Shown piece after piece: positions 1-64,000 of a DNA stretch of 64,000 bases. Position 1 is the first letter of the stretch. Each line of letters opens with the position of its first letter. A program made the position numbers and the translations under genes. The notes beneath the pieces were generated by a model, which saw nothing but the letters and a program-made list of their open reading frames with translations, was not told the DNA's origin and made no database searches. The stretch is from Octadecabacter sp. B2R22. GTDB taxonomy: Bacteria > Pseudomonadota > Alphaproteobacteria > Rhodobacterales > Rhodobacteraceae. The stretch is taken from assembly GCF_018861045.1 (NCBI RefSeq), contig NZ_JAHKQJ010000010.1, positions 248,001 through 312,000 on the forward strand, written 5' to 3'.

Positions 1-1
1 T

Positions 2-55
2 GCAGTCGATGCGTTGTGGCGGGAATATGTGGCCGAGGGGCATGACCTACCGTGA
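2..55 (+). CDS. C-terminal end of an unidentified gene (partial)
   Basis: One frame runs open from the window edge to a TGA at 53-55 and encodes 17 residues ending in EGHDLP. The composition (AVDALWREYVAEG) looks like real protein rather than noise, and a GC-rich stem-loop lies about 60 bases downstream. The fragment is too short to assign a family. It could be a chance open frame. Confidence 0.35.
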   Translation, partial: AVDALWREYVAEGHDLP

Positions 56-117
56 CAGTGATCGATGTGTCTCCAGGACTTGAAACGCCACGATTCTCAC
101 GTAACTTGATTTCAAAG

Positions 118-225
118 GACGGGGCTAGTCACCCCGTCTGAGGCTCTGACTCCCTCGCCTACACGCAGTTGGACACCTGCTGGGTTCCGTGTGCCCTATG
201 ATGGTCAGGTCGAGTCAGAGCCTCA
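118..225. repeat. Two adjacent inverted repeats, possible structured RNA or terminator pair
   Basis: A 7-bp perfect stem, GACGGGG (118-124) with CCCCGTC (132-138), is followed at once by a 14-bp perfect inverted repeat, TGAGGCTCTGACTC (139-152) with GAGTCAGAGCCTCA (212-225). The 59-base spacer of the second repeat holds smaller complementary pieces (ACACG at 161-165 with CGTGT at 188-192). The right arm overlaps the TGA stop of the minus-strand gene ending at 223. No run of T follows the stems, so a classical rho-independent terminator is not clear. Confidence 0.6.
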
Positions 226-600
226 CATACCGCCGTTGATCGGAATCTCACAACCAACAGCAGGTGCCAAACGGTCAATGATCTTGAGCATATCGGGGTT
301 CCTGGTCCTCGGATCATCGACGCCATAGTCGTTGTAGACTTGTTGAATAGCCTGCTTGTGCAGCTTCACAGCCAGCAACAGCCGTGCAGTAAACCCCGTC
401 GGCCAATCGACCGCATCAAACAATTCCACCAGCGCTGGCTCTAACAGGCGATTGTATCGGGCTTCTTCCATCAGCTTCACCTTTCGTCGGTATACGGTTG
501 CCACGTCCATCAGGCGGCTACCAAGTTGACGCCTGATGGAGTTCTTGTGGCAAAGACGGGTGAACAACCCTGCTTTGTCCTCACCCGATACCAGCACCAT
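223..600 (-). CDS. Hypothetical protein, 125 aa
   Basis: A minus-strand frame of 125 codons follows the lipoprotein gene after 41 bases. I chose the ATG at 600 because the longer open frame would run back through the lipoprotein gene in another phase. No strong ribosome-binding site precedes this ATG. The product is soluble and rich in basic residues and leucine, with a helical middle (around RRKVKLMEEARYNRLLEPAL). I recognise no family and see no signal peptide or membrane segment. Its stop lies inside the 14-bp inverted repeat. It may be an accessory gene of the same small cluster. Confidence 0.5.
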   Translation of the reverse strand: MVLVSGEDKAGLFTRLCHKNSIRRQLGSRLMDVATVYRRKVKLMEEARYNRLLEPALVELFDAVDWPTGFTARLLLAVKLHKQAIQQVYNDYGVDDPRTRNPDMLKIIDRLAPAVGCEIPINGGM

Positions 601-641
601 ACGGCGATTTGTCAGGGCGACATCCGACCAAGCAATCGCAA

Positions 642-983
642 TTACTCGATACTGTAAGTGGTTGGGGTTCCGTTCGATCCAACGATCACCAACTGATCTC
701 CTGCGAGTGCAGCATCCTGACAAACCTCTGCCCCTGCGAACCGAGCGGGCTGTGTGAGAGTGCGGCACCACTTGCCGTTGCCGATGCGCCACGTGCCAGA
801 AAGGGTGTCTCCACTGGCTAGGGTGCCGACCAGGGCACCGTTCGCACCCGCAGTGAGCCGTGTGTCACCCGAAACGAGTGTGCGTCCTGAGACTGCCTGT
901 TCGATGGGGTCTGGTGTGGTGGTGGTCTCTGAACAGGCCGATACTGCGATCAAGGCGGAGAGTGTGAGGATGGTTGATTTCAT
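642..983 (-). CDS. Small lipoprotein, 113 aa
   Basis: The product starts MKSTILTLSALIAVSAC, a type II signal peptide with a lipobox whose Cys17 would be lipidated. A Ser/Thr/Pro linker follows, then a compact domain of about 85 residues with two further cysteines (KWCRTL near 73 and EVCQDA near 88) that could form a disulfide. The pattern of short glycine-bounded strands (SGRTLVSGDTRLTAG, LVGTLASGDTLSGTWRIG) suggests a small beta-barrel like those of uncharacterised Roseobacter lipoproteins. A GAAGGA ribosome-binding site lies about 7 bases upstream of the ATG at 983. No function can be assigned. It would act at the outer or inner membrane facing the periplasm. Confidence 0.75.
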   Translation of the reverse strand: MKSTILTLSALIAVSACSETTTTPDPIEQAVSGRTLVSGDTRLTAGANGALVGTLASGDTLSGTWRIGNGKWCRTLTQPARFAGAEVCQDAALAGDQLVIVGSNGTPTTYSIE

Positions 984-1092
984 GTGGTGTCCTTCAAGGT
1001 TGGTTTCAAAATGATCGACCTGCAGATGCTGATCAGCGGTTGTGATTCTTGTGGGTGTTGATGAGGTGGTATTCAGGGCGTCATCGCACCCT

Positions 1093-1362
1093 TCACCAGC
1101 GACACGTCGTCGATTGGAGTTCGTGGGACCCTTGGATACGATACTTGACGAAGCGGGTTGCTGTGTTGTCACCGTAGGTCTGGTAAACTTCGACCTCGAC
1201 GACATCGGAGAGGTAGACATCGTGGCCCCGTGCAATCCCGTATCGTTGGCTTTGCTCGGCCAGACAGTCTCGGACGTTTTGACGCTCCACACCTTCAGCG
1301 ATCCAGAAACCGATCCCGACGATGGCGGCACCAACGACTGCAAGTTTTATCAGACCGCTCAT
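1093..1362 (-). CDS. Single-pass membrane protein, 89 aa
   Basis: A hydrophobic N-terminus of about 18 residues (IKLAVVGAAIVGIGFWIA) is followed by a polar domain with two cysteines (RDCLAEQ and the C-terminal TCRW). This suggests an anchored periplasmic domain with a possible disulfide. The start at 1362 is preceded by AAGGAGG at a good distance, which decides against the longer frame starting at 1398. It lies 109 bases upstream of the lipoprotein gene on the same strand and may be co-transcribed with it. No family recognised. Confidence 0.7.
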   Translation of the reverse strand: MSGLIKLAVVGAAIVGIGFWIAEGVERQNVRDCLAEQSQRYGIARGHDVYLSDVVEVEVYQTYGDNTATRFVKYRIQGSHELQSTTCRW

Positions 1363-1538
1363 ATTGCTTATCGCCTCCTTGTGTGACGGATTACCCAAAC
1401 ACCCACCACCTTGTGGCTATTTTCGAATCATATACGCCACATTATGACGGTAATCTGGTCAACACGCCATTCCGCGTGGCTCTACATGGGGAGGAAAGTC
1501 AGCGACTATGACGAACAAACAACAGCAGGTAGTCGGCC

Positions 1539-1958
1539 ATGACCCGCAAAGTGCCAAACAACATCGCAAAACTCCGCAAAGACCTCGACTGGTCACAAGA
1601 CACATTGGCGGGACGGGTGAACATGTCAGTCACGCAGCTATCGCGGCTGGAGCGCGGTGTGTCATCCCTGACGCAAAACAGGATTACCGCCTTTTCACAG
1701 GTCTTCGAGGTAGAACCCTACGAACTTTTCCGCGACGCCATGTCGAAGGAGAAGATTGAATTGAACCTGATGCGTGACGTGATCGTACAGCTTGAGGAGA
1801 TGCTGTTGCGATTAGATATGTCTTTAACCCCGCAACAACGAGGGGACCTGGTGATCGAGTTGTATCGGTTAGAAACGGGTGGTCTGGATGAAGCCGACCT
1901 CAGTGAACATGTTGTGAACCTCAAGAGATTCGAAGGCATGGTGAAGGCACTTACGTAA
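1539..1958 (+). CDS. XRE-family helix-turn-helix regulator, 139 aa
   Basis: Residues 5-62 form a Cro/C1-type HTH: LAGRVNMSVTQLSRLERG is the turn and recognition helix, followed by the usual hydrophobic helices ending VEPYELF. Residues 70-139 are an alpha-helical, leucine-rich tail that may dimerise or bind an effector. An in-frame TAG lies just upstream (1530-1532), so the ATG at 1539 is the first possible ATG in this frame. It is divergent from the 89-residue membrane protein gene and could control the small accessory cluster. Targets are unknown. Confidence 0.85.
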   Translation: MTRKVPNNIAKLRKDLDWSQDTLAGRVNMSVTQLSRLERGVSSLTQNRITAFSQVFEVEPYELFRDAMSKEKIELNLMRDVIVQLEEMLLRLDMSLTPQQRGDLVIELYRLETGGLDEADLSEHVVNLKRFEGMVKALT

Positions 1959-2068
1959 GCCCCTTCACGATTTCCCTGCTGGTCGAATCTTAGCGTAGTT
2001 CGAAGAACGGACACACTAAAGACCTGCCTCAAAACATTTCGCTTTCGGACTTCATTGAGTGCAAAGAT

Positions 2069-2095
2069 GTCCCAATAGTGGGACTATATTGTCCC
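2069..2095. promoter_or_regulatory. Three alternating GTCCC half-sites, operator-like or recombination-site-like
   Basis: GTCCC (2069-2073), GGGAC (2080-2084) and GTCCC (2091-2095) alternate in orientation with exactly 11 bp between successive half-sites, so all three face the same side of the helix. The outer pair are part of a repeated 10-mer, TGTCCCAATA, at 2068 and 2090. The element sits between two convergent genes (XRE regulator ending 1958, gabD ending 2144), where neither flank needs a promoter. Confidence 0.5.
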
Positions 2096-2143
2096 AATAA
2101 GTGCTTCCAGAAAATCCTAAAAGTCCTTATTTATATGGGCAAA

Positions 2144-3622
2144 CTACACTGACATGCAGATGTATTTCATTTCCAAGTAATCCTCGATCCCGTGGTGGCT
2201 GCCTTCACGGCCCAAGCCGGATTGTTTGACCCCGCCAAAGGGCGCGACTTCGGTTGAGATGATGCCTGTGTTTACGCCCACGATGCCGTATTCCAGTGCT
2301 TCGGCCACTTTGGTGACGCGGGATAGGTCTTTGGCGTAGAAATAGGATGCGAGGCCGAAGATCGTGTCGTTGGCCAACTCAATAACATCGTCTTCGTCTT
2401 CAAACTTGAACAGCGGCGCGAAGGGGCCGAAGGTTTCGTCCGTACTCACCAGCATGTCTTTGGTCGCGCCTGTCACGACGGTCGGTTCAAAGAACAGCGG
2501 ACCGAGGTTGGAGGCATTGCCGCCTGTCAGAACGTCGCCGCCTTTGGACAGCGCATCAGCAAGGTGTTCGCGCACTTTTTCCACGGCGGCAGGTGCGATC
2601 AGCGGGCCGAGGGTTGTGCCGTCCGTCAGGCCATCCCCGATTTTCAGCGCTTCGACTGCGGTTTTTAGTTTCTGGGCAAATTCATCGTAGACGCCCGCTT
2701 GCACGTAGATGCGGTTGGCGCAGACGCATGTCTGGCCGTTGTTGCGGAATTTGCAGGCGATGGCGCCGATCACGGCTTCGTCCAGATCAGCGTCGTCAAA
2801 GACGATGAAGGGCGCGTTTCCGCCCAGTTCCATGGAACATTTCATCACTTGGTCTGCCGCTTGTTTCAGCAGGATGCGCCCCACGGCGGTTGACCCTGTG
2901 AAGGTTAACTTACGCACGATGGGGTTTTCGCAGAATTCTTTACCGGTGCCGGACGCATCCGTGGATGTCAGCACAGAGAATAGGCCATCGGGGATGCCTG
3001 CCTCTTGCGCGAGTTTACCCATGGCGAGGGCCGACAGCGGTGTCAGTTCGGACGGGCGAACCACAAAGCCACAGCCCGCCGCCAAGGCGGGGGCGACTTT
3101 GCGCGCGATCATCGCGTTGGGGAAGTTCCACGGTGTGATGCCTGCTGCGACGCCGATGGGTTGTTTGATCACTGTGATGCGTGCGTTCGGCATGTGGCTA
3201 GGGATGGTTTCGCCATATACGCGCTTTGCTTCTTCGGCGAACCATTCCACGAAGGACGCGCCATAGGCGACTTCGCCGCGCGCTTCGGCCAGTGGTTTGC
3301 CTTGTTCAGCGGTCATGATGATGGCGAGGTCTTCTTGATTTTCCATCAACAAGTCGAACCATTTGCGCAGCACGTTTGCGCGGTCTTTTCCGGTACGTGC
3401 GGCCCAAACGTGGCGGGCGGTGTCGGCGGCATCAATTGCGTCCGCGATTTCTGCGCGGCTTAGGTCGGCGACCTTTGCGATTACGTCGCCACGGGCCGGG
3501 TTGGTCACATCGAAGGTTTTGCCGGATTTGGCTTGCACCCATTTGCCTGCGACGAAGGCGTCGGTGCAGACAAGGTCAGGGCGGGACAGCATGGACTTTA
3601 GGTCTGTTGTGGAATCAAGCAT
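2144..3622 (-). CDS. gabD: NAD(P)-dependent succinate-semialdehyde dehydrogenase
   Basis: This 492-residue protein is a full-length class I aldehyde dehydrogenase of the GabD type, oxidising succinate semialdehyde to succinate at the end of GABA degradation. Visible landmarks are TPWNFP (163-168), the cofactor-binding FTGSTAVG (241-248), the general base Glu265 in MELGGNAP and the catalytic Cys299 in NNGQTCVCANR. The length matches E. coli GabD (about 480). GGAG lies 7 bases before the ATG. The gene is divergent from the arylformamidase-like hydrolase, with a 67-base shared promoter region. A closely related semialdehyde dehydrogenase specificity, such as glutarate semialdehyde, cannot be excluded. 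Confidence 0.93.
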   Translation of the reverse strand: MLDSTTDLKSMLSRPDLVCTDAFVAGKWVQAKSGKTFDVTNPARGDVIAKVADLSRAEIADAIDAADTARHVWAARTGKDRANVLRKWFDLLMENQEDLAIIMTAEQGKPLAEARGEVAYGASFVEWFAEEAKRVYGETIPSHMPNARITVIKQPIGVAAGITPWNFPNAMIARKVAPALAAGCGFVVRPSELTPLSALAMGKLAQEAGIPDGLFSVLTSTDASGTGKEFCENPIVRKLTFTGSTAVGRILLKQAADQVMKCSMELGGNAPFIVFDDADLDEAVIGAIACKFRNNGQTCVCANRIYVQAGVYDEFAQKLKTAVEALKIGDGLTDGTTLGPLIAPAAVEKVREHLADALSKGGDVLTGGNASNLGPLFFEPTVVTGATKDMLVSTDETFGPFAPLFKFEDEDDVIELANDTIFGLASYFYAKDLSRVTKVAEALEYGIVGVNTGIISTEVAPFGGVKQSGLGREGSHHGIEDYLEMKYICMSV

Positions 3623-3689
3623 TGTGGTCTCCGATATGACTTTGGGAAATACCTACGCGGCTTCGCGGGATGATCCAAGAGGAGCCGTT

Positions 3690-4481
3690 ATGACGAACCG
3701 AGATGCAGCTGATCAAGCCTATGCGAATTCCGCCTATATTCCAGATGGTGAGAGCTATTATGAACGTTGGGACGCGGCAGCCGAGGCATTTCGCGCCGCT
3801 CATGCGGATAAGGAGCTGGGCGTGGCTTACGGAGAGGGTGGGGGTCAGACCTATGACATGTTCCACCCTGCGCAGGCCTCCCGTGGGACCGTAATTTTCC
3901 TGCATGGAGGGTATTGGATGGCGGGGTCGCCTCGGATGTTTTCCCATTTGGCAGCTGGCGCCGTGGCGGCGGGATATGCCTGCGCGATGCCTGCCTACAC
4001 CTTGGCCCCACAAGCGCGGCTTGCGCAAATGGCTGACGAGGTCGAGGCGGCAATCGCGGAGATCGCAAAACGCACGGACGGGCCGCTTTATCTGGTGGGA
4101 CATTCTGCGGGCGGGCAGTTGGTGGCGCGGATGGGCTGCGCGGATAAGAAGGCCCCGTGGTCGACGCGGGTTCAGCGGGTCATGGCGATTTCGCTACTGA
4201 GCGACCTCGAACCGCTGCGCGAAACGACGATGAATGACACGCTTGGGATTGATGAGGGTGAGGCTTTGGACGAAAGCCCGATTCGGCACCGCCCCCAGAA
4301 CATACCAATGACAGCTTGGGTCGGTGGCAATGAGCGCCCCGCCTTTTTGGATCAAGCGATGGGGCTGGCGGACGCGTGGGATTGTGATCTGACCATTGAG
4401 GCAGGCAAACACCATTTCGACGTGATTGAAGGGTTAGAAAACCCTATCAGCCCGATGATGCGGGCCCTGTTTCGGGCGTGA
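3690..4481 (+). CDS. Alpha/beta hydrolase, arylformamidase (kynurenine formamidase)-like
   Basis: A 263-residue alpha/beta hydrolase. The oxyanion-hole motif HGGYW (72-76) is the signature of the AFMID/kynurenine formamidase group. The nucleophile elbow is GHSAGG with Ser139, and His242 in the GKHHFD segment is the likely catalytic histidine. The family hydrolyses N-formylkynurenine to kynurenine and formate in tryptophan degradation, which fits the kynureninase gene in the same window at 29329. The start is set by AGAGGAG 6 bases before the ATG. It is divergent from gabD. Other ester or amide substrates are possible, since this motif also occurs in general esterases. Confidence 0.8.
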   Translation: MTNRDAADQAYANSAYIPDGESYYERWDAAAEAFRAAHADKELGVAYGEGGGQTYDMFHPAQASRGTVIFLHGGYWMAGSPRMFSHLAAGAVAAGYACAMPAYTLAPQARLAQMADEVEAAIAEIAKRTDGPLYLVGHSAGGQLVARMGCADKKAPWSTRVQRVMAISLLSDLEPLRETTMNDTLGIDEGEALDESPIRHRPQNIPMTAWVGGNERPAFLDQAMGLADAWDCDLTIEAGKHHFDVIEGLENPISPMMRALFRA

Positions 4482-4494
4482 GGTTAAGCCACGT

Positions 4495-4974
4495 TCAGAA
4501 CGATATTACGGGCCTGACGATCATCAGCCAAAGCAATGCAACGATTGCGATGAAGGCGGGAAAACCGCAGGCGAACCAAATGCGATAAAGCCGCATGTAG
4601 CGTGGCGAAAGGGGTGTGCCCGCTTGCGCTGATGCGCGTGCCTCATCGCGCATCTTTGCTTGGATCCACACAACGGGGAGCCAAAACAGTCCGATAAATA
4701 TATAAAGCCCGAGGGAGACCGCAAGCCAGCCTTCCAATAGCGGCCAGCCTAGGTCGAACGCCAGAATGACGCCCGTGATGGGCTGCGCGAGTGCCGCCGT
4801 GGCGGTGAACAGCATGTCTGCGATGACAACAATCGCGGCGGTGTGGGCAATGATGGCAGGGTCTTTGGTGCGATGGGCCATAAGCATAAAGAACGCGATA
4901 CCAGCACCCGTTCCGATCAGCACGCAGGCGCCAAGAACGTGCAGCAGGCGGATGACGTCAATCCATTCGATCAT
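4495..4974 (-). CDS. DUF2269 family integral membrane protein
   Basis: A 159-residue protein with four predicted transmembrane helices (about 8-30, 44-67, 80-103 and 135-156). The opening IRLLHVLGACVLIGTGAGIAFF, with its histidine in the first helix, is typical of DUF2269. The function of the family is unknown. The start overlaps the stop of the upstream SDR gene in an ATGA arrangement, so the two are translationally coupled and probably work together. It converges with the arylformamidase gene across 13 bases. Confidence 0.8.
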   Translation of the reverse strand: MIEWIDVIRLLHVLGACVLIGTGAGIAFFMLMAHRTKDPAIIAHTAAIVVIADMLFTATAALAQPITGVILAFDLGWPLLEGWLAVSLGLYIFIGLFWLPVVWIQAKMRDEARASAQAGTPLSPRYMRLYRIWFACGFPAFIAIVALLWLMIVRPVISF

Positions 4975-6293
4975 CGTGTTTCCAGCGCTATGCGAGCAAC
5001 CAAAGCCAAAGCGATGCTTGGCAAAACTTTGATCATGGGGCCAAGCGGATCAAGCCACAGGTGCGGCACGAAAAGCGTTGAGGCCGCCAAATAGAACAGG
5101 CTGACCGCGATTGCGGCCCAGCACGCCATTTTCGCCGAGGGGCGATATAAGAACGCGGCGGCGATTGCGATGTCGACGACACCCCAGAACAGAACGCTGC
5201 TGATGGCCAAGGCGCGGGGCCATCCAACGTCCGTTAGAACACGGGCTGCGTCTTGAACTTTGATGAAACCAATGACGCCAGACAGGAACCAGAACACCAC
5301 GAGTGTTGCGAGGAGTATTGGGGTCAGCAATGCCATGCGCGCAAACAACCTATCTTCTGCTCGGGCAGGCATGCCGGCAAAGGTTTGCGTTAGTGATTTA
5401 ACAGGCGGCGCGCCGAATTGCGAAAGGTCTGACGGGGTTCCCGTCACCCCATCCTCGAGCACTTTGACCGCAGTGGTTCTGAGCGGGGAACGCCACATTA
5501 GTCGGCCCAATCCATCCGCGATTTTCGATGTCGCCCGCATTAACGGGTTTGGCATTGTGATTTCATGTTTTGCAGGGGCAAATCCCAACCAATGGCGGGT
5601 GGTGGTCACAACGTCGCGCAACGAATGCGTTTCGTCTTCAACCAGGTCCCCAACAAAGCCGTTGGGAATTTTGCCTGCAAATGCGGCGCTTACGGTGGCG
5701 GCAACATCATCTAGCGCGACGGTTTGAATTTTGGCGTCTGGCGTCGCGATGGGTTGGATCAGGGGGATTGCGGCCAACATGCGCAACATTGTCGTGCCGC
5801 CGTAGCTGTGCCGTGCCAAGACAAGGCCGGGGCGGAAAATGTGATGTTTGACGCCGGTGCTTTGAATGGCGGCGTCGCCGCGTGCCTTTGACGCCAGAAA
5901 AGGCGTTGATGCATCCACATCAGCACCCGCCGCTGAAATCTGCACAAGGTGCACGTCGGCTGACGTGCAGCCCTGCGCTAGGGCTGACACGGCGAGATGT
6001 TGAAGCGTCTCAAGGTCGTCTTCCGGCCCATCCTGAAGCGCGCCTGAACAGTTTACCACCGCATCGATCCCGTCCAAAAAGGGCTGCCATGCGTCTGCGT
6101 CGGTCAAGGATCGAAGATCAGAAATGCGCCAGTCGATATCTGGAAGGACACGTTTCCCCGTGGCGGTATCGCGCCCTAACCCGATGATCGTGTGGCCGTC
6201 TTGGAGCAAGCGCTGGGCCACCCCGCATCCGATGAGGCCATATGCTCCGATGATCAGGACGGTCAATTTTGGCGGGGTGATTGATGTGCTCAT
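4971..6293 (-). CDS. SDR-type NAD(P)-binding protein fused to a DoxX-like membrane domain
   Basis: A 440-residue fusion. Residues 1-290 are an atypical short-chain dehydrogenase / NmrA-like domain opening with the nucleotide-binding IIGAYGLIG (G16, G19, G22). It has an NCSG segment and an FRPGLVL strand, but I do not see a clear YxxxK catalytic pair. Residues about 320-440 hold four hydrophobic helices resembling the DoxX-like family. Such fusions are common in proteobacteria and uncharacterised. Its 3' end overlaps the DUF2269 gene (ATGA) and its start overlaps the stop of the upstream unknown gene (ATGA), making a three-gene coupled operon. A membrane-linked redox role is only an inference. 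Confidence 0.82.
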   Translation of the reverse strand: MSTSITPPKLTVLIIGAYGLIGCGVAQRLLQDGHTIIGLGRDTATGKRVLPDIDWRISDLRSLTDADAWQPFLDGIDAVVNCSGALQDGPEDDLETLQHLAVSALAQGCTSADVHLVQISAAGADVDASTPFLASKARGDAAIQSTGVKHHIFRPGLVLARHSYGGTTMLRMLAAIPLIQPIATPDAKIQTVALDDVAATVSAAFAGKIPNGFVGDLVEDETHSLRDVVTTTRHWLGFAPAKHEITMPNPLMRATSKIADGLGRLMWRSPLRTTAVKVLEDGVTGTPSDLSQFGAPPVKSLTQTFAGMPARAEDRLFARMALLTPILLATLVVFWFLSGVIGFIKVQDAARVLTDVGWPRALAISSVLFWGVVDIAIAAAFLYRPSAKMACWAAIAVSLFYLAASTLFVPHLWLDPLGPMIKVLPSIALALVARIALETR

Positions 6294-6763
6294 GTGACGT
6301 CAAATGCGCCCGCATATCGTAGTTTTGGTGTGTCATTCAGGGTGTAGGGCAGGCCGCAAAACGCTGCTTCGGATAGCAGAATGACCGTGTTGTTTGATCC
6401 GATTTGCTGAAACAGCCCGTCGGGATGCAGCGTTATCATCGGGACTGCAGCACCGATGCGAGGGCCGCCGAAAACAATCTCAACCTCGGAGGTGTCGATC
6501 GTCGCGTCCGGCAGGTCCCGTGTGAGGGGTTCGGGTTCGTTGCGGCTAGGGGCATCGATGCAATAGCGCGTTGCATCAAGTTCGGACTCAAACGTGCCGT
6601 GGAACACGTGAACGCGGTTGCTGTGCGCGCGATTGGGGTGCTGTGTCTGGTTCATCGCCCGCGTGTCACGATGCGGGTTGCCGATCACTGTATGGGGAAT
6701 GATTTTCCGCCAAGGGATCAGGCTGGCGATGGGCGCGAAGACTATTCCAAACAAACCCTTCAT
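6290..6763 (-). CDS. Hypothetical protein, first gene of the SDR/DUF2269 operon
   Basis: A 157-residue soluble protein with a possible hydrophobic N-terminal stretch (GLFGIVFAPIASLIPW). It has conserved-looking segments (HVFHGTFESELDATRYC, EIVFGGPRIGAAVPMI) but matches no family I can name. The ATG at 6763 is preceded by AGG at 7 bases, and the frame upstream of it lacks protein-like composition. The stop overlaps the SDR start by four bases. Its role is unknown; context ties it to the SDR-DoxX and DUF2269 proteins. Confidence 0.65.
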   Translation of the reverse strand: MKGLFGIVFAPIASLIPWRKIIPHTVIGNPHRDTRAMNQTQHPNRAHSNRVHVFHGTFESELDATRYCIDAPSRNEPEPLTRDLPDATIDTSEVEIVFGGPRIGAAVPMITLHPDGLFQQIGSNNTVILLSEAAFCGLPYTLNDTPKLRYAGAFDVT

Positions 6764-6980
6764 CAGATTGCCTGCGACTGGGCGTGTTTTGCTTCGTTCG
6801 GGGCCATTGCGGATGTCCTTCTTTGCGTAAGTAGAACCAGTATCCTGCCGGGGTTGTGTGATTGCAAGCGATGCGAATGCACGCCAAAGCGCGGAAACTT
6901 TTTGAGTTTTATAATTTGGGGTGGTTTTGCTGTGCTTTGCAGGGGTAGTGTTTGGAAAACACAATCACTCGAGGGCAAAA

Positions 6981-7817
6981 ATGCAGTTTTCCACAGTTCG
7001 TACCGTCCGTTTTGCCCTGTTGGGATTGGCCATAGGGATTGTTTCAGCCTGTTCCAATAAAGTCGAGCTGATCGGGGGAATTCCAGCCGACCAGATCGTT
7101 GAAGGATACGGGTTCCTTGAGGACAATGGATATAATCTGCCACCGATCCCAGCTGAGTACTTGAGCGAATTGAACCGCCGTACTGTTGTTGATTACAACG
7201 GACCGGATGCTGCGGGCACAATTGTTGTCGATCCTCATGCGAAGCTTTTGTATTTTGTCGGTGATGACGGCACGGCGCGGCGTTATCCTATTGCTGTCGG
7301 GCGCCAGGGCATGAGCATGAGCCGCCCTTCGACTGTGCAATTGAAACGCGAATGGCCCGGTTGGACGCCAACGCAAAACATGTTGCGCACCCAGCCCGAA
7401 GTTTACGGTCCCTTCGCGCGCGGCGTTGAGGGTGGTCTGGCAAGCCCGTTGGGCGCGCGGGCGCTGTATCTGTTTCAGAACGGGCGCGACACGCATTTCC
7501 GTATTCACGGCACGAATGATTTGCCGTCTATCGGAAACTCGGGGTCTGCCGGATGTATCCGCATGTTCAACCACGACATCATTGATCTGTTTGACGATGT
7601 ACCGAACGGCACTCGGGTTGTGGTGCGGACCTATGCTGCCTCCGTTGAGCTGGAAGGCGAGGCGGTTGCCAATCGCGGTGTGATCCTTGAGCCGAACATC
7701 GTTGACCCGGATTTGATTTATGGCACGGGTGAAGATGATGCGGTTGAGTTGGATGAGATCGCAGAAGACGCCCCCGATTCCGATCCCTTAAGCAGCGCTA
7801 CGATTTCTGGCGGCTAA
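6981..7817 (+). CDS. L,D-transpeptidase (YkuD domain) lipoprotein
   Basis: A 278-residue protein with a lipobox (VSAC, Cys24) after an N-terminal hydrophobic helix, so it is probably an outer-membrane-anchored or periplasmic lipoprotein. The YkuD catalytic signature is present: His176 in FRIHGTND and Cys192 in SGSAGCIRM. The family forms 3-3 peptidoglycan cross-links or attaches lipoproteins to peptidoglycan. The C-terminal 60 residues are acidic (EDDAVELDEIAEDAPDSD), unusual for the domain and possibly a disordered tail. The gene overlaps the convergent membrane-protein gene by four bases at its stop. Confidence 0.9.
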   Translation: MQFSTVRTVRFALLGLAIGIVSACSNKVELIGGIPADQIVEGYGFLEDNGYNLPPIPAEYLSELNRRTVVDYNGPDAAGTIVVDPHAKLLYFVGDDGTARRYPIAVGRQGMSMSRPSTVQLKREWPGWTPTQNMLRTQPEVYGPFARGVEGGLASPLGARALYLFQNGRDTHFRIHGTNDLPSIGNSGSAGCIRMFNHDIIDLFDDVPNGTRVVVRTYAASVELEGEAVANRGVILEPNIVDPDLIYGTGEDDAVELDEIAEDAPDSDPLSSATISGG

Positions 7818-8359
7818 TAAGTAATTGTGAACTTCATTGCGCCGTTTACCAGTAGGTGGGCAGCGTAAACGGACCAGAAGCTGAGACAAAACAGCCCAAA
7901 ACGCATCCAGAGTCGGTGATAAGTGTGGCGGACGATCATCGCGGATAGCGGGTAGAGAGCCAAAGTGGCACCCAGCATAACGCCAACACCGAATAGCGAG
8001 TCTAGGTTGCCTTGGCCAACGACCATGAAAGCCAGTGCGCCCAGGATCCAAGGAACCCCCGAAAAAACGACGACTGGCGTGACGGTCATCAAGCCGAATG
8101 CTCCCAAGATCCGCCCACGGGTCGGGCGAAAGGTCTCTTTGAGTTGGCCTTTGGTTTGGCGGATCAGCCACCACAGCATCGCCAGTCCATACCCCAAGAC
8201 CAGCGAACAAGGGATAGCAACAAAGATCGGTAATGCTTTGCCGCTGGTTGCGTAATCCAAAAGCGCTGGGCGCCGCCCTAAATGGTAAAACACAAAGATC
8301 AGCGCACCTAGACAAAGAGCGAGGAAACGAGGTGGAGCATATGATTGAACATTGTTCAT
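7814..8359 (-). CDS. Multi-pass membrane protein, unknown function, 181 aa
   Basis: About five hydrophobic helices are visible (around 13-28, 43-66, 86-112, 120-143 and 150-172), separated by short loops with basic residues on alternate sides. I cannot assign a family. The gene is divergent from the coiled-coil gene at 8513 and shares its 153-base upstream region, while its end overlaps the L,D-transpeptidase stop. No clear ribosome-binding site was noted before the ATG at 8359. Confidence 0.7.
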   Translation of the reverse strand: MNNVQSYAPPRFLALCLGALIFVFYHLGRRPALLDYATSGKALPIFVAIPCSLVLGYGLAMLWWLIRQTKGQLKETFRPTRGRILGAFGLMTVTPVVVFSGVPWILGALAFMVVGQGNLDSLFGVGVMLGATLALYPLSAMIVRHTYHRLWMRFGLFCLSFWSVYAAHLLVNGAMKFTITY

Positions 8360-8512
8360 ACTTTATGTATAGCGGTAGGTGATGAAAATAGCAAAGGTCT
8401 GGAAAACCCGACCCGACGTCGCAAAAAACGACGATAATTCACTACTCGCGCCATGAAAATGTCGTTAACAATACCTACATAACACCCAACGAATTCTTAC
8501 AGTGAGGACCAT

Positions 8513-9589
8513 ATGGCCGATTTTGACGCGCAAATCCGTAAATCCCAATCCGAGGTTGCCGAAGCGCAATCCAAGATTTCAGAGCTAACGAGCCGGATTG
8601 AAACCGCACGTCAGAAGATGGCCGAGGGGACGGATATCGCTGTCGACATCGAGAATGCCTCGCTTGAGGACGTGCATGCCCACACCGAATTGATGAACGC
8701 GAACATCGCGGAACTGATCATGGGTCTGGACGATGTGACTGCCGGTTTCCAACAGGACTTCGACGAAATGCGCAACAAGACCGGCTGGGAAAGCTTTGTC
8801 GGGTTCTTTAGCGGTGCGAAGTCGGATTCCATGCGCGAAGAACGGATGCGGTCTGCGTCAGTTGATGACAAGCTGCAGGACCTGATTTCGAAGTCCGACG
8901 TGATCACCAAGCTGCTCGAAAACCAGTTGCTGATCCTTGAAGACCAGAAAACCAAAGTTGAAAGCAATCTTGGCGGCACGTTGGAAGAACGCGAAGCCGT
9001 TGTTGGTGAACTTGAAGCGGTCCGCGCTGAAATCCTCGCGTCTGATCCAAAGATCATCGCGCTGGAAAACAAGATCGCCGTTGAACAAGATGCCGCTGCA
9101 CGCACCAAGCTGGAAACAGAATTGGCTGCTCTGAACACCGCCTATAACGAGGCCGTACAGCAAGAGCAGGTGAAGCTTGCGAAGTCGCAAACGCTGGAAC
9201 GCTACATCGAAAAGGGCAAGACCTGGATCGATTCATTGCAGAACCAAGCGGCGACGCAGATGGTGCTGATCAACAAGCTGCAAACAGACACCAAACAGCG
9301 TGTTGTTCTGTATGATGCGCTGACGAAGTCCCTCAAGACCGCGCAGCAACAAGACGTCGCCCACCGCATCAACGAGATCGGCGTGAAGACAGACCAAGAA
9401 GCGCAGACAGCCATGGCCGCAATCGGTTCCGCCACCAACGCCCGCATGGCCGAGATGATGGAAGCCCATGAGGATCACATGGTGTTCGCCCGTGAAGTGT
9501 TGGAGCAGAAGGCCAAAGCGGACGATCGTTTCATGCGCCGTTTTGCGAAGATCGTCGAGAAGCACGACAGCAACCAGTATGGGGCTTGA
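8513..9589 (+). CDS. Long coiled-coil protein, first gene of the AAA-ATPase locus
   Basis: A 358-residue, almost entirely helical and highly charged protein with no signal peptide or membrane segment. Heptad-like stretches cover about 3-85, 120-235 and 270-350. A glycine/aromatic break (GWESFVGFFSG, 91-101) separates the first from the second. This layout, including the GW-F-GF element, loosely recalls TelA/KlaA toxic-anion-resistance proteins and other filament-forming coiled-coil proteins, but I cannot confirm homology. AGGA sits 6 bases before the ATG. It opens a colinear gene run to 16020. Together with the downstream AAA ATPase it could be a structural polymer or adaptor remodelled by the ATPase (inference). 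Confidence 0.8.
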   Translation: MADFDAQIRKSQSEVAEAQSKISELTSRIETARQKMAEGTDIAVDIENASLEDVHAHTELMNANIAELIMGLDDVTAGFQQDFDEMRNKTGWESFVGFFSGAKSDSMREERMRSASVDDKLQDLISKSDVITKLLENQLLILEDQKTKVESNLGGTLEEREAVVGELEAVRAEILASDPKIIALENKIAVEQDAAARTKLETELAALNTAYNEAVQQEQVKLAKSQTLERYIEKGKTWIDSLQNQAATQMVLINKLQTDTKQRVVLYDALTKSLKTAQQQDVAHRINEIGVKTDQEAQTAMAAIGSATNARMAEMMEAHEDHMVFAREVLEQKAKADDRFMRRFAKIVEKHDSNQYGA

Positions 9590-9914
9590 GCGGATACTCT
9601 TGAAACCAACCTATATGACATTAAAAACACGCAACCTTTTGGCGTCATTTGGGTTGGTCTTTTTTGTTCTTGTATCAATACTAGTGCCTGAACTGAAATC
9701 AATCACGGCCCATTTATTTGCCGTTCTTCTATTATCTATTTTAGTGTTGCTAGGCTTTGTTTCACCCTTGTTGCGCTTCCTATGTATCATAAGCGCGCGT
9801 TTGGAGGGCAAAGCTACGCCCAGCTTCAAATTTCCACACGAAGGGAGTGCTCGCTGGAAGGCAGTAACAATGTGGCTGGTCGGTGTAGATCGTAATGGGA
9901 AAATCTTACCGTGA
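9579..9914 (+). CDS. Small two-helix membrane protein, 111 aa
   Basis: This frame opens ten bases inside the end of the coiled-coil gene. It contains two strong hydrophobic segments (LLASFGLVFFVLVSILV and LFAVLLLSILVLLGFVSPLL) and a basic C-terminal tail. Its stop overlaps the GTG start of the next gene (GTGA), which supports real translation. An alternative start is the ATG at 9615 (99 aa). Neither start has a convincing ribosome-binding site. The DNA is visibly richer in A and T than its neighbours, so it may be a recent or fast-evolving insertion in the operon. No family recognised. Confidence 0.6.
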   Translation: MGLERILLKPTYMTLKTRNLLASFGLVFFVLVSILVPELKSITAHLFAVLLLSILVLLGFVSPLLRFLCIISARLEGKATPSFKFPHEGSARWKAVTMWLVGVDRNGKILP

Positions 9915-11029
9915 CTGATACCGCTTACGACCATTTCCAGCTTGAAGACACCCGCGTCACGCGGCGCTACTTTGGCAAGTTTGAGAAAATCATCGGCCAT
10001 TTAGGCCGTGTTGCGGCGACACTTGAGGCGGAGCGGCGGTTGTCCAAGCGCGACGTTGAAGTGATGACGCGCTATATTGTGGCGCTGAATTACACGTTCA
10101 AAGCGCTGGCGCATAAGTACCATTTCAGCGGGCGCTTTGCCCATGCGGGCAAGCTGACGTTTGATCGCGTGGACTCTGGGTTCCCTGTTTATTCCGAACT
10201 GCTGACCATGGCCAATGATGCGGCCCAAGCGAGTAAACATCTGGCGGGCATGCGATCCGTTGAGGCATTGAAGCAGGATATGGTCCGCGTGATCCTGTCC
10301 GAACAAGCGATCCCGACCAAACTGCAATATGCGCTGTCCCAGCGGCTCTATTACGAAGAACTGGCCAAGGGCGATCTGTTCTGGGCGCGCAATGATCCAA
10401 CGGCGATCTGGCTGGGCAACCAGCAAAAGATGCGTCGCGATTTTATGATCCATTGGGCGGTCTATGACAGCGTCAACAACCTGCCGACGATCTACATGAT
10501 GGAGCTTGAGGATTCAGGCCGTGTTGGCCTGCCAAAGGATGATCGCCGTTGGCCCGAAGTGCAGGCCCATTTGATGGCGCAGTCCTTGGGTGGGTTGAAA
10601 TTGCTCACCATCGCCAAAGGGTTTGATGAGGATTTCGATGACCTGCACCCCAAACGTTTGCGCCGTTTCCACGTCGGGCCGATGTATTCCAATGCGTTTA
10701 CCCGTCAGGCAGGGCCACTGCGCGAAGTGTTGGAACTAGCGCGATCCCCCGTAGGGGAAGACTGGGCGCTGGTCTGGACGGAAGAAGAGCTGGTATCCGA
10801 GGAAACACGCCGCGAGAAATCCGGTTGGTTTGGCACGGTGGAACGCGAAACATTTGCGCTGGACCCCTTTGCGGGACACGGCGCGGAAACCGGCGCTACC
10901 AAGGTCGAACGCAGCATCATCCTGCCCGAACGCCCCTATCAGGCACTAGAAGAACGCCGCCCTGCGGGGTTCAACGATGTTCGCAAGTTCGTGGTGTCGC
11001 CCAAGGGGCGGGTTCTGAGTTATAAATAG
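9911..11029 (+). CDS. Uncharacterised soluble protein of the AAA-ATPase locus, 372 aa
   Basis: The gene begins with GTG in a four-base overlap with the preceding small membrane-protein gene. The product has no signal peptide or membrane span. The first 100 residues are helical and basic (KRDVEVMTRYIVALNYTF). The middle, about 165-300, looks alpha/beta with a repeated aromatic pattern, and the last 60 residues appear less ordered. I recognise no catalytic motif. Being wedged between the coiled-coil and the ATPase genes, it is a candidate adaptor or substrate-binding partner (inference). Confidence 0.8.
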   Translation: MTDTAYDHFQLEDTRVTRRYFGKFEKIIGHLGRVAATLEAERRLSKRDVEVMTRYIVALNYTFKALAHKYHFSGRFAHAGKLTFDRVDSGFPVYSELLTMANDAAQASKHLAGMRSVEALKQDMVRVILSEQAIPTKLQYALSQRLYYEELAKGDLFWARNDPTAIWLGNQQKMRRDFMIHWAVYDSVNNLPTIYMMELEDSGRVGLPKDDRRWPEVQAHLMAQSLGGLKLLTIAKGFDEDFDDLHPKRLRRFHVGPMYSNAFTRQAGPLREVLELARSPVGEDWALVWTEEELVSEETRREKSGWFGTVERETFALDPFAGHGAETGATKVERSIILPERPYQALEERRPAGFNDVRKFVVSPKGRVLSYK

Positions 11030-11071
11030 ATTTAATTTGAGTATTTTTGATAAAATGGAACGAGGGTCGTA

Positions 11072-13006
11072 ATGAGCCAGACAAGTGACACAATGGAGCT
11101 GCGCGAAGAGGACATTCGCAAGCATTACGACGCGGCCACAGCCATGGTGCAGGGGTTTGATCACACACCGCGCATTGCGGAAACCAAAGAGGCTGCTCCG
11201 ATCGAGAAATCCAGCGGCATTGGCACGCGGCGACGGTTTCGCACGACGACGCCGGGTTTGGTGACCCGCAGCACGGCCCGCACCGAGGGTGTGCAACTGT
11301 CGGAACGGATTGAAAGCGCGGATGACGGGGACGGTTTGACGTCGCCCACACAGGCCAGTGTGTTGCACGGGCTGCGCCGCTCGCTGGCGATTGCCTTGGC
11401 GGTGGGGGAACAGTTTGGCGAACGCACAGGTCTGGCGGATCTCAAACGCGCCAATCTGGAAGGATCTTTGCCAGCGGGTAAAAAGACCGAATTCAGCGAA
11501 CTTCTGACGGCTGAGGCACTGGCGGTTTCATATGTTTTCGCCAATTCCACGTCGTTTCTGCTGTCGTCCCATGCGGGCGAAGAAAGCGTCGAAGTTGGCG
11601 AGGTCGAAGAGGTTCTAACGGACAACGCGACACTGGCGCTGCACGGTGCTTTGTGGGAGCTGGATCAGGACATCGGGTTGTTTGCGGGCGAAGAAGGGCG
11701 GCTTGTTCCGACGGTCCTCGCCTATGCAGAACAACTGATGGCCAAGATCGCGGCTCGGGCTAGCACGGCTGGCCGTTTGGCAAGCTTTGTTGACGCAAGC
11801 TGGAAAGTCGAAGCCGATGATCTGACCATCCGTGGCTTTAGCCCTGCACGTGCGGCCAAAGGGTCGACGCTCACGATGTCGTTCAAAAAACCCAATGAGG
11901 TCGTCGGCAACCATATCGCCAAATATCAGGCGATGAAGCTGGCCAAGATGGTCATGGCCTATGATTTCGAACGCAAGTTGAACCCGTTTGCCGAACTCGG
12001 TGGGTTTATCTTCACGTTCATGGGGGACGGCGCACCGGGCACGGGTAAAACGACCCTGATCCAGATGATGGCGGGGTTGATTTCGGAGTACTGCAAGGTT
12101 GCCGACTATCCGTTCCGTTATCAGAACCTGAGCACCGACAACATCGACAGCTATCAGGGTAAATCGGGCCAGAACGCTAAGGCGTTTATCAACAACGTGA
12201 TTGATCCCAATGTCATCGGCTTTGGCACGATTGACGATATTGATCAGTTGGCGGGGAAACGCGGGGATCGTCAGTCCTCGGCGGGTCAGTTGGAAATTAC
12301 CGCCGTGCTGATGGAAAGCTTTGCAGGTGCCAATACGGTTGTGCGCGGCAACTGCACCTTTGGGATGTTTTCGAACTACCCCGAAAACGTCGATGATGCG
12401 CTACGCCAACGGGCAGGGGCGCGGTTCTTGGTGGATGGTCCGCAGACGCGGGATGACTACGTCGATATCCTGTATCTGTTGATGGGAAAGAACCACGATA
12501 TCCCAGTCGGCGATCATGAGGTGTTCAGCGCTCAAGAGATTAAAAAAGCCGTCGCGGCATCGTTCGAAGGACACTCCAAACCCCATGAACCCGGTTTGCT
12601 AAACGTGTTTGATCGGGTGTCTTCTGAAATTGGCGAATTGGATACGATTAACAAACTCGGGACGTACCTTAAGGGTATTCAAGAGGCGGATAACCGTTTC
12701 ACGGGCCGTGCGATTAAGAACATCACGGACGCCGTTAAGGTGCGCGCGATGGACTTTGAATTGCCGGATGAATGGATGGAAAACCCAGAACTGTTCTTGG
12801 CCAAGGATTACGACGCCAAGCTGGCGATGATCAACGACATGCGCCAACCGATCACCGTTGAAATGGTGATACAGGAAATCAACCGCTACGCCGATTCAGA
12901 GTTCCGCTATGCTGATAAATCCGACGAGGTCGCGATTGATAACATGGTGCGCGATTTCGAGCGTTCCGAGGAAGCCAAGCGGCGGTATCTGGAGAGTAAA
13001 TCTTGA
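11072..13006 (+). CDS. AAA-family ATPase with an unusual N-terminal half, 644 aa
   Basis: Residues 300-560 form an AAA module: Walker A GAPGTGKT (320-327), a Walker B-like strand GFGTIDDID (383-391) with Asp388-Asp389 in place of the usual DE, and a sensor/arginine-finger region SNYPENVDDALRQRAGARF (434-452) with Arg445, Arg447 and Arg451. Residues 1-290 are not a family I know: a basic, Ser/Thr-rich start and then helices. The last 80 residues are charged and helical. The missing Walker B glutamate could mean weak hydrolysis, or it may be supplied by a neighbouring residue. The 42-base AT-rich gap before it may contain an internal promoter. Context suggests a remodelling machine acting on the coiled-coil and membrane proteins encoded around it (inference). 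Confidence 0.88.
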   Translation: MSQTSDTMELREEDIRKHYDAATAMVQGFDHTPRIAETKEAAPIEKSSGIGTRRRFRTTTPGLVTRSTARTEGVQLSERIESADDGDGLTSPTQASVLHGLRRSLAIALAVGEQFGERTGLADLKRANLEGSLPAGKKTEFSELLTAEALAVSYVFANSTSFLLSSHAGEESVEVGEVEEVLTDNATLALHGALWELDQDIGLFAGEEGRLVPTVLAYAEQLMAKIAARASTAGRLASFVDASWKVEADDLTIRGFSPARAAKGSTLTMSFKKPNEVVGNHIAKYQAMKLAKMVMAYDFERKLNPFAELGGFIFTFMGDGAPGTGKTTLIQMMAGLISEYCKVADYPFRYQNLSTDNIDSYQGKSGQNAKAFINNVIDPNVIGFGTIDDIDQLAGKRGDRQSSAGQLEITAVLMESFAGANTVVRGNCTFGMFSNYPENVDDALRQRAGARFLVDGPQTRDDYVDILYLLMGKNHDIPVGDHEVFSAQEIKKAVAASFEGHSKPHEPGLLNVFDRVSSEIGELDTINKLGTYLKGIQEADNRFTGRAIKNITDAVKVRAMDFELPDEWMENPELFLAKDYDAKLAMINDMRQPITVEMVIQEINRYADSEFRYADKSDEVAIDNMVRDFERSEEAKRRYLESKS

Positions 13007-13353
13007 TCGCAGTGACGATCATATGCTCTTTCTTTTTGCCGGCTTTGATTTGCTGGGGAACTGGCTATGTGTATGGCTGGAAAACTGATTGGCCCAGACT
13101 TCTGCCGAGCGTTTTCGAGACACTGGATATATTCTCGCTCGCCTTTGTGCTTTGTGTGGTTTTTTCATTGTTCGCCGCATCGGGGATCGCATGGGCTTCA
13201 GCAATAGACACCAACGTAGCGATGATCCGACACACGATCTTTTTCGTTCATGACAACGGGTTGCAGATCGCGGCGGCTTTGGGGGCCGGAATTGTCGTAT
13301 GTGGGTTAGGGCGCACGCGCGGTATGGCGCGCCGCGCGCAGGCTGTCCAATGA
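13003..13353 (+). CDS. Membrane protein of the AAA-ATPase locus, 116 aa
   Basis: Three hydrophobic helices are visible (about 3-24, 43-66 and 82-103) with a basic C-terminal tail (RTRGMARRAQ). The most likely start is the TTG at 13003, which overlaps the ATPase stop (TTGA). No in-frame ATG lies nearby, and the GTG at 13012 is an alternative. Its own stop overlaps the next start (ATGA). It is not related to any family I can name. Its coupling to the ATPase suggests a membrane anchor for the complex. Confidence 0.75.
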   Translation: MIAVTIICSFFLPALICWGTGYVYGWKTDWPRLLPSVFETLDIFSLAFVLCVVFSLFAASGIAWASAIDTNVAMIRHTIFFVHDNGLQIAAALGAGIVVCGLGRTRGMARRAQAVQ

Positions 13354-13694
13354 GTGACGCCTTTTCATCAGGTTTGCTGTTGCCCGCGATCTGCTTGGCC
13401 GCTTTGGGCTGGACAGTGCCGCGGTTGCTGGCGTTGTGGTGGCCCGAAGGGGTGAAGTGGCTGATGGGGTTGGCGCTGGTGTCCACGCTGGTGATGGCGC
13501 TTTGCGGTGCTGCGTTTTTTGTGGTGATCTATGCGGCGCAGGGCGTCAGCATGGCTGATCTATGGGCGACGGGCGGGTTGTCCGTCACGATCCACTTTGT
13601 GAAACTGAGTTTGATTTCCGCATTACTGTGGGGACCGTTGATGGTCTTGTCATTGGCAGGTGTGCCGAAGAACTGGGTTAAGGAAGTTTGGTGA
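13350..13694 (+). CDS. Membrane protein of the AAA-ATPase locus, 114 aa
   Basis: Three transmembrane helices (about 8-28, 38-63 and 80-105) with short loops. The ATG overlaps the preceding stop by four bases, so translation is coupled. The size and topology match the preceding 116-residue protein, and the two may be a diverged pair forming one membrane subcomplex, although I see no clear sequence identity. Function unknown. Confidence 0.75.
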   Translation: MSDAFSSGLLLPAICLAALGWTVPRLLALWWPEGVKWLMGLALVSTLVMALCGAAFFVVIYAAQGVSMADLWATGGLSVTIHFVKLSLISALLWGPLMVLSLAGVPKNWVKEVW

Positions 13695-13695
13695 A

Positions 13696-15045
13696 ATGAA
13701 ACGTCTCATCTCTCGCGGTCTTATGTTCGGGAATCTGATCCCCGTGGTCAGCCCTATCCTGGTGGAGCGGTACAATCGTGCGCTCAAACGTCTGACCGGA
13801 AAGCAAACCGAACTCACGGATTTTCATATCGATATTTCGGGGTATTCCCCCGAGATCGGCGATGAATTTGGCGATGATTTGTACCTGAACCATCACGGGG
13901 TGAACCGTCAGTTTATTTTACTGACGACGGACCAGAAGACGGCGCCGCTGTTGAATGCGAAGTTTTCCACTTCACGCGGGATTTTGCGCCAGTTCATCGA
14001 GGCCAACGAGGCGCAGTTGTTTGCCTTGACCGCACGGGACGCTGTTGCAGGGGAGTTGGTGAATTCGGTCTTTGCGCTGGATACCCCTGCGCGGTTGTTT
14101 GACATTGGCCATGTAGAGATCGAGGCGGATACGACGGATGGGGCGGTGGCTTCGGCCCAGAAGCTCGGCGGGATGATTGACCGCTTTATGGGTGAGGAAG
14201 ATGCGTGGTGCGATGATGTGCTGATCGGCGAAATGATCGGCCTCGCCAAGGACACGGGCGACATCACACGCAACCCGCTGACGCTCAAGACGATGACGTT
14301 TGATCAGGACAATTTCTGGACCGCTCATTTGGGCGGGTTCTATTTGTTTCGCGATGTGGAAGAGCCTGCGGCGATTACCATGGGCGACAAAGAGAGCTTG
14401 GGTAAATTACCGATTGAACATCTGTTGCAACGAAACGAACGCTCGGCAATAGCGCAGTTTCTGAAGGTGAATGATCTGGCCGAACCGATCATCGAGGCGC
14501 GCGGCATCGATAGTGCTGCGATCCTACGTCAAAAGATGGACTTTATTGTTGCCGATGTTGCGGCGGGTCTTGGCGAAGATCTGAGCCGCGCAACACGCCG
14601 CGATCTGCGACGGTTGGGGCGGCAGTATCATGACAAGCTGCCTGCCGCATGGCGCGGGCTGGCGGACCTTGTGCGCTGGGCAGAAGATGGCGGGCCGTGG
14701 CCCAAGATCGACAGCGAACACCCCGCCTATTTCTACACGCTGCGCGCTAAAGACCATAAAGACGCGGATTTGGTGAACATGTTGTTGGCCGAACTGACCG
14801 AGATGGATGTGCGCCAACTGTTCATCTGCCACAAAGAAGCATTCTACCGCGCCTATATGGGCTGGCCGGACGAAAAGAAGGCTTATGTGGCGGAATTCCT
14901 TTCAAACGAGTATCAGGTGGATAAAGCGGGCACACGTGATGCCCTGTTCGGCCATGAGGCGGCGATGGAAGAAGCACCAGCCGCCCCAAAACGGCAAACC
15001 ACAATTGATCGGGTCGGGCCTTGGGGCGCGGTTAAGAGGAGATGA
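13696..15045 (+). CDS. Uncharacterised soluble protein of the AAA-ATPase locus, 449 aa
   Basis: The ATG follows one base after the preceding stop. The product is a large soluble alpha/beta protein with a basic start (MKRLISRGLMFGN), an acidic centre and a long helical C-terminal half, ending in a basic tail (TTIDRVGPWGAVKRR). No catalytic motif stands out. It may belong to one of the DUF families restricted to Rhodobacterales, but I cannot name it with confidence. It is the largest protein in the run after the ATPase, and its fixed place between membrane-protein genes argues for a role in the same complex. Confidence 0.8.
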   Translation: MKRLISRGLMFGNLIPVVSPILVERYNRALKRLTGKQTELTDFHIDISGYSPEIGDEFGDDLYLNHHGVNRQFILLTTDQKTAPLLNAKFSTSRGILRQFIEANEAQLFALTARDAVAGELVNSVFALDTPARLFDIGHVEIEADTTDGAVASAQKLGGMIDRFMGEEDAWCDDVLIGEMIGLAKDTGDITRNPLTLKTMTFDQDNFWTAHLGGFYLFRDVEEPAAITMGDKESLGKLPIEHLLQRNERSAIAQFLKVNDLAEPIIEARGIDSAAILRQKMDFIVADVAAGLGEDLSRATRRDLRRLGRQYHDKLPAAWRGLADLVRWAEDGGPWPKIDSEHPAYFYTLRAKDHKDADLVNMLLAELTEMDVRQLFICHKEAFYRAYMGWPDEKKAYVAEFLSNEYQVDKAGTRDALFGHEAAMEEAPAAPKRQTTIDRVGPWGAVKRR

Positions 15046-15046
15046 C

Positions 15047-15316
15047 ATGCAATTTGTAAGATTGGTCGTATTCGGGTTCTTGCTGCTTGGCGTGATCTAT
15101 TTCGGAATTTCGCTTTACTCGCGCTCAATTCGCAAAGAAAAGCTGGAGGAAGAGTGGGACAAAAACCTGCCTGAAGATGCAACCGCTGAGACACGCGATG
15201 CCTTTATTGCAAAGGGCATGGCGAAATATGAAAGCGGGCTGCGCAAAAAGCTGATCCTGCTGGTCTTTGTAATTCCGCCGCTTATCGTCGGCACCATTAT
15301 TTACTTCATCAACTGA
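15047..15316 (+). CDS. Small membrane protein of the AAA-ATPase locus, 89 aa
   Basis: Two transmembrane helices (about 4-24 and 68-87) flank a 40-residue charged loop (SIRKEKLEEEWDKNLPEDA). The start at 15047 has GAGGAG 6 bases upstream and lies one base after the preceding stop. No family is recognised. The charged loop resembles a cytoplasmic or periplasmic docking segment, but its side is not decided by the sequence. Confidence 0.75.
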   Translation: MQFVRLVVFGFLLLGVIYFGISLYSRSIRKEKLEEEWDKNLPEDATAETRDAFIAKGMAKYESGLRKKLILLVFVIPPLIVGTIIYFIN

Positions 15317-15327
15317 GGGCTGTTTTC

Positions 15328-16020
15328 ATGCGCAATATCAGACGTTTCCTTCGTATCGCCCTGTTCCTGATTGTCGGGTTGTGGTTGCATTATGTGATGC
15401 CGCAGCAGGATATCGTTCGGGTCGTCAAAACCGAAGATTTCAGAGTGGATTTTTCTGTTTGGAACCGAATGTTTTATGCACAAGCGGACTCGGGCACTGT
15501 TGAATTGCCGACACGGCAGGTTCGCATCATCAATACGGTCCGAAAGCGGACTTTCTTTTTTGGCTTGATCCGTGGCGACGACCAAACAATGAACTATCGT
15601 AACGAAGATACGGGGTGGATTTATCCACCGTATTTCAAGTTCGACAGCTCTAATCTGGACACGGAAGCGCAGGATTTGGTTTCGACGGCGCAAGAGCCGG
15701 AATGGGCGATCATTACGCACTACGGGTGGCGCATTAAGCTGATTTCGGTCTTTCCCAACGCGGTGTCGATCCGACCAATCGTGGTGCCCGAAGGGCAATC
15801 GCCAGAAGACTATCGGCCGTTTCCTTGGGTGAATTTGATTATTTTTGCCGCCATGATTATCGGTTTTTTGTTTGTGCGGGCCGCTTGGAGGCAGTTTCGG
15901 GAGCGCACGGTTGATCCATTGGCCGACAAGGTTGGGGATCAGTATGACCATGTGAGTGCCGATTTGTCCGACCGAAAGGGCCGCATTTCCCGTTGGCTTG
16001 GAACGTGGCGCAAGAAGTAA
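15328..16020 (+). CDS. DUF1523 family membrane protein
   Basis: A 230-residue protein with an N-terminal helix (about 8-25), a domain of about 130 residues and a second helix (about 167-187) before a basic tail. The phrases HYVMPQQDIVRVV, YRNEDTGWIYPPYFKFDSSN and HYGWRIKLISVFPNAVSIRP are the conserved core of DUF1523, whose function is unknown. The topology places the conserved domain in the periplasm. It follows the previous gene by 11 bases and is the last gene before the strong terminator. It is the only member of the run apart from the ATPase that I can place in a named family. Confidence 0.85.
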   Translation: MRNIRRFLRIALFLIVGLWLHYVMPQQDIVRVVKTEDFRVDFSVWNRMFYAQADSGTVELPTRQVRIINTVRKRTFFFGLIRGDDQTMNYRNEDTGWIYPPYFKFDSSNLDTEAQDLVSTAQEPEWAIITHYGWRIKLISVFPNAVSIRPIVVPEGQSPEDYRPFPWVNLIIFAAMIIGFLFVRAAWRQFRERTVDPLADKVGDQYDHVSADLSDRKGRISRWLGTWRKK

Positions 16021-16053
16021 CGATCTTACGATCGGGTCCTGCGGACGGCGGGG

Positions 16054-16080
16054 GCGCCCCTTTCGGGGCGCTTTTCGTTT
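16054..16080 (+). terminator. Rho-independent terminator after the AAA-ATPase locus
   Basis: A perfect 7-bp stem, GCGCCCC (16054-16060) and GGGGCGC (16065-16071), with loop TTTC is followed by TTTTCGTTT. It lies 33 bases after the DUF1523 stop and closes the gene run that began at 8513. Confidence 0.9.
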
Positions 16081-16114
16081 CCAGTGCAGGTGCAGGGTCG
16101 ACGTGCGCTGAATG

Positions 16115-16354
16115 TCAGCTGCTGTGCATCCGGATCAACGCCCAGAGTTGGTAAAGAGTTATCACCGCCCCGAGCACGGCAAGACTGCCCCATGACAGGC
16201 CCGATTGTTGCAGCATGACAGTGCCACTGACAGGGTCAAAACAACGGCCCAACTCGTTAAAACAGTCCCGCCATTTAAAGTAGCGATCATAATAGGCGAA
16301 GCTGCACAGGCCCGTTGCGCAAAGCGATAAGGTGAAGAGGGCGAGCCTTTTCAT
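16115..16354 (-). CDS. Small two-helix membrane protein, 79 aa
   Basis: Starts MKRLALFTLSLCATGLCSFA, a hydrophobic first helix or signal peptide, and carries a second helix near 53-72. Between them is a cysteine-bearing loop (RDCFNELGRCFDP) that could form a disulfide outside the cytoplasm. It begins 19 bases after the aldehyde dehydrogenase stop on the same strand and is probably the last gene of the deoC operon. No family recognised. Confidence 0.65.
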   Translation of the reverse strand: MKRLALFTLSLCATGLCSFAYYDRYFKWRDCFNELGRCFDPVSGTVMLQQSGLSWGSLAVLGAVITLYQLWALIRMHSS

Positions 16355-16373
16355 AGCATCTCTGTTGCTCGCT

Positions 16374-18692
16374 TCACTCGCCGTAGGGAATCCAGATCGT
16401 TTTGATCTCGGTGGATTGCGCGCGCCAAGTGGAACTTGGCCAGCTGCGTGCAGTTCCGTTGTTAACCCATGTGCGTTTGAGGTTTTGGGCTGACTTTGCC
16501 TCGATGATTTCAGACGTGTCAGAGGTCGAGAAGGACCAAACCGCGTCGATGTTGGCATGTGCTGCCATGTGCGGCGCCAATTCCGAATGATCCCCGGTCA
16601 GGATGTTGACGACACCTGCAGGCACGTCAGAGGTATCCAGAACCTGATAGAAATCCGTGGCCGCAAGCGGGAACGCTTGTGATGCGACAGCCGTGATGCG
16701 GTTGCCCATGGCGAGTGCGGGTGCCAGTGGTTCGATCAGCCCCATGAGGGGGCGGGTGTCGTCTGTAAGAACAGCGATGTTGCCGACGGGTTCGTTCATC
16801 GCCAATGCGACGCCACGGATGGGCACGCCCTTTGCAGCGCCATCATGTTTGTCGGCCCAAGCGGCCCACGTGAATAGGTGATCAATCGCGTCAGAGACTT
16901 CTTTTGCGCCGATTTTGGTTCCGGTGAGATGGTTGATCCGGTCGGCAAATTCATCCGCACGGGCGGAGAGGTTTTCACCGATGTAATACAGGATTTGTGC
17001 CCGCAAGTGACCGGTGGTTTTTGACCAGCCCTTTGCGGCGGCCATGGCCTCAACAGCGTTGCGCAGGTCTTTGCGGTTGGCGATGCTGGCGTGACCCAGA
17101 AGCTTGCCAGACTTGTTGAAGACAGGTTGCGAATAGCCACCATCAGGGCGGGCTTGTTTGCCACCAACATATAGTTTGGCCGTGCGATCCAGCGGGTCGG
17201 CGGGAGTGCCGTCATCCGATGTGAACGCAACGGGCGCTTTAACGTCAGAGGATTTTCCGCGTGGTTTGGTGTAACCGAGCAGGCCTTCCCAACCGCCTTC
17301 GCGACCGAAACCGCTTTCGCGTACACCGCCAAAGCCAGCAGCGGCATCCATTAGGTTGGTGGCGTTGACCCAGACGATGCCTGACACCAGTTTGGGTGCG
17401 ATGTCCAAGGCGAGGTTCACGTTTTCCGTCCAGACAGACGCGGCGAGCCCGTAGCGCGTGTTGTTGGCAATTTCTACGGCTTCCGCAGGGGTGCGGAAGG
17501 TGCAGGCGACCAGCACTGGGCCGAAGATTTCTTCCTGCATCAGCGTGTCAGCTGGCGCGAGGCCCGTGATCAGGGTTGGCGGGTAAAAGCAGCCGTCGGG
17601 TGCGGCGCATTGGTGCATTTCGCCAGACGTGTTTGCATCGACCATGGCTTTGATCTGGTCGAGCTGCACGATGTCGGCGATGGCGCCCATGTCGATGCAT
17701 TTATCCAGACCGTCACCGATGCGCAGGCCATCCATACGGGCGCGCAGTTTGGTGTAAAAACGATCCGCGATGCCTTCTTGTACCAAAAGGCGAGAGCCCG
17801 CGCAGCAGACTTGGCCTTGGTTGAACCAGATCGCATCCACGAGGCCTTCGACCGCTGAATCAATATCGGCGTCATCAAAGACTATGTAGGGGGATTTGCC
17901 GCCCAGTTCCAAAGACAGGGCTTTGCCTGATCCGGCGGTTTGTTCGCGGATGATACGGCCCACGGCGGTGGAGCCTGTGAACGCGATTTTGTCGACATCG
18001 GACGCGACCAAAGCAGCGCCTGTGTCGCCGTCACCCGTGACGATATTGATCACACCGGGGGGCACGCCAGCCGCCGTGCAGATTTCGCAGAACACCATGG
18101 CGGACAGCGATGTGTATTCGGCTGGTTTGAGGACAACCGTGTTGCCCATCGCAAGGGCAGGCGCGATTTTCCAAGCGAGCATCAACAGCGGAAAATTCCA
18201 CGGGATGATCTGGCCGCAAACACCAAGTGGTTCGGCGTTGGGCATTTCTTCGTCCATCAGTTGGGCGAAGCCCGCGTGGTGATAGAAGTGGCGGATCGCC
18301 AGTGGCACATCGATGTCTCGGCTTTCGCGGATCGGTTTGCCGTTGTCCAGCGTTTCCATCACGGCCAGCAACCGCGCGTTCTTCTGCATCAGACGAGCGA
18401 TGGCGTAGAGGACTTTGGCCCGTGTCTTGCCGTCTTTGGCCCATTTGGGTTGCGCTTTGCGCGCGGCTGCGACGGCTGATGCGACCTCGTCGGCGGTGCC
18501 ATTGGTGACACCCGCAAGGCGTTCGCCTGTCGCTGGGTTGGTGGACGCGAAGTCATCACGCAAAGGGCCCCATTGCCCGTTGATAAAGTGACCCGCGATG
18601 CCACCACGATCTGCCAGCCAAGCCAGTGCTTCGGAGGCGTCTTCGGGGGCAGGGCCGTAGTCCATGGATTCAAAAATGTCTTTGACGGTCAT
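16374..18692 (-). CDS. Double-domain aldehyde dehydrogenase, 772 aa
   Basis: Residues 1-480 are a complete aldehyde dehydrogenase: IIPWNFP (162-168), FTGSTAVG (238-245), Glu262 in LELGGKSP and the catalytic Cys296 in FNQGQVCCAGS. Residues about 505-772 restart like a second aldehyde dehydrogenase (KLYVGGKQARPDGGYSQPVFN) but stop before any catalytic cysteine, so the second unit keeps only the cofactor-fold part. Proteins of this shape sit next to deoC in Rhodobacteraceae and plausibly oxidise the acetaldehyde released from deoxyribose 5-phosphate to acetate (inference). The ATG at 18692 lies 5 bases after the deoC stop with GGATAAG upstream. The longer open frame continues into deoC in another phase and is not used. 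Confidence 0.88.
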   Translation of the reverse strand: MTVKDIFESMDYGPAPEDASEALAWLADRGGIAGHFINGQWGPLRDDFASTNPATGERLAGVTNGTADEVASAVAAARKAQPKWAKDGKTRAKVLYAIARLMQKNARLLAVMETLDNGKPIRESRDIDVPLAIRHFYHHAGFAQLMDEEMPNAEPLGVCGQIIPWNFPLLMLAWKIAPALAMGNTVVLKPAEYTSLSAMVFCEICTAAGVPPGVINIVTGDGDTGAALVASDVDKIAFTGSTAVGRIIREQTAGSGKALSLELGGKSPYIVFDDADIDSAVEGLVDAIWFNQGQVCCAGSRLLVQEGIADRFYTKLRARMDGLRIGDGLDKCIDMGAIADIVQLDQIKAMVDANTSGEMHQCAAPDGCFYPPTLITGLAPADTLMQEEIFGPVLVACTFRTPAEAVEIANNTRYGLAASVWTENVNLALDIAPKLVSGIVWVNATNLMDAAAGFGGVRESGFGREGGWEGLLGYTKPRGKSSDVKAPVAFTSDDGTPADPLDRTAKLYVGGKQARPDGGYSQPVFNKSGKLLGHASIANRKDLRNAVEAMAAAKGWSKTTGHLRAQILYYIGENLSARADEFADRINHLTGTKIGAKEVSDAIDHLFTWAAWADKHDGAAKGVPIRGVALAMNEPVGNIAVLTDDTRPLMGLIEPLAPALAMGNRITAVASQAFPLAATDFYQVLDTSDVPAGVVNILTGDHSELAPHMAAHANIDAVWSFSTSDTSEIIEAKSAQNLKRTWVNNGTARSWPSSTWRAQSTEIKTIWIPYGE

Positions 18693-18697
18693 TGTTC

Positions 18698-19684
18698 TTA
18701 TCCAATCGCGTGACGCCAACCGGCGGAATAGCCGCCTGTGACGTGGTGTTCGAGTTGCCGTTCGATGTCGCCTAAAAGCGAGGATGCGCCAAAGCGGAAG
18801 AGGTCCGGTTGCAGCCAGCGGTCGCCGAGTTCGTCTTTGATCAACGCCAGATAGACCAGCGCATCTTTGGCTTTGCTGATCCCGCCTGCCGGTTTGTAGC
18901 CGACGCGCAGACCTGTACGGTCGTAGTAATCGCGGATCGCGCGGATCATCGTCAGGGTCACGGGCAGGGTTGCATTGACGCTTTCTTTGCCTGTGCTGGT
19001 TTTGATGAAATCGGCTCCGGCCATCATGCACACCACTGAGGCGCGCGCGACGTTGCGCAAGCTGCCCAGTTCGCCCGTGGCGAGGATGGCTTTGACGTGG
19101 GCATTGCCACAGGCGGCGCGCATTTCAGCCATTTCATCATAAAGCGCCTGCCAGTTGCCTTGCAGGACATGGCGGCGGGTAATGACGATGTCGATTTCTT
19201 CTGCTCCGGCTTTCACGCTTTCGCCGATTTCGGCAATGCGCAGCGGGAAGGGCGAGAGGCCCGCAGGGAAACCAGTTGATACGGCTGCAACGGGAATGCC
19301 TGAACCGCGCAAGGCGTCCACGGCCGTTTCGACCATATCGTGGTAAACGCAAATGGCGCCTGTTGTCAGGCCTTCCATGCCCAATGTTGTTAGCAGCTCG
19401 GGGCGTACGGGCTGGCGGGCCTTGGCGCACAGTCGGCGCACGCGGCCTTCGGTGTCATCGCCCGCGAGTGTGGTCAGATCGATCAGGCTGATGGCCTTAC
19501 ACAGCCATGCAGCTTGGTAGTCCTTCTTGACTGAGCGACGCCCAGGAAGGGTCGCGGCGCGACGTTCAATCGCGGAGGTATTCGCCTGAACGGCCTTCAC
19601 CCATGAGATATCCAGCGGAATCCCGTCGTTGCGGGGTTCCTGAACTTGCGGAAGGTGGGTGGTTGTTTTGTCTGAGGTCAGCAT
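18698..19684 (-). CDS. deoC: Deoxyribose-phosphate aldolase
   Basis: A 328-residue class I aldolase cleaving 2-deoxyribose 5-phosphate to glyceraldehyde 3-phosphate and acetaldehyde. The Schiff-base lysine is Lys228 in DFIKTSTGK, and the assisting lysine is Lys264 in VGYKPAGGIS. VKAILATGEL is the conserved strand between. It is longer than the E. coli enzyme (about 260) because of about 70 extra N-terminal residues. The start was taken as the ATG at 19684; an upstream ATG at 19738 would add 18 residues with no better ribosome site. Operon order is AraC regulator, deoC, aldehyde dehydrogenase, small membrane protein. Confidence 0.92.
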   Translation of the reverse strand: MLTSDKTTTHLPQVQEPRNDGIPLDISWVKAVQANTSAIERRAATLPGRRSVKKDYQAAWLCKAISLIDLTTLAGDDTEGRVRRLCAKARQPVRPELLTTLGMEGLTTGAICVYHDMVETAVDALRGSGIPVAAVSTGFPAGLSPFPLRIAEIGESVKAGAEEIDIVITRRHVLQGNWQALYDEMAEMRAACGNAHVKAILATGELGSLRNVARASVVCMMAGADFIKTSTGKESVNATLPVTLTMIRAIRDYYDRTGLRVGYKPAGGISKAKDALVYLALIKDELGDRWLQPDLFRFGASSLLGDIERQLEHHVTGGYSAGWRHAIG

Positions 19685-19765
19685 CGTGCGCACCGTGTTG
19701 TGAGTGCGGAGAGTGTCATGCAGCCCAAATGAAGGCAAGCGGCGACGCGACGTTGCTTTTATGCC

Positions 19766-20614
19766 TTAGGGGCGCGGCTGGATCAGCTCGCGTTGGCGGG
19801 TGCGACGATAGCGTTGCGGGGTTTCATTGTGGGTTGCCAAAAAGAGTTTGTGAAAATGCGACAGGTTCGGAAGCCCGCAGTCGGTTGCGATTTCGGCCAG
19901 ACTGTCGGACGTTCCTGTCAGTTGCCGTGCTGCGTGATCCATCCGAATGCCGTTGATGTAGTCGATGGGCGTCTGTCCCATGAAGCGGCGCATGGTGCGC
20001 GACACATGCGGATGCGCGCGGCCAGTTGTTGCGACGAAACCTGCGGCCCCTTCGCGAAACACGGCTGGGGCATATGCTGCGGCGCAGGCGGTCAGCAGCC
20101 AAGCGGGCGCGTCGGGGGCGATGCCTTCTGGTGCGCGATCTAATCCCACGAGCAGGGGTAATAGGAACGCTTCGAGGTAGAGTTTGCGGCGCGGCGCGCG
20201 TTCTAGCTGGAGGGCGTCATGGTTCAACGCTGCCAATTGGCGCATATCGCGATGAGAAAGGACGGGTTCGGTTCCGCCGCCCCAGAAACCAACACCAGAA
20301 AGGTCTTCGTGGCGATTTCCTAGGGCGTTGATTATCCCTGGGCGAATAGCAAGTGAGACAACGATCGGCGCTTCGCCGCGCCCCTGAATGCCGTGGGGCT
20401 GATCTGGCGCAATGAAAACCAAGTCTCCCTCTTTGAGGTCCTTCTTGCCCTGACCCGAATGCAAACGCACAGTGCCATTCTGAACCCAAAGAAGTTCATG
20501 AAAGTCTTGTGTGTGCAGGTTGGAGGGGCGTTTTGTGTCGAGCTCTGAACGGCTCAGCACAAAGGCGTCGTCGGGGGCGAATGTATCGCTGGCGGATATG
20601 GTGATTTGGTCCAT
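19766..20614 (-). CDS. AraC-family transcriptional regulator with N-terminal cupin domain
   Basis: A 282-residue regulator. Residues about 35-95 form a cupin-like effector domain (LHTQDFHELLWVQNGTVRLHSG, DLVFIAPDQPHGI), typical of sugar-responsive AraC proteins. Residues about 185-275 contain the two helix-turn-helix motifs (SLAEIATDCGLPNLSHFHKLF is the second, followed by TPQRYRRTRQ). It is upstream of deoC on the same strand with 81 bases between, so the deoxynucleoside/deoxyribose genes are its likely target. The ATG at 20614 was chosen because sequence before it lacks protein character. Confidence 0.88.
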   Translation of the reverse strand: MDQITISASDTFAPDDAFVLSRSELDTKRPSNLHTQDFHELLWVQNGTVRLHSGQGKKDLKEGDLVFIAPDQPHGIQGRGEAPIVVSLAIRPGIINALGNRHEDLSGVGFWGGGTEPVLSHRDMRQLAALNHDALQLERAPRRKLYLEAFLLPLLVGLDRAPEGIAPDAPAWLLTACAAAYAPAVFREGAAGFVATTGRAHPHVSRTMRRFMGQTPIDYINGIRMDHAARQLTGTSDSLAEIATDCGLPNLSHFHKLFLATHNETPQRYRRTRQRELIQPRP

Positions 20615-20714
20615 GGCGTCAAAATAGCATATTGAGCGCCAGCGTCTATGTGGCAACTTGGCAAGCGGCGTAGCACAGGCTAGGACGGGGCAAATCGCAT
20701 CAGGAGTCTGCCCC

Positions 20715-21404
20715 ATGTCCTTTGACCGTTCCATCAAGATCGCCCCGTCCATTTTGTCCGCTGATTTCGCCAACCTTGGCGCTGAAATTCAAGCGGTCGA
20801 AGCGCAAGGCGCGGATTGGATTCACGTTGATCCCATGGACGGCCATTTCGTGCCGAACCTGACAATCGGGCCAAATGTCGTCGCCGCGATCCGCCCGCAT
20901 GTGAAAACGTTCATGGATGTGCATTTGATGATTTCCCCAGCCGACCCCTACATCGGGGCCTTTGCAAAAGCGGGCAGCGATATGATTACGGTTCACGCCG
21001 AAGCAGGGCCGCATTTGCACCGCTCTTTGCAGTCTGTTCGCGCTGAAGGCGCGATGGCAGGTGTAGCGTTGAACATGACGACGCCGCTGTCTCACGTTGA
21101 AGATATTCTTGATGATATCGACATGATCTTGGTGATGACGATCAATCCGGGGTTTGGTGGCCAAAAATTCACCCATGCGATGGTCGATAAGGTTGCGCGA
21201 TGCCGTGCGATGATTGGTGATCGTCCGATCCACATCCAAGTGGATGGCGGAATTGACCCGACAACCGCGCCATTGGTTGCCAAGGCTGGTGCGGATGCAT
21301 TGGTGGCAGGGTCTGCCGTGTTCCGTGGCGGGTCGGTTGAGAAGCCCGAAGTTTATGGTGCCAACATCAAAGCTATCCGCGACGCTGCAAACGCCGCACT
21401 TTAG
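20715..21404 (+). CDS. rpe: Ribulose-phosphate 3-epimerase
   Basis: A 229-residue TIM-barrel enzyme interconverting ribulose 5-phosphate and xylulose 5-phosphate. Metal and catalytic residues are visible: His37 and Asp39 in [12 protein letters not shown], His70 in MDVHLMI and Asp177 in [18 protein letters not shown] is the phosphate-binding loop. The length is as expected for the family. AGGAG lies upstream of the ATG at 20715. It stands alone, divergent from the AraC regulator. Confidence 0.96.
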
Positions 21405-21406
21405 GT

Positions 21407-21448
21407 CTGCACAAAACCTGCACAAACCGGCGAACCTGTCTGCACAAA
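21407..21448 (+). promoter_or_regulatory. Phased direct repeats upstream of the two-component genes
   Basis: CTGCACAAA occurs at 21407-21415, 21418-21426 and 21440-21448, that is at steps of 11 and 22 bp. The skipped 11-bp position (21429) is degenerate. Direct repeats at one helical turn are how OmpR/PhoB-family regulators bind, and the next operon encodes such a regulator, so autoregulation is likely (inference). Confidence 0.6.
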
Positions 21449-21491
21449 CCTTTCGCATAAGGGGTAAAACCCGAATGCGAAGGACCTAGCA

Positions 21492-21620
21492 ATGACAACG
21501 TTGACCAAGGCAGTGCCCTCTAAATTGCAGCTGGACGGATGGTGGTTGGACCACGACACGCGGCCATTTCCCAAACAGGCCGTTGCCGCTAAGCTGCCCC
21601 CCAAAGGGGCGCGCATATGA
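21492..21620 (+). CDS. Small protein of 42 aa coupled to the response regulator
   Basis: A short frame starting MTTLTKAVPSKLQLDGWW and ending in KLPPKGARI. AAGGA sits about 8 bases before the ATG. Its stop overlaps the response-regulator ATG (ATGA, 21617-21620), the same coupling style as the verified genes around it. It is basic and rich in Trp/Lys, with no membrane segment. It could be a small regulatory protein or only a translated leader that couples the downstream gene. Confidence 0.6.
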   Translation: MTTLTKAVPSKLQLDGWWLDHDTRPFPKQAVAAKLPPKGARI

Positions 21621-22309
21621 GTGGCACGGTACTGATTGTTGATGATGATGCGGACATCCGTGATGTTGTGCGCATTGCGCTCAGCCAAGCTGGGTTTCAA
21701 ACACAAGAAGCGGGCGACGGGCGGGCTGCCTTGGCGGCCATTGCGGCGGTAAAGCCGGACTTGGTGGTGCTGGATATTGGCCTGCCTGAAATGGACGGGC
21801 TTGAGGTGTGCCGCACCGTTCGCGTGACGTCAGATGTGCCGATTCTGTTTTTGACGGCGCAGGGTGATGAAATTGACCGTATCGTGGGGCTCGAGATGGG
21901 GGCAGATGATTACCTGTCCAAGCCGTTTTCCCCTCGTGAATTGGTCGCACGGGTCAAGGCGATCTTGCGCCGTGGTGGAACCGTGGTCGAGGATCAACCG
22001 TTGCGCCACGGGATCATCGAGGTCGATCCAAACCGCCATTTGACACGCGTGCGCGGCGAGGCTGTCGCATTGACCGCGCGGGAGATGGATTTGCTTGTGA
22101 AACTAATCGCGCGGCCAGATCAAGTGTTTGCGCGGCCCGCCTTGGTGGATGCGATTTACGGCACTAATGTTCATGTAAGTGACCGTACAATGGACAGTCA
22201 TCTGCGCAATCTTCGGGCAAAACTGAGTGCTGCGGGGTGCGCGGATGCCGTCGAGACCATGCATGGCATCGGTATTCGCATGGGGCCATGTAAGGGCGCG
22301 GCCCCGTGA
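21617..22309 (+). CDS. OmpR-family response regulator
   Basis: A 230-residue response regulator. The receiver domain (1-120) has the acidic pair Asp10-Asp11, the phosphorylation site Asp53 in VVLDIGLPEMDG, a Thr in FLTAQ and the Lys in YLSKPFSPREL. Residues about 130-228 are a winged-helix DNA-binding domain (ALTAREMDLLVKLI, DRTMDSHLRNLRAKL). It is coupled to a 42-codon gene upstream and to the kinase downstream. The direct repeats about 170-210 bases upstream are its likely own binding sites. The signal sensed by the pair is unknown. Confidence 0.93.
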   Translation: MSGTVLIVDDDADIRDVVRIALSQAGFQTQEAGDGRAALAAIAAVKPDLVVLDIGLPEMDGLEVCRTVRVTSDVPILFLTAQGDEIDRIVGLEMGADDYLSKPFSPRELVARVKAILRRGGTVVEDQPLRHGIIEVDPNRHLTRVRGEAVALTAREMDLLVKLIARPDQVFARPALVDAIYGTNVHVSDRTMDSHLRNLRAKLSAAGCADAVETMHGIGIRMGPCKGAAP

Positions 22310-23235
22310 TGCGGATCAGACGCAAATGGCGGCCTCCGTTATGGATGGTCGTCGGGATTACGTTGGCCGTCGTTCTGTGTTTGCCGATCATCGGTATTTT
22401 CTTCGTCCGTTATATGTGGCCCGTCCTTGGGTATCGTGAGGCCGTTTACGTGGCCGGTATTGGCGTTCTGGCCGCGACGTTTGTTGTGGGCTGGGGGTTG
22501 TGGCGCATTCTGTTGCGGCCCGTTCAGGCGATGCGCACCCGTGTGACGGCTTTGCGGGCAAGTGATGACGCTGCGCTGGGGCCACTTGATCACTATGGCA
22601 CTGCCGACATGCAGGCGCTGGGGCAGTCATTTCTGGATATGGGGCGTGCTTTGCGCAGCCGCGAAACGGTGTTGCGCAGTTACGCCGACCACGTGACCCA
22701 TGAGCTTAAGTCACCGCTGACAGTGGTGCGCGGTGCGGCAGAGCTTTTGGCGATGCCGGATTTGCCCGATGCCGAGCGCGCGCGATTGCTGGGTAGGATC
22801 GAAGCCTCGGCCGATCGGATGACCGCTTTGTTGGATGCGCAAAGATCCCTTGCACAGGCGCAGGAACCGGCTGCACGCGGCGCGGTACTTTTATCGGACG
22901 TCGCGAACGGCATTGAGGTTTTGGAGGATGGTAAGGTGCCGTTAAGCAAAGACGCATTGCAATTGGTGCTGGACCATCTGGTTGGCAACGCAAAGGCGCA
23001 TGGGGCCACTAAGATTACAGCCTCTTTTGATGGGAATCTGACGGTTCAGGACAATGGTTCTGGCGTGTCGCTCGGGAACCAAGATCGCATATTCGAGCCG
23101 TTTTTTACCACACGGCGGGAAACTGGCGGTACTGGGATGGGGCTTTCGATTGTGCGCCGCATCCTTGAGGCGCATGAGGCCGAAATCACCCTGGCGCCAA
23201 GCGATCAGGGTGCGCGGTTTGTCATAACCTTTTAG
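22309..23235 (+). CDS. Sensor histidine kinase with minimal periplasmic part
   Basis: A 308-residue kinase. Two helices (about 11-34 and 46-68) are separated by only about ten residues, so there is almost no periplasmic sensor domain. A HAMP-like linker follows, then the H-box with His131 in HVTHELKSPLTVV, and an ATPase domain with NAKAHG, the G1 box QDNGSGV and the G2 box GGTGMGLS. The ATG at 22309 overlaps the regulator stop (TGATG); the GTG at 22306 is an equivalent alternative. Signal reception may occur within the membrane or through a partner protein. Confidence 0.9.
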   Translation: MRIRRKWRPPLWMVVGITLAVVLCLPIIGIFFVRYMWPVLGYREAVYVAGIGVLAATFVVGWGLWRILLRPVQAMRTRVTALRASDDAALGPLDHYGTADMQALGQSFLDMGRALRSRETVLRSYADHVTHELKSPLTVVRGAAELLAMPDLPDAERARLLGRIEASADRMTALLDAQRSLAQAQEPAARGAVLLSDVANGIEVLEDGKVPLSKDALQLVLDHLVGNAKAHGATKITASFDGNLTVQDNGSGVSLGNQDRIFEPFFTTRRETGGTGMGLSIVRRILEAHEAEITLAPSDQGARFVITF

Positions 23236-24155
23236 GGGTTCATGCCTTTTTTCGTTAGGAATGACGGAAGTTTTTTGCCGTTTGTGGGGGCTGCTTCTGG
23301 TGCTGGTGCGGGGGCGTCGGTTGCCATCGCCTTGATACCTGCCACACCGCTTTCGCCCAAAGGCACGGTCGCAAAAGGGCCACCAATCAGCAATTGTGCG
23401 GGGTCTTTCGGGTCAACATCAACCCCAGCGGCCAGCAGGCTGTCGGCCCAGTTTTCGGCGTTATCCTTGGGATGGTAGCCCAAGTAGGTCGATTTGGAAT
23501 TGTTCACCGGTGCGCGGTCATTGTTGGAAATACCGTATACAACTGTGAACCCAGTGGCTTGCGTGGTGATCGAACGTTCGACCAAATGGCGCAGGTCATC
23601 AAATGAAAGCCATGTGCGCAGCGCCCGCGCGTTTTGCGGGACCTTGGTGCAAGAGAAAATGCGCAGGTGAACGGATTCCATGCCGCGTTTTGCCCAATAA
23701 AGCTTGCCGAGGTCTTCGGTAAAACATTTCGCCAACCCATAAAACGTATCGGGTGCGTGATCTGCGTCCACGTCGATCCCGGCGGAGTTTTCGAGCATGC
23801 CAACCGCGTGGACAGAGGACGCATAGATCACGCGGCGCACGCCGTGTCGGTGACCTGCTTCCCAGACGTTATAAGACGACAGGTAGTTCGGCCCGAGGAG
23901 TTCTTCAAAGGGGCGTTCATCGGGGATGGACGCAAAGTGCACGGCGATATCTGCGCCTTCCATCAGAGGCAGAACCTCATCGAACTTGGAGCAATCAGCC
24001 TGCACGAAGGTTTCGTTCTCAAGCAAACCAGCAGGGGCGTCCGCGATGTCCACCGAAAGCAGTTCATCCGCGAGAGACGCCAATGTGCTACGCAGTTCCA
24101 TGCCGAGCGTGCCGCAGGCGCCGGTAAGGACAATTTTCTTGAGAAGTTTTGCCAT
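23232..24155 (-). CDS. NAD-dependent epimerase/dehydratase, uronate dehydrogenase-like
   Basis: A 307-residue extended SDR. The nucleotide-binding motif TGACGTLG is near the start, and the catalytic pair is Tyr-x3-Lys in FYGLAKCF. Segments such as RRVIYASSVHAVG, LRIFSCT, SFDDLRHLVE and YLGYHPKDNAE closely follow uronate dehydrogenases, which oxidise galacturonate or glucuronate to the lactone. A proline/alanine-rich tail of about 35 residues (ending LPSFLTKKGMNP) is not part of the usual fold. The start at 24155 has AAAGGCG upstream; an ATG 15 bases earlier is possible. Its stop overlaps that of the kinase gene by a few bases. Substrate assignment is by resemblance only. Confidence 0.8.
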   Translation of the reverse strand: MAKLLKKIVLTGACGTLGMELRSTLASLADELLSVDIADAPAGLLENETFVQADCSKFDEVLPLMEGADIAVHFASIPDERPFEELLGPNYLSSYNVWEAGHRHGVRRVIYASSVHAVGMLENSAGIDVDADHAPDTFYGLAKCFTEDLGKLYWAKRGMESVHLRIFSCTKVPQNARALRTWLSFDDLRHLVERSITTQATGFTVVYGISNNDRAPVNNSKSTYLGYHPKDNAENWADSLLAAGVDVDPKDPAQLLIGGPFATVPLGESGVAGIKAMATDAPAPAPEAAPTNGKKLPSFLTKKGMNP

Positions 24156-24217
24156 ATCAGCGCCTTTCATGTTGCGCTTCTACGGTCTGCCGTTGGCGGC
24201 ATAACGTCAAGGGGTGG

Positions 24218-25738
24218 TTATCCTAGAATGTTGAAGGCCGCGCGGATTTCCGCGTCTTGTTCAGGGGTTAAGTAGGCGGGGTTATGCTTGGTCAGGATTT
24301 GGGCGGTCCGCAGTTTGGCGCGGTCCCATGCCGTTTGTGCACCATCGTCCGCCCATGTCTTGGGTTGTTCGCGATCCGCCAGTTTCGGGTAGTGATAGTC
24401 CCGTTCCATCGCGCGGTAAGTGTGGTCTGCACCAAGGAAGTGGCCATCCCCAAGAATAGCCGCGCAAATCGCGTCATAGCCGAGGTTGTCTTCGCTCACT
24501 TCGACGCCGCGCAGGGTGCGATAGGTCATGGCGTGCATTTCATCATCCAGCACGAAACCCTCAAAGGACGCGCCTAGCAAGGACGCCGTCATGCCGGAGC
24601 TTTCGTAGATCAGGTTGCCGCCCGCGAGGGCCGCGGCAAGCGATGTCATACCCTTTTCGACGCCGTATTGTGCGTCGATTGCTTTGGCATCGGTCATAGA
24701 CGCTGCGACCCCCGAAGGAAGGCCAAGCCAATTGGACATTTGGGCCGACGCTGCGTTGAGCAATGTGGTTTCGCCGCTGCCACCCGCGAAGGCCCCGCTG
24801 CGCAGGTCAATGACAAGTGGCCAGTTGGAAAAGACCATTGGGAAACCAGGGGAGATGACATTGACCATCACAAGGCTGGCGAGGGTTTCTGCCAGCGACA
24901 TTGCTAGAAAACCCGCCATCGTGGCAGGGGCGGTTGCGCCGGCTTGGGCGGCGGTGATGCACGACATCGGGATGTTGTGTTCGATGCATTTGTAGACGAC
25001 ATCGACTGCATCTTCGCCAAAACGCATAGGGCTGATGACGGGGCTGATGTGGATTTTGACAAAGGGGCGTTTGGAAAATTCGCCTTCCCCACCTGCTGCA
25101 ATGTCGAAAAGGTGCACAATCGGGTCAACGTGGTCTGCAATGGTGAATGCCGTGGCGACTGGTTTGGTGGTCCCGCGCATGAGGGCGTAGGCGGTGTTTA
25201 CATCGAGGTCGAACATGTCCGGCACGTCCGTCGCGATGCAGCAGCGGGTGAACCACGCCACGTTATCAAGCGCGTCTTGCAGGCGGGTGAAGTCGTGTAA
25301 GTCTTGCAAGGTTGAGGGGCGGTACAGCCCCGTGTCGCGATCCAGCGTGTTGACGGCTGCGCCGCCGGTGCCAAAGAACACCTTATCGCCGCCGACCTCG
25401 ATCGTGCGGTTCGGGTCGCGCCCGTGCAGTGGGAAGGTTTTCGCGGCTTTGTCGATTATGTCTTCGACCAATGCGCGGGGCAGGCCGATGCGCCCCTCGC
25501 CGAGGTCGGTGCAGCCTGCTTGCGTAAGATCATCCCACAAGCGTTTGGGCACTTCGCCCATGCCAAGGTCCGACAACAGCCGGAGGGCCGTATCATAGAT
25601 CGCTGTGCAATCTTGTTCGCTGAGCGGGCGATATTGCCCGCCGATTTGTCCCGGGGCCGCCGGATTGACGGCAACGGGGATGGCGCGTTTAGCGTGGCGG
25701 GCGGCGCGGCCACCTGATCTGGTTGGGCGTTTTGTCAT
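24218..25738 (-). CDS. MttB-family (trimethylamine methyltransferase-like) protein without pyrrolysine
   Basis: A 506-residue member of the MttB/COG5598 family. Landmarks are YRPLSEQDCTAIYDTAL, HISPVISPMRFGEDAVD and LLNAASAQMSNWLGLP. The frame is open throughout with no amber codon, so it lacks the pyrrolysine of archaeal trimethylamine methyltransferase. Known non-pyrrolysine members demethylate quaternary amines such as glycine betaine and pass the methyl group to a corrinoid protein. No corrinoid protein gene is adjacent here. It is divergent from a LysR gene, with a dimethylglycine-dehydrogenase-like gene beyond, consistent with methylated-amine catabolism. The N-terminus is basic (RPTRSGGRAARHAKRA). 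Confidence 0.85.
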   Translation of the reverse strand: MTKRPTRSGGRAARHAKRAIPVAVNPAAPGQIGGQYRPLSEQDCTAIYDTALRLLSDLGMGEVPKRLWDDLTQAGCTDLGEGRIGLPRALVEDIIDKAAKTFPLHGRDPNRTIEVGGDKVFFGTGGAAVNTLDRDTGLYRPSTLQDLHDFTRLQDALDNVAWFTRCCIATDVPDMFDLDVNTAYALMRGTTKPVATAFTIADHVDPIVHLFDIAAGGEGEFSKRPFVKIHISPVISPMRFGEDAVDVVYKCIEHNIPMSCITAAQAGATAPATMAGFLAMSLAETLASLVMVNVISPGFPMVFSNWPLVIDLRSGAFAGGSGETTLLNAASAQMSNWLGLPSGVAASMTDAKAIDAQYGVEKGMTSLAAALAGGNLIYESSGMTASLLGASFEGFVLDDEMHAMTYRTLRGVEVSEDNLGYDAICAAILGDGHFLGADHTYRAMERDYHYPKLADREQPKTWADDGAQTAWDRAKLRTAQILTKHNPAYLTPEQDAEIRAAFNILG

Positions 25739-25817
25739 GTGTGGACCGTCACGTTTCAACCGCTCTGGTGCAAGCGCCATGGACAAGCTGAGGCAAAACC
25801 GAAAAGATGATTTGGTT

Positions 25818-26768
25818 ATGGACAATCAAGAACCCCCTTTCACGTTTCGCGCCGCTCAGGTGTTTGTTGCTGCTGTTGAGGCGGGATCCGTCACGCGGGC
25901 CGCGCATCGGTTGGGGATTAGCCCGTCCACGGTGTCCCAACAGTTGGCGAGCCTTGAGGCGGCGCTGGGCGCACGTCTTTTGGAACGCACGGCGCGACAG
26001 TTCCGGCTGACCAAATCGGGTGAGTTGTTCTTGGATCCTGCACGCCAGTTGCTGGACGACGTGACAGCAGCAAAAGCGCGGCTGGTCATGGAGGACCAAA
26101 GCCCCCCAATGGCGATCCGCATTGCGTCGCTCGAAGAATTGGATGCCACAGTAATGGCACCGTGGATGCTAAAGCTGAGAGAGCGGTTTCCAAATATCAC
26201 GTTCACGCTGAGTGGCGGGGCGAGCCATGAAAACCACGAAGCGCTAAGCACGCGGTCGGTGGATTTGATGTTGGCGGTTGATACAGTCGGGAAGGTCGAC
26301 TGGATCGACCAGTTTCCGATTTTGCGGGACCCGTTTATTCTGGTCACAGCGCCAAATGTCGCGGCCGATGAGATCGCGTCGCGCCCGTTTGTACGCTACG
26401 CGAGCGATTTGCAGATCGGGCGTCAGATCGAGGCACAGTTGCGCCGCAGTGGGGTGGTGCCCGCACGCGGGTTCGAGTTTTCGACCAATCAGGCGTTGTT
26501 TGCGATGACGGCTGAGTTGGGCGGCTGGGCGATTACGACGGCGCTGGCCTATTTTGGCACGCCGCTGGCTGGCGATTTGGTAACGGCGCACGCGCTTCCT
26601 GTGCCGTCATTTTCGCGGCGCTTGGCGTTGCAGGCGCGCAGTGGTGCTTTGGGCGACCTGCCTGCGCGGATGGCGGAAGATATCCGATCCAGCCTGCAAG
26701 ACAGGATTGTAGACGGCGCGGCATCGCGACTGCCTTTTCTGCGTGACGGATTTCAGATGCTTCGGTAA
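25818..26768 (+). CDS. LysR-family transcriptional regulator
   Basis: A 316-residue regulator with an N-terminal winged HTH (residues about 8-66: TRAAHRLGISPSTVSQQLASLEAALGARLLERT) and a substrate-binding-like effector domain (about 92-300). The start is the ATG at 25818; an in-frame ATG at 25779 would add 13 residues. It lies 79 bases from the divergent MttB-like gene and 90 bases before the flavoprotein gene, so both are likely targets. The effector is unknown, possibly a methylated amine. Confidence 0.9.
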   Translation: MDNQEPPFTFRAAQVFVAAVEAGSVTRAAHRLGISPSTVSQQLASLEAALGARLLERTARQFRLTKSGELFLDPARQLLDDVTAAKARLVMEDQSPPMAIRIASLEELDATVMAPWMLKLRERFPNITFTLSGGASHENHEALSTRSVDLMLAVDTVGKVDWIDQFPILRDPFILVTAPNVAADEIASRPFVRYASDLQIGRQIEAQLRRSGVVPARGFEFSTNQALFAMTAELGGWAITTALAYFGTPLAGDLVTAHALPVPSFSRRLALQARSGALGDLPARMAEDIRSSLQDRIVDGAASRLPFLRDGFQMLR

Positions 26769-26858
26769 ATCCGAATCAATGATTTACGATAAAATAAATG
26801 GATTGATCGAAACCTGTGTTTCTGGTCCCATCGCTCAGTCAGATAGGAGACTCACCCC

Positions 26859-29294
26859 ATGAAAACCACGACCAGAGCTGTTGTAATCGGTGGCGGCATT
26901 GCAGGCTGTTCCACGTTGTACCACCTGACCCAAGAGGGTTGGACGGATGTTGTTTTGGTGGAGCGCGATGAGCTGACGTCGGGCACGACGTGGCACTCGG
27001 CCGCGCAGGTGACGAACTTTGGTGGCAACCAGACGATGGTGGGTCTGAAGACGCATTCGATCAACCTGTATAAAGAACTGCGCGATGACGCGGATTATCC
27101 TGTCCAGTATAACCACGGCGATGGCGGTATTCGCCTTGCCAACACCGAAGAACAGATGGACGGCTATCGCCACTTTGCGTCTATGGCGCGTGGCATGGGT
27201 GTGGATTTCGAAGTCCTAGATGCAGAAGAATGCGCGCGCCGTCACCCGTTGATTTCCACGGACAACCTGTTGGGTGGCCTTTGGGACCCAAGCGATGGCG
27301 ACATCGACCCTGCGTCTTTGTGTCAGGCGTTGGCGCGTCGCGCCCGTAAGGCAGGCGCAGAAGTGTATCGTCAGACCAACGTCACTGGCCTGACACAACA
27401 CAAAGACGACACATGGACGGTGCACACCAACAAAGGCGACATAGACTGTGAAGTCGTGATTAACGCCTGCGGCTACCGTGTAAACGAAGTCGGCGAGATG
27501 ATGGGCGTACATCACCCTGTTGCGTCGATGGAGCACCAGTATTTTGTGACGGATGAAATTCCCGGGATCGTTGAGGCGGGTCACCGGATGCCGCTGCTGC
27601 GCTGCCCGATTTCCGACTACTATTGCCGTCAGGAAAAGAACGGCCTTTTGCTCGGGTTTTATGAGCAGGATTGTAAGACGTGGGGCATGGATGGCATTTC
27701 GCCTGACTTCTCCAATGATCTTTGCCCCGATGATCTGGACCGCGTGACCGACGTTCTTGAGGGCGCGTTCGAGCGGATGCCAGCGCTGATGGAAGTGGGC
27801 ATCAAGAACATCGTCAACGGTCCGATTACCTACACGATTGATGGCGCGCCGCTGGTTGGCCCGATCCCGAACAAACGCAATGCGTTCTGTATCATCGGGT
27901 TGCGGGCTGGTCTGGGCGAGGGCGGTGGCCACGGCTGGATGCTGGCGCAGCAGATCGTTCATGGCGAGGCCTGCTATGACACATGGTGCATCGATCCGCG
28001 TCGTTTCACGGGGCATTGCAATGTGGAACTGACCGCGCTGAAATCCATTGAGGATTACCAAAACGAATTCCGCTTCCACTTCCCCAACGAGCACCGCCCT
28101 GCGGGACGTGATGCCAAAACAACGCCGATCACGCCTGTGCTTGAGGCTGAAGGCGCCGAGTTTACCATTGTGAATGGTTGGGAACGCGTCGAGTTCATGA
28201 AGCCGACTCCTGATTTCCACGTGACCCACACGTTCAAGTTCGACGAGAGCTTTGATGTGGTGGGCGAAGAAGTTGCCGCCGTGCAAACGTCGGTTGGCAT
28301 CTGTGAGGTCAACGGGTTCAACCGCTTTGAAATCACCGGCGAAGATCGTCACAAGTTCATCGACCGCATTTTCTGTGGCAACATCACCAAGAAAGACGGA
28401 CGCGTTGGTCTTGGTTACATGTTGAACGACCATGGCATGGTCAAAGGCGAGGCGACGATTGCGAACTTGCCAGCGACGGATCGCGGCCCTCAGCGGGCTT
28501 GGTTCGGGTCTGCGGCGGCGGCTGAATTCCACGATATGGATTGGCTGCAAATGCACATGTCTGATGATGAGGACGTGCAGATCAAGTCGCTGACCAATGA
28601 TCAGACAATCTTGGTTATCGCAGGGCCCAAGGCCCGTGATGTGCTGTCAGCTGTGTCGCGTTTGGATTGGTCCAAGGCGGCGTTCCCATGGCTTAGCGCA
28701 CGTGAATGTTTCATCGGTTATGCGCCTGCGACGGTGCTGGGTGTGAGCTTCTCTGGTGAGTTGGCCTATGAAATCCACATTCCAAACGCGCATCTCTACA
28801 ACGCCTATAAAACCCTGCGCAAAGCGGGTGAGGCGTTTGGCATGAAGATGTTCGGCGCAAAGGCGGTAGATTCCATGCGGATGGAAAAAGGGTTCTTGCA
28901 CTGGAAGGCCGACATTCTGACGGAATTCGACCCGTTTGAGACGGGGCTGGATCGCTTCATCAAGATGGATAAGGGCGATTTCGTCGGCAAAGCCGCGTTG
29001 GAAAAGCGCGTGGCCGAAGGCAAGCGGTTCGAGTTCGTGACGATGGAATTGGACACCAAAGAAGCCGCGGCCCATGGCGGATCGTCCGTGATGGTTGGCG
29101 ACGCGGTTGTCGGCACGGTTACGTCGGGTGATTGGGGTTACCGGACGGGCAAAAACCTAGCTTATGCTTTCGTGAAGCCTGAACATTCCGCAGAGGGCAC
29201 CACGTTTGAGGTGGATGTTCTGGGCAAACGCGTGCCAGCCACAATTATACCAATGGGTCCATACAATCCGGACTACTCGCTGATGCGAAGTTAA
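26859..29294 (+). CDS. Dimethylglycine/sarcosine dehydrogenase-like flavoprotein with GcvT domain
   Basis: An 811-residue two-part enzyme. Residues 1-400 are a DAO-type FAD domain with GGGIAG (11-16) and the covalent-FAD histidine candidate His46 in SGTTWHSAAQ. Residues about 470-805 are a glycine-cleavage T-protein (GcvT) domain that binds folate, with the conserved RMEKGFLHW and SGELAYEIHIPNAHLY segments. Enzymes of this build oxidatively demethylate dimethylglycine or sarcosine, handing the one-carbon unit to tetrahydrofolate. AGGAG lies before the ATG. With the MttB-like gene it suggests stepwise demethylation of a betaine-type compound (inference). Exact substrate not settled. Confidence 0.9.
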   Translation: MKTTTRAVVIGGGIAGCSTLYHLTQEGWTDVVLVERDELTSGTTWHSAAQVTNFGGNQTMVGLKTHSINLYKELRDDADYPVQYNHGDGGIRLANTEEQMDGYRHFASMARGMGVDFEVLDAEECARRHPLISTDNLLGGLWDPSDGDIDPASLCQALARRARKAGAEVYRQTNVTGLTQHKDDTWTVHTNKGDIDCEVVINACGYRVNEVGEMMGVHHPVASMEHQYFVTDEIPGIVEAGHRMPLLRCPISDYYCRQEKNGLLLGFYEQDCKTWGMDGISPDFSNDLCPDDLDRVTDVLEGAFERMPALMEVGIKNIVNGPITYTIDGAPLVGPIPNKRNAFCIIGLRAGLGEGGGHGWMLAQQIVHGEACYDTWCIDPRRFTGHCNVELTALKSIEDYQNEFRFHFPNEHRPAGRDAKTTPITPVLEAEGAEFTIVNGWERVEFMKPTPDFHVTHTFKFDESFDVVGEEVAAVQTSVGICEVNGFNRFEITGEDRHKFIDRIFCGNITKKDGRVGLGYMLNDHGMVKGEATIANLPATDRGPQRAWFGSAAAAEFHDMDWLQMHMSDDEDVQIKSLTNDQTILVIAGPKARDVLSAVSRLDWSKAAFPWLSARECFIGYAPATVLGVSFSGELAYEIHIPNAHLYNAYKTLRKAGEAFGMKMFGAKAVDSMRMEKGFLHWKADILTEFDPFETGLDRFIKMDKGDFVGKAALEKRVAEGKRFEFVTMELDTKEAAAHGGSSVMVGDAVVGTVTSGDWGYRTGKNLAYAFVKPEHSAEGTTFEVDVLGKRVPATIIPMGPYNPDYSLMRS

Positions 29295-29328
29295 GTTAGC
29301 GTGGGGCAAACCGACTAAGGATTGCCCC

Positions 29329-30516
29329 ATGACACTGCCCCGCAAAGACCTGTTTCATCTGCCCGAGGGCATGATCTACCTCGATGGTAACTCATTAGGA
29401 CCATTGCCGAAATCGGTGGATGGCGCGTTGAGTACCATGGTTACGGACCAGTGGGGGCAGCACCTTATCAAAGGCTGGAATGTTGACGACTGGATGGGCC
29501 AACCCATGCGGGTGGGCAATCTGGTCGGCAGGCTTATCGGCGCGCCTGAGGGTAGCGTCACGATGGGCGATACCCTGTCGGTCAAGGTTTATCAGGCGCT
29601 TTCGGCGGCGGTGCAGATGCGACCTGACCGTAAGGTGATCCTGTCTGATCGCGGCAACTTTCCGTCCGATTTGTACATGGCACAGGGATTAATTGCGCAG
29701 CTTGGGCAGGGGCATGAACTGCGCATCGTTGCGCCCGAAGAGGTAACGGATGCCATCACCGATGAGGTCGCGGCAGTGATGATCACCCATGTGGATTATC
29801 GCACGGGCCGGATGCATGACATGGACGCGATCACGGCCAAGGCGCAGGCTGCGGGTGCTGTGATGATCTGGGATTTGGCACACTCAGCGGGGGCCGTTCC
29901 TGTCGATTTGGCCGCTAGCGGCTGCGAGTTTGCCGTCGGCTGCACGTATAAATACCTCAACGGTGGTCCGGGTGCGCCAGCGTTTATTTATGTCCATCCT
30001 GATGCGATTGGTGACATTCAGCCCGCGTTGTCTGGCTGGCTTGGCCATGATGCGCCATTTGCGTTTGATTTGGACTATCGCCCCGCCATGGGGATCGAGA
30101 GGATGCGGGTCGGCACGCCGCCTGTCTTGCAACTTACCGCGCTTGAGGCCGCGATGGCGGCTTGGGACGGTGTTGATGTGGCTGACCTTCGTGCGGCGTC
30201 GATCAGGCTGACGGACCTGTTTATCGAGTTGGTTGAGGCGCGTTGCCCAGAGCTGACATTGCATTCGCCCCGTGATGGCACCCAGCGGGGCAGCCAAGTG
30301 TCGTTTGAACACGAGAATGGATACCCCGTTATGCAGGCGTTGATTGCGCGAGATGTCATAGGTGATTTCCGTGCGCCAAACCTGATCCGGTTCGGGTTCA
30401 CGCCGCTTTATATCGACGAAACCGATGTGCGCGGGGCGGTCGATATTTTGGCTGATGTGTTGGACAATCGGCATTGGGATGACCCTGTTTATCATGCCAA
30501 AGGCCGCGTGACCTGA
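29329..30516 (+). CDS. kynU: Kynureninase
   Basis: A 395-residue PLP enzyme of fold type I cleaving kynurenine to anthranilate and alanine. The start IYLDGNSLGPLP is the family signature, WDLAHSAGAVPVDL holds the PLP aspartate, and Lys208 in GCTYKYLNGGPGAPA forms the Schiff base. AAGGA lies before the ATG, 34 bases after the flavoprotein stop, so co-transcription is possible. Together with the arylformamidase-like gene at 3690 it gives two tryptophan-degradation steps within the window. Tryptophan 2,3-dioxygenase is not present. Confidence 0.94.
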   Translation: MTLPRKDLFHLPEGMIYLDGNSLGPLPKSVDGALSTMVTDQWGQHLIKGWNVDDWMGQPMRVGNLVGRLIGAPEGSVTMGDTLSVKVYQALSAAVQMRPDRKVILSDRGNFPSDLYMAQGLIAQLGQGHELRIVAPEEVTDAITDEVAAVMITHVDYRTGRMHDMDAITAKAQAAGAVMIWDLAHSAGAVPVDLAASGCEFAVGCTYKYLNGGPGAPAFIYVHPDAIGDIQPALSGWLGHDAPFAFDLDYRPAMGIERMRVGTPPVLQLTALEAAMAAWDGVDVADLRAASIRLTDLFIELVEARCPELTLHSPRDGTQRGSQVSFEHENGYPVMQALIARDVIGDFRAPNLIRFGFTPLYIDETDVRGAVDILADVLDNRHWDDPVYHAKGRVT

Positions 30517-30548
30517 CGCCCAAATTGGACCAGAGATGGCGGACCCAG

Positions 30549-31472
30549 ATGAATTGGCAGGATGATCAAAAAGGTTTGCGAGACAGGCTCTTTCAGCTCC
30601 TTGGAGTGGACGCGGGGGGCGCGTCCTTTGCTGGCGTGCAAAGCCGTGGGGTGCAGGATTGCCATGGGTGGTGTCTTGAAGACCTTCTGTTCCAAGGCGC
30701 AAACGGGGAAGACATCCCCGCTTTTTTTCTGCGCCCGCCGAGGGGGCATGCAAAGGTACCCGCGCTGATCTACGCGCATGCCCATGGAAACAATTACGCG
30801 GTTGGGCGGGATGAACTTATCGCTGGCCGCCCAGCGCTTCAGGGACCCTATGCTGCCGATTTGGTCGCGCGTGGGGTCGCTGTGCTTTGCATTGAAATGC
30901 CGTGTTTTGGTGCACGCCAACAGCCGAACGAAAGTTCACGGTCCAAAGCGTTGGCGTGGCATGGCAAAACGCTGTTCGGGCAGATGTTGGACGAACAACG
31001 GGCAGGTATCGAATTCCTGTCCCAACATTCGGCGGTGGATGCGGATAGAATCGGAACCTTGGGGTTTTCCATGGGCAGCACGCTGGCGTGGTGGTTGGCG
31101 GCGCTTGATCCGCGCATCCGTGCGACATCGGCGCTGTGTTCGTTTGCCGATCTTGAGACTTTGGTTGGAACGGGCGCGCATGATGGTCACGGTCCTTACA
31201 TGACCGTTCCGGGCTTGCTGCCTGTAGCGCGCAGTGGTCAGATTGCGGGCCTTGCGGCGCCTCGGGCTTTGCATATTGGGGGCGGGCTTTTGGATTGGTC
31301 AACGCCTGCGGTTGCCTTTGAAATAGGCCGTTCGGACCTTGAGGCTGGCTATGCTGCCGCAGGGGCGCAGGAGAAGTTATCGTTTTTTGTCGACCCTCAG
31401 TCTGGTCATGTGGAGACACCAGAAATGCGGGCTGCGGCCCTGGATTTTTTGCGGCGCGAGCTGTTGGATTGA
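30549..31472 (+). CDS. Alpha/beta hydrolase (dienelactone-hydrolase / acetylxylan-esterase-like)
   Basis: A 307-residue hydrolase. The elbow GFSMGS carries Ser174, AHAHGNN near 76-82 is the oxyanion region, and SGHVETPEMR near the C-terminus carries the likely catalytic His. The overall pattern (RIGTLGFSMGSTLAWWLAALDPRI) matches large esterase/hydrolase families acting on sugar esters or lactones. The first ATG at 30549 follows the kynureninase stop by 32 bases. It may belong to the preceding operon, or functionally to the sugar-oxidation cluster that follows, where lactones would need opening (inference). Confidence 0.8.
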   Translation: MNWQDDQKGLRDRLFQLLGVDAGGASFAGVQSRGVQDCHGWCLEDLLFQGANGEDIPAFFLRPPRGHAKVPALIYAHAHGNNYAVGRDELIAGRPALQGPYAADLVARGVAVLCIEMPCFGARQQPNESSRSKALAWHGKTLFGQMLDEQRAGIEFLSQHSAVDADRIGTLGFSMGSTLAWWLAALDPRIRATSALCSFADLETLVGTGAHDGHGPYMTVPGLLPVARSGQIAGLAAPRALHIGGGLLDWSTPAVAFEIGRSDLEAGYAAAGAQEKLSFFVDPQSGHVETPEMRAAALDFLRRELLD

Positions 31473-31506
31473 TCAGCCTGAAGGCGGCTAAACCCATGCT
31501 CTGAAA

Positions 31507-31520
31507 AAATATCGATATTT
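31507..31520. promoter_or_regulatory. 14-bp perfect palindrome upstream of the sugar-uptake cluster
   Basis: AAATATCGATATTT is a perfect 14-bp palindrome lying 57 bases before the start of the first Gfo/Idh/MocA gene, in the only sizeable gap before the cluster. It could be a repressor operator (GntR or LacI type) for this catabolic unit. No regulator gene is adjacent. Confidence 0.45.
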
Positions 31521-31576
31521 GTTTGATAGGGCGCAGCAGGTGTGCCAACTTGCCGCAGCAGGGAGGAGATCTGCGA

Positions 31577-32626
31577 ATGAGTGACTCGAAAAAAGTCAGC
31601 GCCGCGATCATTGGCGCGGGGATGGTTGCGCGGACCCATGTTGCGGCAATCGCAGCGGGGGATTGCGTGCGGCTGGCGTCGATTTGTTCGCGCAGTGGTG
31701 AGCGCGCAACGGCGCTGGCCGTCGAAGCGTCTGATCTGACAGGGGCATCTGTGGATGCCACCAGAGATCTGTCCGCTATCGCTGCGGATGCTTCCGTAGA
31801 TTTCGCAATCATTCTTACGCCGCCCAATGCGCGGGCTGACATCATTCGCCCCTTAGCGCAGGCGGGCAAACATATCCTGCTAGAAAAACCGATGGGGCGA
31901 ACGTCGGATGAGGCCCGCGAAGTCGTGCAGATTTGCCAAGATGCGGGCGTGACGCTGGGCGTGGTGTTCCAGCACCGGATGCGTGCTGCGTCTATTGCAG
32001 CGGCTGAGATCATCGGCTCTGGTGATTTGGGCGCGCTTGGCGTGGTCGAGATTTCGGTGCCGTGGTGGCGCGATCAGGGATATTACGATGAACCCGGTCG
32101 TGGAACGCTTGCGCGGGACGGGGGCGGGGTTCTGATCAGTCAGGCGATCCACACGATTGATCTTGCATTGTCACTGGCGGGGCCGGTGAATTCGGTGCGG
32201 GCCATGGCAGCTACGACGCGGTTCCATGACATGGAATCTGAGGATTTCGTATCGGCTGGTTTTGAATTTGAAAATGGTGCTGTCGGGTCCATGGTGGCCA
32301 GCACGGCCAGTTTCCCCGGTGGCGCAGAGAGCATTACGATGCATTTCGATAAAGCGAGCCTGCATCTTGCCTCGGGGCAGTTGCACATAAACTGGCGTGA
32401 TGGACGATCAGAAGTCCAAGGGGAGGCGGGCGGCACAGGCGGCGGCGCGGACCCGATGGCGTTCACCCATGAATGGCACCAAGGCATCATCGAAGATTTT
32501 GCTGAAGCGATCACGCAAGGCCGCGATCCTGTGGTGACGGGAAAGGCGGCGCTTGCCGCGCACGATTTGATTGATGCAACTATGCGATCCGCCCGAAGTG
32601 GCCAGATCGAGGAGATTTCCAAGTGA
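31577..32626 (+). CDS. Gfo/Idh/MocA-family oxidoreductase (first of three)
   Basis: A 349-residue NAD(P)-dependent dehydrogenase. The N-terminal Rossmann motif is IIGAGMVA (11-18) and the catalytic-lysine motif is LLEKPMG. The second domain carries the usual GGGVLISQAIHTIDLAL with the conserved histidine. The family oxidises sugars, inositols and their amino or acid derivatives. GGGAGGAG precedes the ATG. Its stop overlaps the next gene's GTG start. Substrate is unknown; it is set in a sugar ABC importer operon. Confidence 0.9.
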   Translation: MSDSKKVSAAIIGAGMVARTHVAAIAAGDCVRLASICSRSGERATALAVEASDLTGASVDATRDLSAIAADASVDFAIILTPPNARADIIRPLAQAGKHILLEKPMGRTSDEAREVVQICQDAGVTLGVVFQHRMRAASIAAAEIIGSGDLGALGVVEISVPWWRDQGYYDEPGRGTLARDGGGVLISQAIHTIDLALSLAGPVNSVRAMAATTRFHDMESEDFVSAGFEFENGAVGSMVASTASFPGGAESITMHFDKASLHLASGQLHINWRDGRSEVQGEAGGTGGGADPMAFTHEWHQGIIEDFAEAITQGRDPVVTGKAALAAHDLIDATMRSARSGQIEEISK

Positions 32627-33636
32627 GCACCCCTTTGCGTTTTGCCGCCATCGGCATCGACCATCGTCATGTCTACGGGATGGCCGCCAACCTGATTGAT
32701 GCAGGTGCGGAATTTGTGGGCTGGGCGACCGAAGGCCACCCCAACACCGAAGACGGGTTTGTTGCGCGGTTCCCTGACGTGCCACGCGCTGAGAACGGTG
32801 AGGCGTTGCTTGCTGATCCGTCGATTGATTTCATCGTCTTGTCAGGCATTCCACGGGATCGCGCCGCGTGGGCCGTTCGCGCCATGGAAGCTGGCAAAGA
32901 CGTGCTAAGCGATAAGCCCGGCTGCACCACCTTTGAACAACTCGCCGCGTTGCAGGCCGCGGTAGAGGTCACGGGCCGCATTTGGTCCATCGACTTTTCC
33001 GAACGCTTTGAGGTGCCTGCCGTGACGCGGGCCGCTGAACTGGTGGCCGAAGGCGCGATTGGCCGTGTGATCCAGACCATCGGCATTGGCCCGCATCGGC
33101 TTAATAAGCCTACTCGCCCCGATTGGTTCTTTGAACGTGACGCCTACGGCGGCATTTTGACGGATATTGCCAGCCACCAGATTGATCAGTTCCTGTTCTT
33201 TACGGGATCGGATGATGCAGAGATCACGACGGCCTGTGTCGCCAATTATGCCAACCCCGATGACGCGGGTTTGCAGGATTTCGGTGAAATAGGTCTGCGC
33301 AGTGCCAATGGCCACGGCTACATCCGTGTGGACTGGTACACGCCCGACGCCTTGCCGACATGGGGGGATGGTCGTCTGACGATCCTTGGCACGGAAGGAT
33401 ATATCGAGCTTCGTAAATACGTCGACGTTGGCCGCGAAGGCACGGACCATGTGATTGTCGTAAATGGCACGCGCTGTGAAACGATAGACGCATCCGATGC
33501 GGGCCTGCCGTTCTTTGCGACCTTGATCGACGATTTCCGCACGCGGGGCCAAAAGGCAATGACGCAGGCGCATGTGTTTAAGGTCTGCGAATTGACCCTA
33601 CGGGCGCAAGCCATTGCCGAAGGCAAAGCTGTATGA
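32623..33636 (+). CDS. Gfo/Idh/MocA-family oxidoreductase (second of three)
   Basis: A 337-residue protein starting with GTG in a GTGA overlap. The Rossmann start is less typical (FAAIGIDHRHVYGMAANL, without GxGxxG), and the lysine motif is LSDKPGC in place of EKP. The second domain keeps GGILTDIASHQIDQFLFF. These departures suggest a different cofactor grip or substrate from its neighbours, though it may still be an active dehydrogenase. It overlaps the third gene by four bases (ATGA). Confidence 0.87.
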   Translation: MSTPLRFAAIGIDHRHVYGMAANLIDAGAEFVGWATEGHPNTEDGFVARFPDVPRAENGEALLADPSIDFIVLSGIPRDRAAWAVRAMEAGKDVLSDKPGCTTFEQLAALQAAVEVTGRIWSIDFSERFEVPAVTRAAELVAEGAIGRVIQTIGIGPHRLNKPTRPDWFFERDAYGGILTDIASHQIDQFLFFTGSDDAEITTACVANYANPDDAGLQDFGEIGLRSANGHGYIRVDWYTPDALPTWGDGRLTILGTEGYIELRKYVDVGREGTDHVIVVNGTRCETIDASDAGLPFFATLIDDFRTRGQKAMTQAHVFKVCELTLRAQAIAEGKAV

Positions 33637-34691
33637 TCCGCGTCGCGATCATTGGGGCGGGCATTGGGGCCGAACATCTGGAGGGTTACCGTGCCCTGCC
33701 GGACCGGTTCGAAGTGGTGACCCTTTGTGATCTTGATACGGACCGTGCGACTGTTGCGCTGGACGGGGATACGTCCATTGAGGTGAGTGCGGATCTTGAT
33801 GCGGTGATGGCGGATAAGCGGGTTGATTTGATCGACGTGTGCCTGCCGCCGCACCTGCATTTTCCGGTGTCGATGCGGGCGCTGGAGGCGGGTAAACACG
33901 TGATCTGCGAAAAGCCGATTGTGCGTTCTTTGCACGAGGCCGACCAACTGGAAGCCGCGGCAAAGGCGCAGGGCCGTCACGTGTTTCCCGTTTTCCAATA
34001 CCGGTACGGCAAAGCCATGGATCAACTGATGGCGCTGCGCAAAGCAGGGCTTGCGGGTAAGCCATATGTTGCCAGTGTCGAAACCCACTGGAACCGCAAC
34101 GCTGAATACTATTCAATCCCGTGGCGCGGCACATGGGCGGGTGAATCCGGTGGGTCCTTGTTGGGCCATGCCATTCACGCCCATGACCTGATTTGCCACG
34201 TAATGGGCCCAGTGGCGGACGTATTTGCCTTTGCCGATACCCGCGTGAACGACATCGAAACCGAAGACTGTGCATCTTTGTCGTTTCGTTTGGACAACGG
34301 GGCTTTGGCCACGTCGTCCGTTACGTTGGGGGCAGGGAATGACACAACGCGGCTGCGGTTCTGTTTTGATGGGCTGACCGCTGAAAGCGGGACGGCCCCT
34401 TACGCACCTGCGCAAGACGTGTGGACATTCACCGCGCGTGCGCCTGTCACACAAGACCAGATCGACGATGTCCTGGCGGGCGTGGCTGTTGATGGGTTGG
34501 CCGGTTTCGCCGGTTACCTTGAGGCAACAGCAAATATGCTGGACTCTGGAGGTGACGATGGAGTTACCTTGGCAGATGGTCGCCGTTCGATTGAACTTGT
34601 GACGGCAATTTATACTTCGGCGCGAAATAGGGAGATGATTTCGTTACCGCTTAAACCGGACTCGGAGTTTTATACGGGGTGGATGCCTTAG
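33633..34691 (+). CDS. Gfo/Idh/MocA-family oxidoreductase (third of three)
   Basis: A 352-residue dehydrogenase with the Rossmann motif IIGAGIGAEHLEGY, the catalytic-lysine motif ICEKPIV and the second-domain segment GGSLLGHAIHAHDLICHVMG with conserved histidines. The start overlaps the previous stop (ATGA). It ends 49 bases before the binding-protein gene. Three consecutive members of one family suggest sequential oxidation or epimerisation steps on one imported carbohydrate, as in inositol or pseudo-sugar pathways (inference). Confidence 0.9.
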   Translation: MIRVAIIGAGIGAEHLEGYRALPDRFEVVTLCDLDTDRATVALDGDTSIEVSADLDAVMADKRVDLIDVCLPPHLHFPVSMRALEAGKHVICEKPIVRSLHEADQLEAAAKAQGRHVFPVFQYRYGKAMDQLMALRKAGLAGKPYVASVETHWNRNAEYYSIPWRGTWAGESGGSLLGHAIHAHDLICHVMGPVADVFAFADTRVNDIETEDCASLSFRLDNGALATSSVTLGAGNDTTRLRFCFDGLTAESGTAPYAPAQDVWTFTARAPVTQDQIDDVLAGVAVDGLAGFAGYLEATANMLDSGGDDGVTLADGRRSIELVTAIYTSARNREMISLPLKPDSEFYTGWMP

Positions 34692-34740
34692 CCATTCCAA
34701 TATTTTCTAATCATTAAGGTAACTTGGAGGAGACCAAACA

Positions 34741-36003
34741 ATGAAAAAGACACACCTGCTCACCACAGCGCTTGCTGCGGGTCTTGGTGTTGCTGCTGGC
34801 GCGGCAATGTCCCAAGAAATTCGGTTCATGTGCTATTCCGATGGCAATGAATGCGAAGTTTACGACGACCTGCTGACACGATTTGAAGCCGAGAACGATG
34901 GCGTTGATGTGATCGTCGATGTGGTTCCATATCAGGCTATTCTCGAAAACCTGCCAGTGCAGCTTGCGGCGGGCACGGGGCCTGACCTTGCTAAAGTAAC
35001 TGACCTTGGCGGTTTGAACGAGTTTTACCTGGACCTCACACCATACGTAGACACGGGCTACTGGGATGCGTCCTTTGGTGAGACTTTGAACTGGTATCGC
35101 AATGGCGACCGTCAGGGTTATTACGGCATGCATTCCCAGCTGACGATCACAGGTCCGTTCGTGAACGCGACACTGTTCGAACAGGCTGGCGTAGACATGC
35201 CGGGTGCTGGTGCATCTTGGGATGACTGGGCCACTGCAACACGCGCAGTGACCGAAGCCACAGACGCTGATTTCCCAATGGCGATGGACCGTTCTGGTCA
35301 CCGCGTTGCTGGTCCGGCTGTTTCCTATGGCGCAAAGTACTTTGACGCAGACGGTAATGGGTCCTTTGAAGGCTTTGACGCCTTTGCAGAAGCCTTCGTA
35401 GGCTGGAACGAAGACGGCACAATGGCGCGCGACGTTTGGGCAAGCCAAGGTGGGTCCACGTACGCGGATGCCGCACAAGAATTCATCAACGGTGAAGTGG
35501 TCTTCTACTACTCCGGTTCCTGGCAGGTTGGCCGTATGGACGAACAAGTCGGTGATTTCTTTGACTGGCAGGTTGTTGGGTCCCCTTGTGGTCCAGCTGG
35601 TGCATGTTCCGGCATGCCGGGCGGTGCTGGTGTTGTCGGCTTTGAGCAGACAGAGCACCCAGAAGTTGTTGCTGCGATCATCGATTTCCTTGCTCAGGAA
35701 GAGAACTACGCTGAAGCTGCTGCACGCACAAAGAACCTGCCTGCGCACCTTGGCGTTGCCTCTGCTGGCGTTGAATTCCAAGATGCAAGCCCAGCTGCAC
35801 AAGCCGCGTTGAACGGTTTTGCAGGCGCTTTGCCAGACGTATCCCCAATCGCATTCGCGTATCAGGGCTATTCCGGCAACCGTGCAATGTTTGGCATCAC
35901 AGTTGAACGTCTGAGCCAAGCGATTGTTGGTGAGTTGTCCGTTGGAGACGCGATGATGCGCGCTGCCTCAGACCTCGAAGCAGCAATGGCAGAAGCCAAC
36001 TAA
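34741..36003 (+). CDS. ABC transporter sugar-binding protein (family 1 solute-binding)
   Basis: A 420-residue periplasmic binding protein with a classical signal peptide (about 1-24, MKKTHLLTTALAAGLGVAAGAAMSQ). The mature protein has the features of carbohydrate-binding proteins (LPVQLAAGTGPDLAKV, EFINGEVVFYYSGSW). Residues 202-213 (DADGNGSFEGFD) form an EF-hand-like loop that may bind calcium. Four cysteines (near 31, 38, 288 and 294) could make disulfides. A strong GGAGGAG lies before the ATG. The ligand is unknown but is presumably the substrate of the adjacent dehydrogenases. Confidence 0.92.
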   Translation: MKKTHLLTTALAAGLGVAAGAAMSQEIRFMCYSDGNECEVYDDLLTRFEAENDGVDVIVDVVPYQAILENLPVQLAAGTGPDLAKVTDLGGLNEFYLDLTPYVDTGYWDASFGETLNWYRNGDRQGYYGMHSQLTITGPFVNATLFEQAGVDMPGAGASWDDWATATRAVTEATDADFPMAMDRSGHRVAGPAVSYGAKYFDADGNGSFEGFDAFAEAFVGWNEDGTMARDVWASQGGSTYADAAQEFINGEVVFYYSGSWQVGRMDEQVGDFFDWQVVGSPCGPAGACSGMPGGAGVVGFEQTEHPEVVAAIIDFLAQEENYAEAAARTKNLPAHLGVASAGVEFQDASPAAQAALNGFAGALPDVSPIAFAYQGYSGNRAMFGITVERLSQAIVGELSVGDAMMRAASDLEAAMAEAN

Positions 36004-36014
36004 TCAAACCACGG

Positions 36015-36045
36015 CCCGCGGCGTCTTATGCGCCGCGGGTATTCT
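36015..36045 (+). terminator. Stem-loop between binding-protein and permease genes
   Basis: A perfect 9-bp stem, CCCGCGGCG (36015-36023) and CGCCGCGGG (36031-36039), with a 7-base loop is followed by TATTCTTTTT. It sits 12 bases after the binding-protein stop inside the operon. Such elements commonly protect or terminate part of the transcripts so that binding protein is made in excess over permeases. Confidence 0.7.
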
Positions 36046-36063
36046 TTTTGGGGGGGCGGCGTC

Positions 36064-37032
36064 ATGTTGAAAATCCTGACACCAATGATGCGGATTATCG
36101 AAGTTCCGATGCTTGCGTTGCAGCGCAAGATTGGGATCAACCGGCTGGCGTGGGCTTTCCTTCTGCCGAACCTCGTTCTTTTTGGGCTGTTCGCCTTTTT
36201 GCCCGTTATTCTAAACGTGTTTTACGCCATGACAGGCGGAGACAATGTTTTGCTGGCGGATCGTCCCGATGTCGGGATGCGCAACTTTGCGCAGTTACTA
36301 GATTGTTCCAACCATTTTGACCCTAACAGTTGCCGCGAAGATAAATTCTGGCGCGCCGTTTGGAACACGATCTGGTTTGTTGTTTTACAGGTCGGGTTTA
36401 TGGTGGGCTTTGCCTTGCTGACTGCTTTGATCTTGAACCGCGACATCCGCGCGCGCGGGTTTTTCCGCTCGGTGTTTTTCTTTCCTGTTTTGTTGTCCCC
36501 TGTCGTTGTTGCGCTGGTCTGGAAATGGATTTTGCAGCGCGAGGGCGTGTTGAACGCCTTTCTTGATTGGACAGGTGCGGGCGGCATCAACTGGCTGGTC
36601 GATGCGCAGTGGGCGTTCGGGTGGTCTGTGTTTATTTCCGTTTGGGCGCATATGGGGTTTTATACGTTGATCCTATTGGCTGGCCTGCAGGCGATCCCGC
36701 GTGATGTCTATGACGCCGCTTTGATGGATCGCGCCTCGGCGTGGCGCACGTTCCGGCGGATTACGTTGCCTCTGTTGTCCCCAACGATGCTGGTCGTGCT
36801 GATCCTTGCATTGATCAAAGGCGTGCAAACCTTTGATGAAATCTACGCCTTTACGGGCGGTGGGCCGGGTACGGCGACGACGTTTATCATTCAATATATC
36901 TACGAACGCGGCTTTGCGGGTGCACCGCGTCTGTTCGGGCTTGCGGCGGCGGCATCGTTGTTGGTGGCTGGTGTGCTGGTCGTCCTGACGCTCGTGCAAT
37001 TGCGGATCAGCAAGGAGAACGCCGATGGCTAA
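36064..37032 (+). CDS. ABC sugar transporter permease (MalF type)
   Basis: A 322-residue inner-membrane permease with six predicted helices. The EAA loop that contacts the ATPase is visible as YDAALMDRASAWRTFRRITLPLLSP. A short extracytoplasmic loop (DCSNHFDPNSCRED) has two cysteines. The start at 36064 is preceded by a run of seven G, which serves as the ribosome site. The 3' end overlaps the next permease gene by eight bases. It pairs with the MalG-type protein for carbohydrate import. Confidence 0.92.
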   Translation: MLKILTPMMRIIEVPMLALQRKIGINRLAWAFLLPNLVLFGLFAFLPVILNVFYAMTGGDNVLLADRPDVGMRNFAQLLDCSNHFDPNSCREDKFWRAVWNTIWFVVLQVGFMVGFALLTALILNRDIRARGFFRSVFFFPVLLSPVVVALVWKWILQREGVLNAFLDWTGAGGINWLVDAQWAFGWSVFISVWAHMGFYTLILLAGLQAIPRDVYDAALMDRASAWRTFRRITLPLLSPTMLVVLILALIKGVQTFDEIYAFTGGGPGTATTFIIQYIYERGFAGAPRLFGLAAAASLLVAGVLVVLTLVQLRISKENADG

Positions 37033-38077
37033 AGTTCTATCATTCCTGACCGCGACGCGGGGCAAGGGCCGCCTGCATTGGACCGATTGGGTGTCCTACG
37101 GGTATTTGATTTTCGGCGTCTTCTTGATGTTCGGCCCCGTTGTCTGGTTGCTGTTGTCCAGCTTCAAGACGCCCAACGAATTGGATCGGTTCCCGCCACG
37201 TTTCTTGCCCTATGCACAAGAAACGCTTGTGGTTGACGGTTATGACGAACCGCTTTTGGCGTTTGTTGTCACCGAGGGCGAACTGGAAGGGCAAACCGTA
37301 GGGCAGACCCGCCGTGCGGCTGGCCGCTCAGAGGTCGTTTCACCGTCCAACCCGACGGAACGGGTGCGTCTGACGACGGATCAGCTCGAACCCATCGAAG
37401 GCATCGCCTTTGCCACGGAGAACTACACCCAACTGTTTGAACGGTTCAATTTCCTCAAATTCTTCTGGAACTCGACCTTCATCACGGTGACCGCAACGGT
37501 TTTGATGCTTCTGTTCAATTCAATGGCCGCCTTTGCACTGTCAAAATACGAATTCCGTGGGCGGACGACCGTGCTGCTTTTGGTGATCGGAACCTTGATG
37601 ATCCCGCAGACGGTTGTGCTTGTGCCGCTGTTCCTGATCGTCACGGAACTGGGGATGTTCAACTCGCTATGGGGTGTCATCATTCCGGGGGCAGCAACGC
37701 CAACGGGCGTGTTCTTATTGCGGCAATATATGATCACAATCCCTGACGAGATTTTGGACGCCGCCCGCATGGACAAAGCGAGCGAGTGGAAGATTTTCTG
37801 GCGGATCATTTTGCCACTGTCCGCGCCCGCGATTGCGGTTCTTGCGATCCTTGCGATCATGTGGCGTTGGAACGATTTCCTGTGGCCACTCATCGTGCTG
37901 ACACGGACCGAGAATTTCACCCTGCAATTGGCGCTGAACTCGTTCCAAGGTGAGCTGCAAACCGACTGGCCAAGCCTGCTGGCGATGACAGTTTTGACGC
38001 TGCTGCCCATCGCGGCTGTCTTCATGTTCTTACAAAAATATATCGCGACCGGCATTGCCTCTACGGGTGGCAAGTAA
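37025..38077 (+). CDS. ABC sugar transporter permease (MalG type) with a periplasmic insertion
   Basis: A 350-residue permease, against about 280 for the usual family. The extra length is a block of about 65 residues (roughly 66-130) between the first and second helices. It is rich in charged residues, with short beta-like segments (LLAFVVTEGELEGQ, ERVRLTTDQLEP), and would project into the periplasm. The remaining fold is normal, with the EAA loop at about 237-257 (ARMDKASEWKIFWRIILPLS). It ends 30 bases before the ATPase gene. Confidence 0.92.
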   Translation: MAKVLSFLTATRGKGRLHWTDWVSYGYLIFGVFLMFGPVVWLLLSSFKTPNELDRFPPRFLPYAQETLVVDGYDEPLLAFVVTEGELEGQTVGQTRRAAGRSEVVSPSNPTERVRLTTDQLEPIEGIAFATENYTQLFERFNFLKFFWNSTFITVTATVLMLLFNSMAAFALSKYEFRGRTTVLLLVIGTLMIPQTVVLVPLFLIVTELGMFNSLWGVIIPGAATPTGVFLLRQYMITIPDEILDAARMDKASEWKIFWRIILPLSAPAIAVLAILAIMWRWNDFLWPLIVLTRTENFTLQLALNSFQGELQTDWPSLLAMTVLTLLPIAAVFMFLQKYIATGIASTGGK

Positions 38078-38107
38078 TGGTGCGTACAATACCAAAGGAG
38101 GTCCGGC

Positions 38108-39187
38108 ATGGCGCGGATTGAGCTTAGAAACGTCCAGAAATCTTATGGGGCTGCCGAGGTCATCAAGGGCATTGATCTGGATATCCAGCACGGTGATTTC
38201 TGTGTTTTCGTCGGCCCATCCGGCTGCGGGAAATCCACACTGTTGCGGATGATTTCGGGCCTTGAGCCGATTTCGGGTGGTGACATCGTGATCGGCGAAG
38301 AGGTCGTGAATGACATTCCCGCCGCTGATCGTGGGCTGGCGATGGTGTTCCAATCCTACGCGCTTTACCCGCATATGACCGTGCGCCAAAACCTGTCGTT
38401 CGGGTTGGAAAATCTGAACACAGCGCGTGCGGAAATCGACAGTAAGGTCGGTGAAGTGGCGAAGATGTTGCAGATCGAACAATTGCTGGATCGTCGCCCC
38501 AAGGATCTGTCCGGCGGGCAACGCCAACGCGTGGCTATTGGTCGTGCGGTCGTGCGCGAACCACGGGTGTTCTTGTTTGATGAACCACTTTCCAACCTAG
38601 ATGCGGAACTGCGCGTGGATATGCGCGGGGAGATTACACAGCTCCACCGTCGCCTGCAGAACACCATGATCTATGTGACCCACGATCAGGTCGAAGCGAT
38701 GACAATGGCCGATAAGATTGCCGTGCTGCGGCTTGGAGAGTTGGAACAGTTTGGGCGTCCGCTTGATTTGTATAACCGCCCCAAGAACATCTTTGTGGCG
38801 GGTTTTATTGGCAGCCCGAAAATGAACTTCCTGAAGGGGGTCGTGTCTGCGGATGACGTGAATGTGGTCGATCTGGAAACAGGAGATGCGCTGCGGCTTC
38901 CTGAAGGTCGGTTCACTCAGACCGTTGGACAAGAGGTGTCTGTTGGCGTGCGTCCGAACCATCTTTCGATGGTGGCGGATGGGCCGATCAAAGTCACAGT
39001 CAAAAGCGTCGAGCAACTGGGCGGTGAGGCCTACGTTTACGCCGCGCTGAGCAACGATCAGTCCTTTACGCTGCACATGGCGGGCCAGATCGGTGCACAG
39101 ATCGGTGAGACCCTGACGCTATCGGCTGACGGGGACCATATGCACCTGTTTGACACCGCGAGCGGTGACTCACTTCGGGCTGACTAG
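38108..39187 (+). CDS. ABC transporter ATP-binding protein (UgpC/MsmK/MalK type)
   Basis: A 359-residue ATPase. Walker A is GPSGCGKST (36-44), the Q-loop FQSYALYPHM, the signature LSGGQRQR (134-141), Walker B VFLFDEP (154-160) and the H-loop YVTHDQVEAM. The C-terminal 120 residues form the TOBE/regulatory domain of carbohydrate importers. AAAGGAGG precedes the ATG. It completes the importer with the two permeases and the binding protein, and is the last gene of this operon. Confidence 0.95.
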   Translation: MARIELRNVQKSYGAAEVIKGIDLDIQHGDFCVFVGPSGCGKSTLLRMISGLEPISGGDIVIGEEVVNDIPAADRGLAMVFQSYALYPHMTVRQNLSFGLENLNTARAEIDSKVGEVAKMLQIEQLLDRRPKDLSGGQRQRVAIGRAVVREPRVFLFDEPLSNLDAELRVDMRGEITQLHRRLQNTMIYVTHDQVEAMTMADKIAVLRLGELEQFGRPLDLYNRPKNIFVAGFIGSPKMNFLKGVVSADDVNVVDLETGDALRLPEGRFTQTVGQEVSVGVRPNHLSMVADGPIKVTVKSVEQLGGEAYVYAALSNDQSFTLHMAGQIGAQIGETLTLSADGDHMHLFDTASGDSLRAD

Positions 39188-39212
39188 GCCGCCGGGGCGA
39201 CAGGCTTTGAGG

Positions 39213-39971
39213 TTAAGGCATTGTGCCTTGATCCGCTTGCGAGAACGAGAGCTGCGCCATCTCAAGGAAGGCGTTGCGCAATGAGTTCGACCACGCGTCT
39301 GACAAGGCCAGATAGCTTGGGTCGTGATCATCGATCCGGCGCGTTTGCGAGAAACGCAACTCGTCTCGTGCAATCACGGACAGATCAAGCGGCATTCCGA
39401 CCGACAAGTTTGAACGCAGTGTTGAATCCATCGACAGCAAAGCCGCCGTCACGCAGACGTCGACGGGCGTGTCGACTGTAATCACGCGATCCAGGATCGG
39501 CTTGCCATACTTGTGTTCGCCAATCTGGAAATAGGGCGTGTCTTCACCGGCTTCGATGAAGTTGCCTGCAGAATAGACGTGGAACAGACGCATTTCGCCG
39601 CCAGCGCGCTGCCCGCCAACGATGATGGATGAGAGCGTGCTTTCGCCGGTTTGGGCGACGTGTCGCCCATAACGGTTCTGGATGACACGCATCGCATCGC
39701 CAACGATCTCGGCGATGCGGAACATGGTGTCTGCATTGAGCAGCGTATCGATACCTTCTTGCGGCTTGTCGATGTTCTCCTGAAGCAAGCTGATGACGGC
39801 CTGCGTGACCGCCAAGTTGCCAGCGGTCATCATTGTGATGACACGGTCACCGGGGACTTCCCACGTAAACATCTTCTTATATTTCGAGATGTTATCGACC
39901 CCTGCATTGGTGCGGGTGTCGGACAGGAATACCATTCCGGCATTCGTTTTCAAGGCAACGCAATAAGTCAT
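39213..39971 (-). CDS. Anbu, proteasome-type peptidase homologue
   Basis: A 252-residue member of the bacterial proteasome homologue family. The sequence starts MTYCVALKTNAGMVFLSDTR, so removal of Met would expose Thr2 as the N-terminal nucleophile, as in proteasome beta subunits. The Asp of SDTR corresponds to the conserved catalytic Asp, and a lysine follows in SKYKKMF. Anbu assembles into open helical rings, and its protease activity remains uncertain. It is followed at a distance by alpha-E, ATP-grasp and transglutaminase genes, the known conserved neighbourhood. No clear ribosome site is visible. Confidence 0.93.
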   Translation of the reverse strand: MTYCVALKTNAGMVFLSDTRTNAGVDNISKYKKMFTWEVPGDRVITMMTAGNLAVTQAVISLLQENIDKPQEGIDTLLNADTMFRIAEIVGDAMRVIQNRYGRHVAQTGESTLSSIIVGGQRAGGEMRLFHVYSAGNFIEAGEDTPYFQIGEHKYGKPILDRVITVDTPVDVCVTAALLSMDSTLRSNLSVGMPLDLSVIARDELRFSQTRRIDDHDPSYLALSDAWSNSLRNAFLEMAQLSFSQADQGTMP

Positions 39972-40059
39972 CAGGTTAGGAGGATCCCCGTTAGTGCCAG
40001 CCGGGATTCGGCCAACGTTCGATGTGCTTCTATCACCGCATTTCTACAGTTCCGAGCGG

Positions 40060-41040
40060 CTATTGCACAGTTTCCTTAACGGAGGGTGAGATATCGACGC
40101 CAAACCCGAAAGCGACTGACGTTGCTTGGGCCCGTAAGTTGGTCGCGGCTATGAAATCCGTCAGCCAATCATGCAGGCCGCGTTCAAAAATCGCATCAAT
40201 GTGAGTGTTGCGCAGGGCTGTTTCGGCTGTGCGTGCGTCGCTGGCGAGCTTTTGTTGCACAGGAAGGCCAGACGCGAGCTTATCCGACAAAGCCGCAATC
40301 TCGGACATTGCTGTCAAAAGGGATCGCGGGCTTTTTTCGTTCAAAACGAGCAGGTCAACGACGCCTTGGGGATCAACAACCCGACTGTATAAGTGGCGAA
40401 AGGCGACTGCTGAGTTGGCGGCCCGCAAGATTTGCACCCACTGGAGATAGTCGATTCCGCCGCCCACATCCGTCGCTTCCGGCAAGAGAACGTGGTATTT
40501 TACGTCTAGAAGGCGTGCTGTGGCATCGGCGCGTTCAAACCATTTGCCAAGTTCAATGAAGCGAGAGCCATCATCGCGCAGCATCGTGTTATCAACTTTA
40601 CCAAGCGCGAGCCCGCCTTGGTTTCGGACCCAATCCAAGAAATCCGAAAGGTTCTCGCGGTCCTTCTCTACTCTCAGATGTTCGTGGAGTTGCAAGCGCG
40701 TGTCATTGATGGCTTCCCAGACTTCAGCCGTGATCGCATTTCGAACGGCTTTTGCGTTCATGCGCGCCGCTTCGATACAGGACGTGATGGACGATGGATT
40801 GGAAATATCACGGATGAGGTGGTCCGAGACGCTGGCGACATCGGCATCTTCCAGCGGGCTTGGATAAGTGCCCGTCGCGCCTGACGCGACAACGATCGAA
40901 CTCCATTCGTTGTAATCTTGCGTCGGGTCCTTTGGCAGGCTTTCAAGGCGCTGACCGGCATCAAGAAGACGCGCGACGTTTTCCATGCGTTCAATGTAGC
41001 GGCCCATCCAGAACAGGCCCTCTGCTGTGCGGCTCAACAT
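40060..41040 (-). CDS. Alpha-E domain protein (COG2307)
   Basis: A 326-residue all-helical protein opening MLSRTAEGLFWMGRYIERMENVARLLDA, the hallmark of the alpha-E family. The ATG at 41040 overlaps the stop of the upstream ATP-grasp gene (TAATG), so the two are coupled. The biochemical role is unknown. In published comparative genomics this family travels with circularly permuted ATP-grasp and transglutaminase proteins and Anbu, and a peptide-synthesis or protein-tagging pathway was proposed. Confidence 0.9.
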   Translation of the reverse strand: MLSRTAEGLFWMGRYIERMENVARLLDAGQRLESLPKDPTQDYNEWSSIVVASGATGTYPSPLEDADVASVSDHLIRDISNPSSITSCIEAARMNAKAVRNAITAEVWEAINDTRLQLHEHLRVEKDRENLSDFLDWVRNQGGLALGKVDNTMLRDDGSRFIELGKWFERADATARLLDVKYHVLLPEATDVGGGIDYLQWVQILRAANSAVAFRHLYSRVVDPQGVVDLLVLNEKSPRSLLTAMSEIAALSDKLASGLPVQQKLASDARTAETALRNTHIDAIFERGLHDWLTDFIAATNLRAQATSVAFGFGVDISPSVKETVQ

Positions 41041-42464
41041 TAGACAGCCTCCGCGTTCAGGACCCAAGTGTCTTTGACACCCCCGCCTTGGCTTGAGTTC
41101 ACAACCAAAGACCCTTCGCGAAGGGCGACACGGCTAAGTCCACTTGGGACCATGCGGGTCGTCGCACCAGAAACCACGAAGGGGCGCAGGTCGACATGGC
41201 GTGGAATAAGTCCGTCTTCGGCGAGGACAGGCGCAGACGAGAGCGACAACGTCGGTTGCGCGATGTAATTATTGGGGTTGGCTTTCACTTTGACTGCGAA
41301 CTCCTTGATCTCGTCCTTCGTTGAGGTTGGACCGATAAGCATCCCGTAACCGCCAGACCCCTGAACCTCCTTCACAACCAAGTCGGACAAGTTATGTAGC
41401 ACATAGGCCAGATCATCGGCTTGGTCGCAGCGGTAGGTTTCTACATTGGGGATGATGGGCTCTTCGCCTAGATAGAACCGGATCATGTCGGGCACGTAGG
41501 TGTAGACGGCCTTGTCATCGACGACCCCCGTGCCGGGCATATTGATGACAGTGACATTGCCGGCTTTCATCGCGTCCATAAGACCGGCGACACCGATCAT
41601 GCTGTCCTTCTGGAACACCGCCGGGTCAAGGAATGCGTCGTCGATCCGGCGGTAAATGACGTGAAGCTGTTCGAACCCACGGGTCGTACGCATGTAGACC
41701 TTCTGATTTTCGACAACGATATCGGGGCCTTCGACCAGTTCGATCCCCATCATATCCGCGAGGAATGAATGTTCGAAATATGCTGAATTGAACTGCCCCG
41801 GTGTGAGGATCGCCATGGTCGGCTTGCCGTTGCAGTTGGGTGGCGCGACCGCTTGCATCGCTTCGGCAAGGAAATCTGTGTAGCCGTCAACTGGGCGAAT
41901 GCGGCCATCGCGAAAGAGTTCGGGGAACATTCGAGACATGACTTCTCGGTTCTGCAGAACATAGGAGACGCCCGAGGGGGTTCGGCAGTTGTCTTCAAGA
42001 ACAAAGAATTCGTCAGGGCCTGTTCGAACAAGGTCAACGCCAATGATATGCGCCCAGACGTCCAGTGGCGGGCGGTAGCCATTCATCAATTCAAGGTAAG
42101 CGGGGTTCTTGGTGATCATGGCCTCGGGAACAATGTCTGCTTTGACGATCTCGCGGGCGCCGTATGCATCGGCAATAAAGGCGTTCAGGGCTTTGGCGCG
42201 CTGGATCGAACCGCTTTCGATCTTTTGCCATTCGGTGGCATTGAAGATGCGCGGGATCATGTCGAACGGGATTAGCCTGTCAGGGTCGCCACCTTCGCCG
42301 TAGACCGCAAATGTAATGCCAATCCGGCGAAACAGGGCTTCGGCCTCAGCGCGGCGCGATTGTAATGCGTCTATTCCGTTTCGTTCTATCCAATCGACAA
42401 CAACTTGATATTCAGGACGGAGCTTTGCCCCATTTTTCATCTCATTGAAGAAGTCGCCGTTCAT
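41040..42464 (-). CDS. Circularly permuted ATP-grasp protein (COG2308)
   Basis: A 474-residue protein. The segments YGEGGDPDRLIPFDMIPRI, FVLEDNCRTPSGVSYVL, VIYRRIDDAFLDP and LVVKEVQGSGGYGMLIG belong to the circularly permuted ATP-grasp family 2, which is expected to form amide bonds using ATP. The start at 42464 has AGGGG upstream; an ATG 18 bases earlier is possible. It is coupled to the alpha-E gene. It is divergent from the transglutaminase giant across a 136-base region that should hold both promoters. Confidence 0.92.
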   Translation of the reverse strand: MNGDFFNEMKNGAKLRPEYQVVVDWIERNGIDALQSRRAEAEALFRRIGITFAVYGEGGDPDRLIPFDMIPRIFNATEWQKIESGSIQRAKALNAFIADAYGAREIVKADIVPEAMITKNPAYLELMNGYRPPLDVWAHIIGVDLVRTGPDEFFVLEDNCRTPSGVSYVLQNREVMSRMFPELFRDGRIRPVDGYTDFLAEAMQAVAPPNCNGKPTMAILTPGQFNSAYFEHSFLADMMGIELVEGPDIVVENQKVYMRTTRGFEQLHVIYRRIDDAFLDPAVFQKDSMIGVAGLMDAMKAGNVTVINMPGTGVVDDKAVYTYVPDMIRFYLGEEPIIPNVETYRCDQADDLAYVLHNLSDLVVKEVQGSGGYGMLIGPTSTKDEIKEFAVKVKANPNNYIAQPTLSLSSAPVLAEDGLIPRHVDLRPFVVSGATTRMVPSGLSRVALREGSLVVNSSQGGGVKDTWVLNAEAV

Positions 42465-42600
42465 TGTCGCCCCTTTAATCACATTAGGGTTGACCGTAAC
42501 GGGTTCGGCCCGTCACACAAGGAGGGACCTTAAAATAGGATTAATTGAAGTCCGCAATCCTTGGAGTTTTTCAAGTTTTGCCAAAATAAAAGGCAACTGA

Positions 42601-45600
42601 GTGTCCATAAGCGTAGCGCTAAGCCATCGAACAACATATGAATATGACCGCCCCGTAAACTTGGCGCCCCATGTGGTGCGGCTACGACCGGCGCCACACA
42701 GTCGGACACCGATCAAAAGTTACAGCCTTCGAATTGAACCCGAAGACCACTTTATTAATTGGCAGCAAGACGCCTACGCAAACTGGAGTGCGCGACTGGT
42801 ATTTAATAAACCGACGCAAAAGTTTTCGGTCACTGTCGATCTTGTTGCGGATATGGTTGCGATCAACCCGTTTGATTTCTTTATTGAGGAATCCTGTGAA
42901 CAAGTTCCGTTTGCCTATACCAATGAACAGCTCAAAGACCTCAGGCCCTACCTGAGAAAAGTTGGGCGTGGGGATACGTTCAGGAGTTTCGTCGAGGAAG
43001 CCCCGGCCCAGTCTGGCACGACAAACGACTGGCTTGTCGCGGTGAACAGCTTTTTGGCCAACCGCATTGATTACACCATCCGCATGGAACCCGGCGTGCA
43101 ACGGCCGTCGGTAACGATCCGCAAGGCGCTTGGGTCGTGTCGCGACAGTGCATGGTTAATGGTCGCACTGCTGCGCGAGCTAGGTTACGCGGCGCGGTTC
43201 GTATCGGGCTACCTCATTCAATTGACGGCAGATCAGAAACCGATCGAGGGCCCCGCTGGCCCTGAGGATGATTTTACAGATCTTCATGCGTGGTGCGAAA
43301 TATACCTGCCCGGTGCGGGCTGGATCGGAATGGACCCAACGTCTGGATTGTTTGCGGGTGAGGGGCATATTCCACTTGCCGCCACGCCCGAGCCGACCTC
43401 GGCGGCTGCGATCACGGGTGCACATGAGTTTGCCGAAGTCTCGTTCAGTTTTGATATGTCCGTAAAGCGGATTGATGAGCCGCCGCGCGTGACGCGACCA
43501 CTTAGTCCTGAACAATGGGCCGAGATTGACCGCGCGGGACAGGCGATTGACCAGAAGCTAGAAGCGCAAGATATGCGGCTGACGATGGGGGGCGAGCCGA
43601 CGTTCGTTTCCGCCATCGACCGTGATGGCGAAGAATGGTTCACTGCCGCTGTTGGTCCAACCAAACGAACCTATGCGGACAGTCTTGTGCGTCGTCTGCG
43701 CGAACGGTTTGCGCCTCATGGGGTACTGCATCACGGCCAAGGCAAGTGGTACCCTGGTGAACCGCTGCCTCGTTGGGCTTATTCGTTGATTTGGCGCGGT
43801 GATGGGTTGCCTCTTTGGTCTAACGCCGACCTTTTGGCGAAAGAGAACACAGGCAGCGCAACTTATGAAACCGCCGAAGAGTTTTCGGAAAAGCTGTTGG
43901 AAGCCCTCGATCTGGGGGATGAGGCCGTAGCGCATCCTCTTTATGAAGACCCGCTGCATTTCATGGGCAAAGAAGCGATGTTGCCCGACAACGTGTCCGT
44001 CAAAGACAGCCAGTTGGAAGACCCGCAAGAGCGCGCGCGCATGGTGCGTATGCTTAACAACGGCCTTTCTAATCCGGTCAGCTATGTCATCCCGATCCAG
44101 TTGGCTCAAGCTAAGGCGAGTTCCCGTAGACGGTTCCGTTGGACGTCAGATGTTTGGGGAACGCGTCGCGATAAGCTGTTCTTGATGCCCGGTGACAGCC
44201 CTGCGGGCTATCGTTTGCCTCTGAACTCGCTCGATAAATCCGAAGAATTTAAACAGTATTTCCGAGATACCATGTTGCGGCGCAAACGTGCTCTGCCAGC
44301 GCGACGTGCGGTGCGTCGCAATGATGAACCCGAAAACGGTGCGGATGAAAACCAAGTCCTAGACACCCCCGTCTTTGGAACCGGCTACGGTCAGCCGACG
44401 GCGGCAAATCCTACGCGTCAGGTGCGCCAACAACGCGGTAACGCGGCCCCTGGACCTGCACAGGATTATGATGAAGACGTCTGGCTGCGCGACGTCGAAA
44501 GCTCGGATGATTGGCTCATGGGAGAGCATAGTTTCTGGGTCGAGGGCATGCCCGTACGCACAGCGCTGGCTGTTGAACCACGCGACGGTATTTTGCATGT
44601 CTTCATGCCGCCAACAGGGTCGTCGGATGAATATCTCGATCTTGTCGAAGCCGTAGAAGAGACTGCAGCGTCGATGGACCTGCCTGTACGTATTGAGGGC
44701 TACGAGCCGCCGAACGATGGCAATATCAATATCATTCGTGTGACCCCTGATCCGGGTGTCATCGAAGTGAACATCCACCCCGCAAAAAGCTGGCAGTCGT
44801 TGAAGGAAATCAACGAAGCCCTCTATGAGGAAGCGCGCCAATGTGGGCTGGATAGTTTCACGTTCATGGTGGATGGGCGGCTTACGGGGTCGGGCGGCGG
44901 TAACCATATCGTTGTTGGTGGTGCGACACCTGCAGACAGCCCGTTCTTGCGGCGGCCTGATCTTATTGGATCGCTGATCCGGTACTGGCAGCGCCATCCG
45001 TCCCTGTCTTACCTGTTTTCGGGCACCTTCATCGGCCCGACCAGCCAAGCCCCGCGTTTCGACGAAGGTTTGCCTGACAAGGTTTATGAGATGGAAATCG
45101 CGCTGAATGAACTGACGCGCATTCAAGAGAGCGGCCAATCCTTTCCTTGGCTGTCGGATCGCATTTTGCGACATTTGTTGACGGATCTGACAGGAAATAC
45201 CCATCGCGCAGAAATCTGTATCGACAAGATGTATTCACCAGACAGCCCGACGGGGCGTCTTGGCCTTGTGGAGTTCCGTGGCTTCGAAATGCCGCCGCAT
45301 TGGCAGATGAGCATGGCGCAGTCGCTCGTGATGCGCGGGTTGCTCGCGTGGTTCTGGGATACGCCGTATGAAGAACCGCTGGAACATTGGGGCCAGACGC
45401 TGCACGATAAATTCCTGCTGCCGCACCACTGCCGCGCCGATTTCAATTCGGTGCTGGACGACCTGAGCAGCGCCCATGGATTTGCATTCAGACCAGACTG
45501 GTATGACGCGCAATATGAAATGCGGTTCGGCGAAGTCGGGCACACCCATGTCGAGGGGCTGAAGCTGACGCTGCGCAACGGCATCGAACCTTGGTTGGTC

Positions 45601-46062
45601 CTTGGCGAGGAAGCCACAGGCGGGGGCACGTCACGCTATGTGGACAGCTCCCTTGAACGCGTGGAGCTGAAGATCGAAGGCGATCTTGGCGAGCGATTTG
45701 TCATCACCTGCAACCAAGTTGAGGTCCCGCTCGAGAAAGTTGGCCCTGACACATATGTGGCTGGCATCCGGTTCCGCAGTTGGCAGCCTTGGTCGTCGCT
45801 TCATCCGACAATTCCCGCACATGCGCCGCTTGTTTTCGACGTTTATGACCGCATTTCAGGGCGCTCTGTCGGTGGACTAAAGTATCTGGTGGCCCATGAA
45901 GGTGGTCGCGCCCATGAGACGCGCCCTGTAAACGAGCTGGAGGCCGAAGGTCGCAGACGTGTGCGGTTCCAAGAGGGGCAGCATACGCCGTTCCGGTTTG
46001 ATCCGATCAAACCACGGGCCAACGCGTGGAACTCTGCGACGCTAGATATGCGGTTCATCTAG
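42601..46062 (+). CDS. Transglutaminase-like protein fused to DUF2126, 1153 aa
   Basis: Residues 1-300 are a transglutaminase-like domain with an N-terminal beta region and the triad Cys180 (LGSCRDSAW), His229 (DLHAWCEIY) and Asp245 (GMDPTSG). Residues about 320-1100 are DUF2126, suggested in the literature to be an amidoligase-like module; the HADGRLTG-like region here reads MVDGRLTGSGGGNHIVVGG. There is no signal peptide, so it acts in the cytoplasm. It starts with GTG, with AAAGG upstream. With the ATP-grasp and alpha-E proteins it would make and cleave an amide-linked product or tag (inference). Confidence 0.93.
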   Translation: MSISVALSHRTTYEYDRPVNLAPHVVRLRPAPHSRTPIKSYSLRIEPEDHFINWQQDAYANWSARLVFNKPTQKFSVTVDLVADMVAINPFDFFIEESCEQVPFAYTNEQLKDLRPYLRKVGRGDTFRSFVEEAPAQSGTTNDWLVAVNSFLANRIDYTIRMEPGVQRPSVTIRKALGSCRDSAWLMVALLRELGYAARFVSGYLIQLTADQKPIEGPAGPEDDFTDLHAWCEIYLPGAGWIGMDPTSGLFAGEGHIPLAATPEPTSAAAITGAHEFAEVSFSFDMSVKRIDEPPRVTRPLSPEQWAEIDRAGQAIDQKLEAQDMRLTMGGEPTFVSAIDRDGEEWFTAAVGPTKRTYADSLVRRLRERFAPHGVLHHGQGKWYPGEPLPRWAYSLIWRGDGLPLWSNADLLAKENTGSATYETAEEFSEKLLEALDLGDEAVAHPLYEDPLHFMGKEAMLPDNVSVKDSQLEDPQERARMVRMLNNGLSNPVSYVIPIQLAQAKASSRRRFRWTSDVWGTRRDKLFLMPGDSPAGYRLPLNSLDKSEEFKQYFRDTMLRRKRALPARRAVRRNDEPENGADENQVLDTPVFGTGYGQPTAANPTRQVRQQRGNAAPGPAQDYDEDVWLRDVESSDDWLMGEHSFWVEGMPVRTALAVEPRDGILHVFMPPTGSSDEYLDLVEAVEETAASMDLPVRIEGYEPPNDGNINIIRVTPDPGVIEVNIHPAKSWQSLKEINEALYEEARQCGLDSFTFMVDGRLTGSGGGNHIVVGGATPADSPFLRRPDLIGSLIRYWQRHPSLSYLFSGTFIGPTSQAPRFDEGLPDKVYEMEIALNELTRIQESGQSFPWLSDRILRHLLTDLTGNTHRAEICIDKMYSPDSPTGRLGLVEFRGFEMPPHWQMSMAQSLVMRGLLAWFWDTPYEEPLEHWGQTLHDKFLLPHHCRADFNSVLDDLSSAHGFAFRPDWYDAQYEMRFGEVGHTHVEGLKLTLRNGIEPWLVLGEEATGGGTSRYVDSSLERVELKIEGDLGERFVITCNQVEVPLEKVGPDTYVAGIRFRSWQPWSSLHPTIPAHAPLVFDVYDRISGRSVGGLKYLVAHEGGRAHETRPVNELEAEGRRRVRFQEGQHTPFRFDPIKPRANAWNSATLDMRFI

Positions 46063-46241
46063 AACCTAGCCCTTCGTTCGCGCTTGTGGGTGAGATTGGG
46101 GCAGCCAAAGGGCTGTTCCAAATAGCTTGCTCTCTTTCTGCAGTTGGGTTTGATCCAAGACAATATGAGACGGTCGAAAACCATGTTAGACGGCAGACTG
46201 TAGGTTTCAAAGACTGCGAGAAAAGGGTTCGGTACCAAACT

Positions 46242-47462
46242 ATGTCGAAGGATCAAGACACCCCCGCCGACCTTCCTTTGGAAGACACCGGATTGACTAA
46301 GGCAGAACCGGCAAACGCCCCCAGAGCGGCGGGCCGGTCGCGGTTGCTGTTCATTCCGCTTCTTTTGGGCACCCTGTTCACGGGGGCTGTTATCGGTATG
46401 TATTTTCAACCACCGGGCCTGCGGGCGTTTTTCAATACGACAGGCCTAGAACCAGGCGCAGGGACGGATACGCCTATCGCAGTCGCTATTCAGCAGGTTG
46501 TTGATCAAGAACAGATTGCTGTCATCAGCGAGGGCGATGTCGTTGCCTTGGGCCGTATCATCCCGCGGGGCGATGTTATCAGTGTTGCGACGCCCTCGGG
46601 TGGGGCGGACGCGCGTATTGCGCAATTGCAGGTCGCTGTTGGTGATGACGTCGAAGCTGGCGATATCCTTGCGGTGCTGGATAATTTGACCCAACTGGAA
46701 AGCGCTGTTGCCTCAGCGCAAGCCGAAGTGCGCGTGCGAGAGGCGAGTCTGGCCCAGACCCGCGCATCCAATACAGCAAGTCAGGCAGAGGCGCAGGCCT
46801 CGCTTGAACGCGCAGAGGCGGCGGCAACGGTGGCGCAGTCAGAGTTGGATCGCGTCACGACCCTATTTGAACGCGGTGTCATCACCCGCGCAGATTTTGA
46901 TCAGACGGTTGCCACGGCCACTCAAGCCGCGGGAGACGTTGAGCGCACCAAAGCGACGTTGTCACGCTATGAGACGGGTTCGGAAGCCGTGCAGGCTGAC
47001 ATTGCCGTCGCCGAAGCCAACCTTGACGCGGCGCGGGCCACCCTTGTCGCGTCCCAGACCGACTTGGACAGCGCCTATGTGCGCGCACCCGAGCGTGGTC
47101 GGATTCTTGATGTCAACGTGCGGGCAGGGGAGCGCCCTGGAACGGAGGGGATTATCGACCTTGGCGACACCTCGCAAATGACGGTCGAGGCAGAAGTTTA
47201 TCAAACTATGATTGGCCGCGTCACAATCGGCGACCCTGCCATAATTAGCGCAGATGCTTTGGCGCAAGACCTGACGGGGTCTGTCTCGGCCATCGGCCTT
47301 GAGATCGGGCGGCAGTCGATCACCTCGGATGATCCGGCGGCCAATACGGACGCGCGTGTAGTCTCTGTGATCATTACCCTTGATGCCGAGTCCTCGCCGA
47401 TCGCGGCACCGTTTACCAACCTCGAAGCGATTGTCCGGATTGATGCCGGCCGCACACCTTGA
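46242..47462 (+). CDS. devB: HlyD-family periplasmic adaptor (DevB-like)
   Basis: A 406-residue membrane-fusion protein. It has one N-terminal helix (35-55), a lipoyl-like segment (VAVGDDVEAGDILAVLD), a coiled-coil hairpin (about 150-290, alanine- and glutamine-rich) and a barrel segment (VRAGERPGTEGIIDLGD). Such adaptors link a DevAC-type ABC exporter to an outer-membrane TolC channel, which is not encoded nearby. The ATG at 46242 was chosen by frame and composition; the 179 bases before it hold no other gene. The stop overlaps the permease start (TTGA). Confidence 0.88.
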   Translation: MSKDQDTPADLPLEDTGLTKAEPANAPRAAGRSRLLFIPLLLGTLFTGAVIGMYFQPPGLRAFFNTTGLEPGAGTDTPIAVAIQQVVDQEQIAVISEGDVVALGRIIPRGDVISVATPSGGADARIAQLQVAVGDDVEAGDILAVLDNLTQLESAVASAQAEVRVREASLAQTRASNTASQAEAQASLERAEAAATVAQSELDRVTTLFERGVITRADFDQTVATATQAAGDVERTKATLSRYETGSEAVQADIAVAEANLDAARATLVASQTDLDSAYVRAPERGRILDVNVRAGERPGTEGIIDLGDTSQMTVEAEVYQTMIGRVTIGDPAIISADALAQDLTGSVSAIGLEIGRQSITSDDPAANTDARVVSVIITLDAESSPIAAPFTNLEAIVRIDAGRTP

Positions 47463-48634
47463 GCCGCCTTCTGACCCTCTTGTTTGGCCGCTTGCCTATT
47501 GGCTGGCTGCAATTGACCCACAGCCGTGGTCGGTTTTTTGCGGCCGTGGCAGGCGTGGCTTTTGCGAACCTGCTGGTGTTTATGCAGCTTGGGATCATGG
47601 GGGCGTTGAACGGTTCGACGGTGGCGCCCTATGCGATGCTCAACGCAGACATAATCTTGTCGTCCGAAGACGGAAATACGCTGACGGATGATGGGCACAT
47701 TGCCCGTGCCCGCATGTATCAAGCACTTGGCGTTGCGGGGGTTATCGACGCCACGCCGTTGTTTGTTGGCAACCTGCCTTTTACGCTTGAGGACGGATCA
47801 GCGGTGTCGCTGCTCAGTTTTGGTGTGGATGTGACAAAGCCCCAATTCAGCACCCCTGCCATTGCCCCGAAATTGGGTCAATTGACCCTTGAGAGCACCG
47901 CTTTGCTGGACGAAGGCACTCGTGGCATGCCTGCTGAGGTCATCGACGACCTTATGGACGGGGTTCGGTTTGAATTTGAAACGGGCGGCAACACCCTTAC
48001 GGCGATTGGCACTATGGAAGTCGGTGGCGGGTTCTTGGCGGATGGCATGATGATCATGTCCGATCAGACATTTTTACGGGTGTTTCCGAGCAGAACCAGC
48101 GGTGCGCCAAATCATATCTTGGTCCGGACAGCTGATGGTGTTGCCGTTGAGACAGTGGTTGCCCGCCTGAAGGACGCCCTTCCAAGCGGCAACTTGCGCA
48201 TTCAAAGTATGGAGGCGTCCGCCGCCAACGATCTGGCTTATATGGCGACGGAACGTCCGACAGGTATCATCTTTGGGTTTGGCGTTTTTATGGGCATCCT
48301 TGTGGGGTTGGTCATTGTCTATCAGGTGCTTTCTACAGACGTTGCCGACCACCTGCGCGAGTATGCGACGTTTAAGGCGATGGGATATGGCCAGCCGTTC
48401 TTTCTGGGCATTGTCTTTGAGGAAGCCATTGTTCTTGCCGTGTTCGGTTTCATACCCGGCTTCTTTGTTTCAATGGGGCTTTATGCGGGGCTTGTGTCGG
48501 TCACTGGCTTGCCTGTCGAAATGGACGCCAGCCGTGCGATCCTTGTATTTTTGGGCACCCTTGCGGCGTGTAGCCTGTCCGGTGCGATAGCCACGCGGCG
48601 GCTTGCCAATGCTGATCCGGCGGAGTTGTTCTGA
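47459..48634 (+). CDS. devC: ABC exporter permease (DevC-like, MacB/FtsX fold)
   Basis: A 391-residue permease starting with TTG in a TTGA overlap. It has one helix near 21-43, a large periplasmic domain (about 45-260) and three C-terminal helices (about 268-290, 318-340 and 353-378). This is the four-helix FtsX/MacB topology of the DevC family, which exports glycolipids or other envelope compounds. DevC resemblance is by order and architecture with its neighbours. It overlaps the ATPase gene (TGATG). Confidence 0.88.
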   Translation: MSRLLTLLFGRLPIGWLQLTHSRGRFFAAVAGVAFANLLVFMQLGIMGALNGSTVAPYAMLNADIILSSEDGNTLTDDGHIARARMYQALGVAGVIDATPLFVGNLPFTLEDGSAVSLLSFGVDVTKPQFSTPAIAPKLGQLTLESTALLDEGTRGMPAEVIDDLMDGVRFEFETGGNTLTAIGTMEVGGGFLADGMMIMSDQTFLRVFPSRTSGAPNHILVRTADGVAVETVVARLKDALPSGNLRIQSMEASAANDLAYMATERPTGIIFGFGVFMGILVGLVIVYQVLSTDVADHLREYATFKAMGYGQPFFLGIVFEEAIVLAVFGFIPGFFVSMGLYAGLVSVTGLPVEMDASRAILVFLGTLAACSLSGAIATRRLANADPAELF

Positions 48635-49323
48635 TGAGCGATGCCCCCATCACAACCCGCAACCTTGACCACTTCTTCGGCACGGGCGACGCGCGAAAAC
48701 AGGCGATCTTTGATATCAATCTGGACATCGCACGAGGCAGCCTAACGATCCTTATGGGGCCTTCGGGATCTGGGAAAACAACACTCCTGACGTTGATTGG
48801 CTGCTTGCGTGATGTGAAAGACGGGCAAGTGCGGGTCCTCGGTCATGAGCTGAACGGGGCAAGCGAGGCGGTGCTTGTCGGGTTGCGCCGCCGCCTTGGG
48901 TTTATCTTTCAGGCCCACAATCTGCACGAAAGCCTAACGGCCACGCAAAACGTGACGATGGGGCTTCAGGTGCATGGGCGTGGCGATGCTGTGAAGCAAC
49001 GCAAGGCTGCGCATCACGTCCTTGATTTACTCGGCCTTGCGGATCGGCGCGACTATTTGCCTGGCAATCTGTCTGGCGGTCAAAAGCAACGGGTCGCGGT
49101 GGCGCGTGCGCTGGTGTCCAATCCAGAGATAATACTGGCAGATGAACCGACAGCTGCCTTGGACAAGGAATCCGGACACACGGTCGTCCAAATGCTAAAA
49201 TCCCTTGGCAAGGCGCGTGGCATCACCACAGTTATGGTCACTCATGACCCACGTATCCTTGAGATGGCTGACCGGATTATCACTCTCGAAGATGGGCGGA
49301 TCATTTCCGACGAACTGAAATAG
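48634..49323 (+). CDS. devA: ABC exporter ATP-binding protein (DevA/LolD-like)
   Basis: A 229-residue ATPase with Walker A GPSGSGKTT (42-50), Q-loop FQAHNLHES, signature LSGGQKQR (146-153), Walker B IILADEPTAALD and H-loop TVMVTHDPRIL. It is of the size and type that pairs with MacB/DevC permeases. It is coupled to devC by overlap. A 205-base gap without a gene separates it from the OmpA-family gene. Confidence 0.92.
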   Translation: MSDAPITTRNLDHFFGTGDARKQAIFDINLDIARGSLTILMGPSGSGKTTLLTLIGCLRDVKDGQVRVLGHELNGASEAVLVGLRRRLGFIFQAHNLHESLTATQNVTMGLQVHGRGDAVKQRKAAHHVLDLLGLADRRDYLPGNLSGGQKQRVAVARALVSNPEIILADEPTAALDKESGHTVVQMLKSLGKARGITTVMVTHDPRILEMADRIITLEDGRIISDELK

Positions 49324-49528
49324 CATTCCTGTCGAGTTCGAGGACGTGCGCTGGGTAAGGCACGTCGCTGTTACTTGGTGCTAAATTCTTCGGCGAAATC
49401 ATGTGAACAGTGCAATTACTGGGTGGCTCATTCGTCAGGAACGACGAAGGCTGTGTAAAACTCCCCCTGTACCTTTAGGTGTAGTTGTCTAAACCAATGG
49501 TGAGATTTTTGAGAAAGAGGAGCTCTCG

Positions 49529-51772
49529 GTGCGAAAATTGTTAGGTGGGGCTGTCATTGTTGCTGGCGTTGTGGGGACCGGATGGTACGGATCCGCAAAC
49601 AATGCCAAGACGATGCAGGGCGAAATCACAGACGCCGCGGCAGGTGCTGCGCAGGGGACGATCCATCCGATCGAAACCCAAGTGTCTGGTCGCGATATTA
49701 TGGTTTCCGGGATCGCGAACAGCGATGCGGAACGTGAAGAAATTCTTGCAAGCATGAATGAGTTGGATGGGCGCCGCGTTGTTCGCGATGATTTGCGCGT
49801 CTTAGAGACAGCTAGCCCATTTTTGTTCAATGCAGCCAAAGACGCCGATGGGACAACCCATTCGGGCATGACCCCAACCGAGGCCGATCGCGCTATATTT
49901 GCGGAACGTATTGGTGCGGATGCTGACACGCTCGATCTTATGGCAGGTGCGCCTGTTGGTGATTGGACTGGCGTTGTTGATCAAGGGCTGAACAGCCTTG
50001 ATGCGTTGCAGGGCGGTACATTGACCGTGTCTGACAATGTCATCACCGTGACTGGCGATGCTTTGACACCTGAGAATGACATGGCTGCGCGATCTGCCTT
50101 GGCTGATCTGCCCGACGGGTTTGAAGCGAATTTCGATATCAATGTACTTGATGACGGAACACCACTTCGCCTGACTTTGGATCTTGGCGAAGATGGTTCT
50201 GTTTCTTCGACAGGCAAGATCCCGTCCACACTTGAGGTTGCTGATCTTTCTGCATCCTTGGGGTCAGATGTCGGTGACGGCATTGCGCAAAGCGCACTGG
50301 CACCTGCTTTGGCGGATTGGGCTGAGGCATCTAAAACGGGCGCAGCCGCTCTTGGCGAGCTGGAATCCGGTCAGATGCAAATGATAGAAGACACACTGGC
50401 TATCACAGGTGTTGCGACGCCGGATGGTAAAGCTGCAGCCGAAGCGATGCTTGCGGCTATGCCGGAAGGTTTCACAGCGACCAGTGACATCGCTCTTTAT
50501 GACGATGGTGAGCCGTTCACTCTGGAAATGACAAGTGACGACGCTGGAATGACAGCGCGTGGCAAGTTCCCGGCAGACCTTGCTGCTTCTGATATTATTG
50601 GTGATGTGCCTGCTGGCGATATTCGCAACGCCTTCATTGGTGACGACACTGGTTTTGCAAACGTCGCTGCATCTGGTGTTGAAGCATTGGGCCTTCTGGA
50701 AGAAGGCACGTTGAGCATCGTAGGAACTGACGTTTCGTTGAAGGGCGTCGCACGAACGCCAACAGAGGCAGACGCGGCCACCGCACTGTTTGGAGATCTT
50801 CCAGACGGCTACACGAAAGCCTTTGATATCACGTCAATCGACGATGGCACGCCGCCGAACTTTAATGTTGTTTACATGGCTGCCGAAGGTGCGACCGTCT
50901 CTGGCAAACTTCCTGCAGACACGGAGATTGCTGACCTAACAGCGGCTCTTGATGTTGACGCGGTTTCAGGCGACGCCGTGCAAGGCTTAGTCGGTGAAGG
51001 CGCACAAGCGACCGAAAGGCTCGCTGCGGTGTCAAACTGGCTACCTGAACTGGAAACGCTGACATTCAACAGCAACGATGCAGCGATCTCCGTAGATGCG
51101 GTTGCCTCCCCTGGTGTTGACGTGGACCTGATCCAAGCGGGTCTCGCCGAAGCTGCGGGTTCTGACGCCGCTGTGACGGTTTCCGCGGCGACTGACCTCC
51201 CTGACGATGGGACGACGCGGACGAACCAAGCGACTGGACGCGTTGAGACGCTGACAAACGGCTTCTGGCTACCGGTCTTTGACTTTGTGTCAGATGCCGA
51301 TAGCTGCAACGCGCAATCCGCTGACGCCCTGCAAGCCAATCGTATCAACTTCGTTACGGGCTCTGCCCAGCTGGACGCCCAATCCGTACGGGCCATCAAC
51401 TCGGTTGCGTCCATTGTGCGCAAATGCCTGTCTGACACGGATTTGAACGTCGAAATCGGCGGACATACTGACAGTCAGGGCGGCGAAGACTTGAACCTTC
51501 AGTTGTCGCAAGAACGCGCCAATTCTGTTCGGACGGCTTTGATCGCACGTGGTGCGGCGGACGCTGAAATCGTCGCATTGGGTTACGGTGAAGCCGAGCC
51601 AATTGCAGACAATGAAACGGCCGAAGGTCGCGCTGAAAATCGAAGAACGACAATTCGCTGGTTTACACCAGTGGTCGAGGAAATCGAAGAACCAGCGACG
51701 GAAACACCACAAGATGACGGCGCAACTGACGATGCCGCTAATACAGACACCAATACGGAAGTAGGAGAATAA
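49529..51772 (+). CDS. OmpA-family protein with about four tandem repeats, 747 aa
   Basis: Starts with GTG after AAAGAGGAG. An N-terminal hydrophobic stretch (4-19) is a signal or anchor. Residues about 145-590 contain three full and one partial copy of a repeat of about 115 residues, seen by aligned starts near 156, 274, 386 and 504 (LxxLxxGTLTV, then LPDGF...DI...DDGxP, then GKxPxxL). Residues about 600-715 are an OmpA-like peptidoglycan-binding domain (GGHTDSQGGEDLNLQLSQER, YGEAEPIADN). The tail is acidic. It probably tethers the envelope to peptidoglycan. The repeats recall BON-type modules. It is followed by a small membrane protein gene after one base. Confidence 0.88.
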   Translation: MRKLLGGAVIVAGVVGTGWYGSANNAKTMQGEITDAAAGAAQGTIHPIETQVSGRDIMVSGIANSDAEREEILASMNELDGRRVVRDDLRVLETASPFLFNAAKDADGTTHSGMTPTEADRAIFAERIGADADTLDLMAGAPVGDWTGVVDQGLNSLDALQGGTLTVSDNVITVTGDALTPENDMAARSALADLPDGFEANFDINVLDDGTPLRLTLDLGEDGSVSSTGKIPSTLEVADLSASLGSDVGDGIAQSALAPALADWAEASKTGAAALGELESGQMQMIEDTLAITGVATPDGKAAAEAMLAAMPEGFTATSDIALYDDGEPFTLEMTSDDAGMTARGKFPADLAASDIIGDVPAGDIRNAFIGDDTGFANVAASGVEALGLLEEGTLSIVGTDVSLKGVARTPTEADAATALFGDLPDGYTKAFDITSIDDGTPPNFNVVYMAAEGATVSGKLPADTEIADLTAALDVDAVSGDAVQGLVGEGAQATERLAAVSNWLPELETLTFNSNDAAISVDAVASPGVDVDLIQAGLAEAAGSDAAVTVSAATDLPDDGTTRTNQATGRVETLTNGFWLPVFDFVSDADSCNAQSADALQANRINFVTGSAQLDAQSVRAINSVASIVRKCLSDTDLNVEIGGHTDSQGGEDLNLQLSQERANSVRTALIARGAADAEIVALGYGEAEPIADNETAEGRAENRRTTIRWFTPVVEEIEEPATETPQDDGATDDAANTDTNTEVGE

Positions 51773-51773
51773 G

Positions 51774-52379
51774 ATGTTTCGTGAATGGGGATTTCTACTA
51801 ACAGAGATTTGGGTCCTTCTTGCTATTGCAGCATTGCTAGGCCTTTTGGCAGGATGGATCATTTGGGGCCGTCGGTCTGAAGTGAACATCGACACCGGCG
51901 AAGCCGACAAAATGCGTGCTGATCTTGACGCATGCCGTGCCAAGCACGCTGAGAAAGATGCGCAGATCGGTGATCTTAATGCACGTCTGGCAGCGGTTCC
52001 TGCGCCTGTGGCTGCAGTAGCGCCAGTTGCGGCGGCAGCACCAGAAGGACAAGACTTCGACGGCGACGGCGTGATTGAAGGCAAAGACGAGGGCGTGAAG
52101 CCAACGACATTGTCTGAACCTCGTGCTGGTGGCGCTGATGATCTTAAGAAGATCAAAGGCGTTGGGCCAAAGATGGAGAAACTTTGTAACTCGCTTGGTT
52201 TCTGGCACTTCGATCAAGTTGCCAGCTGGACTGAGGCCGAAGTGGCATGGGTCGATGCAAACCTTGAAGGGTTCAGTGGCCGCGTGAGCCGGGACAATTG
52301 GGTCGAACAGGCGGCATTGCTTGCTGCTGGTGGCGAGACTGAGTTTTCCAAGAAGGTCGACAAGGGTAACGTTTACTAA
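51774..52379 (+). CDS. Membrane-anchored helix-hairpin-helix protein, 201 aa
   Basis: One N-terminal helix (about 10-31), a short coiled coil (40-72), an Ala/Pro/Val linker, an EF-hand-like loop (94-105, DFDGDGVIEGKD), and a C-terminal domain starting LKKIKGVGPKMEKLCNSLGF (124-143), a helix-hairpin-helix of the type also found appended to NuoE and ribosomal protein L21. GGAG precedes the ATG two bases after the OmpA-family stop, so the two are co-transcribed. The terminator at 52411 ends the unit. The combination of anchor, calcium-like loop and HhH is unusual; function unknown. Confidence 0.85.
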   Translation: MFREWGFLLTEIWVLLAIAALLGLLAGWIIWGRRSEVNIDTGEADKMRADLDACRAKHAEKDAQIGDLNARLAAVPAPVAAVAPVAAAAPEGQDFDGDGVIEGKDEGVKPTTLSEPRAGGADDLKKIKGVGPKMEKLCNSLGFWHFDQVASWTEAEVAWVDANLEGFSGRVSRDNWVEQAALLAAGGETEFSKKVDKGNVY

Positions 52380-52410
52380 TCGAATGCCAAACGGCCCAAG
52401 ATATCTAGAA

Positions 52411-52440
52411 ACAGCCCCGCAAATTGCGGGGCTGTTTTCG
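52411..52440 (+). terminator. Rho-independent terminator after the OmpA/HhH unit
   Basis: ACAGCCCCGCAA pairs with TTGCGGGGCTGT across a very short loop, followed by TTTTCGGTTT, 31 bases after the HhH-protein stop. This is a strong hairpin with a T-run. Confidence 0.9.
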
Positions 52441-52563
52441 GTTTATCTATGACCAAGTCACCAAGGTTCAGATCCTCGACCAGCTTCACTACCCCCTAAG
52501 AGAGCCATTGAAGCCAGAACGCCGGGGCTGGTATTTCAGCGCCCCAACACTCAATCACAGCAA

Positions 52564-53988
52564 TTACCCGATCTTGAAGGGAACGCTGCCACGTGTGCTG
52601 TGGTCAATCGTGATTTCTTTTCCGATTGGCGGCACGGACCTGTGAAAGCAATTCGTGCGCTCGCAAATCCGGCAGCTTGCACCGATGGGATCGAAGTTCT
52701 TCTCGTTTTCGATGTCCAGATCATCCGCGTAGACGACGTGCCCCGCATGTTTGATCTCACAGCCCAGCCCGATCACGTATTTGCGCACGGGAGATTTGAA
52801 GCCGGCGACACGTTTGGTTTGATCAAATGCAAGGGACAGGTATTTCACCCCGTCCGGCGTTATGGCGAGTTGGCGCAATATCTCACCGGGAGACTGGAAG
52901 GCGTGGTGGACGTTCCACAGCGGACAGCTTCCGCCGAAACGCGTGAACTGGAGTGATGTGGCGCTATGGCGCTTTGTGATGTTGCCCGCCTGATCTATCC
53001 GAAGGAAGTAGAACGGTATGCCCCTGTTTCCGCCCCGTTGCAGGGTGCTCAGTCTGTGGCAGACCTGCTCGGTGCTGGCATCAAACTGGAATGCAAGCTT
53101 TTCGAGGTCATGACGGTGTTCTTTCGCGGCGCTGGCGAACTCCGCATAGGGGAGAACCACTGCACCTGCGAAGTAATTGGCGAAGGTCATGCGGCAGACT
53201 TCGCGAGCGGCTTCTGTATGGAATTCCGCGCCGTCTAGCAGGGTCTCGACAAGTTTTCCCTGCTCCAAAAGGCCCACTTGATACGCGAGCTGAAACAGAT
53301 TGGTGGCCTTCGAGGATGCCGCATTAAGAAAGAGCGTTTTGGTTGCGGTTTCAAAGGATCGGATGGTGCCCGAACTTGGCTTGTCTTTTCGCAGGACCAC
53401 ATGCACGCCATGCGTCTGGCTAAGGTAGTCGACCAGGTCAGCCTGCCGGTCCGCTCCGCTGCGGTCAACCGACAGTGAAAACGCTTCAGCGGCGCGGTCC
53501 AGCTGGTCGATATAGTTGTCGTTGTAGTGAAAATGGTCGCGCACTTCTTCGAAGGGCAGGGGTGTCAGGGACGCTTCGCTTTCCTTGAGCGCGCTGTCGA
53601 CTTTGCCCAGTTGTTCCCGCGATTTTTGGAACATCCCATAGAGATCCAAGAATGCTTTTGTCACGTTAGGGGCGTTTGTTGCGGCGACTTTAATTTCCTG
53701 CGTCAGCACTTCGTTGTCGGCAAAAATCGGGTCCGTCAAAATTTCTTGCAGGTCCACAGACACCTTGCCCGCCCCGTCAAGGGCAAGTTCTGTGAGGTCA
53801 AAATCGAAAGCGTCAACCAATGACAGAATGACAGACCCAGACAGAGCGCGTTGGTTGTTTTCTATTTGATTTAAGTAGCTTGTGGATATTGCAATCTGCT
53901 GCGCGAATACGGCCTGCGTCAGGTTTAGGCTCTGCCTCAGGAGGCGGATGCGTGCTCCGGCAAAGATCTTTCGTGAGCTATTGGTCAT
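52564..53988 (-). CDS. ScfR-type (short-chain fatty acyl regulator) XRE-family regulator
   Basis: A 474-residue regulator. Residues 8-65 are an XRE HTH (LTQAVFAQQIAISTSYLNQIENNQRALS). The centre is the IrrE/DUF955-like region (FHTEAAREVCRMTFANYFAGAVVLPYAEF). The C-terminus is DUF2083, with the conserved GASCRICERTNCFHRSVPP cysteine cluster. The family includes RamB of Corynebacterium and PccR of Rhodobacter sphaeroides, which sense acyl-CoA and control acetate or propionate use. The divergent prpE gene and the TTTGCA cores between them fit this role. The effector is inferred to be propionyl-CoA or acetyl-CoA. Confidence 0.9.
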   Translation of the reverse strand: MTNSSRKIFAGARIRLLRQSLNLTQAVFAQQIAISTSYLNQIENNQRALSGSVILSLVDAFDFDLTELALDGAGKVSVDLQEILTDPIFADNEVLTQEIKVAATNAPNVTKAFLDLYGMFQKSREQLGKVDSALKESEASLTPLPFEEVRDHFHYNDNYIDQLDRAAEAFSLSVDRSGADRQADLVDYLSQTHGVHVVLRKDKPSSGTIRSFETATKTLFLNAASSKATNLFQLAYQVGLLEQGKLVETLLDGAEFHTEAAREVCRMTFANYFAGAVVLPYAEFASAAKEHRHDLEKLAFQFDASTEQVCHRLSTLQRGGNRGIPFYFLRIDQAGNITKRHSATSLQFTRFGGSCPLWNVHHAFQSPGEILRQLAITPDGVKYLSLAFDQTKRVAGFKSPVRKYVIGLGCEIKHAGHVVYADDLDIENEKNFDPIGASCRICERTNCFHRSVPPIGKEITIDHSTRGSVPFKIG

Positions 53989-53995
53989 TTTTACT

Positions 53996-54073
53996 TTTTC
54001 GCACTTTGCATTTACATCTGTGTAATTATTTGCATGTTAACACGTTCAGCCCTTTGGGAAACAGCTATTTGCA
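53996..54073. promoter_or_regulatory. TTTGCA cores in the regulator-prpE intergenic region
   Basis: TTTGCA occurs at 54005-54010, 54029-54034 and 54068-54073 in the 266-base divergent gap, and TTTCGCA adds a near copy at 53997. Regulators of the RamB/PccR group recognise TTTGCAAA-like half-sites. The copies here lack the full paired spacing I recall for PccR, so the site assignment is tentative. The rest of the gap is a prpE leader of about 180 bases with no other gene seen. Confidence 0.45.
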
Positions 54074-54254
54074 GTAGTTGCCTTACCTAACGGAACGACG
54101 ATTCTAAAAAGCGTGCGGACCGGGAGGGGGACAACGTTATTTTTTGTTTTGTGCTTTCTCGGACTGCGACAGACCCGCGACTGGAGATCGCTCAGGTTTG
54201 TTGTTTTGCAACGCTTCGGATGTTTTGTCGTTCTCAATCTGGGAGCGCGAACTA

Positions 54255-56177
54255 ATGGCTGGATACACAGACGTATATGCGAACTGGCAGGCTGACCCGT
54301 CAGGTTTCTGGGCGGACGCCGCCACGGGAATCGACTGGATCAAATCACCCGAGATCGTGCTGGACGAGGCCAATCCTCCCCTGACGACCTGGTTTCCTGA
54401 TGCCCTTTGCAACACCTGCTACAATGCTGTGGACAGGCATGTTGAGGCGGGGCGCGGTGCGCAAGCGGCGATCATCCATGACAGCCCCGTCACGAACAGC
54501 ACGACCACGATCACCTATGACACGTTACTGGACAGGGTCTCGCGGGTTGCCGGTGTTCTTGCCTCTCATGGTGTTACTAAGGGGGATCGCGTTGTCATCT
54601 ACATGCCTATGATCCCCGAAGCGTTAATTGCGATGCTCGCATGTGCACGGATTGGTGCGGTCCATTCCGTTGTCTTTGGCGGTTTCGCGGCTCATGAGCT
54701 CGCTGTTCGGATTGATGACGCAAAGCCAAAGGCGATTTTGGCCGCGTCCTGTGGGATCGAAGGGCATCGGGTCGTCGCATATAAACCTCTTCTCGATAGC
54801 GCGATTGCTCGGGCCACACACAAACCAGATTTTACCATGGTGATGCAGCGGCCGCAGGCCGAGGCGGACATGACTGATGGCTATGACTTTGACTGGGCAC
54901 ACGAAGAAGCGCAGGCGGATCCTGTTGGTTGCACCCCCGTTGGTGGCGCTGATCCGCTATATATTCTTTACACGTCTGGAACGACGGGCCAGCCCAAAGG
55001 CGTTGTCCGTCACAACGGCGGCCATATGGTTGCGCTGAACTGGACGATGAAAAACATCTACAACGTTGCGGCAGGCGATGTGTTTTGGGCGGCGTCTGAT
55101 GTCGGTTGGGTCGTGGGCCACAGCTATATCTGTTACGGCCCGCTGTTGGCAGGATGCACAACAGTTGTTTTCGAAGGTAAGCCGATCGGCAACCCCGATG
55201 CGGGCACGTTCTGGCGGGTGATCCAAGATCATAACGTCAAAGTTCTGTTCACCGCGCCGACTGCGCTGCGGGCCATCAAACGCGAAGACCCTGACGCACA
55301 ACACGTCCCCAAACATGATCTGTGTGGTTTGCAATCCCTGTTCCTTGCGGGTGAACGGGCGGACCCTGACACGATCAAATGGGCGCAAAAGCATCTGCAG
55401 ATACCAGTGATCGACCACTGGTGGCAGACGGAAACTGGCTGGGCTATTGCGGCCAACCCCCTTGGGATCGAAGAACTTCCCGTCAAACTCGGCTCACCTG
55501 CGCTTCCGATGCCCGGTTACGAAATCGACATCCTCGACGAAGGTGGCAATCCAGTTGCCGCTGGCGAGTTGGGGGCAATCGCTATCAAACTGCCCCTGCC
55601 ACCCGGAGCATTGCCGACCCTGTGGAATGCCGAGGAACGCTTTAAGTCTGCGTATCTCCAGACGTTCCCTGGCTACTACGAGACCGGTGACGCGGGCATC
55701 AAGGACGAGGACGGGTATCTTTATATCATGGCGCGCACCGATGACGTGATCAACGTCGCTGGCCATCGCTTGTCCACTGGAGCCATGGAAGAAGTCTTGT
55801 CCAACCACCCCGACGTCGCCGAATGTGCAGTCATCGGGATCGGTGATGCGTTGAAAGGTCAGCAGCCCCTTGGGCTTGTGTGTCTCAACAATGGAATTGA
55901 CCGCTCCGAAGAAGAAATCGCCAAGGAATGTGTCGGTCTTATTCGCAGCGAGATTGGCCCCGTTGCGGCGTTTAAGCGCTGCATCGTGATTGATGCATTG
56001 CCAAAAACACGATCAGGTAAAGTCCTGCGCGGCACTATGGTTGCCATCGCGGACAGCAAGCCTTGGAACCTTCCTGCAACAATTGATGACCCCGCTACGC
56101 TGGACGCCATTGCCGCACGAATTGCGGGCATCGGCGAAACCTTGTCCGAAAACCCTGACCTTCAAATGGAAGCATAA
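54255..56177 (+). CDS. prpE: Propionyl-CoA synthetase
   Basis: A 640-residue AMP-forming acyl-CoA synthetase, converting propionate, ATP and CoA to propionyl-CoA, AMP and PPi. Visible motifs are the P-loop-like [22 protein letters not shown], the PrpE-typical LPLPPGALPTLW and YYETGDAG. The acylatable lysine is Lys589 in PKTRSGKVLR. The length agrees with PrpE (about 630). The ATG at 54255 has GGGAG upstream; the frame is open further back but without protein character. It heads the acid-activation and PHA unit and is divergent from its likely regulator. Confidence 0.93.
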   Translation: MAGYTDVYANWQADPSGFWADAATGIDWIKSPEIVLDEANPPLTTWFPDALCNTCYNAVDRHVEAGRGAQAAIIHDSPVTNSTTTITYDTLLDRVSRVAGVLASHGVTKGDRVVIYMPMIPEALIAMLACARIGAVHSVVFGGFAAHELAVRIDDAKPKAILAASCGIEGHRVVAYKPLLDSAIARATHKPDFTMVMQRPQAEADMTDGYDFDWAHEEAQADPVGCTPVGGADPLYILYTSGTTGQPKGVVRHNGGHMVALNWTMKNIYNVAAGDVFWAASDVGWVVGHSYICYGPLLAGCTTVVFEGKPIGNPDAGTFWRVIQDHNVKVLFTAPTALRAIKREDPDAQHVPKHDLCGLQSLFLAGERADPDTIKWAQKHLQIPVIDHWWQTETGWAIAANPLGIEELPVKLGSPALPMPGYEIDILDEGGNPVAAGELGAIAIKLPLPPGALPTLWNAEERFKSAYLQTFPGYYETGDAGIKDEDGYLYIMARTDDVINVAGHRLSTGAMEEVLSNHPDVAECAVIGIGDALKGQQPLGLVCLNNGIDRSEEEIAKECVGLIRSEIGPVAAFKRCIVIDALPKTRSGKVLRGTMVAIADSKPWNLPATIDDPATLDAIAARIAGIGETLSENPDLQMEA

Positions 56178-56178
56178 C

Positions 56179-57363
56179 ATGGTAAATGACGTCGTAATTC
56201 TTGATGGTGTTCGCACCGCAATTGGCACATTTGGCGGGTCTCTCGCTGGAACTGCGCCATCCGCCCTTGCCACTGCTGTCGCCAAAGAGGCGATTTCACG
56301 CAGCGAAGTTGACCCCGCCCAAATCCAGCACTCCGTCTTCGGGCATGTGATCAACACGGAACCTCGCGATATGTATATCGGCCGCGCCGCGGCTGTTGAT
56401 GCGGGCGTATCAGAAGATGCACCCGGTTTGACCGTTAACCGGCTGTGTGGGTCCGGCGCACAGGCGATTATTTCCGCCGCGCAGCACATCATGCTGGGTG
56501 ACGTGGATTATGCTTTGGCCGGTGGCGCCGAAAGCATGTCGCGTTCACCACATTCGTCACAAAGCATTCGCTGGGGTCAAAAGATGGGCGACATGTCCAT
56601 GACCGACATGATGATCGGCGCGCTTAGTGATCCATTCGGTGTCGGCCATATGGGTGTCACAGCGGAAAACGTCGCTGATGAGCACGGCATCACACGCGCC
56701 GATCAAGACGGGTTCGCAGTTGAAAGCCAACGCCGCGCACTGGCCGCGATTGAGGCTGGGCATTTCAAAAGTCAGATCCTGCCGATTGACGTAAAAGTGC
56801 GCCGTGACATGGTCGCGTTCGACACAGATGAACACCCCAAGGCAGGCACGACGCTGGAATCTCTTGGTAAGCTGCGCCCAGCATTTCGCAAAGACGGGTC
56901 CGTCACTGCGGGCAATGCATCCGGTCTGAACGATGGCGCCGCGGCGATGGTGCTGGCTTCGGCCGAGGCTGCTGAAAAGGCCGGGCTGAAGCCACGTGCG
57001 CGCATTCTCGGATATGGCCACGCCGGCGTTCGCCACGAAGTCATGGGCATCGGCCCTGTGCCAGCGGTCACGCAGTTGTTGACCAAAATCGGCATGACGG
57101 CTGATCAGTTCGATGTGATCGAGAGCAACGAAGCCTTTGCTGCGCAAGCCTGCGCTGTGAATGCCGGACTTGGGTTTGACGTTGCGAAAGTGAACCCAAA
57201 TGGCGGCGCGATTGCACTCGGTCACCCGATTGGTGCGACCGGCGCGATTATTACAATCAAGGCCTTGCACGAGTTGGAGCGGATTGGTGGGCGCTACGGC
57301 TTGATCACCATGTGTATCGGTGGCGGGCAGGGGATCGCCTTGGCCATCGAAAACTTGAGATGA
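56179..57363 (+). CDS. phaA: Acetyl-CoA acetyltransferase (beta-ketothiolase)
   Basis: A 394-residue thiolase condensing two acetyl-CoA (or acetyl-CoA and propionyl-CoA) for PHA synthesis. The acyl-accepting Cys90 is in [10 protein letters not shown], the conserved histidine is in [17 protein letters not shown], and the second cysteine is in TMCIGGGQG. It begins one base after the prpE stop, so the two are probably translated from one message. A BktB-like preference for propionyl-CoA is possible given that neighbour. A terminator-like hairpin lies between it and phaB. Confidence 0.93.
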
Positions 57364-57412
57364 GTTTCCTGACCTGGCCTCCCTTTTCCCTGAGGGGGTG
57401 TCAGGACCTTAT

Positions 57413-57460
57413 CGCCGTCTGGTGCCCCATGGATCGGACGTAACAGACGGCGGTTTTTTT
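57413..57460 (+). terminator. Rho-independent terminator between phaA and phaB
   Basis: CGCCGTCTG (57413-57421) pairs perfectly with CAGACGGCG (57444-57452) and is followed by a run of seven T (57454-57460). It would separate the prpE-phaA message from phaB, which then needs its own promoter in the 80 bases before 57542. Confidence 0.8.
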
Positions 57461-57541
57461 ATTTTGGGCCGATTGATCGGTCTTACAGTGGGCGGCCCTG
57501 AACCAGTTGCCCGGAACACGACACTAAATTTGGAGAGACCT

Positions 57542-58264
57542 ATGACACGAACAGCACTCGTAACAGGCGGATCACGCGGCATTGGCGCTGCTATCTCAAA
57601 GAAGCTTCAGGACGACGGTTTCAAGGTCGCTGTGACCTACGCGGGCAACGATGAAGCTGCCGCCGCATTTAGTCGCGAAACTGGCATCGAAGCCTACAAA
57701 TGGAATGTCGCGGACTACGACGAAAGCGCGGCAGGCATTGCTCAGGTCGAAGCGGACATCGGCCCTATTGATGTTGTTGTTGCAAATGCAGGCATCACGC
57801 GGGATGCACCGTTCCACAAAATGACACCCGAACAGTGGCACCAAGTCATCGACACAAACCTCACGGGTGTTTTCAACACCGTGCATCCGGTTTGGCCCGG
57901 TATGCGGGAGCGCAAGTTCGGCCGCGTCATCGTCATCAGCTCTGTGAATGGTCAAAAAGGCCAGTTCGCGCAGGTCAACTATGCAGCCACGAAGGCTGGC
58001 GATCTAGGGATCGTTAAATCATTGGCGCAAGAAGGCGCGCGGGCAGGGATCACGACGAACGCGGTCTGCCCCGGTTATATCGCGACGGAAATGGTCATGG
58101 CTGTGCCTGAAAAAGTACGCGAGTCCATTATTTCACAAATCCCTGCAGGCCGTCTGGGTGAACCAGAAGAGATTGCACGTTGCGTGGCGTTTCTGGCCTC
58201 CGACGATGCGCAGTTCATCAATGGCTCAACCATTTCCGCCAATGGCGCGCAATTCTTTGCATAG
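57542..58264 (+). CDS. phaB: Acetoacetyl-CoA reductase
   Basis: A 240-residue classical SDR reducing acetoacetyl-CoA to (R)-3-hydroxybutyryl-CoA with NADPH. TGGSRGIG (8-15) binds the cofactor, NAG at 82-84 is the structural motif, and the catalytic set is Ser133 or Ser134 with Tyr147 and Lys151 in VNYAATKAG. FGRVIVISSVNGQKGQFAQVNY is diagnostic of PhaB. GGAGAG precedes the ATG. It follows the terminator and is upstream of the phasin gene. Confidence 0.94.
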   Translation: MTRTALVTGGSRGIGAAISKKLQDDGFKVAVTYAGNDEAAAAFSRETGIEAYKWNVADYDESAAGIAQVEADIGPIDVVVANAGITRDAPFHKMTPEQWHQVIDTNLTGVFNTVHPVWPGMRERKFGRVIVISSVNGQKGQFAQVNYAATKAGDLGIVKSLAQEGARAGITTNAVCPGYIATEMVMAVPEKVRESIISQIPAGRLGEPEEIARCVAFLASDDAQFINGSTISANGAQFFA

Positions 58265-58358
58265 GACTGCGCGACCAGCTGTCTAAGTGGGCACCAAACG
58301 CAAAACGCGGGTGCCTCAAACCTAAAAAATGAATGAATAGAATATCAGGAGATCGACC

Positions 58359-58796
58359 ATGGCTAAGAAAGAAACAACAAACCCGTTTCAGGATTTCATG
58401 CAGATGTTTGACCCCGCGAATATGGGTAAGGCCTTTGATCCCGCAGATTTCATGAAGAAAATCAGCACGAGCCCCACGAGTTTGGACCCGCAGGACATTA
58501 TCGAAAAATCCAAAGCCCAATTCGATGCAATGGCGAAGGCAAACGAAGCAGCGGCCCAGTCTTATCGCGATCTGATGGCGAAGCAGATGAAGGTCTTTCA
58601 AGACCTGACGTCTGAAGCCGCAGAGCAGGCAAAAGGTGGCCCCCCTCAGGATGTATCGGCGGCCTATCAACAGGCGGTGAACCGTGCTCTTGAAATTATG
58701 ACAGAGCTGTCTGACAGCGCGAGAGAAGCCAATAAGCAAGCCTACGATGCCATCAAGGGCCATGTCGACGAGGCTATGAAAGACCTTAAGTCGTAA
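58359..58796 (+). CDS. phaP: Phasin (PHA granule-associated protein)
   Basis: A 145-residue, helical, amphipathic protein with a phenylalanine/proline-rich start (NPFQDFMQMFDPANMGKAFDP) and an alanine/glutamine-rich helix region (AMAKANEAAAQSYRDLMAKQ). This is the pattern of phasins, which coat polyhydroxyalkanoate granules and control their size. AGGAG lies before the ATG. It stands between phaB and phaC, which supports the assignment. No catalytic residues are expected. Confidence 0.88.
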   Translation: MAKKETTNPFQDFMQMFDPANMGKAFDPADFMKKISTSPTSLDPQDIIEKSKAQFDAMAKANEAAAQSYRDLMAKQMKVFQDLTSEAAEQAKGGPPQDVSAAYQQAVNRALEIMTELSDSAREANKQAYDAIKGHVDEAMKDLKS

Positions 58797-58856
58797 CGTC
58801 TCGGCGCGTGACCGCATTGGCCAATATTGGTCGGAAAGCCTGTAGGAAATCGAGAC

Positions 58857-60632
58857 ATGAATGACGAGATGAACTCTGCCCAGACGACGGACATTGCCGA
58901 ACAGACCGAGCGTCTAGCACGGCTGACCAATCGCGCCATGTTGGCGACCGCCCAAATGCAAGGCCATGTCGCGAAGCAAGCGTCGGGGGCCGAGTATTCA
59001 TTGATGGATTCAGAGACCCTCGCCAAGGCGTATGGCTCTTTCTGGACCGACATAATGACGGACCCTGCCAAGCTAATGGATATCCAACAAACCGTCGGCA
59101 CGGAAATGATGGCGGCGTGGCAGTCGATGTTTGGTCAAACGTCGGATGCACGGGTAAAGGACAAACGGTTCAAAGACCAAAGCTGGTCGGATGATCCTAT
59201 CGCGCGCAGTTATCGCGATGTCTTTTTGGCGTTTGATCGCGCCACCAACTCGTTACTGGATCGTTTGCCGGATGGATCCAAGGCCCATATGCGCGTCAGC
59301 TTTTACACGCGCCAGATGGTCAGTGCCTTGTCGCCCAGCAATTTTCTGATGACGAACCCCGCCGCGCGCAAAGAGCTCATGGACACTCAGGGCGAAAGCC
59401 TGCTTGCGGGTCTTGAAAACCTGCTGACCGATCTTGAACGCGGTGATGGGCGCCTCGACATTGCCACCAATGACGACACTGCATTTGAGGTCGGCGTGGA
59501 CTTGGCGACCACCAAGGGTGAGGTCATTTTTCAGAACGATCTGATGCAACTGATCCAGTACTACCCGACCACAAAGCAGCAGCACGCGACGCCGATCCTG
59601 TTCGTGCCATCTTGGATCAACAAGTTCTACATCCTTGATATGAAACCGGAAAACAGCTTGATCCGGTTCGCGCTTGATCAAGGTCATTCGGTCTTCGTGA
59701 TTTCATGGGTCAACCCGACCCGTGATCACGCAGAAAAGGACTTCGCAGATTACATGACGGAGGGTCCGCTGGCCGCGCTTGATGTTATCCGTGACGTAAC
59801 AGGTGAAGAAAAGGCCAACATTCTCGGGTTTTGTATCGGTGGTATCTTGGTGACGGCGATGCTCGGTTATCTTCAGGGCATTGGCGATGATCGGATTGCG
59901 TCTGCCACCACATTGGCCACCATGGTTGATTTTGAAAACGTCGGTGAAATCGGCGTGTTCGTTGACAACGACCGATTGGACAGCATGCGCCATCACACAG
60001 CCGAAAAGGGCTATCTCGACGCGCATCACCTACAAGATATGTTTTCGATGTTGCGCGAAAAGGATCTGATCTGGTCGTTCGTGGAGGCGAATTACCTGCG
60101 TGGGCAAAAACCGCGCGCATTTGATCTGTTGTCGTGGAATTCTGATTCCACGCGTTTACCCGCAGCGATGCTGCTTTGGTATCTTGAGAAGGTCTATCTT
60201 GAGAACGGGTTGCGCAAACCCAATGCGCTTGAGCTGAAGGGTGTCAAAATTGACATCACCAAGATCAAGACGCCCTGTTTTGTTCTGGCGACGCAGCTTG
60301 ATCACATAGCGCCATGGCAGTCGGTATACCCAGCAACAGATTTTCTGGGCGGGGAAGTCGAGTTTGTCCTAGGCGGGTCCGGCCACATTGCCGGTGTGAT
60401 CAACCCGCCTGCCGAGCGCGCAAAATATGGCTACCTCACGAGCGCCAGCTATCCCGCATCCCCCGATGATTTCGAAGCCCAAGCCGAGAAGCATGAGGGC
60501 TCTTGGTGGCCCCATTGGGCTGCATGGCTGGATGCCCGTGATAGCAAAATGGTTCCAGCCCGAACGCCCGCAAAAAAGGGGAAGAACAAGGCCATCGAGG
60601 CCGCCCCCGGTTCCTACGTCAAAGCCGATTAA
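58857..60632 (+). CDS. phaC: Class I polyhydroxyalkanoate synthase
   Basis: A 591-residue synthase that polymerises (R)-hydroxyacyl-CoA into granules. It has an N-terminal variable region (1-110) followed by the alpha/beta hydrolase core. The triad is Cys326 in GFCIGG (the lipase-box variant of synthases), Asp482 in TQLDHIAPW and His510 in GGSGHIAGV. The length is typical of class I. The ATG at 58857 is preceded by AGGAAA. It is followed after 24 bases by acs, and preceded by the phasin. No PhaR-type regulator and no depolymerase are in this window. Confidence 0.95.
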   Translation: MNDEMNSAQTTDIAEQTERLARLTNRAMLATAQMQGHVAKQASGAEYSLMDSETLAKAYGSFWTDIMTDPAKLMDIQQTVGTEMMAAWQSMFGQTSDARVKDKRFKDQSWSDDPIARSYRDVFLAFDRATNSLLDRLPDGSKAHMRVSFYTRQMVSALSPSNFLMTNPAARKELMDTQGESLLAGLENLLTDLERGDGRLDIATNDDTAFEVGVDLATTKGEVIFQNDLMQLIQYYPTTKQQHATPILFVPSWINKFYILDMKPENSLIRFALDQGHSVFVISWVNPTRDHAEKDFADYMTEGPLAALDVIRDVTGEEKANILGFCIGGILVTAMLGYLQGIGDDRIASATTLATMVDFENVGEIGVFVDNDRLDSMRHHTAEKGYLDAHHLQDMFSMLREKDLIWSFVEANYLRGQKPRAFDLLSWNSDSTRLPAAMLLWYLEKVYLENGLRKPNALELKGVKIDITKIKTPCFVLATQLDHIAPWQSVYPATDFLGGEVEFVLGGSGHIAGVINPPAERAKYGYLTSASYPASPDDFEAQAEKHEGSWWPHWAAWLDARDSKMVPARTPAKKGKNKAIEAAPGSYVKAD

Positions 60633-60656
60633 ACTATCTCTTGGAGGAGAAAACCG

Positions 60657-62618
60657 ATGACAGAAGATGTGAAATCAAAGACATATGCGCCCAGCGCCGA
60701 CATGGTCGCAAACGCCCACATCAATGAGGCGAAATACGACGAGATGTATGCTGCGTCTATCGCGGACCCAGACGCGTTCTGGGGTGAGCACGGCAAGCGG
60801 ATCGACTGGATCAAGCCCTACACAAACGTCAAAAACGTCGACTTCACCTTGGGCAACGTCAACATCAATTGGTACGCTGATGCGACGCTGAACGTCTCTG
60901 CCAACTGTATCGACCGTCACCTTGCCAAACGCGGGGATCAAACGGCGATCATTTTTGAACCCGACGATCCCGAAGAGGACGCCCAGCACATCACCTATAC
61001 TGCCCTGCACGACGCAGTTAGCCGGATGGCGAATGTGCTTAAGGATCAGGGCGTCACCAAGGGTGACCGCGTTGTGATCTACCTGCCAATGATCCCTGAG
61101 GCCGCCTATGCGATGTTGGCCTGTGCGCGGATCGGCGCGATCCACTCCATCGTTTTCGCAGGCTTCTCGCCAGACGCATTGGCCGCGCGGGTTAATGGGT
61201 CAGACGCCAAGGTCATCATCACAGCCGACTACGCCCCACGCGGCGGGCGTAAAACACCTCTGAAATCCAACGCCGACGAGGCGCTGTTGCACTGCAAAGA
61301 CACGGTCAAATGTCTGGTTGTGAAACGCACAGGTGGCCAGACCACTTGGGTTGACGGGCGCGATCTGGACTACAATGCCTTGTCGGCTGCTGCTTCTTCC
61401 GATTGCCCCCCAGTTGAGGTCAACGCAGAAGACCCGCTGTTCATTCTCTATACGTCAGGGTCAACCGGTCAGCCTAAAGGCGTCGTTCACTCTTCGGGTG
61501 GTTATCTGGTTTATGCCGCGATGACGCAGGAGCTCGTGTTCGATTACCATGAAGGTGACGTTTACTGGTGTACGGCGGATGTCGGCTGGGTCACTGGCCA
61601 CAGCTATATCGTCTATGGTCCTCTGGCCAATGGCGCGACGACACTGATGTTTGAAGGCGTGCCAACGTACCCTGATGCCAGCCGTTTCTGGCAGGTCTGC
61701 GAAAAGCACAAGGTCGCGCAATTCTACACCGCACCGACTGCCATTCGTGCGTTGATGGCCAAAGGGCCGGAATTCGTCGAAGGCTGTGACCTCAGCAGCC
61801 TTAAGGTGCTAGGCACGGTGGGCGAGCCAATCAATCCAGAAGCATGGAACTGGTACAACGATGTCGTTGGCAAAGGGAAACTGCCCATCGTCGACACATG
61901 GTGGCAGACCGAAACAGGCGGCCACCTGCTGACACCTCTGCCTGGTGCCCATGCGCTGAAACCTGGTTCTGCGATGAAGCCGTTCTTTGGTGTCGAGCCG
62001 GTGGTGCTAGAACCAACATCTGGCGAAGAAATCCACGACACGGCCTGCGAAGGAGTGTTGTGTCTCAAGGGCAGCTGGCCCGGTCAGATGCGCACCGTTT
62101 GGGGTGATCATGATCGGTTCGAAAAGACCTATTTCTCGGACTACAAGGGTTACTACTTCACCGGAGACGGCTGTCGCCGTGATGAAGATGGCGATTATTG
62201 GATCACGGGGCGCGTCGATGACGTGATCAACGTGTCCGGTCACCGGATGGGCACCGCCGAAGTCGAAAGCGCACTGGTTGCACACCGCAAAGTCGCCGAA
62301 GCTGCCGTCGTTGGCTACCCACACAACATCAAGGGCCAAGGCATCTATTGCTACGTCACGTTGATGAACGACGAAGAACCCAGTGAAGAGTTGCGCAAAG
62401 AGTTGCGCACATGGGTACGGACCGAAATCGGCCCCATCGCGGCACCGGACTTGATCCAGTGGGCACCGGGCCTTCCAAAAACACGGTCTGGTAAAATTAT
62501 GCGCCGCATCTTGCGTAAGATTGCAGAGAACGACTTTGGCGCGCTGGGCGATACGTCAACACTCGCCGATCCATCCGTGGTCGACGACCTCATCGAAAAC
62601 AGAATGAACAAGGAGTAA
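60657..62618 (+). CDS. acs: Acetyl-CoA synthetase
   Basis: A 653-residue AMP-forming enzyme making acetyl-CoA from acetate, ATP and CoA. Motifs present are [61 protein letters not shown], and Lys613 in [11 protein letters not shown], the residue controlled by acetylation in related enzymes. GGAGGAG lies before the ATG. It is followed by adk after three bases. Together with prpE it gives the locus two AMP-forming acid-activating enzymes. Confidence 0.96.
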
Positions 62619-62621
62619 GGC

Positions 62622-63362
62622 ATGCGTGATTACAGTAACGTACCCGTCTTTATTTTGCTTGGTCCCCCAGGGGCGGGCAAAGGGACACAAGCAAAGGTTC
62701 TTGAAGACCAGTTCGGTCTGATCCAGCTGTCCACAGGGGATTTGTTGCGCCAAGCCGTTGCGGCGGGCACCCCTGCAGGCAATGCAGCGAAATCCGTTAT
62801 GGAAGCTGGCGGTTTGGTAAGTGACGAGATCGTCATCAACATCCTGCGTGACCGTCTTGCCGATCCTGATTGTGCGGCGGGCGTGATCCTTGACGGGTTC
62901 CCGCGTACGATTCCGCAGGCCGAAGCCCTGTCAGACCTTTTGACGTCCTATGGCACGCAAGTGCACGCCGCGATCAGTCTTGAGGTCGAGGACGATGCAA
63001 TGGTTGAACGGATTTCCGGCCGTCATACCTGCGACGGTTGTGGCGAAGGCTACCACGAGACGTTCAAGCGTCCGGCTGTAGAAGGCATTTGCGATAAGTG
63101 TGGCAGCACGAAATTCCGCCGTCGCGCAGATGATAATGCGGACACAGTGCGCCGACGTCTTGTCGCCTATCACGACGAAACCGCACCGCTGATCTCATTT
63201 TATAAGAAGACGGGTGCGTTGCAGGCATTGGATGCAATGGGCGACATCGGTTCTATTACAAATGAATTGCGGCAAATCGTACGCCCCATCACGATTAATG
63301 TGCGCGGCGTCCAAGTCTCGGATAAGATAACAAAGACTACTCAAATGGAGGAAACACAATGA
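62622..63362 (+). CDS. adk: Adenylate kinase with zinc-type LID
   Basis: A 246-residue adenylate kinase: P-loop GPPGAGKGT (14-22), DGFPRT (91-96) and a LID with four cysteines (Cys137, Cys140, Cys157, Cys160), the zinc-binding form. Extra residues at both ends make it longer than the common 214. It starts three bases after acs and overlaps the next gene (ATGA). The household adk of proteobacteria usually sits in the ribosomal spc-type operon, so this may be a second copy devoted to recycling the AMP formed by Acs and PrpE (inference). Confidence 0.95.
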   Translation: MRDYSNVPVFILLGPPGAGKGTQAKVLEDQFGLIQLSTGDLLRQAVAAGTPAGNAAKSVMEAGGLVSDEIVINILRDRLADPDCAAGVILDGFPRTIPQAEALSDLLTSYGTQVHAAISLEVEDDAMVERISGRHTCDGCGEGYHETFKRPAVEGICDKCGSTKFRRRADDNADTVRRRLVAYHDETAPLISFYKKTGALQALDAMGDIGSITNELRQIVRPITINVRGVQVSDKITKTTQMEETQ

Positions 63363-63616
63363 GTGAACAACCGGACCCAAAGGCATATTGGGCAGCCAAT
63401 ATGCGTGTCATTAAGATAAGCTTAGTCATTTGGGCTATCGTCCCATTCGGCTTCGGAATTCTGCTTCGACCAATGCTTTCCGGCATTCAGATCGGCGGAA
63501 CGGACCTTGGTTTCTGGGTGGCCCAGCAGGGCTCCATCCTCGTATTTCTCGCGATCATCTTTTTCTACGCATGGCGTATGAACAAGCTGGACCGTGAACA
63601 CGGCGTAGAGGAATAA
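63359..63616 (+). CDS. DUF4212 family small symporter subunit
   Basis: An 85-residue protein with two helices (about 19-38 and 50-69), starting in an ATGA overlap with adk. The pattern [30 protein letters not shown] and the [10 protein letters not shown] tail are those of DUF4212 proteins, which are encoded directly before sodium:solute symporters of the acetate-transporter type. It is likely a partner subunit of the downstream symporter. Confidence 0.88.
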
Positions 63617-63621
63617 TCAGC

Positions 63622-64000
63622 ATGGAACAGTTTACCATTAACCTGCTGTTTGTTGGCGCATCTTTCGCGCTCTACATCGGCATCGCGATCTGGGCCCGTG
63701 CGGGTTCCACATCTGAGTTTTACGCCGCGGGTCGCGGTGTTCACCCTGTAACCAACGGTATGGCGACGGCTGCTGACTGGATGTCTGCTGCGTCGTTTAT
63801 CTCGATGGCGGGTCTGATTGCCTTCACCGGATACGACAACTCGTCCTTCCTGATGGGCTGGACTGGCGGCTATGTTCTGCTGGCTCTGCTTTTGGCACCG
63901 TATTTGCGCAAGTTCGGTAAATACACTGTGTCCGAGTTCATCGGTGACCGTTTCTATTCACCAACGGCGCGTCTGGTTGCTGTGATCTGTCTGATCATTG
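63622..64000 (+). CDS. Sodium:solute symporter, acetate-type (partial, runs off the window)
   Basis: The first 126 codons are present, starting [20 protein letters not shown]. The segment [38 protein letters not shown] is the conserved N-terminal region of the sodium:solute symporter family close to ActP. The frame is still open at 64000. It lies five bases after the DUF4212 gene. Import of acetate or propionate would feed Acs and PrpE in the same locus. Confidence 0.92.

Follow-up and report, generated by a model that had tools for sequence, protein, structure and literature searches.

A conserved AAA ATPase/coiled-coil operon with variable membrane proteins in roseobacters and rhizobia

A window of 64,000 nucleotides from Octadecabacter sp. 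B2R22 (contig NZ_JAHKQJ010000010.1, positions 248,001 to 312,000) was analysed, and its ORF list gives nine ORFs, all on the plus strand, that span positions 8513 to 16020 (Table 1). Indeed, the run is colinear and bounded on its left by a divergent ORF, as the first-pass annotation had described, and the junctions between consecutive ORFs, which it had called mostly overlapping or within a few bases, measured +25, -4, +42, -4, -4, +1, +1 and +11 bases (with 9615 as our choice for the start of P0002). The terminator that it had placed at 16054 was recovered by folding as an intrinsic-terminator-like hairpin; the hairpin was absent from the list of a promoter/terminator consensus scan, which found no excess of terminator-like sites (10 vs 9.3 in shuffles). 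No Rfam family was found at the gathering threshold between 8000 and 16500.

Table 1. Features of the AAA ATPase/coiled-coil locus, in positions of the window
Feature	Position	Strand	Basis
Divergent ORF left of the run	7814-8359	-	ORF list
CC (P0001), 358-aa coiled-coil protein, core gene 1	8513..9589	+	
CC 270-291 block (SLKTAxQQxxAHxxNxxG at 273-290)	9320..9385	+	alignment
CC C-terminal motif, residues 343-357	9539..9583	+	alignment
P0002, small 2-TM protein, variable slot 1 between CC and U372	9615..9914	+	Kyte-Doolittle
U372 (P0003), 372 aa, core gene 2	9911..11029	+	
AAA ATPase (P0004), 644 aa, core gene 3	11072..13006	+	PF00004
Walker A, GDGAPGTGKT, AAA residues 318-327	12023..12052	+	
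Pore loop 1, SYQG, AAA residues 360-363	12149..12160	+	alignment
Walker B, TIDDID, AAA residues 386-391	12227..12244	+	
P0005, small membrane protein, variable slot 2	13003..13353	+	Kyte-Doolittle
P0006, 3-TM protein, variable slot 2	13350..13694	+	Kyte-Doolittle
DUF6638 protein (P0007), 449 aa, core gene 4	13696..15045	+	PF20343
GPWGA tail motif of DUF6638, residues 441-445	15016..15030	+	alignment
P0008, 90-aa 2-TM protein of the Rhodobacteraceae-type operon	15047..15316	+	Kyte-Doolittle
P0009, DUF1523 membrane protein, 2 TM, Rhodobacteraceae-type operon	15328..16020	+	PF07509
Intrinsic-terminator-like hairpin	16047..16079	+	folding: -21.2 kcal/mol, z -2.7

The expected count of five membrane proteins among the nine was borne out by Kyte-Doolittle analysis, with two TM-like segments each in P0002, P0005, P0008 and P0009, three in P0006 and none in P0001, P0003, P0004 and P0007; P0005 had been credited with three segments but shows two. 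The ATPase and the DUF1523 protein had been considered the only members of nameable families, but P0007 also belongs to one, DUF6638 (E 1.3e-236, 785.9 bits vs a cut-off of 27), alongside the matches of the ATPase to PF00004 (E 3e-11, 44.3 bits vs a curated cut-off of 21.2) and of P0009 to DUF1523 (E 6.5e-55, 185.7 bits vs a cut-off of 23). DUF6638 and DUF1523 are families of unknown function. No significant family was found for CC in Pfam or NCBIfam or for U372 in Pfam. A literature search that lacked most subscription papers returned no paper that names DUF6638, none that joins Rhodobacteraceae, AAA ATPase, coiled-coil and ESCRT, and none on the system. PADLOC 2.0 gave no convincing match to the system-specific models of known anti-phage systems, only weak ones: CC to a type II REase model (0.0042), DUF1523 to a specificity subunit (0.043) and the ATPase to TRIP13 (7.6e-06) and IetA (0.0022), the last two covering the AAA domain alone.

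The system is a four-gene core of CC, U372, the AAA ATPase and DUF6638. In 20/20 divergent Rhodobacteraceae loci, chosen from 89 hits, these four, P0008 and DUF1523 share a strand and an identical order. The core order was found in 77/80 named loci (two of the others run into a contig end, and one, L081, has CC-U372-AAA but lacks DUF6638, P0008 and DUF1523 within 10 kb), and all six genes were present in 75/80, with 4 of the other 5 cut by a contig end. The core order also occurs in rhizobia, in two further alphaproteobacterial genomes, in another class and on Vibrio replicons. Thus, synteny, the lack of which in related genomes had been named as a refuting result, held, but the single nine-member complex that had been proposed did not: the conserved set is six genes in Rhodobacteraceae and four across lineages. 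The ATPase was found in 89/149 genomes of the order, with a single match per genome in 87 of the 89 carriers, and no match was found in the other 60. Among the 27 Rhodobacteraceae genomes common to both searches (the label for the window's family in genome counts was taken from named loci), 14 have both the ATPase and DUF6638 and 13 have neither. In 161 rhizobial genomes, all 95 carriers of the ATPase were among the 103 carriers of CC; this family is called rhizobial (Rhizobiaceae) from the neighbours it shares with an S. meliloti record, i.e., thymidine kinase, a choline transporter, DUF2333 and formate-tetrahydrofolate ligase. A class-wide search in which at most 4 candidates per genome were scored gave matches in at least 5/289 genomes, four of them Rhodobacteraceae. 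The identity matrices of the four core proteins correlate with r of 0.92 to 0.97 (0/1000 permutations).

Two slots of the operon carry fast-changing small membrane proteins and are occupied here by P0002, P0005 and P0006. On the sense strand, membrane-protein ORFs occupied the slots in 49/64 and 65/90 gaps; on the other strand, they did so in 0/64 and 0/90. For P0002 and P0005, neither the 2 same-genus loci nor the 80 named loci gave a match, and P0006, the commonest slot family, was found in 25/80. The 150 slot proteins, some of which are possibly spurious readings, fell into 70 clusters, with 49 singletons and 37/150 in the largest. P0008 and DUF1523 are each present in 77/80 named loci; P0008 also occurs in L156 and DUF1523 in L156, L157 and L164. 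The annotation of the Vibrio loci, in which some products are hypothetical, shows no neighbour that is recognisable as a membrane partner. The one paper found for DUF2333, the neighbour in rhizobia, places it among T6SS genes in Pseudomonas. The claimed link of the operon to the membrane is supported.

The ATPase is of the classic AAA type, with FIGNL1, i-AAA, Vps4 and katanin as nearest PDB sequences; the similarity is weak (E 3e-5; best E 0.0019 in a profile search). Pfam finds a single AAA domain, and at E up to 1 neither a MIT domain nor the C-terminal (oligomerisation) domain of Vps4, Vps4_C, is among the matches. By the usual definitions of AAA motifs (Walker A/B, sensor 1, SRH), Walker A, Walker B, the sensor Asn, the SRH arginines and the pore-loop aromatic residue are conserved in 14 diverse rows. 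In these rows, G318, D319, G320 and P322 to T327 of Walker A are invariant and residue 321 varies; D388, D389 and D391 of Walker B are likewise invariant, and the motif reads DD, not DE, with an Asp at the position of the catalytic Glu of most AAA proteins. SYQG aligns opposite the KWMG stretch of Vps4 and the KYRG stretch of katanin, its Y361, Q362 and G363 are invariant in the 14 rows, and the pore loop is, judged from the alignment, of the threading type.

CC is predicted to be a confident long helical hairpin, for which no relative was detected. The AlphaFold model has long helices at 117-190 and 194-287, with pLDDT of about 69 to 92 over 121-260 (61.6 over the whole model, for which the input was close relatives only). 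A PDB profile search returned designed coiled coils and a ribosomal protein (E 0.26 to 0.72), and fold searches (Foldseek/VIA) gave generic coiled coils and helical bundles but no specific fold match; a Vipp1 entry ranked 38 (E 0.25). PspA_IM30 (PF04012) was absent both from the matches of P0001 at E up to 1 and from the best 25 of 30 families for 21 CC members, and hhalign of CC with PspA detected no homology (P 0.044 over 53 columns). U372 was modelled with confidence (pLDDT 89.2, pTM 0.88), with a helical N half and a beta-rich C half, but its best match in the PDB had an E of 0.3 and none was significant; PDB profile searches with U372 and DUF6638 gave nothing useful. In the DUF6638 tail, P442, W443 and G444 are invariant in 21 Rhodobacteraceae rows, and the GPWGA motif is present in L157 and absent from L156, L164 and the rhizobial and Vibrio rows.

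Seven rhizobial genomes of 3 genera have CC and DUF2333, and the ATPase was not found in them. When every candidate was scored, a renewed search for the ATPase gave 0/5 (four of these orphan genomes and G879) and one for DUF6638 gave 0/8 (all seven orphan genomes and G879); these searches lacked a positive genome, but the same queries matched in relatives of the same family elsewhere. In 33 CCs from ATPase-positive genomes, 10 positions of the 270-291 block, which falls in the low-confidence part of the model, are invariant. Orphan CCs keep 0 to 2 of these 10: all 22 residues are missing in 3/7, and the other 4 keep 0-2/10. The other invariant positions of CC are better kept, with 18-19/32 in three orphans and 12-13/32 in two. 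In the two orphans of genus g475 (L274 and L275), the loss of the block may reflect general divergence, because only 9 and 5 of these 32 positions remain; the clear contrast between the block and the rest of the protein comes, in this alignment, from two genera. H351 and Y356 at the C terminus are invariant in the 33 CCs and absent in 7/7 orphans, with the preceding F340 and R343 mostly kept. In the three orphans of genus g294, residues 336-358 are no worse kept than the hairpin (0.26 vs 0.24 to 0.28), and the argument from the tail is therefore carried by H351 and Y356 only. The pairing of an AAA motor with the coiled coil, proposed in the first-pass annotation, gains weight because conservation of the CC block is confined to genomes with the ATPase. 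The distribution of these genes among genomes suggests CC as the protein on which the motor acts, probably at the cell membrane.

The arrangement resembles ESCRT-III/Vps4 of archaea and eukaryotes in that a helical-hairpin protein and a classic AAA ATPase are paired at the level of the operon, that Vps4, katanin and FIGNL1 are among the nearest PDB sequences and that the helical partner has a conserved C-terminal end. It differs in that CC has no detectable sequence homology to the PspA branch of the superfamily, that no MIT domain was found, that two extra core proteins are present and that Walker B has Asp for Glu. In their available text, PMC11746142 and PMC11237479 treat as an open question whether PspA, which belongs to ESCRT-III in bacteria, has a Vps4-like motor dedicated to it. 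PspA/phage-shock systems with AAA partners also combine a coiled-coil protein, an AAA+ ATPase and membrane proteins, and PspA is reported to lie occasionally beside a protein with two AAA+ domains, of which the N-terminal one is inactive; an operon of the present kind is not named in that available text (PMC11237479). In contrast, CC gave no match to PspA, the ATPase here has one AAA domain by Pfam, and the PspA-family match of this genome sits elsewhere. The likeness to envelope-stress systems that had been noted is not supported. CC is not detectably related to PspA or TelA.

We tentatively favour a Vps4-like motor that would pull on CC near the inner membrane as an ATP-driven remodelling machine, a reading that is plausible if short of probable and in which contacts, polymerisation and membrane binding are inferred. 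The long helical hairpin would let CC form a rod or polymer on the inner membrane, where exchangeable membrane proteins would anchor or recruit it; candidates are DUF1523 and P0008 for Rhodobacteraceae, DUF2333 for rhizobia, and the small slot proteins. U372 and DUF6638 may serve as adaptor or regulator of the AAA ring. The ring would hold CC by the 270-291 block, perhaps also by its C-terminal end, and draw it through the pore, which would lead to extraction, exchange or disassembly of CC. This action would parallel that of Vps4 on ESCRT-III, without a recognisable relationship between the parts, and might serve envelope repair, division or transport. Points against this reading are the DD of Walker B, the weak similarity of the ATPase to PDB sequences, the absence of MIT and Vps4_C from its Pfam matches, the undetected homology of CC to PspA or TelA, and the Vibrio loci, beside which the annotation shows no membrane partner.

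Alternatively, the AAA protein could be an assembly chaperone in a MoxR/CbbQ-like role, assembling or activating a complex that comprises U372, DUF6638 and the membrane proteins, with CC as a scaffold rather than a substrate. U372 and DUF6638 are as constant in the core as CC, U372 is a large folded protein, and the membrane genes follow or interrupt the core. However, the CC block goes with the ATPase, which argues for CC as a contact, and no MIDAS-type motif, defined as DxSxS, is kept, the nearest DUF6638 stretch, DISGYS, being not conserved in L164 or rhizobia; we regard this alternative as unlikely, though with a real chance of being right. A housekeeping complex of the cell envelope or of division, with CC as a static rod, the AAA protein as a regulator and no polymer turnover, would fit the one AAA match per genome in most carriers and the high identity that the aligned rows show to the CC (68-81%) and the ATPase (59-77%) of the window. 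The pore loop has retained its threading type, however, and 60 of the 149 genomes of the order gave no match, so that the system is not essential to the order; such a role appears distinctly improbable.

A diversifying conflict or anti-phage system, with the variable small membrane proteins as effectors or immunity-like parts, would draw on the diversity of the slot proteins and on the weak TRIP13 and IetA matches, but these are confined to the AAA domain, the core is inherited together, and an aldehyde dehydrogenase lies downstream near 70/103 loci (a count possibly inflated by paralogues), unlike in a defence island. By sequence, the TRIP13 match is generic AAA similarity, and no HORMA or cyclase partner of a TRIP13-type defence AAA is among the Pfam matches of the operon; we give this reading a slight chance. 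A TelA/XpaC-like system for metal or toxic-anion stress that includes an AAA partner is very unlikely: TelA is, like CC, a long helical soluble protein found near membrane genes, but TelA (PF05816) was absent from the matches of P0001 at E up to 1, was not among the best 25 of 30 families for 21 CC members, gave no significant hhalign result (P 0.034 over 44 columns), matched only 1/21 U372 members and weakly (E 0.28), and is encoded separately in the same genome (2.8e-110).

More widely, the operon could be a bacterial system in its own right that follows the Vps4/ESCRT-III principle, with a dedicated AAA motor, a polymer protein specific to it, two adaptor families that would be new, lineage-specific membrane anchors and two slots that swap small membrane proteins to set where or on what the machine acts; this wider proposal is doubtful at present. 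For two of the core proteins, CC and U372, no Pfam family was found, and U372 combines a confident model with no significant match in the PDB. The orphan CCs provide a natural design for a decisive experiment on the motor-associated block. The four-gene set is carried by many marine and soil bacteria, and the AAA/coiled-coil operon is widespread in roseobacters and rhizobia, including genera with genetic tools, in which a motor-driven polymer machine would be directly testable.

The first-pass annotation had described a colinear run of nine genes closed by a terminator, and this held: in a genome of 3.3 Mb with Rhodobacteraceae as its named kin, nine plus-strand ORFs lie -4 to +42 bases apart, and beyond the last of them is a hairpin (-21.2 kcal/mol) whose 3' side is rich in T. 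It had also held AAA and DUF1523 to be the only nameable families; both were recovered, but Pfam additionally names DUF6638 and assigns a family to no other product. Of the two proteins taken to have three helices, P0006 has three transmembrane (TM) segments but P0005 has two TM-like ones. The best NCBIfam match of the run was P0005 to an SMR transporter model (3.1e-06, 27.8 bits), below the cut-off of 200. Aldehyde dehydrogenase genes flank the operon; among 103 relatives, a homologue was found near it in 69 for one gene and 70 for the other, and the same paralogues may be included in both figures.

Features of the operon and its flanks (CC, coiled-coil protein; U372, protein of 372 residues)
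Feature	Coordinates	Strand	Place in run	Size or TM segments
Aldehyde dehydrogenase gene (Pfam)	2147-3652	-		
Left neighbour, apparent L,D-transpeptidase-like lipoprotein (judged by eye)	6921-7817	+		
Left neighbour, hydrophobic protein, no Pfam family	7814-8359	-		181 aa
Nine-ORF run	8513-16020	+		
CC		+	gene 1	358 aa
P0002		+	gene 2	2 TM
U372		+	gene 3	372 aa
AAA ATPase (P0004)		+	gene 4	644 aa
P0005		+	gene 5	2 TM-like segments
P0006		+	gene 6	3 TM
DUF6638 protein		+	gene 7	449 aa
P0008		+	gene 8	2 TM
P0009, DUF1523 protein		+	gene 9	2 TM
Aldehyde dehydrogenase gene (by eye)	16374-19031	-		

Of 149 genomes in the order, 89 carry the ATPase: 87 show a single match, in one the gene is split across two contigs and in one it is a fragment bearing a stop. 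In 20 divergent loci selected from these genomes, the order CC-U372-AAA-DUF6638-P0008-DUF1523 was kept on a single strand without exception. Among 80 named loci, 75 had all six genes and 77 the four-gene core CC-U372-AAA-DUF6638; four of the five incomplete loci run into a contig end, and the fifth (L081) has CC-U372-AAA with the rest absent within 10 kb. Gene order is conserved in Rhodobacteraceae. The core was also found in order in another class of the phylum (L156, genome G474), in other families of the same class (L157, L164), in rhizobia (L158-L160, L165, L166), in S. meliloti (L207) and R. leguminosarum (L208) and on replicons of ~0.9 Mb of V. vulnificus and V. parahaemolyticus (L205, L206). 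The two Vibrio cores lie directly upstream of mfd, and in L205 the product of the gene just 5' of CC has no Pfam family. In S. meliloti, an IS element with an IS4-type transposase sits in the AAA/DUF6638 interval together with an ORF for an endonuclease-domain protein; the record, CP090106.1, is titled plasmid pSymB, but its 3.7 Mb is closer to the size of the chromosome. A DUF2333 membrane protein followed DUF6638 in all five stretches of ATPase-positive rhizobia tested (L159, L278-L281), as it does in the annotation of L207; the family assignment is from Pfam. Comparison shows that the true unit is the four-gene core, devoid of TM segments, and that the membrane genes are lineage dependent. 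L156 carries a complete Rhodobacteraceae-type operon including DUF1523 and the 90-aa P0008, with all four core proteins 58 to 71% identical to those of the window, which suggests transfer as a unit.

Genome comparison also shows co-inheritance of the core genes. Among 27 Rhodobacteraceae genomes common to both searches, 14 had AAA and DUF6638 and 13 had neither; of 161 genomes from the rhizobial family, 103 carried CC and 95 carried AAA, and every one of these 95 had CC too. When pairwise identities were tabulated over 28 loci, the matrices for the four core proteins correlated with one another at r of 0.92 to 0.97 (0 of 1,000 permutations as high); much of this is due to shared ancestry, but it is in keeping with joint inheritance and transfer.

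The CC/U372 gap ranges from about zero to 1.3 kb and the AAA/DUF6638 gap from about zero to 2.4 kb. In the 100 of 103 loci that have all four core genes, we inspected every gap of 150 bases or more. ORFs with at least two TM-like segments were present on the sense strand in 49 of 64 CC/U372 gaps and 65 of 90 AAA/DUF6638 gaps, and on the antisense strand in none of either. Clustering of the 150 slot proteins gave 70 clusters, of which 49 hold a single protein; this diversity is an upper bound because some ORFs are probably spurious out-of-frame readings. The largest clusters were a family with three TM segments (37 members) and one of ~280 aa with a membrane N terminus (9 members); L031-L130, L156, L157 and L164 show two hot spots for small membrane proteins within an otherwise rigid operon. 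P0002 and P0005 had no match in either of two same-genus loci, and P0006 was matched in both (79% and 60%). The small membrane proteins of the run are therefore mostly contents of two fast-changing slots. The nine genes had been read as one complex with small membrane subunits; the core survives as a conserved unit and the membrane proteins are indeed there, but P0002, P0005 and P0006 sit in the variable slots.

CC without the ATPase was found in eight rhizobial genomes, one of which (G879) is uninformative because it is only 68% complete, with a nearly full CC match (2-360). The other seven belong to three genera: g294 (G467, G525, G654), g475 (G793, G889) and g311 (G666, G908). In all seven, DUF2333 lies directly 3' of CC, the CC stretch lacks U372, AAA and DUF6638, and genome searches, with every AAA candidate scored, found neither AAA nor DUF6638. 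L161-L163 and L274-L277 from three rhizobial genera present a two-gene module of a divergent CC and DUF2333 without the ATPase core; the ORF just upstream of CC in L161 looks thymidine-kinase-like by eye. Alignment of 33 ATPase-positive CCs, including Vibrio, gave 54 invariant positions, 10 of them within 273-290. Residues 263-296 are the best-conserved stretch (mean majority frequency 0.85), with 0.61 in distant positives and 0.15 in the three g294 orphans, from which residues 270-291 are missing outright. The 10 block residues are kept at 0, 0 and 0 (g294), 2 and 2 (g475) and 0 and 0 (g311) positions, and the 32 other invariant positions (45-267) at 19, 19 and 18, at 9 and 5 and at 13 and 12, respectively. 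Therefore, absence of the block, whether lost or ancestral, is specific in g294 and g311, whereas in g475 it is indistinguishable from general divergence. H351 and Y356 near the C terminus, invariant with the ATPase, are missing from all seven orphans; the neighboring F340 and R343 are mostly retained, and residues 336-358 of the g294 orphans, at 0.26, fare no worse than the hairpin arms (0.24 to 0.28). We infer that block 270-291, perhaps together with the very C terminus, makes contact either with the ATPase or with partners of it, and that the hairpin has a role shared with DUF2333.

In the predicted CC structure, two long antiparallel helices (117-190 and 194-287) make up a hairpin; the model is confident across ~121-260 and uncertain at its ends (pLDDT 61.6, pTM 0.38), and fold searches gave generic matches. 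The U372 model is confident (pLDDT 89.2, pTM 0.88), with mainly helices up to residue 153 and strands and helices in 160-371; against the PDB nothing scored below E 0.3, and there was only weak likeness to SPFH or T-fold proteins. DUF6638 has a C-terminal GPWG motif (P442, W443 and G444 invariant in 21 Rhodobacteraceae rows) that is present in L157 and absent from L156, L164, rhizobia and Vibrio; it is not simply tied to the DUF1523 gene because L156 and L164 have that gene. Our guess is that it docks a partner.

A single-sequence PDB search with the ATPase gave FIGNL1 as the best match (3.1e-05), followed by an i-AAA protease and then Vps4 and katanin; in a profile search, i-AAA, FIGNL1 and katanin were on top, with weak scores (best E 0.0019). 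Walker A, a pore-loop SYQG, the sensor Asn435 and R445/R447 are conserved over 14 diverse rows including Vibrio, and Walker B is an invariant DD. SYQG aligns opposite KWMG of Vps4 and KYRG of katanin. Comparison marks P0004 as a classic AAA protein with a threading-type loop. Threading or pulling of polypeptides by aromatic pore loops is established for Vps4 and katanin, and given the retained loop the ATPase most likely acts likewise. Rival explanations are that it is an assembly chaperone, or that the operon encodes a static complex of the envelope, a TelA-like stress system or a conflict system. Searches of PADLOC and PHROGs with the nine products gave weak matches only, for the most part to the AAA domain.

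PspA/Snf7-AAA operons have been surveyed, with a section on Vps4 associations (PMC11237479), and the CC-U372-AAA-DUF6638 operon was not met among those in the parts of that survey at hand. A dedicated motor for bacterial ESCRT-III is left open in the portion of PMC11746142 consulted. In the mechanism we propose, CC would form a polymer, the ATPase would pull on it, the membrane would be the site of action and adaptor roles would fall to U372 and DUF6638.
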